The notes under the pieces: generated by a model
The model's input: the letters and a program-made list of their open reading frames with translations, nothing else
What the model was told of the DNA's origin: nothing
The model's database searches: none
In this document: piece by piece, positions 1-29,973 of the stretch
How positions within the stretch are numbered: position 1 is the stretch's first letter
Layout of the letters: every line of letters starts with the position of its first letter
Virus record (IMG/VR): IMGVR_UViG_3300010354_000394
Location: 1 to 29,973 of that record
Strand: one strand, 5' to 3'
Source: a virus
Length of the DNA stretch: 29,973 nucleotides
Translations under genes and position numbers: made by a program

Positions 1-815
1 GCTGAGTTGTTTGCACGACCTCTCTGTGGATTAGTTTCCCACCAGTTACCTGACTTGCAAGCAATCATCTCATCATCATCAGCTGAGAATAGTGAGATCA
101 AAGCTGCACGACGGATACCACCAGCTAATACAGCATCAGCAATGTGACATACCATATCGTGTACTTCAATCGGAGAAAGCTTATCACCATCCTCTTTTGC
201 ATCCAAGATACCTTGCACTTTGATCAAACACTCTTTGAGAGGTTGTGGACCTGGTGCTTTACCACCAGAGGTAACGAGACGTGCACCTTTTGCACGGATA
301 TCACTAAAGTCAAATTCTACCTTTGAGCTTCCTGTAAAGTAGCTCTTAACAAGAGCCTTAACAGCATCTGCCCATCCTTCTATACTATCAGCAATGAGAA
401 ATCTTTTTGTACGCTTTTGATTTGGTTTACGAATTTCAGGTAACTTTTCTACGTGATGTTTCTGTACTGAGTACCCAACTCCAGTACCACCAAGCAACAA
501 GAACATAGCTTCACCAAATGCTCTCCAATCATCGATTGGTAGATAAGCACAATTGTAAATACGGTTTGGACTAATTTCAATAGGCTTGCCAGCAAACTGC
601 ATGCTACGCATTGATGGTAGGATTTTTTTGTCATACACAAACTGATACACAGCCTCAATTTCCTCTCTAAGATTTGGAAACTTCTTGATATGCATTTCTT
701 TGTTACGGGTTACTAACTCCTCCCACGTTTCGCGGCGTTGGAGTTCTGGAAGATACTTAGCGTACTTCATGAAGACAGTAATGTCACTGAGAATCTCATT
801 GCTTATTTCTTTCAT
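1..815 (-). CDS. nrdJ: Adenosylcobalamin-dependent (class II) ribonucleotide reductase, N-terminal part, cut by window edge
   Basis: Reduces ribonucleotides to deoxyribonucleotides for phage DNA synthesis in the cytoplasm, using coenzyme B12 instead of oxygen or an iron centre. The first 271 residues are visible, starting at an ATG (815-813); the rest lies beyond position 1. Seen in the sequence: the RRETWEE segment near residues 28-34, LPSMRSMQFAG near 66-76, YNCAYLP with Cys89 (the expected N-terminal redox cysteine), a GGTGVGYSVQ loop near 110, EGWADA, KGARLVTSGG and a GGIRRAALISLFSADDDEM stretch. This order is typical of the monomeric, RTPR-like class II enzymes. The thiyl-radical cysteine loop would lie downstream, outside the window. 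It follows the helicase gene after a 96-base gap and is the last gene of the replication cluster visible here. The assignment to class II is firm; triphosphate versus diphosphate specificity is inferred from the overall resemblance. Confidence 0.9.
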   Translation of the reverse strand, partial: MKEISNEILSDITVFMKYAKYLPELQRRETWEELVTRNKEMHIKKFPNLREEIEAVYQFVYDKKILPSMRSMQFAGKPIEISPNRIYNCAYLPIDDWRAFGEAMFLLLGGTGVGYSVQKHHVEKLPEIRKPNQKRTKRFLIADSIEGWADAVKALVKSYFTGSSKVEFDFSDIRAKGARLVTSGGKAPGPQPLKECLIKVQGILDAKEDGDKLSPIEVHDMVCHIADAVLAGGIRRAALISLFSADDDEMIACKSGNWWETNPQRGRANNS

Positions 816-911
816 AATGTTTTTGTGGTTTTATTGTTAACTAATGCACAGCTGACTGTAGGTATAAATACTTTAGTGTTGTCTGTGCTAAGCTGTTTCA
901 TGTTAATTTAT
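816..911 (-). promoter_or_regulatory. Intergenic gap upstream of nrdJ with candidate regulatory motif
   Basis: This is one of the longest gene-free gaps in the window (96 bases). Read on the minus strand it contains TATTTATA (870-863), the core of the AT-rich motif found in other gaps, flanked by a 6-base inverted repeat (846-851 and 883-888). No ribosome binding site is seen before the nrdJ ATG. A promoter serving the reductase separately from the helicase is possible but unproven. Confidence 0.35.
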
Positions 912-2279
912 TTACACTAAACCTTGCAGTTCTTGAAACTTGTTACGAAGGGATGCTTTTAATACCTCTTCGTGATTTGCCATTGTTTTTTTAGCGTCTA
1001 TTCCTTCAATAGTATTCTCTGCAAAGATGTTTATTTTGCAAACACTCATGTTCATCTTACTCGGGAATGTTAGTCCATCAGGTCCAAATCGATTCTTAAT
1101 AATGTGCCATCTACCGGTGCCACTGATCTTATCAGCAGTCTTACGGGATAGGGATACGACAAAGTCCGCAATCATTACCTTGGAGTACGATTCTGCAATC
1201 TTCTCTGCACCAATCACATCATCCTCAAGAGCCGATCTGTTTGCTTGCGATGCTGTCCATACTGGAAATCCGTATGTGCCTGATAGACCTCTTAGATCCT
1301 CATAGATACTACCCAATGCTTGGTCGTGTCGTTTTGATGGATTGACATTTGTCTCTCTAAGCAAATCAGCATAGTCAACAAGCACAATATCGGGTTTAAA
1401 TCCTTGCATAACACACTTCTCTAAGTGGGCAGTTATTGTATTGACAGATGCTGTTTTAGTTGGATAGTATTTAATGATGAGATTGCCCTTCAATTTGCTT
1501 ACAGCAGTTTTTACATCATCAATATGGAACTTGAGGTCTTGAGATGGTATATTGGTGTAGTAGGAATCAAATCGAGATCCTACATACCCCTCTGCAAGTT
1601 CTAATGTGTAATACACTACATTAAGACCCTTTTGTACTGCAGCAGCTGCAATACTCACTAAAGCCATGGACTTGCCAATACCAGCTGGAGCTACAAATAC
1701 ACCAAGTTCACCTTTACCTAATCCACCATCCATGATCTCGTTAATTACCTCCCATGGAGTTTCTATCACATGACGGATGTTAGCTTCATAGCGCTGATCT
1801 ACTTGGTCTACGTATTCGTGTCCTATGTTACGATCAGATCCTGCTTTCATTGCATTGTCAATGTTTGCTTTAATCTCATCATATTTTCCAACTTTCAAAA
1901 GCTCAACACTTTCCAAAATTGCATTTTTTAACTTTTGATTCTTACAAAAGCCAACAAATTGATCTTTAACAAACTGAGCATCCTCTGTATCTAAGTACGA
2001 CATGACATCTTTCAACTGCATGATAACAGCTGCTTTAAGCAGATCAACTTCTATAGACTCTACGTGTATTTTAAGTACCTCCAAGTTTGGAGCTGTTTTG
2101 TAGCTCTTAAAATAGTTGATAATGGTTTTAACTAGCCATTTAGCTGCATCGGAGCTAAAGTGTTCAGGATCTATGACATCAGTCACCTGCTGCAGGAAAG
2201 GTTTGTCTTTCATAAGTAGTGCTAATACCTTAGCTTGAAAAGCCGTTCCGTACTTTTGTAATGTGTCTGTTAATCCCAT
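912..2279 (-). CDS. 41: Replicative DNA helicase, T4 gp41 / DnaB-like
   Basis: Hexameric RecA-fold helicase that unwinds the phage replication fork. The 455-residue protein has a helical N-terminal domain (about 1-120) and a C-terminal ATPase core. The Walker A motif is APAGIGKS at residues 197-204 and the Walker B motif is IVLVDYADLL with Asp302. The segment VVYYTLELAEG near 221 and the late SQANRSALEDD segment fit the DnaB/gp41 conserved motifs. It starts at ATG 2279-2277, 20 bases after the stop of the exonuclease gene, and continues the recombination/replication run gp32, uvsX, rnh, 41. No primase (gp61-like) gene is visible in the window. Family assignment is firm. Confidence 0.93.
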   Translation of the reverse strand: MGLTDTLQKYGTAFQAKVLALLMKDKPFLQQVTDVIDPEHFSSDAAKWLVKTIINYFKSYKTAPNLEVLKIHVESIEVDLLKAAVIMQLKDVMSYLDTEDAQFVKDQFVGFCKNQKLKNAILESVELLKVGKYDEIKANIDNAMKAGSDRNIGHEYVDQVDQRYEANIRHVIETPWEVINEIMDGGLGKGELGVFVAPAGIGKSMALVSIAAAAVQKGLNVVYYTLELAEGYVGSRFDSYYTNIPSQDLKFHIDDVKTAVSKLKGNLIIKYYPTKTASVNTITAHLEKCVMQGFKPDIVLVDYADLLRETNVNPSKRHDQALGSIYEDLRGLSGTYGFPVWTASQANRSALEDDVIGAEKIAESYSKVMIADFVVSLSRKTADKISGTGRWHIIKNRFGPDGLTFPSKMNMSVCKINIFAENTIEGIDAKKTMANHEEVLKASLRNKFQELQGLV

Positions 2280-2299
2280 AAGTTTAATATAAACTAAAA

Positions 2300-3346
2300 C
2301 TACTTAGTTTGCAAAGCAAAATTGTCTAACTTTTGCGTAGTTTCTTTTAACCAGATATCGGGATTTTTTATTGCTGCTGTCATTTTATCCCTTACTAGCA
2401 GTCGGTGAAAGGCTAATTTATTGCACCGATCAATGCTATCCTCTAAGCTCTGTATAATTCTCATCTTAATTGTCATATTGATATTGCTTTCTGATAGTTG
2501 CATCAATTGAATATTGCGATCTATTATATCTCTCGAGTCCATAAGCTGTTTGTAAATTTTGACTTTTGGGCTTTGGCTTGTTGCAAAGTCTATCAAATCT
2601 TGAGTCGTTACTTGTTTATCCTCAGTTAAAATACTGAATCGTTTAAGTACGGTTTTGCTGCCAATACCATCAACACCACCTATGTTATCACTCTTATCTC
2701 CTAATAAAGCTCTATACAAAGCAAAGTTTTTAGGGTGAATCCCATATTCTGCATGCACGTCTTCTGCATAATAGAATCGTTTTTTTGTTGGACTCCATAT
2801 ATGGATTCGTTCATTTACTAATTGATAGAAATCTTTATCAGAGGACATTATGTAAACCTGACTATCTTTTTGTTTGAGATAGTCTGCTGCTATGTAAGCG
2901 ATTGTATCATCTGCTTCTGTGCCATCAGCTACTATCACAGTAAATGGCAATACACCAAGATACTCGGTTAACTTTAAGAGTTGCTCAAGTTGATTGTCTT
3001 GCTTATCAACTTCTTCCGATCTGTTTAATCTTATTTTAAATTTTCGATTAGCTTTGTACTCAGGATAAAGCTGTCTTCTCTTTGCTGATCCGTTTTTGCC
3101 ATCAAAAACAATTACAACTCTTGTAGGCTGTATGTTTTTGATTGCATGCCCAATGCTCAACAACGTTCCCGATATACCACCTACATGCTCACCATCGCTG
3201 TTGGTTACTGGACTTGCTGCGTATGCTCTAATAAATGTATTGAGTCCATCAACAATCAACACCCTAGTATTAAGATGTTGATTGTTTTCTGGTCCTCTTG
3301 TCCGTAGTTCGTTTAGTAAAGCTAAATACTTATTCTGAGAGCTCAT
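2300..3346 (-). CDS. rnh: 5'-3' exonuclease / RNase H of the FEN-1 family (T4 Rnh-like)
   Basis: Flap/5'-nuclease expected to remove RNA primers and process Okazaki fragments. I see the whole set of acidic metal-binding motifs of the family: LIVDGLNTFIRAY near the N-terminus, VVIVFDGKNGSAKRR, GTEADDTIAYI, IMSSDKDFYQL and LLGDKSDNIGGVDGIGSKT, the last leading into the helix-3-turn-helix DNA-binding motif. I place the start at ATG 3346-3344 (348 residues), which overlaps the end of uvsX by 17 bases; an in-frame TTG nine bases upstream is a weaker alternative. The polymerase-like protein encoded nearby has no 5' nuclease domain, so this separate protein probably supplies that activity. Function is clear; whether it acts as RNase H, flap nuclease or both is inferred from the family. 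Confidence 0.92.
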   Translation of the reverse strand: MSSQNKYLALLNELRTRGPENNQHLNTRVLIVDGLNTFIRAYAASPVTNSDGEHVGGISGTLLSIGHAIKNIQPTRVVIVFDGKNGSAKRRQLYPEYKANRKFKIRLNRSEEVDKQDNQLEQLLKLTEYLGVLPFTVIVADGTEADDTIAYIAADYLKQKDSQVYIMSSDKDFYQLVNERIHIWSPTKKRFYYAEDVHAEYGIHPKNFALYRALLGDKSDNIGGVDGIGSKTVLKRFSILTEDKQVTTQDLIDFATSQSPKVKIYKQLMDSRDIIDRNIQLMQLSESNINMTIKMRIIQSLEDSIDRCNKLAFHRLLVRDKMTAAIKNPDIWLKETTQKLDNFALQTK

Positions 3347-4475
3347 CGTCGTCAACTGTTACGCTATCTGGGTCTATGTTATTATCACCTCTGTACTTCA
3401 TAATAAAGATATCACATATCCTCTTATAAGCGTAGTCGTAGAGGTCCGGATTGTTAGCTAGCAACTCCTTCCACTCTTTAGCCATGAAACGATTGACTTC
3501 ACCAGTCTCCTCATTAACTAATGTGTAGTATGCTCCTGATGTACTAACAACACCATAATCCTTCATTAAAGCTAACCATGAGTTTTGATCATCAATTCCA
3601 GAGTTGAAATAGATATCAAAGGTAGCTTTTTTGAAAGGAGGTCCCATCCTGTTTTTGATAACTTGAGCTTCAGTCTGCACTCCAATAATTTGTTCAGTCT
3701 TACCTGAACCGCTTTTCAGTTTACCCACTCCTTTTAGCCTTACTCGACAGCTTGCATGAAAACCTAAAGCCTTGCCACCTGAGGTGGTATACTTGTCTCC
3801 AAACATTACACCCATCTTTTCTCTTAACTGCGATGCACATAAGAATAGTACTCGCTGCTTTGCAATGATGTTTGTAATCTTACGCATTGCTTTAGACATC
3901 AAGATAGCTTTTGTTGTTGCCCATCCATCTTTTTCATAGTCAGCATCTTGCTCAACCTTTGTTGTTGCTGCTGATACTGAGTCCACTACAATGGTTACTA
4001 ATCTGTCTTTTGAACTCTTACGGATTGTTTCAATAATGTTCTCCACAGCTTCAAAGATGTCCTCTATAGTCTCAAGAGGTACATATAGCATGTTGGTAAC
4101 GTCTACTCCAATAGCTCTTAGGAACTCTTCACTCAAAGCGTTCTCCGTATCAATGTACACAGCCAATCCACCTTTCTTCTGTGTATTAGCAAGTACGTGA
4201 GCCATAATCAAACTCTTACCTGATGCTTCCATTCCTTGTAGTTCAACAATACGTCCTACAGGAAAACCACCATTAGGTCTGTTTGAAATAGCCAGGTCTA
4301 ACAAAGTGGATCCGGTTGAGACCCACTCTGTCAAATCTGTTGGAGTTTCCTCTTGCCCATTTAAGAAATGGGCTGCTTTGAAGTCTTTAAACTTTTTGTT
4401 GAGACTATCTGCAAGCTGTGTAGCTAGTTCGTCCCGTCCAGAGATTTCATCTGGTGTTATTGACTTCTTTGCCAT
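3330..4475 (-). CDS. uvsX: UvsX/RecA-type strand-exchange recombinase
   Basis: ATP-dependent recombinase that forms filaments on ssDNA for recombination-dependent replication and repair. In 381 residues it shows the Walker A motif GMEASGKS (81-88), the catalytic-glutamate segment IDTENALSEEF with Glu111, Walker B TIVVDSVSA with Asp165, and the L2 DNA-binding region around QLREKMGVMFGDKYTTSGGK (about 217-236). L2 and the following segment look closer to bacterial RecA than T4 UvsX does, so the protein could equally be called phage RecA. The C-terminus is strongly acidic (TVDDDELSE), as is common in RecA proteins. It starts five bases after the gp32-like stop and its tail overlaps the nuclease gene, which suggests one co-translated operon. 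Confidence 0.93.
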   Translation of the reverse strand: MAKKSITPDEISGRDELATQLADSLNKKFKDFKAAHFLNGQEETPTDLTEWVSTGSTLLDLAISNRPNGGFPVGRIVELQGMEASGKSLIMAHVLANTQKKGGLAVYIDTENALSEEFLRAIGVDVTNMLYVPLETIEDIFEAVENIIETIRKSSKDRLVTIVVDSVSAATTKVEQDADYEKDGWATTKAILMSKAMRKITNIIAKQRVLFLCASQLREKMGVMFGDKYTTSGGKALGFHASCRVRLKGVGKLKSGSGKTEQIIGVQTEAQVIKNRMGPPFKKATFDIYFNSGIDDQNSWLALMKDYGVVSTSGAYYTLVNEETGEVNRFMAKEWKELLANNPDLYDYAYKRICDIFIMKYRGDNNIDPDSVTVDDDELSE

Positions 4476-4480
4476 GAGGA

Positions 4481-5257
4481 TTAGGAGTTAAAAAGTTCGT
4501 CGAATGCTGAGTTAATGTCCTCTACTTTAGTAGCGGTAGAGGCTGACTTAATTTGTGCTTCACCTTTTGGAGGTGTTGGCGCATCTGCATTTGTATCAGG
4601 GTTCAACCACTTTTCAAGTACTTCGGTCATTTCTTCATAAGAAAGCTCTGTGAATAGTTCGGTTATATTCTTTTGACCATTAACAATCAATCCAGCAATC
4701 TCCTTATCTGTTGTTGCAGGTGTTGTGTTTGGCTTCACTCTCACTGCATAGCTCGGGAAAGCTCCTTCTTTTTCCGCAGGAGTGTGTTCTATGGTAAGGT
4801 CACGACCGTTTACAAGATCAGAAATGTCTCCGTAGTCAGGATCAGAAATTACACCAAGCAACTCTTGGTAGATCTGCTTACCGAAGCTCCAAAACTTAAC
4901 ACCCTTATCTTCCTCTCCACGAATGATTACTGGAGCAAACACTCTGAACTTAGGTTCAATTTTTTTACCAAGCTTAAAGTCATCTTTGTTTCCTGAGCGT
5001 TTCAGCTTCTCAGCAAATTCTACAATAGGATCCGGACGTCCAAATGACGTTGGAGATACCATTGTACGTTTTCCGATTTCGTAGTGAAAGTAAAGTTCAA
5101 TAAACGGATTATCCTTAACATGAGCGTAAGGGACAATACGTACTTGGCTTTTACCCACGGGTGGTTTCCATATGAAGTCTGAAGCTCCACTACCACCAGA
5201 AGCACTCTTCTGCATTTGTTGCAGACGGCTTTTGATTGCATCTAAATTAATTGGCAT
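4481..5257 (-). CDS. 32: Single-stranded DNA-binding protein, T4 gp32-like, without cysteines
   Basis: Coats ssDNA at the fork and works with UvsX and the polymerase. The 258-residue protein begins with a basic, Gln-rich N-terminus (about 1-20), then a Gly/Ser linker, then the OB-fold core starting FIWKPPVGKSQVRIVPY and continuing through ELYFHYEIGKRTMVSP, FRVFAPVIIR and KFWSFGKQIY. The C-terminus is a Pro/Thr-rich linker ending in an acidic tip, VEDINSAFDELFNS, the usual protein-interaction tail. The sequence has no cysteine at all, so the zinc site known in T4 gp32 (His and three Cys) cannot be present. It starts at ATG 5257-5255, preceded by an AT-rich candidate promoter, and leads the run 32-uvsX-rnh-41. 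Confidence 0.9.
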   Translation of the reverse strand: MPINLDAIKSRLQQMQKSASGGSGASDFIWKPPVGKSQVRIVPYAHVKDNPFIELYFHYEIGKRTMVSPTSFGRPDPIVEFAEKLKRSGNKDDFKLGKKIEPKFRVFAPVIIRGEEDKGVKFWSFGKQIYQELLGVISDPDYGDISDLVNGRDLTIEHTPAEKEGAFPSYAVRVKPNTTPATTDKEIAGLIVNGQKNITELFTELSYEEMTEVLEKWLNPDTNADAPTPPKGEAQIKSASTATKVEDINSAFDELFNS

Positions 5258-5263
5258 TTTGTA

Positions 5264-5283
5264 ACTTTTTATTTATTATACTT
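5264..5283 (-). promoter_or_regulatory. Candidate promoter upstream of gene 32
   Basis: On the minus strand this reads AGTATAATAAATAAAAAGTT, with a TATAAT core, followed by AC and the ATG of the SSB gene. It lies in a 41-base gap between two genes. The same TATAATAAA core occurs upstream of the gp26-like gene and the tube gene. No -35 element is evident, and no start site can be proved from sequence. Confidence 0.4.
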
Positions 5284-5298
5284 AACTATACGTAATTT

Positions 5299-5676
5299 TT
5301 ATATATGAGACAACTCTTTTATCTGAATTGTTTTGTATGCGTCCCCATTTGATAGTAGTAAACTATCTTTGTAATCTGACCAATTTACCATATACGATTT
5401 GTCTAAAAATCCACCATTCAATGCTCTAATTAAGGCGTTTAAAGCGTTTATGCTGTATAAGGTGTTTGTTTCTCTCTTTCGATTGATTGATATGGTGTCT
5501 CTCATTTTGTGAGTATTGTTATTGACATTGTACACACATACAATATCATTCTCACTGTGAACATACATATAACATTTTAAATTTGCAACATCATTATCGT
5601 ATGATTTATGAATCACACCAATGCAGTACGGTAAGTCTTGCAAAGTTGTAAAGGTACATAGTAGCTGCGGTCTCAT
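5299..5676 (-). CDS. Conserved-looking protein of unknown function next to gene 32
   Basis: 125 residues, starting at ATG 5676-5674 three bases after the preceding stop. I cannot assign a family. The sequence looks like a compact folded protein: segments LPYCIGVIHKSYDND, CYMYVHSENDIVCVYN and a motif near residues 70-90 containing RKRETNTLYSINALNALI, then LNGGFLDKSYMVNWSDY. It has three cysteines, no signal peptide and no membrane segment. In T4 the genes next to 32 encode the late-transcription co-activator gp33 and helicase loader gp59. The position makes a replication or late-transcription accessory role conceivable, but I see no sequence evidence for either. Confidence 0.7.
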   Translation of the reverse strand: MRPQLLCTFTTLQDLPYCIGVIHKSYDNDVANLKCYMYVHSENDIVCVYNVNNNTHKMRDTISINRKRETNTLYSINALNALIRALNGGFLDKSYMVNWSDYKDSLLLSNGDAYKTIQIKELSHI

Positions 5677-5679
5677 CTA

Positions 5680-5889
5680 TTACTTCTTCTCAATTGCGTC
5701 TAATTGTTTTTGTAGTCCAGCTTTTTGCAGTTGTAGTTTTGCTATTTGATCATCTAGCTTTGCCATTTGCTGTTGCAGTTGTGCTGCTTTTGTGTTATCG
5801 GCAGCCGATCCTGCACTTTCCAGTTCATGTAACATTTTTCTGAAGGTGCCGTAGTCTAGCGCTGCGTAATCTATTTTATTATCTTCCAT
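5680..5889 (-). CDS. Small coiled-coil protein of unknown function
   Basis: 69 residues from ATG 5889-5887, four bases after the polymerase-like gene stops. An in-frame TTG 33 bases upstream would overlap the polymerase gene and is less likely. Residues 1-30 are mixed; from about residue 35 to the end the protein is a heptad-like, Gln/Lys/Leu-rich coiled coil (KAAQLQQQMAKLDDQIAKLQ). No family is recognised. It is sandwiched between the polymerase-like gene and the unknown gene before 32, with 3-4 base spacings, so it is probably co-expressed with the replication genes. Confidence 0.65.
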   Translation of the reverse strand: MEDNKIDYAALDYGTFRKMLHELESAGSAADNTKAAQLQQQMAKLDDQIAKLQLQKAGLQKQLDAIEKK

Positions 5890-5893
5890 GAGA

Positions 5894-7183
5894 CTAATCC
5901 ATTTTCTTATAATTATCTCCAATCTTAGTCTTAAAGGGATATTTGCTTGGGATTATTGATAATAGTATATCACACAATATCTGCTCTTTTCCTTGTGGAA
6001 TATCAAATAAAACACTATCATATGTGTACAAAACGGGCAGAATGTCTTCAGGTAGTTTTGCAAACACTTGCGAAAGTAGTAGAACATTCTGTTCTGTTTC
6101 GTGCAGCTGTATAAAGTAGTTTAGTAATTTTGTAGGAGTTGGATCTTCTATGTTAGATACTTTACGCTTTGAGTATATGCTTGAAACGTATCCTTGTTGT
6201 TTGTAAGTTTTCCACAAAGCATCGGTCAGTACTTGTATTCGTTGGTAATACTCTATTCCTTGGTACTGCCTACTAACTCCACCATATAGCTGTCTAAATG
6301 TCATTTCTTTTGCTTGCGCAATCTGTTCTTGAGTTGGGTTATTACCAAAGTACTGCTTTGCTAAATGCTCGTATATATTTTCAGTATCCGCAATTGCATA
6401 TTTAGTTAAGTCTGCTAGTATCCTTGGATGGTATGATGTAAAGTCAATTTCTACCAACTTACCTTGAGGATATCGTGATATAAAGCACTGTCGCGTATTG
6501 TCGTCTCTATTTAACGCTGCGTAATTAACACCAGCAAACCTATTACTTGGCCTACCAGTTGAAGTAAATAAATTATACTTAGTGTAAGCTTTGTTGCCTT
6601 TAACATAACCATTGTTGCCAAATGTATGCTGATATAGCTCTAAATCAACTGCTATTCCATTTTTTTCAATAGCGTGATAGACTTGCTTCACTGTTGTGTA
6701 GTACTCATTTGACGTCTGTTGATCTATTGGTATTTTATTTACTAATTCGCGATAGTGTTGTTGTAGCTTAATAGGATCTATTACCAAATTTGAACTTGCT
6801 GGTCCTAATTTTTTTCTATAGAAACTACTTAGCATACTACTATCGTACTCTGGAATTGTTCCGTATTGGAGGTAGCTGTTTACTGTTGCATCCTCCATGT
6901 TTGATGTCATTTTATAGTTGTTGTATGATAATATATCGGAATCTACAATATAGCATTTGTTACTTGTTGCAAAAGTTTCATACGGATCCACTGTAAACAA
7001 AGCTTCGGGATGCTCCATTAGTATGGTAAACTCTTCACCATCTACAACTTTGATATACCATCCTATGACAACGCTATCAACTAAATGCTTTATGGGATTT
7101 TGTACAATAGCATGACACACTATTGTCTGGTCTATTATCTGTCTTTTGTATTGTTCGTACTGATGGGCAAAGTCTACTATCAC
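5894..7183 (-). CDS. Compact family A (Pol I-type) DNA polymerase-like protein, polymerase domain only
   Basis: Probable template-directed DNA polymerase of the phage replisome. The 429-residue protein carries the Pol I motif series in order: TGRPSNR at 209-215, RQCFISRY, motif A VEIDFTSYHPRILADL with Asp247, motif B K292-x3-F296-x3-Y300-G301 (AKEMTFRQLYGG), and motif C YTYDSVLF with Asp389. Both metal-binding aspartates are present. The usual HDE of motif C is YDS, and the motif A QIELR segment is SYHPR, so it is a divergent branch. Residues 1-170 match nothing I recognise; no intact 3'-5' exonuclease motif is evident and no 5' nuclease domain is present. The start is GTG 7183-7181; there is an in-frame stop just upstream and the first ATG is codon 55, inside the N-terminal region. 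It sits 12 bases after a tail gene and leads the replication cluster. No family B (gp43) polymerase is seen in the window. Confidence 0.82.
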   Translation of the reverse strand: MIVDFAHQYEQYKRQIIDQTIVCHAIVQNPIKHLVDSVVIGWYIKVVDGEEFTILMEHPEALFTVDPYETFATSNKCYIVDSDILSYNNYKMTSNMEDATVNSYLQYGTIPEYDSSMLSSFYRKKLGPASSNLVIDPIKLQQHYRELVNKIPIDQQTSNEYYTTVKQVYHAIEKNGIAVDLELYQHTFGNNGYVKGNKAYTKYNLFTSTGRPSNRFAGVNYAALNRDDNTRQCFISRYPQGKLVEIDFTSYHPRILADLTKYAIADTENIYEHLAKQYFGNNPTQEQIAQAKEMTFRQLYGGVSRQYQGIEYYQRIQVLTDALWKTYKQQGYVSSIYSKRKVSNIEDPTPTKLLNYFIQLHETEQNVLLLSQVFAKLPEDILPVLYTYDSVLFDIPQGKEQILCDILLSIIPSKYPFKTKIGDNYKKMD

Positions 7184-7195
7184 AGTAGCAATATA

Positions 7196-7798
7196 CTACC
7201 TAAAGGTCAGTTCAGCAAACTCAGTAAAGTTTTTAAATGCAAATACTATTACTGGGTACTTTACAGCTAGTTTTGATATTGTGTTCCTGTTTTGGTTTTC
7301 TACACTAAGAATTATTCCACCTTGCGTTGGGTAGTCTTCTGCATCTCCAGTAATTACCCATTTTATTTTGTGTAAAGTATACAATCCAGGATCAATTCCG
7401 CCAGGGCCACCAAACAAATCAGCTGCTTTAGATGTTATTTCTGTAGGCGACTTGGTAAGCTGCAGATTGTGCGTTACTACATATCTGAAGATGTAGCCAG
7501 CTTTGTAATCCGTTTCGCTTGGGGTTGGTCTAAAGTATTTTGGTTTTTTGTATGTACGAACTTTTTGTTTGAACTCTGTAATCTTATCGTAGGTAAAAGT
7601 AGTGTACTTATCGTATACTATAGGCAACAATTCCTTTAATTCACTATTATTTGGTTTTCCAGTGTATGGCTTACCATTTGCTATATGATAAACCCCCCTA
7701 TACATTTGACCAGTTTGTTTTACAGTGAACTGATTGCCTTTTGTATAATAAGCTATACCTTTGCTGTTTATGTTGAATTTACTTATTCCAGTTGCCAT
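7196..7798 (-). CDS. Probable tail or baseplate structural protein, function unknown
   Basis: 200 residues from ATG 7798-7796, five bases after the hub gene. It is rich in Tyr, Lys and Thr, with no membrane segment or signal. Recognisable stretches are YYTKGNQFTVKQTGQMYRG near the start, GKPYTGKPNNSELKELLPIVYDKY, a GGPGGIDPGLYTLHKIKW block and NQNRNTISKL near the end. I have the impression that similar proteins recur in marine T4-like genomes without a known role, but that is memory, not a search. As the last gene of the tail cluster before the polymerase-like gene, a baseplate or neck role is plausible; the exact function is not deducible. Confidence 0.65.
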   Translation of the reverse strand: MATGISKFNINSKGIAYYTKGNQFTVKQTGQMYRGVYHIANGKPYTGKPNNSELKELLPIVYDKYTTFTYDKITEFKQKVRTYKKPKYFRPTPSETDYKAGYIFRYVVTHNLQLTKSPTEITSKAADLFGGPGGIDPGLYTLHKIKWVITGDAEDYPTQGGIILSVENQNRNTISKLAVKYPVIVFAFKNFTEFAELTFR

Positions 7799-7803
7799 GT
7801 CAA

Positions 7804-9849
7804 TTAAAATTTAGTCCTAGCTACGGTATTTACTGTCGTTACCCAATCTTCCACTGTTAAGGTATGCTCTACAGCAGTTACTTGAAAAATTAAACTATTT
7901 CTAACTTCTTGAGGTAATCTATCACACGAAACAACTTGCCCCCATCGAAATCCACTAACTCCAGTAAAAGTTGCGGAAAACTGTATCGGCAGTAGTGGTG
8001 ATGTACAATACGAAGTTGCTGCTGATAATGCGTCTAAGTCGGCTTTTTGTTTTTGTTCCATTAGATAGTTTCTGGCACTGTTAATGGTTAATCCAACAGC
8101 TTCTTTTTGTAGTGCAGCTACTGGATCCTCAGTTTGGTTACTTTCTTGGCATACTTCCGTTTCACAAGTCTTTGGTCTATCTCCAACTGCTGGTTTCCCT
8201 AAACTTTTTTTACCATCTTGTGTAAAAATTAAAAACCTAGTTGCACAGGGCTTATTGTTTGCTATACCTTTACCAGTTTGGTTTCTCTGTGCACCATATA
8301 ATGCCTGCGTTTTCATTGCATCTGTTGGCTTAAACTCCAACTGTATGTTTCTACAAAAACCGCTATTTGCTGGTGCAGCTCTTATTATAAATGTGTCTAC
8401 AGCGTTACTAGCGTCATTTGCGTCTATTATCTTTAGAATTGTTGGTGCATCTTCATCTTCATTATCAATTGATGCGTCTAGTAATTCTAACTCCCACACA
8501 TTACCACACGCAACGTTAATGTCCTTTAGTAACGCACTTATTGCTGATACTAATCCTGCTCCATCTGGATTTTGACTAAATTCCTTTGCTCGCTTGTTTA
8601 GGTGCACAGTGCTTATCATTATATCAACTAATCGCACTTCTTGATCAGATATAAAGCAATTGCCACTTGCTTGTGGGAAACCTCCCTCGCCTACAAAACT
8701 ATCAATCAAACTTCCTACTCCAATTCCAGTATCAAATCCAGCAATGTTTATATTTAAGTAATCAGTCCATTCTGTAGGTTCTTCAAATGTTAAACCTCCT
8801 CCTGGTAAGATGCATACACGTGGATCTGCACTAAACCACTTGCTTCCGTTTTGTAATGGTGTTTTTAGTATAACATCGCTTGAATCTAATATATAAGAAG
8901 CAGGTTTTCCAGTAGATCCCCACTCCTGACCACTCAACCTTGTTAACATAGCTTCAACAGTGCCCCATGATACAAAGGTTTCGCGAGCATCTAAGTCAGC
9001 ATCTATCCATAAAAAGCCTGATGTATCCTCAGTTCCGTCAAAATCACGAGAAAACCCAGGGTAAGCTATTTCTTCTGCTAATAAATTTGGAGCTCCTTGT
9101 AGTGATGATATCCTATTAAGATTTGCTGGATCCTCAAATACTTGTAGTAGCGCTGCCTCTAGGTCAGATGTTTTTTCAATTACCTCTTGTTTTTCATCGT
9201 TTCCTTCAGCTGTTTGTCCTGTGATTTCTTTTTTACAGTTGCATTCTTGACTTACGTGCACTACGCTTGTCTCAGCAACTGCGTCAGCTGCTCCTACCAA
9301 CGTTAGTGTAATGTCCCATGCATTTATATCCGGTACTAGCTTTACATCCCATCCAAGCACTCTTCCTTGAAATCCTTCGTATGTTGGATTACTGTTAGAT
9401 AACTTTTGCATTCTACGAATTGATTTGCTATCTAAATCTTGTCCTGTAATTGGTGATGGGGATGGTTTTCCATCACTATCAACACTCCATCCAAATTGAA
9501 CTCTGATGGACATATCTGGAATTAAATAATCGGCTGAGAATTTGTTGAAGTAGTTGTCATCAAAGATTGTAAGATCTAAGGTTGCTTGCCTGGTTGTTCC
9601 GAATTCACCCTTTGCACCTATTTTAAATCCTCGTATAACAATATTAGGTCTATTGTCTATATTATATGCGTCTCGAAAGGTTTTAAAATCTTTAAGTACC
9701 AAAGCCTCATTAGCTCCTTCAGCCATTGAACTAACATGAATCCAAGTCTTAGCTTCTCCTAAGCTTGGATTCCACTTTCTAACACCACGAGCAATTAACT
9801 CACTCCGAGTACTTGATGGCACTTGCTTTAGTGAAAACGGATTTCCCAT
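7804..9849 (-). CDS. Baseplate hub protein (gp27/gpD-like contractile-tail hub), putative
   Basis: 681 residues from ATG 9849-9847. The N-terminal part (about 68-145) has the look of hub proteins: a stretch with RQATLDLTIFDDNYFNKF followed by LIPDMSIRVQFGWS, resembling the 'leucine-ends, proline-glycine, axis-of-tail' segment of gp27/gpD-type proteins. The C-terminal 70 residues, with FSATFTGVSGFRWGQV, LPQEVRN and VTAVEHTLTVEDWVTTVNT, fit the closing domain of such hubs. The middle has a Cys-rich CNCKK segment and a Gly/Pro-rich region. It lies between the LysM-like gene and the end of the tail cluster, where the hub is expected after the tape measure. A hub or tail-tip role is likely; equivalence to a single T4 protein is inference. 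Confidence 0.72.
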   Translation of the reverse strand: MGNPFSLKQVPSSTRSELIARGVRKWNPSLGEAKTWIHVSSMAEGANEALVLKDFKTFRDAYNIDNRPNIVIRGFKIGAKGEFGTTRQATLDLTIFDDNYFNKFSADYLIPDMSIRVQFGWSVDSDGKPSPSPITGQDLDSKSIRRMQKLSNSNPTYEGFQGRVLGWDVKLVPDINAWDITLTLVGAADAVAETSVVHVSQECNCKKEITGQTAEGNDEKQEVIEKTSDLEAALLQVFEDPANLNRISSLQGAPNLLAEEIAYPGFSRDFDGTEDTSGFLWIDADLDARETFVSWGTVEAMLTRLSGQEWGSTGKPASYILDSSDVILKTPLQNGSKWFSADPRVCILPGGGLTFEEPTEWTDYLNINIAGFDTGIGVGSLIDSFVGEGGFPQASGNCFISDQEVRLVDIMISTVHLNKRAKEFSQNPDGAGLVSAISALLKDINVACGNVWELELLDASIDNEDEDAPTILKIIDANDASNAVDTFIIRAAPANSGFCRNIQLEFKPTDAMKTQALYGAQRNQTGKGIANNKPCATRFLIFTQDGKKSLGKPAVGDRPKTCETEVCQESNQTEDPVAALQKEAVGLTINSARNYLMEQKQKADLDALSAATSYCTSPLLPIQFSATFTGVSGFRWGQVVSCDRLPQEVRNSLIFQVTAVEHTLTVEDWVTTVNTVARTKF

Positions 9850-9856
9850 AACAATT

Positions 9857-10159
9857 TTAACTATTAAGATCTATAAACATTTGTTGTATTTTGGCAGGAT
9901 CTGCTGGGATTCGTAATTGCGATCCTTCTTGTATTGCCAGTCCTCCTTTGCCTAGGTTATTAGCATGCGCTATGATCCACCAATAATTAACCTCTCGGTA
10001 AAATTGATAAGCCAATAAATCTAATCTATCTCCAGGAGTTGTTCTTACGTAGATATCTTCCTTGGTAAATGGTATATTAGGATATATGGTTGTTGGTAAC
10101 CTCCTACGACCATCTTGCTTATCAACTGTTGTTGGTATGTTTGTATATCGTCCAGACAT
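9857..10159 (-). CDS. LysM-like baseplate wedge or tail protein (T4 gp53 / gpX-like)
   Basis: 100 residues. The core TTPGDRLDLLAYQFYREVNYWWIIAHANN, about residues 41-69, followed by EGSQLRIPAD, has the pattern of small LysM-type phage tail proteins: a 'stable fit' turn, tryptophans of the helix, and a closing hydrophobic strand with proline. In T4 this fold is in baseplate protein gp53; in P2-like phages it is gpX. Its start codon overlaps the stop of the 774-residue gene by one base (TAATG), which suggests translational coupling. It directly precedes the hub gene. Family fold is well supported, the exact location in the baseplate is not. Confidence 0.78.
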   Translation of the reverse strand: MSGRYTNIPTTVDKQDGRRRLPTTIYPNIPFTKEDIYVRTTPGDRLDLLAYQFYREVNYWWIIAHANNLGKGGLAIQEGSQLRIPADPAKIQQMFIDLNS

Positions 10160-12483
10160 TATGCGTAAAATTTACCATTATATGTTAACAACTGATCGTT
10201 GTGCATAGCTAAAGGTGTTAAATCTAAACTAACATTATAAGACTGCGGTAGTTCGGTATCTACGTCCCAAGATAGGTCAGCAATCTCTAGATCGACCTTT
10301 ACACTAGTACACGCACAACGTATTTGTTTTAGCATTCCTACTACAGATACTTGGACAATAGGTCCTTTAATGTAATCGCCAGATCTTTGTCCGACACTGC
10401 AAATGTTCATTAGCTTGTTTATTTTGTCTAACAAATTTTTTGCATTCAAATTACTATTTGAAAAATCCCTAGATCCTGGCATTGCTATTGCTGTAAATGC
10501 TAGGCCTATCTGTCTTGTAGATCCAACAAACACCTTAAACGTATCTTGTTGGCCTATGTGCTTAAAGTCTTGGTATGATGTGTTAACACTATCAGCGTAT
10601 GTCTTTATAAAAGCATCAAAAGTAACCTCATCACTATCGCCTTTAATTATTATTTTTGATGATGGTCTAATTTGGTCTGCAGTTGCTGGCTTTGCTGCAT
10701 TGTCTATTATTTGCTGATAGCTACCTATGTCTTCATAAATTTTATAGGCTGTGCTAGAATTAAAGCCTTTTTTATAGTCTTTAATTTTATCCTCGTTGAT
10801 TTTCTTTTTTAGTAAATCTACAATTATTGTTTCGTCATTTGAACCTAAAGCCTGTGCAATCTCTACGTTTTTATTTAACTGTCCATCTTTATCAACCAAA
10901 TCCTTTACGGAACTATTTGGGGATAGTGCGTCTTGTTTGGTCAAGTCAGCAAACTTTGGATCTGTTATTAGTGGTTTTAATTGATCGGATATATCGTCTG
11001 CACTAATTTGATTTAACAACCCTATAGCGTTCTGTTTTGTTTCTTTTTGTGCATATGGCTGCGTGTTTTGGTAAAACCGATTTTGACCAACATCACCAGC
11101 GTTTTCATACTTATCTAAAGATCCTCCACCTACAGAATAAGTTATTCCAGTTGTAAGATCAGCTTTAGTATAGCTTGTTTGACCTCCTAATGGATTAAGT
11201 AACGCTACGATTAGTGAAGATCGCGGATCTACTATTTCGTGCCCTCCGTGAGACCCATATGTAGCATCTCCAGGAATTTCGTTTTGTGGATCTTCGCTTC
11301 CTTGATATATTTCAGGAGTAACTTGTAGCACCAATGATCCTAATACAAAAGTTGCTGTTCTTAGCACAGCACCACCATGCTTGGCAACTGCACTATCTTC
11401 GTCAATGCTTGGTGGAGTTGACAGTGTTGGTGTAACGCCATCTCCTTGAAAAATAGGACCACGCAAATCTTTTACATCTGTGATGCTCGACTTTTGAAAA
11501 GTGTTTGATACTCTGTATCCTTGATTAACTTCAGCTGCGGGTAGTGTTGGTACTATCAAACTACCTCTGCTATTTCCAATTTGAACTATACCCTGCGGTA
11601 CTGTTGTTGGCGTATCTTCTGTTTCTATTGCGCTACGTTGCCTTGTTCCTGTGCCAATAATGCCTTGTTCCATTTGCACTTGCTCAACCGACTTTGGCTG
11701 TGTGAACAACTCACCTCCTTGTTGTGGTGTAGTTTGTTTCTTTTTTGGCAAATCCGCACTTCCCTGCTGTATGTCTTCTGTTGGCTCTGTTGTTGGTGTT
11801 GTGCTATACAACTGTCCTCGCATTTCAAAAACACCATTTTCTTCTAACTTTTCTAACGATGTTGTTGGTTTTTCTAAAACAATGCTACTAAATAATACAC
11901 CTTTATCGTTTATAATTCCTTGCCTAACCTCTACATTACGTACTGCTAATGTTGGGTTTGTGCTACCTTGAGTTATTCTGCGTTTAATTTTAATTGGCGA
12001 AGTACTTCCTTGCTCAGTAATTGTTTTACTTTTTGTTGGCTTTGTTAGTGTTTCTGGAATAGGTCGTTCACCTAGTGGTGGCATTTTTTTTATACGAATG
12101 TACTTTGTAAATACATCACTTAAAAAGTATTGTGCTAGATGCGCTGTGGTGCCTAATTTTGTTTGATCAATTCTGTCTGATAAGTTTATACTTGTTCTAA
12201 ACTTAGTATTTGTTGGCTTATTAGTTGCTGTATCGCTAAGAAAAAACTGCGCTAAGTGATTTGTTGTTTGTAGATTAGGCTGCGTATACCTATCGCCCAA
12301 ATTTAACTTATCCGGAAACGGTGTGTATGGTTTTGCTACTACTTGTAGTTGATTTGGTTGCGCTTGTATAGGCGTTGGAGTTGTTGGAACACCTTGGTTT
12401 ATTGTTGGATTAAAAGACTGTATGTCTGGTCTAACCAAATTAGCCAGTCTATCTAAGTTTGCAAAAGGTCTGTTTCCTGCCAT
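10159..12483 (-). CDS. Large tail/baseplate protein with low-complexity, QG-repeat N-terminal half
   Basis: 774 residues. The C-terminal third (from about residue 610) looks like an ordered tail-tube-associated domain: FDAFIKTYADSVNTSYQDFK, then FKVFVGSTRQIGLAFTAIAM, a helix ending NKLMNIC, then YIKGPIVQVSVVG and LSWDVDTELPQSYNVSLDLT, the 'strand, solvent loop, proline, strand' ending seen in baseplate tube-cap proteins such as T4 gp48/gp54. That likeness is only structural impression. The N-terminal half is Pro/Thr/Gln/Ser-rich, contains a 25-residue duplication (residues 60-84 and 99-123) and a recurring QG dipeptide. It overlaps the tape measure stop by one base (TAATG) and is followed by another such overlap, so the three genes are probably translated together. 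Candidate role: baseplate-tube junction or central baseplate component. Confidence 0.65.
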   Translation of the reverse strand: MAGNRPFANLDRLANLVRPDIQSFNPTINQGVPTTPTPIQAQPNQLQVVAKPYTPFPDKLNLGDRYTQPNLQTTNHLAQFFLSDTATNKPTNTKFRTSINLSDRIDQTKLGTTAHLAQYFLSDVFTKYIRIKKMPPLGERPIPETLTKPTKSKTITEQGSTSPIKIKRRITQGSTNPTLAVRNVEVRQGIINDKGVLFSSIVLEKPTTSLEKLEENGVFEMRGQLYSTTPTTEPTEDIQQGSADLPKKKQTTPQQGGELFTQPKSVEQVQMEQGIIGTGTRQRSAIETEDTPTTVPQGIVQIGNSRGSLIVPTLPAAEVNQGYRVSNTFQKSSITDVKDLRGPIFQGDGVTPTLSTPPSIDEDSAVAKHGGAVLRTATFVLGSLVLQVTPEIYQGSEDPQNEIPGDATYGSHGGHEIVDPRSSLIVALLNPLGGQTSYTKADLTTGITYSVGGGSLDKYENAGDVGQNRFYQNTQPYAQKETKQNAIGLLNQISADDISDQLKPLITDPKFADLTKQDALSPNSSVKDLVDKDGQLNKNVEIAQALGSNDETIIVDLLKKKINEDKIKDYKKGFNSSTAYKIYEDIGSYQQIIDNAAKPATADQIRPSSKIIIKGDSDEVTFDAFIKTYADSVNTSYQDFKHIGQQDTFKVFVGSTRQIGLAFTAIAMPGSRDFSNSNLNAKNLLDKINKLMNICSVGQRSGDYIKGPIVQVSVVGMLKQIRCACTSVKVDLEIADLSWDVDTELPQSYNVSLDLTPLAMHNDQLLTYNGKFYA
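12115..12306 (-). repeat. 25-residue duplication inside the 774-residue tail protein
   Basis: Residues 60-84 and 99-123 align over their whole length with the shared pattern NL-(G/S)-DR and TT-x-HLAQ-(F/Y)-FLSD. The copies are separated by 14 residues. The DNA of the two copies has diverged at many third positions, so this is an old duplication kept by selection on the protein. Confidence 0.75.
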
Positions 12484-15400
12484 TATCTAACTCCACTAGT
12501 GTTCATTACTAAACGCAATACTTCGCCAACTTTTCTACCATCCATGTTAATTACACCACCGCCAGCTATTTCAGACCGTAGTCCACGGATCTCATCTATA
12601 AGTATCTTCATACTATCATCTTTAGCACTTTCGTTGCTAGCTTTAGTTGTTGTTTGTTGCTGTGTGGCTTGTCCACCTCCACCTTCTCCACCAAGTATTC
12701 CACCAAGAGCTGTTAAAGCTGGTGCAACTGCTGCTAATCCCACTAATGCTCCTATTATTGGCATAGCTGCCATTCCAGCATAAGACATCAACGCTAATCC
12801 TGCACCAATTGCTGCAACCGCTCCACCCACCATTGCTAATGAAGATGCCACTGTACTTAACGCTGTAAGGGCTCCTGTGACACCTTGTACTGAATTTACT
12901 AGCTGTTGCAACACTAGTAGTGCTGGTGTCATTAGTAGTACAGCTGCACTTACTGCCAATAAGCCTGGTGCAGCAAATAAAGCTGCGGCACCAAATACAG
13001 TTAGACCGGCTGCAGCTGCTGTTAATCCTATACCAAGGACACCTAAACTAAGTCCAAGTGGTATTAAAATTTGCCAGTTATTGGCTACTGTTGTAAAAAT
13101 TTGAGTAAAACCAGCTGCAACTGCTCCTATAATAGCTGGTAGCATCTCTAACGCTTTCATTAGCACGTTGCCGATTACAGTTGCTACTGCAGTTATTACT
13201 TCGCCAAAAACTTTGAATGCTGGGGTCGCCATCCACAAAGCTAGACCTAATGCTAATATAATTGGAATAGCTGGAATCATCGCTGATCCAGCAGCTCCAA
13301 TAGCTGTTCCAAATGCTACAATACCAGGAGCTGCTCCAGCACCGGCTGCACCGGCTGTTGCGGTGTTTATTCCAAAAAGAGATAGCAATCCATTTGCTAC
13401 TCCTAAAACTATGTTACCAGCACCAACAATAATATTGCGTGCTAGCGTCACTGCGTTTAACGCTATTGTGGCTAAAACTCCTCTACCCTTTGTAGCAGTG
13501 CTTGTGTTTTCTATAGTATTTTCAGCTGTAGTCACTCCTATACCAAGCAATCTACCTAATCGTCTAGCGTTTTCTTGAAAAGTTTGTACGGAGGTTAATC
13601 CTGTATTTTTTTGCTTAGATGCACCACTTACGTTTTCTGATAAGGTCTCTGTTGCTGTTGTACCAATACCTAAAAGCCTACCTATACGCTTACGAGCTTC
13701 TATTGCTGTTTGTGAGATAGTTGTGCCAATGCTTTTTTTATTGGCAAGATCTTTTGTGTTTTCTACTGCAATTTCTGTAGTTGTTGTTCCTATTCCTAAT
13801 AGTTTTGCAATGCGGTTTTTAAGGTTGACACCCATCTGCATTAGAGTTGTGCCTATTCCTTTTTTCTTTGTGAGCTCGTTGTTTAACTCTGATTGTGTCT
13901 CAAGATTTGTAACACCAATACCTAGTAATTTTGCAATACGGTTTTTTACGCTAACTGCAGTTTGCCCAATTATAGTAAGTATGCCTCTTTTTTTATTACC
14001 TTCGTTAAGTTGATCAGCGCCCATATCTTTCATCGTAGCTATTCTATTAGCTTCTTTTGCTGCTCGTAATGCTCCAAATTGTATAATAGTCTGCCCTATT
14101 CCTAGTATCATTAACCCATTTTGGGCTGCAAAGCCTAGGACTGCTCCTCCATATTTCATTATACCGCCAATAGCGTTTTCGAGCATTGATGAGTTTTCTC
14201 CAAAGTACTTCTGCTCCATTTGCTGAGCTTCGTTAAATTTAGTTAATTCCTCAACAGTCATACCCATTGCTTCAGCTAACTTTTTCTTTTGAAGAACATT
14301 CATATTATCTAAGCTGCCAACTTGTCTCATAATAGCTGTTTGTTCTTCCATAATTGCATTAGCATCTCCAGACAATGCAGCTGCTCTAAGCCTATCAAAA
14401 TTCATTGACTTGCCTATCAATAGACTAGCTTCCATTTGTGCATTTATACTGCTTTCAAAATCCAATGTTTTTTCAGCTGCGTTTAGTATACTACTTAACT
14501 CAATTCCCATTCTTTTTGAACTAGCAGCTGCTTTTGCAAAACCCTCTGCTCCACCTTTGCTGTAGACTGCCATAAGTCCAGAATTTTTTGCCATTTCTTT
14601 CATAATTGCAGATGGCAACACTCCCTTCATTTGCCCTACTCTTTTAGCAGTCTCTCCAAAATTCTTTGCTGTGTCTGCACTTTCACCGGGCATACGGCTG
14701 ATAGCCATTGTTAGGTTAACAGCTTCTTGTTCTGCTAAACCAAACTTAGTAGCCATTTCACCTATCGTGTGTCGTTGATCCTTAGTTAGTACATTCATTG
14801 TACCGTATTGGGCAATTATTTCTTTATTAACTCCGCTTACTTTACTAAGACCTAACACACTCATTACTGATATTCCGTCAGCCATTACATGGATAGCTTC
14901 GCCAGCTTGCATACCGCTATCTACCAATTCGTGCATTGCATGATTAGCTTTGTGGAGTCCAATTCCAACTTGAGCTGCTGCAAACATTCCAAGAGCTTTT
15001 GGATCCTTTGCTAGTTCTTTAGAAAAATCAAGAGTTTGCTTTATTTTGTCCTTTATCTTGTCGTGAGATTCTCTAATCTCTTTCATCCGCTTTGTTGTCA
15101 GCAGTTGAAGTTCTAAATCTTTTTTTCTAAAGTCTATTGACTTTTCATTTGTTTCTAATGTTTCGAGAGCTATATCCTTTTGGATATCAGATAAAGCTCT
15201 TCCTTTACCTAGCTGCTCAACTACATACTTAGCGGCTTCACCTTCATACCCCTTTACTTCAGCTTGTAGTTTGTACAAATCTAACTCAGCTGATAGTAAT
15301 GACATAGCACTCTTTCCAGCTTCCCCTTCTGTTGCTGCTAGCTCTATGAGATCTTTGCGAGCTTTAATGTTATCTTGCACAGCTTTGTTAACATCAACTT

Positions 15401-17240
15401 GCTTAAAGAATATTAAATTAGAGTGTTGCAAAGTCTCTTGCATTAACTGATTTGATGCTTTATAGCTATCCTTATATTTCTCTTGAAACTTAGCTAGCTC
15501 ACCTTGCGCTTGATATCGTTCTTTTAACTTCTCACTTTCTTTCTCTGATAATTTTAGCGTTTTAAACGTTTCATCGTTTTGTATCTCTTGAATAGATTGT
15601 CCCTTTTTTAATTGTGCAACAACAAAGTCTTGTAGTTTTCCAGTTGCACCTATTGACTCAGCTTGAGCGTCTAGTAACTGTCTACCATCTTGTAAATGCT
15701 CGTTTATTGCTAACAAGGCATCTTCATGCAATTTAGTTTGGCTAGCTTCGTCTTGTAATGTTGCAAGTAACTTTCTCCTACTGCTTATAGCTCGCGAGTA
15801 GTAGCCTTGCTCCATGTTTTGTTTTTTGGCTAAATGATTGCTCTCAAACTCAGCATACTTTTTAGTTAGCAATGCATGCTTTTGTTCTTCTGTTAAGCTT
15901 TTTAACTGTTGCTTAAATTCCTTATCTGCTAATAAATTTAGCAAGTCTGCATTTGCTTTTTCTTTTATTTGGACAGTTGCTTTTGCGCTATAAGATTTTT
16001 TTATTGCTTGCTCAACAGCTTTTTCAAGCTCCAATACCTTACTTACTGCAGCTGTACCTGACTCATATGTGCGATTCAACTCACCCTGTCCACCTGTAAT
16101 AATACCTACGAGGTCGTCTAATTGTTTGTAAGTTAATTTGCTTTTTTCTAGGAAGTTATAAAACTCTTTTGCAGGTTGTATTTTTGCTGCTTCTAATTCT
16201 GCTAGGACTTTAGACTTGTCGACAACAGTTGATAATGCTGCTGTTTCACTAAAGCGACCTTTTGTTGTTTTATTTGTAATTTGCTCTAATTCTTGAGCAC
16301 TTTCTGTTGACTGTTGTATTAAATCTTTTGCTTCTTGTAGTGGAGTTGTATCGATGGTTAATACGTTAGCTTGTAATTTAACTGGATTGACCTTAGCAAC
16401 TTCCTCTTTTATAAGCGTGGTATCTACTTCAGTCACAAGAGCTTGTAATCCTATTAGATCTATTTTTTTAACTTGCTCATCAATCGCCTTAGTGTCTACA
16501 CTTTCTACAACAGCTTTCAGTTCTGCAGCTGGTAGTTGTTTTTTAATTATGCTGGTGTCAACAGACGTAATTGATGCTTTTAGGTCTACAGGGTCAAGCT
16601 TACCCATCTGTGTAGCGTCAATTGATGAAATTGATGCTTTTAAGTCTACGGGCTTTAGTTTGCTTGCTTGAGCTTCTACAGCTTTTGTATCAATTTTTTC
16701 TAACTCAGTTTTAAGCTTTAACGGTGGTAACTTTACTTGGTATGCTTTAGCAATGTCCTCAGCTGCATCTTTTTCCATTCGCTTCGAGGCAACAAGCTTA
16801 TCAGCAACCTCTGTTATTCTTTTGTAGAGATCCGCTGTTATTGTTGTTTTTTTATTAGCTTGCTCTGTAAGATTGATTAAGGTACGAACTAAGTCTCCAG
16901 CTTTTTCTAGCGGTGTAGCATCTAATGTTGGTGTCTTTATTTGCTGCTGTGTGGTTTTTTGAAGCTCACTAAATTTACTTTTGTCTAGTGTAGGTGCAAC
17001 GGTTACCTCACCTATACCCTTTTGTAAGGTTTGTTTTGCATTTGAAGCAAGTTCTTTAATCTTTACGTCGTTAGATTTTAAAAGATTACTAACGTCCACC
17101 CTACCTAACCCTTTAACTAAGTTTTTATTTAGCGGACTGAAGTCGTATGTACTTAACACGCGAGTGATTGCTTTTGCCATATTATTGGCTAAGTCAATGC
17201 CAATGTCATTGCCTTCCTTAGATGCTTTTCCTTTTGCCAT
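12483..17240 (-). CDS. Tail tape measure protein
   Basis: Sets tail length and is threaded inside the tail tube. The 1585-residue protein has the typical makeup: a long N-terminal alpha-helical, coiled-coil-like part rich in Lys, Glu, Ala and Leu (about 1-760), a central globular part (about 770-1060, with the stretch AQVGIGLHKANHAM), four 42-residue repeats (1083-1250), and a very hydrophobic Ala/Gly-rich region with several possible membrane segments (about 1290-1530). It ends with a Gly-rich linker and a polar C-terminus. An earlier set of 20-24 residue repeats covers about residues 176-307. It is by far the largest tail gene, lies downstream of tube and chaperone, and starts three bases after the 96-residue gene. 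At the usual ~1.5 angstrom per residue the tail would be roughly 200 nm or more, clearly longer than T4's; this is an estimate. Confidence 0.9.
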   Translation of the reverse strand: MAKGKASKEGNDIGIDLANNMAKAITRVLSTYDFSPLNKNLVKGLGRVDVSNLLKSNDVKIKELASNAKQTLQKGIGEVTVAPTLDKSKFSELQKTTQQQIKTPTLDATPLEKAGDLVRTLINLTEQANKKTTITADLYKRITEVADKLVASKRMEKDAAEDIAKAYQVKLPPLKLKTELEKIDTKAVEAQASKLKPVDLKASISSIDATQMGKLDPVDLKASITSVDTSIIKKQLPAAELKAVVESVDTKAIDEQVKKIDLIGLQALVTEVDTTLIKEEVAKVNPVKLQANVLTIDTTPLQEAKDLIQQSTESAQELEQITNKTTKGRFSETAALSTVVDKSKVLAELEAAKIQPAKEFYNFLEKSKLTYKQLDDLVGIITGGQGELNRTYESGTAAVSKVLELEKAVEQAIKKSYSAKATVQIKEKANADLLNLLADKEFKQQLKSLTEEQKHALLTKKYAEFESNHLAKKQNMEQGYYSRAISSRRKLLATLQDEASQTKLHEDALLAINEHLQDGRQLLDAQAESIGATGKLQDFVVAQLKKGQSIQEIQNDETFKTLKLSEKESEKLKERYQAQGELAKFQEKYKDSYKASNQLMQETLQHSNLIFFKQVDVNKAVQDNIKARKDLIELAATEGEAGKSAMSLLSAELDLYKLQAEVKGYEGEAAKYVVEQLGKGRALSDIQKDIALETLETNEKSIDFRKKDLELQLLTTKRMKEIRESHDKIKDKIKQTLDFSKELAKDPKALGMFAAAQVGIGLHKANHAMHELVDSGMQAGEAIHVMADGISVMSVLGLSKVSGVNKEIIAQYGTMNVLTKDQRHTIGEMATKFGLAEQEAVNLTMAISRMPGESADTAKNFGETAKRVGQMKGVLPSAIMKEMAKNSGLMAVYSKGGAEGFAKAAASSKRMGIELSSILNAAEKTLDFESSINAQMEASLLIGKSMNFDRLRAAALSGDANAIMEEQTAIMRQVGSLDNMNVLQKKKLAEAMGMTVEELTKFNEAQQMEQKYFGENSSMLENAIGGIMKYGGAVLGFAAQNGLMILGIGQTIIQFGALRAAKEANRIATMKDMGADQLNEGNKKRGILTIIGQTAVSVKNRIAKLLGIGVTNLETQSELNNELTKKKGIGTTLMQMGVNLKNRIAKLLGIGTTTTEIAVENTKDLANKKSIGTTISQTAIEARKRIGRLLGIGTTATETLSENVSGASKQKNTGLTSVQTFQENARRLGRLLGIGVTTAENTIENTSTATKGRGVLATIALNAVTLARNIIVGAGNIVLGVANGLLSLFGINTATAGAAGAGAAPGIVAFGTAIGAAGSAMIPAIPIILALGLALWMATPAFKVFGEVITAVATVIGNVLMKALEMLPAIIGAVAAGFTQIFTTVANNWQILIPLGLSLGVLGIGLTAAAAGLTVFGAAALFAAPGLLAVSAAVLLMTPALLVLQQLVNSVQGVTGALTALSTVASSLAMVGGAVAAIGAGLALMSYAGMAAMPIIGALVGLAAVAPALTALGGILGGEGGGGQATQQQTTTKASNESAKDDSMKILIDEIRGLRSEIAGGGVINMDGRKVGEVLRLVMNTSGVR
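13491..13994 (-). repeat. Four tandem 42-residue repeats in the tape measure
   Basis: Four in-phase copies of 126 bases each (residues 1083-1250), followed by a degenerate fifth copy beginning at 13490. The unit consensus is KK-x-IGTT-x2-QT, then R-I-x2-LLGIG-(T/V)-T, then E and EN. The LLGIG core is invariant in all four. Copies differ at many bases, so they are not a recent expansion or an assembly artefact. Confidence 0.9.
16320..16715 (-). repeat. N-terminal 20-24 residue repeats in the tape measure
   Basis: About six consecutive copies of a unit with the pattern LKA-x-V-x-SVDT-x2-I, followed by a short Lys/Glu helix and PV. Unit length varies (20, 21 or 24 residues), and the (I/V)D(T/A) core recurs in every copy. 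They read as helical or alternating strand-helix repeats at the start of the tape measure. Confidence 0.8.
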
Positions 17241-17243
17241 CTA

Positions 17244-17534
17244 TTAGCGTATCTGTTTGATTAAACTATTCACTTTACTCTTAAACCCACTATTAGTAGC
17301 GTAGCGCTTGTTAAACGCATTTACCATAGCATCTCTTGAAACTCCAACTTGCCTCTTCATTGCTTTGATTTCTGGATCGTCTTGTAGATTAGCTAATAGA
17401 AAATCCCTATGCTTGTCTACAATTGCATTTGCAACTCCTTGCGCTACACCAAAAACAAAATCAAGCAATCCTTCCTCTAAATTTACATTGTGGATTTCCT
17501 CTTTAATTAAGTTGTGGAATTGATCTCTTGTCAT
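17244..17534 (-). CDS. Small protein of unknown function between chaperone and tape measure
   Basis: 96 residues from ATG 17534-17532, beginning MTRDQFHNLIKEEI and then LEEGLLDFVFGVAQGVANAI, with a basic C-terminal half. The start MT-(R/K)-x-(Q/E)-L-x2-LIKEEI with a following LxEG is a pattern I associate with several small structural proteins of T4-like phages, but I cannot name a family. An in-frame ATG ten codons upstream (17564) would give 106 residues. I prefer the inner start because an intrinsic terminator ends just upstream and the promoter-like sequence 17547-17562 lies inside those first codons. It sits three bases before the tape measure start and may assist tape measure or hub assembly. 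Confidence 0.6.
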   Translation of the reverse strand: MTRDQFHNLIKEEIHNVNLEEGLLDFVFGVAQGVANAIVDKHRDFLLANLQDDPEIKAMKRQVGVSRDAMVNAFNKRYATNSGFKSKVNSLIKQIR

Positions 17535-17546
17535 TGTGACTTGCGG

Positions 17547-17562
17547 TTTTCTTATAAATATC
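17547..17562 (-). promoter_or_regulatory. Candidate promoter after the chaperone terminator
   Basis: On the minus strand it reads ATATTTATAAGAAAAC, sharing the TATTTATAA core with the gap upstream of the gp26-like gene. It lies 13 bases past a terminator hairpin and just upstream of ATG 17534, as expected for re-initiation of transcription towards the tape measure and baseplate genes. Evidence is motif and position only. Confidence 0.35.
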
Positions 17563-17574
17563 ATTTAAAATGAA

Positions 17575-17594
17575 AAGCCAGCTATTGCTGGCTT
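17575..17594 (-). terminator. Intrinsic terminator after the tail assembly chaperone
   Basis: On the minus strand AAGCCAGC-AATA-GCTGGCTT forms a perfect 8-bp stem with a 4-base loop, followed by TTCATTTT. The hairpin overlaps the last bases of the stop codon that ends the frameshifted reading frame. The symmetric stem could also work on the plus strand, but no plus-strand gene is present. Confidence 0.7.
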
Positions 17595-17793
17595 ATCTTC
17601 TGCTTGCCTTTTTTACTGCTTGCTCTTGTGCTTCGTGCTCTTGTTTAAGAGTATCAGCTAACTTACTATAGTAATACCTTCTTTGGAATACTGGCATATT
17701 GTATAGCTCAGTGTAAGTAAATCCCATTTTTCCGTAATACATCAGATCAAAGATCTGGTCGTAGAGTAGGGGTCGGTAATCAGACCCCAGGCC
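17593..17793 (-). CDS. Frameshift extension of the tail assembly chaperone (GT-like 'T' part)
   Basis: An open frame continues across the end of the gp26-like gene and adds 66 residues from the GGC codon at 17793-17791 to a TAA at 17595-17593. It contains DYRPLLYDQIFDLMYYGKMG, then FTYTELYNMPVFQRRYYY and a charged helical tail. This is the 'aromatic, GxTY-E-NMP, R-YY' arrangement seen in the downstream part of tail assembly chaperones (for example the T domain of lambda gpGT). Joining needs +1 (or -2) slippage in the T7 run; the product would be 349 or 350 residues. The only internal ATG (17742-17740, 49 residues) lacks a ribosome binding site and would cut the conserved DQIFDLM segment. A homopolymer sequencing error making one continuous gene is the alternative. 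Confidence 0.75.
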   Translation of the reverse strand, partial: GLGSDYRPLLYDQIFDLMYYGKMGFTYTELYNMPVFQRRYYYSKLADTLKQEHEAQEQAVKKASRR

Positions 17794-18643
17794 AAAAAAA
17801 GCTCACCGTGATGGGCACAGCCATCTTATGATTCGTATGCCCACAATTTTCACATTCGTAATTAAACGAAGTGTCAATGTCTGGTGTAAGCTTTTTTAAG
17901 TACTCACGCAGTGCTAGGCTATCTCGTGATAGCATATTTTGTGAAAACTTATATATTTCTGCACCGTCTGTGTTGCCATCTATAGCTACAATCATTTGCC
18001 TCAGTCGTGTAGTAAGCTCAGGATCTACTCCTGTTAGCTTAGCCATTTTTTTTGAAGCTTTAAGATTCTCATTGATAATTTTATCATCACCATGCGTTAA
18101 GAACTTTAGTGTCAAAGTTTTTTTAGTCATTGGTAGTGTAAAATCAAAAGTTGTTTTTCCCTTAACAAACTGACTCCAATCTACAGATTTCTCTTCAAAA
18201 GAAGATAGATCAATGTAGTCTGTTTGTTTGCTTTCACACGCAGGGCATGTTATTTCTGCCTGGTAAGCGTTACCATACGCTAACACACGGGCAGCTATAA
18301 ACAAAGCGTTCTTATCCATTAACAATAGATCATCATATCTTACTTTAGTCACAATAAGCGATTGCAAAAGCTTGTCTATGACAACACCTTGCTTAATCAA
18401 GCTTGCTGAGCTGAGGATATCTTCTTCCTTAGCTGTCATGTACTTGATTTCAATTGTTCCTTCTGCTAGTGGATGTCCTTCTGGATAGAAGTATCCTTTT
18501 GACGGTAGAGGAATTATCTCTGTGGGACCATCGTAGTTACCTACATCAACGTTTGTAACATACTCTTTTGTAAATTGCGATTTCAAATCGTCATCCGATA
18601 TAACCGGTCTTTCGCCTGCTTTAGGCAATCTCGTTTCACTCAT
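17780..18643 (-). CDS. 26: T4 gp26-like baseplate/tail assembly protein; upstream half of a frameshifted tail assembly chaperone
   Basis: 287 residues from ATG 18643-18641. Recognisable stretches are the start IIPLPSKGYFYPEGHPLAEG (43-62), IKYMTAKEEDILSS near 66-79, DKLLQSLIVTK near 90-100 and a Lys-rich middle. This pattern matches proteins annotated as gp26 (baseplate hub assembly) in marine T4-like phages. Two CxxC pairs, Cys133/Cys136 (CPAC) and Cys264/Cys267 (CENCGHTNH), could form a zinc ribbon. The gene lies between tube and tape measure, the usual place of tail assembly chaperones, and the T7 run four codons before its stop gives access to a 66-residue extension. The gene is bracketed by two intrinsic terminators. 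The family name is reasonably secure; the chaperone function is inferred from position and frameshift. Confidence 0.82.
   Translation of the reverse strand: MSETRLPKAGERPVISDDDLKSQFTKEYVTNVDVGNYDGPTEIIPLPSKGYFYPEGHPLAEGTIEIKYMTAKEEDILSSASLIKQGVVIDKLLQSLIVTKVRYDDLLLMDKNALFIAARVLAYGNAYQAEITCPACESKQTDYIDLSSFEEKSVDWSQFVKGKTTFDFTLPMTKKTLTLKFLTHGDDKIINENLKASKKMAKLTGVDPELTTRLRQMIVAIDGNTDGAEIYKFSQNMLSRDSLALREYLKKLTPDIDTSFNYECENCGHTNHKMAVPITVSFFWPGV
17794..17800 (-). other. Putative slippery site (T7) for programmed frameshifting
   Basis: On the minus strand the zero frame reads AGC-TTT-TTT-TGG, and only four codons later comes TGA (17782-17780). After slippage the frame reads TTT-TTT-GGC and stays open for 66 codons. 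A phenylalanine tRNA can re-pair on the T run after moving forward one base or back two, so no special shift mechanism is needed. P2 E/E' also uses a T-rich slippery site. Confidence 0.65.
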
Positions 18644-18661
18644 GTTTAATAACTTTAATAA

Positions 18662-18678
18662 CTTTATTATAAATATAC
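18662..18678 (-). promoter_or_regulatory. Candidate promoter upstream of the gp26-like gene
   Basis: The minus strand reads GTATATTTATAATAAAG and lies between the terminator of the tube gene and the ATG at 18643, so a new start of transcription is expected here. It contains both TATTTATA and a TATAAT core shared with other gaps. No experimental support. Confidence 0.45.
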
Positions 18679-18692
18679 GCTATATAAAAAGT

Positions 18693-18716
18693 AAAGCCAA
18701 CATTTCTGCTGGCTTT
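18693..18716 (-). terminator. Intrinsic terminator after the tail tube gene
   Basis: On the minus strand AAAGCCAGC-AGAAAT-GTTGGCTTT forms a 9-bp stem with one G-U pair and a 6-base loop, followed by ACTTTTT. It begins 22 bases after the tube stop codon. Its stem is almost identical to that of the terminator at 17575-17594. Confidence 0.7.
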
Positions 18717-18737
18717 AAATAGTTTTGTGTGTGAGTA

Positions 18738-19226
18738 TTAGTACTCCAATACACAGAAGTCTACAGCTAAGGTGAGCTGAATCTCCACTTGAGTTTCAGT
18801 TGCCCAATCAAGGTCACCAAACTGAGCAGTTTTGATATACGCACCTCTAACTTTCCAGTTTTCAATTTTATCACCTACAGGACCCAATACAAAAATATCG
18901 AAGTCTTTTTTGTAGAAATCAGCGTATCCATCACGACCAGTTACTGATTCGTGTGCAGTTCTAATCCACTCCATTACACTCTGTGCTCCTGATGGTACGA
19001 TTGGATCGTAAAGGGTCATTGTGATATCTCCCCACTTACACTTTCCTTTTACCTTACGAATGAGGTTGATGTGGTCTAATACTACCTCACCACACTCAAT
19101 TTGAGGACGTGAGCATTTCTTCATAATGAATGAAGGAACGCCATCTACTTGGAGTATAAAACGGTTCTGTACCTTTGGTTCGAAAGGTGTGTAGAACATT
19201 TTGTCGTTTTCAATTAAATTTGCCAT
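18738..19226 (-). CDS. 19: Tail tube protein (T4 gp19-like)
   Basis: Polymerises into the inner tube of the contractile tail, through which the genome passes. 162 residues, the usual size for the family (T4 gp19 has 163). The N-terminal KVQNRFILQVDGVPSFIMKK (about 18-37), the central GDITMTLYDPIVPSGAQSV segment, EWIRTAHESVTGRDGYADF and the C-terminal TAQFGDLDWATETQVEIQLT are characteristic. Start is ATG 19226-19224. It follows the second sheath gene after a 39-base gap holding a promoter-like sequence, and is closed by an intrinsic terminator. Assignment is firm. Confidence 0.93.
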   Translation of the reverse strand: MANLIENDKMFYTPFEPKVQNRFILQVDGVPSFIMKKCSRPQIECGEVVLDHINLIRKVKGKCKWGDITMTLYDPIVPSGAQSVMEWIRTAHESVTGRDGYADFYKKDFDIFVLGPVGDKIENWKVRGAYIKTAQFGDLDWATETQVEIQLTLAVDFCVLEY

Positions 19227-19245
19227 GTTTGTATGTTGTTAGTTG

Positions 19246-19260
19246 TTTTATTATAAGTAT
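19246..19260 (-). promoter_or_regulatory. Candidate promoter upstream of the tail tube gene
   Basis: On the minus strand it reads ATACTTATAATAAAA, containing the TATAATAAA core shared with the gaps before genes 32 and 26, and lies 20 bases before the tube ATG. A separate promoter would suit a protein needed in many copies, but this is inference. Confidence 0.4.
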
Positions 19261-19265
19261 CTAAG

Positions 19266-21680
19266 TTATACGTTTTCGAATGATGCACCAGTTGGTAAAA
19301 TGTTGAAATCTAATATAATAAATTCTGATGATCTAGCTGGTTGCAAGAATATCTGACCATACATTTGATTTCTGTCAATTACGTCTGGAGTGTTATTGGT
19401 TTCGTCCATCACTACGCGGAAGGCATACAAGCCTTGACGTGACTTAACTCTGTCGAGATAAGGGTTTACAATATTAAGGAATCTTTGACGAGTTTCTGTG
19501 GTATTGTTTTCAAACACCAGGTAGCGAGTAGCACTTGCAATGTATTTTTTCAATGCAATCATCAAACGGCGTACATTGATTCTGTCAAGAGCACTTGGTT
19601 TAGATTGTAGAGTTTTCTGTCCCCATACACATACGCCCTGGTTAGGGAATGTTGCAAGTGGGTTGATTTTATTCTCATACAATACGTCTCTTTGTGAGAA
19701 AGTAAGCTTCTGCTCAACGTCTACAGCTTCTGTTATTCCGCCCCTATTCAAACCAGCTGGAGCAAACCATTCATAAGCCACTGTATCATTGTAAGCATAT
19801 ACTCCTGGCAATACTACGCTAGGTGGTACCCATACTGGTTTGTTGCGAGTGATATCCATAATCTTAACCCAAGGCCAGTAGCAAGCTGCATAATTTGTAT
19901 CTAGATTAGCTGATCCTATTGCTGCTATTGCATCGCCTAACTGCATTCCTTGCTTAACTGGATCTACAATTATGAACGTATCGCCTCTGTCTTCTGCTAC
20001 TTCAATAACTTTCTGAACCACTGCTGGGTGATCAGTTGCGTTTATTCCTGGGGTTACAATCATATTGATGTCAAACTCCTCACCATTACCTATGATTCCC
20101 AATGCCTTAAAGTAAGCACGTGAACCACTTGTATTTGAAGTAGAGCAGTTGAATCCAAAAATATTGTTTGATTGTATGTCAGCACCTACTTTTCTTGTGA
20201 GTGAAATATCCAATCCATCATATCCATCTTGCAATGGTAGTGTGAATTTTGCAATGTTAGATATATCCAATCCTTTTAGGATAGATGCAGAAACACTACC
20301 GCTAGGTACAAATCCAGTAGTTCTATCGTCCACTGATGATGCACTTGGGTGTATAAAGCAATAGTCAAGATTAAAGTATCCATTAGCTCCAGCTGTGGTA
20401 CCTGCTGGTACTGGCTTCAAGTAGTTTGCATTATCTGCTGCTGTGAAGTCCCAACCGTAGTAAGCTTTTGTATTGTAGAATCCGTTTATCACAGTTTCGG
20501 TACCTGCTGAACCAGTTGCTGATTCGTTCTTTCGGTTTGTGACGTATTTAGCTACTGGTTGGTTATAGCTGCTAGATATTGTCTGCATTACTGGTGTAAA
20601 TCCGTACGGTCTGTAAGATGCTGGAATTCCTTTTTCTGCCACATCGTCGGTTACTTGTACGTAGATATACTTGCTTCTGTTTTCATAGTTACCGGCATAG
20701 GTAATTGTGTTATCGCTGTTAATTACAACGTACCTGTCACCAATTCTTCTGCATATGTAGTTTACAGAATCCGGATCCAAATTACATCCTACGAATGTTT
20801 CAAGAACATTAGGTCTTTGGTCTGTGTCATTGTAAGCACGTACTAGTACGGTAAATGCACCGTATTCAGAAGCTTGGTCATCTCCAGGCATCAGTGTGTT
20901 AATTATACTCACTTTGCATGCAGTATTACCATCTGCTCCTTCTCCTTGGAAGATAAACCTAAATAAGTTTTGAGGATCTTGGCCTTCTAGTAGCTGTGAA
21001 GTCACATAGGGAGTTGCTGCTTTTCTAGCTGCACCATAAGTTGCTCCTGCTAAGTTTAAGGTCGCTTGTGTTGAACTTGATTCAAAAGTAACAGTTGCAT
21101 TAGGATTTCTAGTTAAGAATTCACTAAACCAAGTGTACATAAAAGTACGCTTATCCCCTACAACTGAAGTACCTAATACTTTGTCAAAGCTTATTGTTGA
21201 GGTTGGTACTACAGAAGCGCTAAAGGCTTGCGATGCTACACCACCACCAACAAGAACTACTCCAAAAGAGTCTTGTCCTGATGCTGGTGATACTGTTGAT
21301 CCAGTTAAGTTGTATCCATCTGCTTTGCCAACATTAGCACTTATGTGAATGGATCCTACTACTCTACTAACACTTCCTGTGCTAGCTATGATGTTGACCA
21401 TTCCTGTTGAGTACCCACCATCTTGAACTACACGCACAACTATTACGTTACTTGCATTACGTAAGTAGCTTTTGACAGTGTATGGTACGTAAGTGGTTTC
21501 ATCTAGATCACCAAATTTAGCTTTGAAGTCTTCAAAGTTGGTAATCATTGTTGGTGTAAAAGCTGGTCCTCTATTTGTAGGACCTATTACTACTGCACCT
21601 ATTGAGGCTATGCCTACCGGTAGAAAAGATAAATCTTTTTCGTTTGTAAAGACACCAGGACTAACTATTTTTTCGGCCAT
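19266..21680 (-). CDS. 18: Tail sheath protein, second tandem copy (T4 gp18-like)
   Basis: Contractile sheath subunit that surrounds the tube and drives injection. 804 residues (T4 gp18 has 659). The start MAEKIVSPGVFTNEKD, the early FGDLDETTYVPYTVKSYLRN and the C-terminal block with GINRG-like FAPAGLNRGGI, QRDVLYENKINPLATFP, NVRRLMIALKKYI, NTTETRQRFLNIVNPYLDRV and DRNQMYGQIFLQP are characteristic of the family. It is closely similar along its ends to the upstream sheath gene but differs in residues of about 95-215 and 360-470, the regions expected to be the exposed domains. It starts 23 bases after the first copy stops. Both copies are intact, so both may be made. Confidence 0.93.
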   Translation of the reverse strand: MAEKIVSPGVFTNEKDLSFLPVGIASIGAVVIGPTNRGPAFTPTMITNFEDFKAKFGDLDETTYVPYTVKSYLRNASNVIVVRVVQDGGYSTGMVNIIASTGSVSRVVGSIHISANVGKADGYNLTGSTVSPASGQDSFGVVLVGGGVASQAFSASVVPTSTISFDKVLGTSVVGDKRTFMYTWFSEFLTRNPNATVTFESSSTQATLNLAGATYGAARKAATPYVTSQLLEGQDPQNLFRFIFQGEGADGNTACKVSIINTLMPGDDQASEYGAFTVLVRAYNDTDQRPNVLETFVGCNLDPDSVNYICRRIGDRYVVINSDNTITYAGNYENRSKYIYVQVTDDVAEKGIPASYRPYGFTPVMQTISSSYNQPVAKYVTNRKNESATGSAGTETVINGFYNTKAYYGWDFTAADNANYLKPVPAGTTAGANGYFNLDYCFIHPSASSVDDRTTGFVPSGSVSASILKGLDISNIAKFTLPLQDGYDGLDISLTRKVGADIQSNNIFGFNCSTSNTSGSRAYFKALGIIGNGEEFDINMIVTPGINATDHPAVVQKVIEVAEDRGDTFIIVDPVKQGMQLGDAIAAIGSANLDTNYAACYWPWVKIMDITRNKPVWVPPSVVLPGVYAYNDTVAYEWFAPAGLNRGGITEAVDVEQKLTFSQRDVLYENKINPLATFPNQGVCVWGQKTLQSKPSALDRINVRRLMIALKKYIASATRYLVFENNTTETRQRFLNIVNPYLDRVKSRQGLYAFRVVMDETNNTPDVIDRNQMYGQIFLQPARSSEFIILDFNILPTGASFENV

Positions 21681-21703
21681 TGTATTGTTGTATTATTTTA
21701 TTA

Positions 21704-24145
21704 TTAAGCGTTTTCAAATGATGCACCAGTTGGTAGGATATTGAAGTCCAAGATAATGAACTCAGAAGATCTAGCTGGTTGCAAGAATATCTGACCGTAC
21801 ATCTGGTTTCTATCTATTACATCTGGTGTGTTGTTTGTTTCATCCATTACTACACGGAAAGCGTATAATCCTTGGCGAGACTTAACTCTATCAAGGTAAG
21901 GATTCACGATGTTTAAAAATCTTTGGCGGGTTTCCGTAGTATTGTTTTCAAATACTAAATATCTGCTAGCACTTGCAATGTACTTCTTTAACGAGATCAT
22001 TAAACGACGCACGTTAATCCTATCGAGAGCACTTGGTTTAGATTGCAATGTCTTTTGTCCCCATACACATACTCCTTGATTTGGGAATGTTGCAAGTGGG
22101 TTAATTTTGTTTTCGTATAAAACATCCCTTTGTGATAAGGTTAGTTTTTGTTCTACGTCAACAGCCTCAGAAATACTTCCTCTGTTTAATCCGGCTGGAG
22201 CAAACCATTCAAATGATACACTATCGTTAAACGCGTATACTCCTGGTAACACCACGCTTGGTGGTACCCACACTGGCTTATTACGGGTTATGTCTATGAT
22301 TTTAACCCAAGGCCAGTAGCAAGCTGCGTAGTTTGTATCAAGGTTAGCGTTGCCTATTGCAGCAATTGCGTCACCAATTTGTTCACCTTGTTTAACCGGA
22401 TCCACAATCACAAATGTATCACCTCTATCTTCAGCTACTTCGATAGCCTTTTGTATTACTGCAGGGTGTTGAGTTGCATTTGGGCCAGGCATTACAATCA
22501 AGTTAATATCAAACTCTTCGCCGTTACCTATAATTCCTAATGCTTTAAAATAAGCTTGTGTGCCTGCTGTGTTTGAATTAGAACAGTTGAATCCGCATAC
22601 GTTTGCGGCTGTTATTGCTGAGCCTACTCTTTTTGGTGCTGCTATGTCTAGTCCATCAAATCCATCTTGCAATGGTACAGTAAACTTTGCAATATTAGAG
22701 GTATCCAATCCTTTAAGTGCACTTGCTGATACTGGACCACCTGCTGTAAACCCTGTAGTTCTGTCATCTACTGATGATGCACTTGGGTGTATGTAGCAGT
22801 AATCGAGGTTGAAATAGCCATTTAAACCTCTAAGGTCAGTTGGTACTGTTGAACTTGCTGGTATAGGATTTAAGAAGTTGTTGTTGTCGTATGAGGTATA
22901 ATCCCAACCGTAGTAAGCTTTTGTATTGTAGAATCCGTTTATAATTGTTTTTGCATTTGATCCTGTTAAGCTAGTTGCATATGATGCATTTTCAACGTAG
23001 CTTGGGAATGGCATACTTACCGATGCTGATACAAATGGTTGGTAAAGTGGCTCAAATCCATAAGGTTTGTAGCTTGTTGGAATACCTTTTTTGTATACAG
23101 CTGCTTGCACATCAACATACACATACTTACTTCTATTTTCATAGTTACCAGCGTAAGTGATTGTGTTATCACTGTTGATTATAACATACCTATCACCAAT
23201 TCTTCTAGCTATAAAATTAGGAGAATCTGGATCTAAATTACATCCTACGAATGTTTCAAGTATGTTTGGCTTTTGATCTGTATCATCATGTGCACGTACT
23301 AATACTGAAAAAGTGCCGTAGTCTGATCCTGGGTCATCTCCTGGTAGTATTGTGTTGATAATGCTTATCTTGTAAGAGGTGTTTCCATCTGCTCCTTCTC
23401 CTTGAGCAACAAATCTAAATAATTTTTGCGGATTTTGACCTTCTAGTTTTTGAGTTGTTATGTATGGAGTTGCTGCTTTTCTAGCTGCACCGTAAGTCGT
23501 TCCTGTTAGGTCCAAGGTTCCATTAAGAGTAAAGTTTAATAGAGATCCTGCTGATTGTCCAGTTGTTGTATTCAAGAAGTCTTTGAACCAAGTATACAGA
23601 TAACCCCTCTTATTACTTTTTACAGATCTACCAAGTACCTTTTCCAAACTAATTGCGGAAGTTGATACAGTAGAACCAGATACTATTTCAGCTGTTGGTG
23701 CTGCTGTTCCTGATAAAGTAATTCCAAATGAGGATGATATGTTTGCGTCAGTAGGTACTGTTGCTGTTGAGAAGTTTAACCCATTAGCACCTAAAGTTTT
23801 TGCACTTGGGTGAATCATACCAACAATACGCTGTACATTTGAACCAGACCAGATTATTGCTATTGGAGTTGTAGAATAACCTCCGTCTTGCATTACACGA
23901 ACTACAATCACATTACTTGCATTGCGCAAGTAGCTTTTTACTGTGTAAGGTATGTAGGTTGTTTCATCTAAGTCACCAAATTTAGCTTTGAAGTCTTCAA
24001 AATTAGTGATTACAGTTGGGGTAAAGGCTGGTCCCTTTGAAGTTGGTCCAATGACAACAGCACCTATAGATGCTATTCCAGTTGGTAAAAATGATAGATC
24101 TTTTTCGTTTGTAAAGACACCAGGACTAACTATTTTTTCGGCCAT
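21704..24145 (-). CDS. 18: Tail sheath protein, first tandem copy (T4 gp18-like)
   Basis: Contractile sheath subunit, 813 residues, with the same start (MAEKIVSPGVFTNEKD) and almost the same C-terminal 200 residues as the neighbouring 804-residue copy. The conserved blocks include the Trp-rich ACYWPWVKI segment, PVWVPPSVVLPGVYA, LNRGSISEAVDVEQKL and the C-terminal FIILDFNILPTGASFEN. It differs mainly in the middle, with short insertions relative to the other copy. The DNA of the shared parts has many synonymous differences, so the duplication is not recent. It is preceded by an AT-rich gap with a candidate promoter. Which copy dominates in the virion cannot be told from sequence. Confidence 0.93.
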   Translation of the reverse strand: MAEKIVSPGVFTNEKDLSFLPTGIASIGAVVIGPTSKGPAFTPTVITNFEDFKAKFGDLDETTYIPYTVKSYLRNASNVIVVRVMQDGGYSTTPIAIIWSGSNVQRIVGMIHPSAKTLGANGLNFSTATVPTDANISSSFGITLSGTAAPTAEIVSGSTVSTSAISLEKVLGRSVKSNKRGYLYTWFKDFLNTTTGQSAGSLLNFTLNGTLDLTGTTYGAARKAATPYITTQKLEGQNPQKLFRFVAQGEGADGNTSYKISIINTILPGDDPGSDYGTFSVLVRAHDDTDQKPNILETFVGCNLDPDSPNFIARRIGDRYVIINSDNTITYAGNYENRSKYVYVDVQAAVYKKGIPTSYKPYGFEPLYQPFVSASVSMPFPSYVENASYATSLTGSNAKTIINGFYNTKAYYGWDYTSYDNNNFLNPIPASSTVPTDLRGLNGYFNLDYCYIHPSASSVDDRTTGFTAGGPVSASALKGLDTSNIAKFTVPLQDGFDGLDIAAPKRVGSAITAANVCGFNCSNSNTAGTQAYFKALGIIGNGEEFDINLIVMPGPNATQHPAVIQKAIEVAEDRGDTFVIVDPVKQGEQIGDAIAAIGNANLDTNYAACYWPWVKIIDITRNKPVWVPPSVVLPGVYAFNDSVSFEWFAPAGLNRGSISEAVDVEQKLTLSQRDVLYENKINPLATFPNQGVCVWGQKTLQSKPSALDRINVRRLMISLKKYIASASRYLVFENNTTETRQRFLNIVNPYLDRVKSRQGLYAFRVVMDETNNTPDVIDRNQMYGQIFLQPARSSEFIILDFNILPTGASFENA

Positions 24146-24157
24146 TGTTTTTTATGT

Positions 24158-24180
24158 TTTTATTTTATAATAAATAGTAC
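24158..24180 (-). promoter_or_regulatory. Candidate promoter upstream of the sheath genes
   Basis: The minus strand here has TATTTATTATAAAATAAAA, a one-mismatch version of the motif in other gaps, 13 bases upstream of the sheath ATG. It sits in a 63-base gap that separates the adhesin module from the tail core. Confidence 0.4.
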
Positions 24181-24208
24181 AACGTAACCCGAAACTTTAA
24201 ACTTGATA

Positions 24209-24481
24209 TCAAGCTGTTGGTGTAAACACACCACTCTCTAAATCTATTTCTCCTTTGCCATATTTTTGTTCTAGAGCTTTTGCTAAAGTTTTTTCTTCAC
24301 TATTGATCTCTAAGATCCTATCTGTTAGTATTTTCTCTTCGATTTCTAAAGCTGCTACTTCGTTTTTTGCATTTTGTAATGCAAGCTTTATTTGCACTAG
24401 ATTTAAACCTACGGTTTGATAGTTTGTTTGAATTTGTCTAATTTGATCTAACTCCTCTTGTGTAAATGTCTGACTCTCCAT
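24209..24481 (-). CDS. Small coiled-coil protein of unknown function
   Basis: 90 residues from ATG 24481-24479. Almost all of it is helical and heptad-like: TFTQEELDQIRQIQTNYQ, then ALQNAKNEVAALEIEEKILT, ending in a conserved-looking KYGKGEIDLESGVFTP. The KYGxGxIDLxxGxxTP ending is common in small phage proteins near tail genes, but I know of no function. It lies between the adhesin-associated small gene and the sheath. A 12-base palindrome (24202-24213) overlaps its stop codon. A chaperone or structural accessory role is possible but not shown. Confidence 0.7.
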   Translation of the reverse strand: MESQTFTQEELDQIRQIQTNYQTVGLNLVQIKLALQNAKNEVAALEIEEKILTDRILEINSEEKTLAKALEQKYGKGEIDLESGVFTPTA

Positions 24482-24482
24482 T

Positions 24483-24511
24483 GGTAACTTTTTTAATAAA
24501 TACTAGTTACC
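24483..24511. repeat. Inverted repeat immediately upstream of a start codon
   Basis: GGTAACT (24483-24489) and AGTTACC (24505-24511) form a perfect 7-bp inverted repeat with a 15-base AT-only-like loop. On the minus strand the second arm ends two bases before the ATG of the 90-residue gene, so a hairpin here would hide the start. Confidence 0.5.
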
Positions 24512-24525
24512 TTTTCCAAAACAAG

Positions 24526-24729
24526 TTATGTTGATGGAAAATCAGGTGGAGTTTTTCCTAAAGGACGATAAAAAATATCTTCAGTAGACTCATACCAATC
24601 ACCAACTCCTGCTACAAATTCAGTGTCTTGTTTTAAGTAGTCGTGTGGGAAAGGATATGTGTAAGGTGTTGTTCCATCCCATTCTATATTATCAATTACA
24701 TAATTGTCTTTTATTACAAACCATTTCAT
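24526..24729 (-). CDS. Small tail-fibre-associated protein, function unknown
   Basis: 67 residues from ATG 24729-24727. The sequence MKWFVIKDNYVIDNIEWDG followed by a Pro/Tyr-rich segment, a GDWYES turn and the ending FYRPLGKTPPDFPS follows a pattern common in small phage proteins found next to fibres: a strand of VI-x-N-x-V-x-N-x-I-x-WDG, then 'G-D-x-Y', then F-x-P-P. These proteins often sit beside or at the end of tail fibre or fibre-assembly genes. It lies directly after the glycine-rich adhesin gene. A part in adhesin attachment or folding is a reasonable guess, without direct evidence. Confidence 0.65.
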   Translation of the reverse strand: MKWFVIKDNYVIDNIEWDGTTPYTYPFPHDYLKQDTEFVAGVGDWYESTEDIFYRPLGKTPPDFPST

Positions 24730-24740
24730 ATATTTTATTT

Positions 24741-25844
24741 TTAATAGTACTCTAATATTGCTAAATAACCACCACTACCACTTCCTCCATTTCCTCCATT
24801 TTGGTTTATAGCACCTCCTCCACCAGAAGCACCACACCCAAAACCACTAGCGTTACCACCATTTCCTCCAGCTATAGTTCCTGCTAAATCACCACTACCC
24901 CCACCATGGCCTGCAGTACCAAAACCGTAACTAGAAGTAATTGTAGCACTTCCTGAAAATGAAAGTAATGAAATAAGACTAACAAGATTGTTAACTCCAT
25001 TACTACCTGAGTTAGGAGATACTCCTCCACGACCAGGTACACCTGAAGTGTATAATGTTCCATTAATTAAATATATTCCTGATCCTGATGCTCCATTATT
25101 AGTTGCAGCTGCTGTTACTGTACCACCAGCTCCTCCTCCTCCACAACAAACAAATCCATTTCTAGCATGGTAATTAGTTACTACAGAATTTTGTACATAT
25201 GTTGGAACACGTGCTACTCCGGTTTGATTATTTCCTCCTCCTATTCCTGTTATACGAAATGGACCTTTTAAAAGAGGAACATTTCCTACTGTTGAAGCTC
25301 CACCAAAGGCACTACCATTAGTACTAATAGACCCACCTCCTCCTCCAGCACCTCCTGCAGCTATTATATATGTTACTGATGCTGAAATTAATGTTGTTGC
25401 TGTTCCACTACTACCAACTGTACCAGCTCCGGCAGATGTAGTTCTACCTGCTCCTCCATTAGTTCCTGCAGATATAGTTATGGTGTACGTACCAGCAGGA
25501 ATTAAACTTGCTGTATAAAATACAATTGATGCTGCTGCACCAGCCCCTCCTGCTCCTCCACCTCCCCATAAACCAGATGTATTTCTAGCACCACCACCAC
25601 CACCTCCACCTGCTCCTACAGCTGCAATTTTGACATATTTAACATCTGAAGGTTTAGTCCAAGTACCACTACTAGTATATTCTCGTAGTATAAAATATCC
25701 TTTTGATTCAGTTAAATTGTATTCAGTACCGGTAGTGTTTTTAAAAAAAATACTACTTTGAGTAACATATAACAATCCTCCAGCACTGGGAGTAGCAGGA
25801 GCAGATTGTGTAACTTGATAAATTGTATTTAAAAACTTAGGCAT
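24741..25844 (-). CDS. Glycine-rich adhesin-like tail protein (PGII type)
   Basis: 367 residues. The first 50 residues (MPKFLNTIYQVTQSAPATPS, then LYVTQSSIFFKNTTGTEYNLT) match the N-terminal module of the next two fibre genes upstream. From about residue 60 the protein has a strand-rich entry (TWTKPSDVKYVKIAAVGAG), long Gly runs and repeated GGxGG segments, closing with GGSGSGGYLAILEYY. Such polyglycine-II bundles form the receptor-binding tip in T2/T6 gp38-type adhesins and similar proteins. No catalytic motif is seen. Start is ATG 25844-25842, five bases after its paralogue stops. A host-receptor role is inferred from fold and neighbourhood. Confidence 0.75.
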   Translation of the reverse strand: MPKFLNTIYQVTQSAPATPSAGGLLYVTQSSIFFKNTTGTEYNLTESKGYFILREYTSSGTWTKPSDVKYVKIAAVGAGGGGGGGARNTSGLWGGGGAGGAGAAASIVFYTASLIPAGTYTITISAGTNGGAGRTTSAGAGTVGSSGTATTLISASVTYIIAAGGAGGGGGSISTNGSAFGGASTVGNVPLLKGPFRITGIGGGNNQTGVARVPTYVQNSVVTNYHARNGFVCCGGGGAGGTVTAAATNNGASGSGIYLINGTLYTSGVPGRGGVSPNSGSNGVNNLVSLISLLSFSGSATITSSYGFGTAGHGGGSGDLAGTIAGGNGGNASGFGCGASGGGGAINQNGGNGGSGSGGYLAILEYY

Positions 25845-25849
25845 ATTGT

Positions 25850-26986
25850 TTAATAAAATTCAGTAATGATACATAAACCTGAAGAACCAGATCCTCCGTT
25901 TCCTCCGGATACACTTACTGTTAAAGAATAAGCATGACCACCACCTCCCCCTCCAGCACCGTATAATCCTCCATTACTACCATTTCCTCCATTGATACTA
26001 CCACTTGCAGCACCTCCACCATTACCTCCTCCTCCTAGTCCATATAATGTAGTACTTCCGGTAATTTGTAGAAGTGTTGTTATCATATTGTCTGTTGGTG
26101 CTGTAGCATTTTGACCACCACTGCCACTTCCAGGATTTCCTCCATTGTTTACAATTGTGTTAAACTGATACCCAGATGATCCTTTAGAGCCAGAATAAAA
26201 AACGGTTTGAAATCCACCTCCATATCCTCCACCTCCACCACCTCTTCCTTTTTGAACATCTAAAGATGCAGCAGAATTTTCTTGAGATGAAGAAATACTC
26301 TGAGGATTAACATCAAAAATAGTAGGAGCATGAGTAACAGCTACATCATAAGCAACTCTAGCAGCTGCCTGGCAGCCATTAATAGCATATGGTGGTCCTG
26401 CAGGAGTACATGATATTGCATATCCACCAGCAACTGTATTAGGAGTAATAGTAAGATTACCTTTTCCTCCAACACCACCTTTTGCTATTACTAAACTACC
26501 AAAAGAAGTATCTCCTCCATCAGAACCAGAATTAGTAGTAATAGTAGTACTTGTTGATCCAACTCCTCCTGCTCCACCTGCTCCTACAGTAACAGTATAA
26601 CTATTAGCTAACATGCTACCATCAAACGTTGCCCATACAATTGCTCCTCCTCCACCACCACTAGCGGGTGCTGTGTTAGATGCTCTTCTCATAGCACCTC
26701 CACCTCCTCCTCCAGCACCAACACAACATATTTCAGCAAATTTTAAACCAACTGGTTTATTCCAAGTATAAGTTTGTGTTGTTCCGTCTCCTATAGCTGA
26801 ACCAGTGTAATATAGAATACTTATACGACCACGACCTGGGGTTGAAATATCAACTTCTGTGCCTGATGAATTTTTAAAAAAGAATTTATTACTTCCACTA
26901 GCATATACAACTCCAAAACCTGAGTTTGGTGTTCCAGGTGCAGATCCTGTAGTTGATAATTGTAAACTTTTTAATATTTGACTCAT
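25850..26986 (-). CDS. Glycine-rich adhesin-like tail protein (PGII type), paralogue
   Basis: 378 residues, beginning MSQILKSLQLSTTGSAPGTP and then YASGSNKFFFKNSSGTEVDIS, the same N-terminal module as its neighbours. A strand-rich entry (YTWNKPVGLKFAEICCVGAG) leads into Gly runs and GGxGG repeats, ending GGSGSSGLCIITEFY, which aligns with the end of the neighbouring adhesin. The central loops differ strongly from the neighbour's, with a Pro/Asn-rich insertion near residues 200-250. It starts nine bases after the orphan module gene. The two proteins are likely alternative or cooperating receptor-binding tips; which is exposed is unknown. Confidence 0.75.
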   Translation of the reverse strand: MSQILKSLQLSTTGSAPGTPNSGFGVVYASGSNKFFFKNSSGTEVDISTPGRGRISILYYTGSAIGDGTTQTYTWNKPVGLKFAEICCVGAGGGGGGAMRRASNTAPASGGGGGAIVWATFDGSMLANSYTVTVGAGGAGGVGSTSTTITTNSGSDGGDTSFGSLVIAKGGVGGKGNLTITPNTVAGGYAISCTPAGPPYAINGCQAAARVAYDVAVTHAPTIFDVNPQSISSSQENSAASLDVQKGRGGGGGGYGGGFQTVFYSGSKGSSGYQFNTIVNNGGNPGSGSGGQNATAPTDNMITTLLQITGSTTLYGLGGGGNGGGAASGSINGGNGSNGGLYGAGGGGGGHAYSLTVSVSGGNGGSGSSGLCIITEFY

Positions 26987-26995
26987 AACAGTTTT

Positions 26996-27142
26996 TTATG
27001 GTGTTAATTTTGCTTGCGTTCCATCGGAAAATTTTACGTATAAAAATCCATCTGTATTCATGTATAAAGTAACAAATCCACTGCTAGGTGTTTCTATTGA
27101 CCCAGTAGCAATAAATTGTATTTCTGTTAAAAACTTAGGCAT
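26996..27142 (-). CDS. 48-residue orphan fibre N-terminal module
   Basis: A short complete gene, ATG 27142-27140 to TAA 26998-26996. The protein begins MPKFLTEIQFIATGSIETPS and continues GFVTLYMNTDGFLYVKFSDG, ending TQAKLTP. It matches over its whole length the first 50 residues of both downstream glycine-rich proteins: MP-x-FL start, TGS/TQS, TP-S-G, LY, a KxSxGT turn and a final LT. Its start overlaps the fibre stop by one base (TAATG), so it is probably translated by coupling. It could be a trimerising collar or attachment subunit, or the remnant of a third adhesin gene that lost its C-terminus. Confidence 0.75.
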   Translation of the reverse strand: MPKFLTEIQFIATGSIETPSSGFVTLYMNTDGFLYVKFSDGTQAKLTP

Positions 27143-29973
27143 TATACTGATATATATACTACATATTGATTCACTGCTGACACTGGATTTGCAAACACTA
27201 CTTGTACGCTGTTAGCATCTGGTCTTCTGATATCAGGATATACTGTCTCATAGTTAGTGAAGTTCTCATAAACTGTTACGTGCAAATTCCTTGTGTTAAA
27301 GTTGTGCGTTATAGTGTAACTTGCATTTGTTCCGTCTCCAATTATAGAAGAGGTTGAGTTATATGGGTATGTTAAAGCATAGCTTGCTGTTGTTGCATAA
27401 GATGCACTTAAAGCAAGATTTGTACTTGTAAATATTGATCCCGTTACATACGAAGCGCTTTGAGCCCAACTTGATGTAGCAAGTACCGATCCTGCACCTC
27501 CTGATACAATTAAACTACCAGAGAGTATTGACACATCACCTGAACTACTTACAATCAGTCTTGTAAATCCATAACCTGCATCTCCAGTTCCTGTTCTTAA
27601 ATTTATATTTGTAGTAGGAGCAGCAGTTCTTGTGCTAATATTAAGGTCTACAGCAGAGTAAGGAAACCAGTTGTTTGCTTGCATGGTAGTAGCATACACT
27701 TCACTACCAACAGCAGATATATTACCATTAACAACTAACTTTTGTGTTAAATTAGATAAACCAGCTGCATTATTAGTATAACCAATACCTACGTTACCAT
27801 CAGATCTAACAATGAAAGCAGTACTATCTGGGGTAGTGTCATCTTCTACAACAAGGGCTGATCCAGTTCCAGTTTGTGTTATTCTTAAAGCTGCACTAGT
27901 TACTAGTGATGAACTTGCTTCTATTATAAGCCCAATTTCTTGACTACTTGAAATATGTAATGAAGCAGATGGAGTTGTTATTCCTATACCCACATTTCCA
28001 CTAGAACTTACAAACATTCTAGTAGATCCATTAGTTTCAAAAGCTAAATCTTGTGTATCATTAGTCCCTAAAATAGCTGTTGCTCCAAAGCTATTACCGT
28101 TTTGTAAAAAAGTATTGGGTACAAAACTTGACGTTATGGCATAAGATGCGCTTAGAGCAGGATTTGTGCTATCAAATGTTGAGCCGGTAACATATGAGGC
28201 AGTACCTAATAAGCTACCTGTAATTCCACTAAAGTTGTTGCTGCTTCCTGATACTAATAGCGATCCGGTTATGACTGCATTACCTACATACGGAAATCCA
28301 GCTCCACTTCCTCCTCCACCTCCAGAACCAAATCCACTTGCTGCTGCAGAAGCAGATATAAATATTGGATCTATGTAAGATGCTGTTGTAGCATATGAGG
28401 CGCTTAAAGCGTAGGAGCTTGATACACTGTATGAAGAACTTACGGAGTATGAACTTGACTCGGCATAGCTGCTCGATACGCTATATGAAGAAGAGAGTGT
28501 ATATGAAGCGCTTAAAGCATAACTACTACTTACACTATAAGAGGATGTAAGTGCGTACGAAGCACTCAAAGCAGGATTGCTTTCTATAAAAATAGATCCC
28601 GTCACGTATGAGGCAGTTCCAAGTAAACTACCTGTGAACCCTCCATTGATAGTAGTTAAGCTACCAGTTAATCCGTAGCTGCCCGTTAATTGTTTACTGT
28701 TAATCCAAACAGAAGAGCTTTTGATTAACAAATCACCACTAGTAGAGGATGTATCTTTTATGTTATGTAAATCTCCAAGATTATTACGAAAATCCGGTCT
28801 TATAAAAATACTACCATTGTTGTTATCTGCTTTTATAACAATAGCAAGTTGTATTTTTAAGTTTGGAGAAGTTGGTTCGATGTTTGTTAAACCGCCAGCA
28901 GTAGTCGGTGATGCGTATAATATTGTACCATCATTCCAAGTTTCACCATAGTTAACTCCATCAGTTTGTATACCTCTTAATAAACCAAACTCATATACAT
29001 ACCCATCAGCACCGTCTGCTATATCTTCTGCGGCTATACCAATTGTATAGTGATGTGCAATTGTTCCGTTGGCAATCATGTAGGCTCCAGTTATACGACC
29101 AGAGGATCCTAATGTGCCTGATGCTCTAATGACTTTACCTTTTGATAAGGTAGCACCAGTTTGATTTTTTATATAGTAAAGGTTATCTAAGCCAGTTTTT
29201 AGCATTACTGAGTTAGGTCCAGCCAAATCTAAATTTAATGTACCGTAGTCAGCATCCCAGTGCACTCTACCTTGAAGATGTGCAGGTGATGAGCTTGAAA
29301 CAAAGTCTATATACTGCACAGAAGATATATACGACTGTGTTAACAACAATGAACCAGTTACTTGTACGTTTTGTGTTAGTGGATTCACATATGAAGCTGT
29401 GCTTGCATGTGAGCTTGATAACGCGTAAGATGCTGATAGTGCTGGATTTGTTGAGGTGTATATTGATCCAGTTACATAGGAAGCAGTCACTGCCCAACTT
29501 GAGGTTCCGTAATATGAAACTCCATTTGTATTTGAACCAGTAAACAATCCACTAAAAAATCCAGACCCAGTTCCTATAAAAGAGCCAGTTGCTGACCCAG
29601 TGAGAAATCCAATAAGATTTCCGTCAAAGTTACCAGATCCGGTACCAAAAAACGATCCAGTTAAAGACCCTGTGACTGTCCCTATAAGCTGTCCGTCGTA
29701 GTTTCCTGAGCTTGTTCCTATAAAAGAGCCTGATAGTGATCCGGTTAAGTTTGCATAGTTCGCAACTAACGATCCAGTTACTAATAACGAACCAGTTATA
29801 TTAAAGGATCCAGTTGTTTGTCCAACTCCAACTAAATTCCAAGATCCAGTTATATTATTAGATCCGGTTACATTACTAACTCCTATTGTAGTGAGACTAC
29901 CAGATATAGTAGCTGAACCAGTGGTAGTTTGTGTTCCTATTACTTGTAAGCTGCTGGATATAATGGCTGAGCC
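27142..29973 (-). CDS. Large repetitive tail fibre protein, N-terminus beyond the window
   Basis: The frame is open from the stop at 27142-27144 to the end of the window (943 residues visible) with no stop codon, so the gene starts beyond position 29973. From N to C: TGS-type short repeats, three 24-residue repeats (29533-29748), four dispersed ASYVTGS...NPALSASYA modules, a globular domain near residues 230-380 (AEDIADGADGYVYEFGLLRG, then TILYASPTTAGGLT), an 11-copy hexapeptide tract (28369-28566), two NVGIG-type elements as found in many phage fibres, and a C-terminal strand domain (IGDGTNASYTITHNFNTRNL and VTVYENFTNY). No S74 chaperone domain is seen. It is probably a long or side tail fibre, with receptor contact near the C-terminus. 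Confidence 0.85.
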   Translation of the reverse strand, partial: GSAIISSSLQVIGTQTTTGSATISGSLTTIGVSNVTGSNNITGSWNLVGVGQTTGSFNITGSLLVTGSLVANYANLTGSLSGSFIGTSSGNYDGQLIGTVTGSLTGSFFGTGSGNFDGNLIGFLTGSATGSFIGTGSGFFSGLFTGSNTNGVSYYGTSSWAVTASYVTGSIYTSTNPALSASYALSSSHASTASYVNPLTQNVQVTGSLLLTQSYISSVQYIDFVSSSSPAHLQGRVHWDADYGTLNLDLAGPNSVMLKTGLDNLYYIKNQTGATLSKGKVIRASGTLGSSGRITGAYMIANGTIAHHYTIGIAAEDIADGADGYVYEFGLLRGIQTDGVNYGETWNDGTILYASPTTAGGLTNIEPTSPNLKIQLAIVIKADNNNGSIFIRPDFRNNLGDLHNIKDTSSTSGDLLIKSSSVWINSKQLTGSYGLTGSLTTINGGFTGSLLGTASYVTGSIFIESNPALSASYALTSSYSVSSSYALSASYTLSSSYSVSSSYAESSSYSVSSSYSVSSSYALSASYATTASYIDPIFISASAAASGFGSGGGGGSGAGFPYVGNAVITGSLLVSGSSNNFSGITGSLLGTASYVTGSTFDSTNPALSASYAITSSFVPNTFLQNGNSFGATAILGTNDTQDLAFETNGSTRMFVSSSGNVGIGITTPSASLHISSSQEIGLIIEASSSLVTSAALRITQTGTGSALVVEDDTTPDSTAFIVRSDGNVGIGYTNNAAGLSNLTQKLVVNGNISAVGSEVYATTMQANNWFPYSAVDLNISTRTAAPTTNINLRTGTGDAGYGFTRLIVSSSGDVSILSGSLIVSGGAGSVLATSSWAQSASYVTGSIFTSTNLALSASYATTASYALTYPYNSTSSIIGDGTNASYTITHNFNTRNLHVTVYENFTNYETVYPDIRRPDANSVQVVFANPVSAVNQYVVYISV
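28369..28566 (-). repeat. Eleven-unit hexapeptide tract in the tail fibre
   Basis: Eleven consecutive 18-base units encode (S/T)-(S/A)-S-Y-x-x, with x-x being AL, SV, TL, AE, AT or ID. The Ser-Tyr pair is kept in all units while the codons vary, so selection acts on the protein. The strict six-residue period suggests a regular fibrous fold. Confidence 0.9.
29533..29748 (-). repeat. Three tandem 24-residue repeats in the tail fibre
   Basis: Three 72-base units encode the pattern (L/V)TGS-x2-GSF-x-GT-x-SG-x2, then DG-x-LIG in the first two copies. The third copy has lost the DG and LIG elements. They lie in a longer TGS-rich stretch running to the window edge, in which TGS recurs about every 6-8 residues. 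Confidence 0.85.

Follow-up and report, generated by a model that had tools for sequence, protein, structure and literature searches.

The locus described here raises a simple question. When a phage gene stops a few codons after a run of seven Ts and a second frame lies open across the same run, are the two frames read as one protein and, if so, by what route? The window, i.e., the whole stretch of DNA that was analysed, consists of 29,973 nucleotides (positions 1 to 29,973 of IMG/VR record IMGVR_UViG_3300010354_000394), and a preliminary description of it had proposed that a gp26-like protein is joined here to a GT-like extension by a programmed +1 or -2 frameshift at a phenylalanine run. The best explanation, in which we have considerable confidence, is that the window comes from a distant T4-type myovirus in which one gene would give rise to two tail assembly chaperones by a +1 slip of phenylalanine tRNA. 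The features needed for the argument are listed below.

17780 to 18643, minus strand: gp26-like gene, the putative short form of the tail assembly chaperone, 287 amino acids, ending SFFWPGV followed by the stop; matches Pfam PF12322 and phrog_150 and is kept in the relatives fetched.
17794 to 17800, minus strand: candidate slip site, a T7 run with gp26-frame codons TTT TTT T(GG); T7 in 111 of the 120 non-redundant +1 loci.
17593 to 17799, minus strand: +1 (or -2) frame with Phe-Phe and the 66-residue extension GLGSDYRPLLYDQIF...ASRR, stop TAA at 17595-17593; conserved in its own frame, with matches to gp51.
17803 to 17805, minus strand: TGA in the +1 frame, directly 5' of the slip site, which blocks upstream initiation of the window's extension.
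17769 to 17788, minus strand: candidate stimulatory hairpin GGGGTC-TGATTACC-GACCCC, 5 nt 3' of the T7 run and containing the 0-frame stop; evidence from covariation and folding z-scores.
18738 to 19226, minus strand: tail tube protein (gp19 type), the upstream neighbour; phrog_4542, 2.5e-26.
12483 to 17240, minus strand: tape measure protein, 1585 amino acids, downstream; recognized by BLASTP.
17244 to 17564, minus strand: 106-amino acid ORF between the chaperone and the tape measure.

The gp26-like gene lies between the tail tube and tape measure genes, which is the gene order of G/GT-type systems, and the locus as a whole appears to have the anatomy of a G/GT chaperone pair. The gp26-like protein matches Pfam PF12322 (T4_baseplate) with 53.3 bits against a cut-off of 24.5 (E=3.8e-14) and phrog_150 (baseplate hub) at 8e-15. 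The tail tube protein is 51% identical to the Immutovirus protein in the equivalent position, and the tape measure matches the protein annotated as such in Flavobacterium phage immuto (BLASTP, 1e-11) and the Mel-JY01 homologue (8e-21). The 106-amino acid ORF has no PHROG match and no convincing Pfam match; Mel-JY01 has a 71-amino acid ORF at this position, and BLASTP finds no match between the two. Two other gene pairs in the window were noted. Adjacent tail sheath genes (19266-21680 and 21704-24145, minus strand), which encode about 810 amino acids each and both match PF04984/PF17482, could be either a tandem duplication or two sheath types, and at 24741-26986 (minus strand) another adjacent pair shares similarity to phrog_863, a tail fiber assembly family.

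At the end of the gp26-like gene the 0 frame reads GTG AGC TTT TTT TGG CCT GGG GTC TGA, with the T7 run at 17800-17794 and the stop at 17782-17780 (minus strand). The offset frame, which is opened after the TGA at 17805-17803, immediately ahead of the T run, reads GCT TTT TTT GGC CTG GGG TCT GAT and continues until the TAA at 17595-17593; its extension carries GFTYTELYNMP. As to where the gp26-like frame ends, what the offset frame adds and the motif that it contains, the preliminary description was accurate, coordinates included. For a single sequence with the base composition of the window the chance of 68 open codons is p ~0.02, which is weak by itself.

Relatives were collected as 80 and 74 viral contigs, later 80 more, plus GenBank isolates. 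Among the 243 loci scored, some of which are the same contig fetched twice, the extension lies in the +1/-2 frame in 235 and in the -1 frame in seven, and there are no loci with both parts in a single frame. The remaining locus is that of Rhodothermus phage RM378, where the profile missed the extension, which is +1 by eye at TTTTTTTGG. The same offset frame was present at the same site in 157 of the 158 loci of the first set, from which a non-redundant set of 121 loci, 120 of them +1, was drawn. That 235 of 243 related loci share both the offset and its position is, in our view, decisive for the reality of the overlap. When relatives were aligned, as the preliminary description had advised, the break fell at the same place, and its proposal of a programmed +1/-2 frameshift into a GT-like extension at a Phe run is strongly supported by this shared offset; relatives with both parts in one frame, which it had named as counter-evidence, did not turn up among the loci scored.

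The composition of the site bears on the direction of the slip. The 120 non-redundant +1 loci have the heptamers TTTTTTT (111), TTTCTTT (four) and TTCTTTT, GCTTTTT, CTTTTTT, TTTCTTC and TTTCTAT (one each), and additional TTCTTTT loci are present in the third contig set. Phe codons at the site are TTT in 117 of 118 cases at the first codon and in 114 of 114 at the second, compared with 77% in the rest of the gene. On a tree built from gp26 without the site, there were at least 10 changes (about 10) between T7 and non-T7 sites, and the +1 frame was kept. Re-pairing of the P-site tRNA one base 3' is feasible at one of the two codons in every variant. Re-pairing two bases 5' is feasible at T7 and CTTTTTT, poor at TTTCTTT and TTTCTTC, and fails at TTCTTTT, GCTTTTT and TTTCTAT. 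Because every variant permits +1 and most bar -2, we favor +1 for the family; the T7 loci alone fit both directions.

The site in the window resembles neither of two standard arrangements. A canonical -1 site (X XXY YYZ) is followed by an extension in the -1 frame, and the offset here is +1/-2; at a prfB-type site a stop codon occupies the A site and a Shine-Dalgarno stimulator lies 3 nt upstream, and here the A-site codon is TGG, with the stop three codons further. The anti-Shine-Dalgarno energy upstream in the window is only -3.0 kcal/mol, and a search for a Shine-Dalgarno-like stimulator gave no signal that was consistent at either the prfB or the dnaX spacing. Averaged over the 120 non-redundant loci, anti-Shine-Dalgarno pairing is stronger 36-27 nt ahead of the site than in flanking windows, a dip that may reflect codon composition.

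The RNA just 3' of the site holds a candidate stimulator. It folds more stably than shuffled sequences (mean z -1.84 for the segment from +13 to +103; other windows give -0.2 to -0.6), and the arms of the stem differ among relatives, e.g., GGGTCTG/CAGGCCC, GGGCCTA/TAGGCCC, GCCTCTA/TAGAGGC and GGTCTTA/TAAGGCC, among others. Covariation was scored in 82 loci whose sole selection criterion was a stop at the same distance. Seven of the eight pairs have changed on both sides, and double-change cells number 54 compared with 13.7 +/- 4.3 in shuffled data (0 of 500 shuffles), which is also above any slid register. The register was derived from the same 82 sequences, a bias in its favour, and outside the subgroup the stem is missing from many loci. 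RNAalifold found no common structure for all 82 sequences because a good part of these loci lack the hairpin, a feature confined to one subgroup. Every locus with six or more consecutive pairs (52 of 52) has T7, and all nine non-T7 loci are without the stem (Fisher p 0.005, kinship ignored). The covarying hairpin probably raises the efficiency of the slip in the subgroup to which the window belongs. If this is true, +1 slippage with a simple 3' hairpin as stimulator would be an unusual type of site.

Downstream hairpins are classically stimulators of -1, i.e., backward, slips. Since this hairpin is confined to T7 loci, we keep as a rival for the window's subgroup a -2 ribosomal frameshift on T7 in the style of phage Mu, which would give a long form with one additional Phe (SFFFGLG). 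T7 does permit Phe-tRNA to re-pair two bases back, and a hairpin that is found only alongside T7 would favour such a backward movement. However, the frame is the same at the five variants named above where -2 is impossible or poor, these variants are nested among T7 loci, and one junction would then require two mechanisms. We therefore regard the -2 slip as unlikely, including in the loci that have the hairpin.

Slippage of RNA polymerase at T7 would produce mRNAs that are one U short and contain one long frame. Poly-T/A runs can cause such slippage, and T7 is present in most of the loci. However, the longest T run in the variants is 3 to 6 with the offset unchanged, a conserved covarying RNA hairpin would be unnecessary for a transcriptional event, and one clade, described below, has shifted to a canonical -1 ribosomal heptamer. 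The T run has been gained and lost while the offset persisted, which makes polymerase slippage hard to invoke and error impossible. As a general rule polymerase slippage was rejected, because the offset survives the loss of T7, and for the window we consider it very improbable.

The extension itself shows how it is likely to be translated. In related pairs, the differences within extension codons 2-20 number 6023, 2353 and 10597 at codon positions 1, 2 and 3 of the +1 frame, and 6891 codon changes are synonymous in this frame versus 1581 for the same bases read in the gp26 frame; the pairs are not independent and the figures are descriptive. The extension evolves as a protein in its own frame, beginning just past the site, with purifying selection acting on both frames. 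Phe-Phe-Gly of the +1 frame is invariant in 50 aligned fused proteins, partly by choice because the rows were picked for the TTTTTTTGGC site; in an unselected extension alignment FF and G are held in 98%. Locus L119 has lost the 0-frame Pro and retained the +1-frame Gly-Leu.

These patterns are difficult to reconcile with two separate overlapping genes in which the extension initiates itself, either by coupling or from an internal start. The GenBank annotations of immuto, Mel-JY01 and P-SSM2 do present the parts as separate genes, and some loci have in-frame start codons upstream. However, Phe-Phe-Gly-Leu at the overlap is the best conserved part, and 58 of the 120 loci have no ATG, GTG or TTG from the upstream in-frame stop to extension codon 10 (24 of the 58 have none within the first 25 codons either); therefore, the conserved part can be reached via gp26 only. 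Independent initiation was rejected on these grounds, and we consider it very improbable. The preliminary description had named an own start signal of the second part as evidence that would count against a frameshift, and no conserved start signal was found among the relatives. Finally, a sequencing or assembly error, or a decaying gene, has negligible probability and was rejected for the family: homopolymers are error-prone and a single contig could not rule error out, as the preliminary description had worried, but the break recurs in hundreds of loci, drawn from many samples and including several isolates, T5, T6 and C-interrupted sites all keep the same offset, and both frames are under purifying selection.

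With a +1 slip in a single gene, events might proceed as follows. Most ribosomes would reach the 0-frame stop and release the 287-amino acid short form. Some would slip one base forward at TTT TTT T, the peptidyl Phe-tRNA re-pairing one base 3' while the A site presents TGG, and would read 66 further codons to produce a 349-amino acid long form containing ...SFFGLGSDYR.... In the window's subgroup the hairpin, which begins 5 nt past the T run, would enhance the slip. By analogy with lambda G/GT, the short form would coat the tape measure and the extension would recruit the tube protein. Comparison among relatives shows the offset frame to be conserved, reveals the site with its variants, and documents covariation in the hairpin, the order of the genes and one copy per complete genome carrying the overlap; slippage itself, its +1 direction in the window's subgroup, its efficiency and the function of the proteins are what we infer from these observations.

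The protein family is consistent with this scheme. Both gp26 and gp51 of T4 match PF12322; in gp51 the match covers residues 1-201 of 249, and of the two proteins it is gp51 that has a C-terminal extension, so that T4 would seem to carry the short and long forms as two genes. The complete genomes with the overlap (P-SSM2, SP-15, RM378, Atu_ph07, Mel-JY01 and immuto) have one copy of the gp26 gene, and T4 has two. The T4 gp26 and gp51 sequences taken singly were too distant for profile-sequence comparison; Pfam supplied the link. The window's extension matches phrog_634 (gp51) at E=0.0055, and a related family profile matches P-SSM2 gp51 at E=5.5e-6 and leaves the C-terminus of T4 gp51 unmatched; the extension may correspond to the C-terminal part of gp51. 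For structure prediction the short form and the extension were modelled separately. The model of the short form is a confident one (pLDDT 88), and gp26-type proteins, that of SP-15 among them, are included in its closest structural matches from viruses. Of the solved structures, the HK97 tail assembly chaperone 2OB9 matches it best, a weak but pertinent similarity (Z 4.6, rmsd 3.5, 76 residues), and Foldseek found nothing significant for this model among solved structures. The extension model consists of helices, with one long helix at the end, and Foldseek found nothing significant for it. Vladimirov et al. (2022), as cited in PMC10885494 and PMC12846349, put forward T4-like gp26 and gp51 as tail assembly chaperones.

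The direction of the offset is not the same in all of the relatives. Loci L061 (at 2520-2770), L167/L168 and L169 group together with support 100 in a clade nested within the +1 loci. In this clade the site is A AAT TTC TTC TGG CCT, a canonical -1 heptamer, and the extension occupies the -1 frame. We view this AAATTTC clade as a natural switch of frameshift direction, judging from the sequences. The site T TTT TTC, again with a -1 extension, is present in the jumbo phages LR756511 and Atu_ph07, and the single PF12322 gene of Prochlorococcus phage P-SSM2 is followed by gp51 in the -1 frame across AGTTTTTTC. The +1 isolates include Bacillus phage SP-15 (TTTTTTC), Listeria phage LIS04 (TTTTTTA) and phage GXN1 (TTCTTTC). 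Long stable hairpins are located right behind the T TTT TTC -1 sites of Agrobacterium phage Atu_ph07 (L164, 3771-3880) and P-SSM2 (L251, 2200-2290), and these look like classical -1 stimulators.

The gp26 tree has long deep branches, and the order of direction changes is settled only within the nested clade. On balance, we favor a history in which the Phe-Phe junction of the gp26/gp51 family is fixed and the recoding solution varies: +1 at Phe codons would be the rule in a large environmental clade, with a hairpin evolving in some lineages, -1 would have arisen in the nested clade and also in other lineages, and T4 would use two genes. With the +1/-2 overlap kept at a single site in several hundred T4-type relatives, and its direction changed in one nested clade or more, these viruses form a natural series. 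It could be used to study the working of a +1 site, the effect of a 3' hairpin on such a site, and the ways in which recoding arises, is reversed or gives way to gene duplication.

Public annotations can also be corrected. GenBank isolates list the extension as a short separate hypothetical gene, truncate it or omit it. For example, it is annotated separately at 6833-6943 of L003 (MW353176), 6806-7042 of L002 (PP395634) and 2218-2391 of L251 (P-SSM2), and in immuto it is a 36-amino acid fragment with an internal start.

Frameshifting of tail assembly chaperones is known in the -1, -2 and +1 directions (PMC5009743). The window's locus resembles lambda G/GT-type systems (Xu, Hendrix & Duda 2004; Atkins et al. 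2016, PMC5009743) in its predicted short and frameshifted long products, its position between tube and tape measure, its short extension and its conserved site near the end of the gene. Those systems are usually -1 (-2 in Mu, with +1 proposed in the haloarchaeal myovirus HSTV-2), whereas this PF12322-family locus has a +1/-2 offset at a Phe run. T4 gp26/gp51 belong to the same family but are two separate genes without a frameshift, instead of one gene with an overlap. Cyanophage P-SSM2 likewise has a single PF12322 gene, which the gp51 part overlaps in another frame, although its extension is -1 at T TTT TTC and a strong hairpin follows the site. The Vandenendeviridae/Andersonviridae chaperones (phage Adele, PMC12846349) also end the short chaperone gene with a poly-T site and have a conserved open extension, but the direction is -1 at GTTTTT. 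In bacterial prfB (CUU UGA) and influenza PA-X (UCC UUU CGU), as proposed here, a peptidyl tRNA on UUU/CUU re-pairs one base 3'. A resemblance to prfB is seen in the CTT T variants, and one to PA-X in the TTC TTT CGT of phage GXN1. Compared with these two, the A site holds TGG rather than a stop, a conserved Shine-Dalgarno stimulator was not found, and one subgroup has a 3' hairpin.

The published view, as given by the title of Vladimirov et al. (2022) and by the papers citing it (PMC10885494 and PMC12846349), is that T4-like phages make both tail chaperones without frameshifting. As far as the literature searched shows, with Vladimirov et al. known through those citing papers, what is new is that a large environmental clade of T4-type phages has the frameshifted overlap as its rule, at Phe codons and in the +1/-2 direction, and the same is true of the covarying hairpin and the change of direction within the clade.
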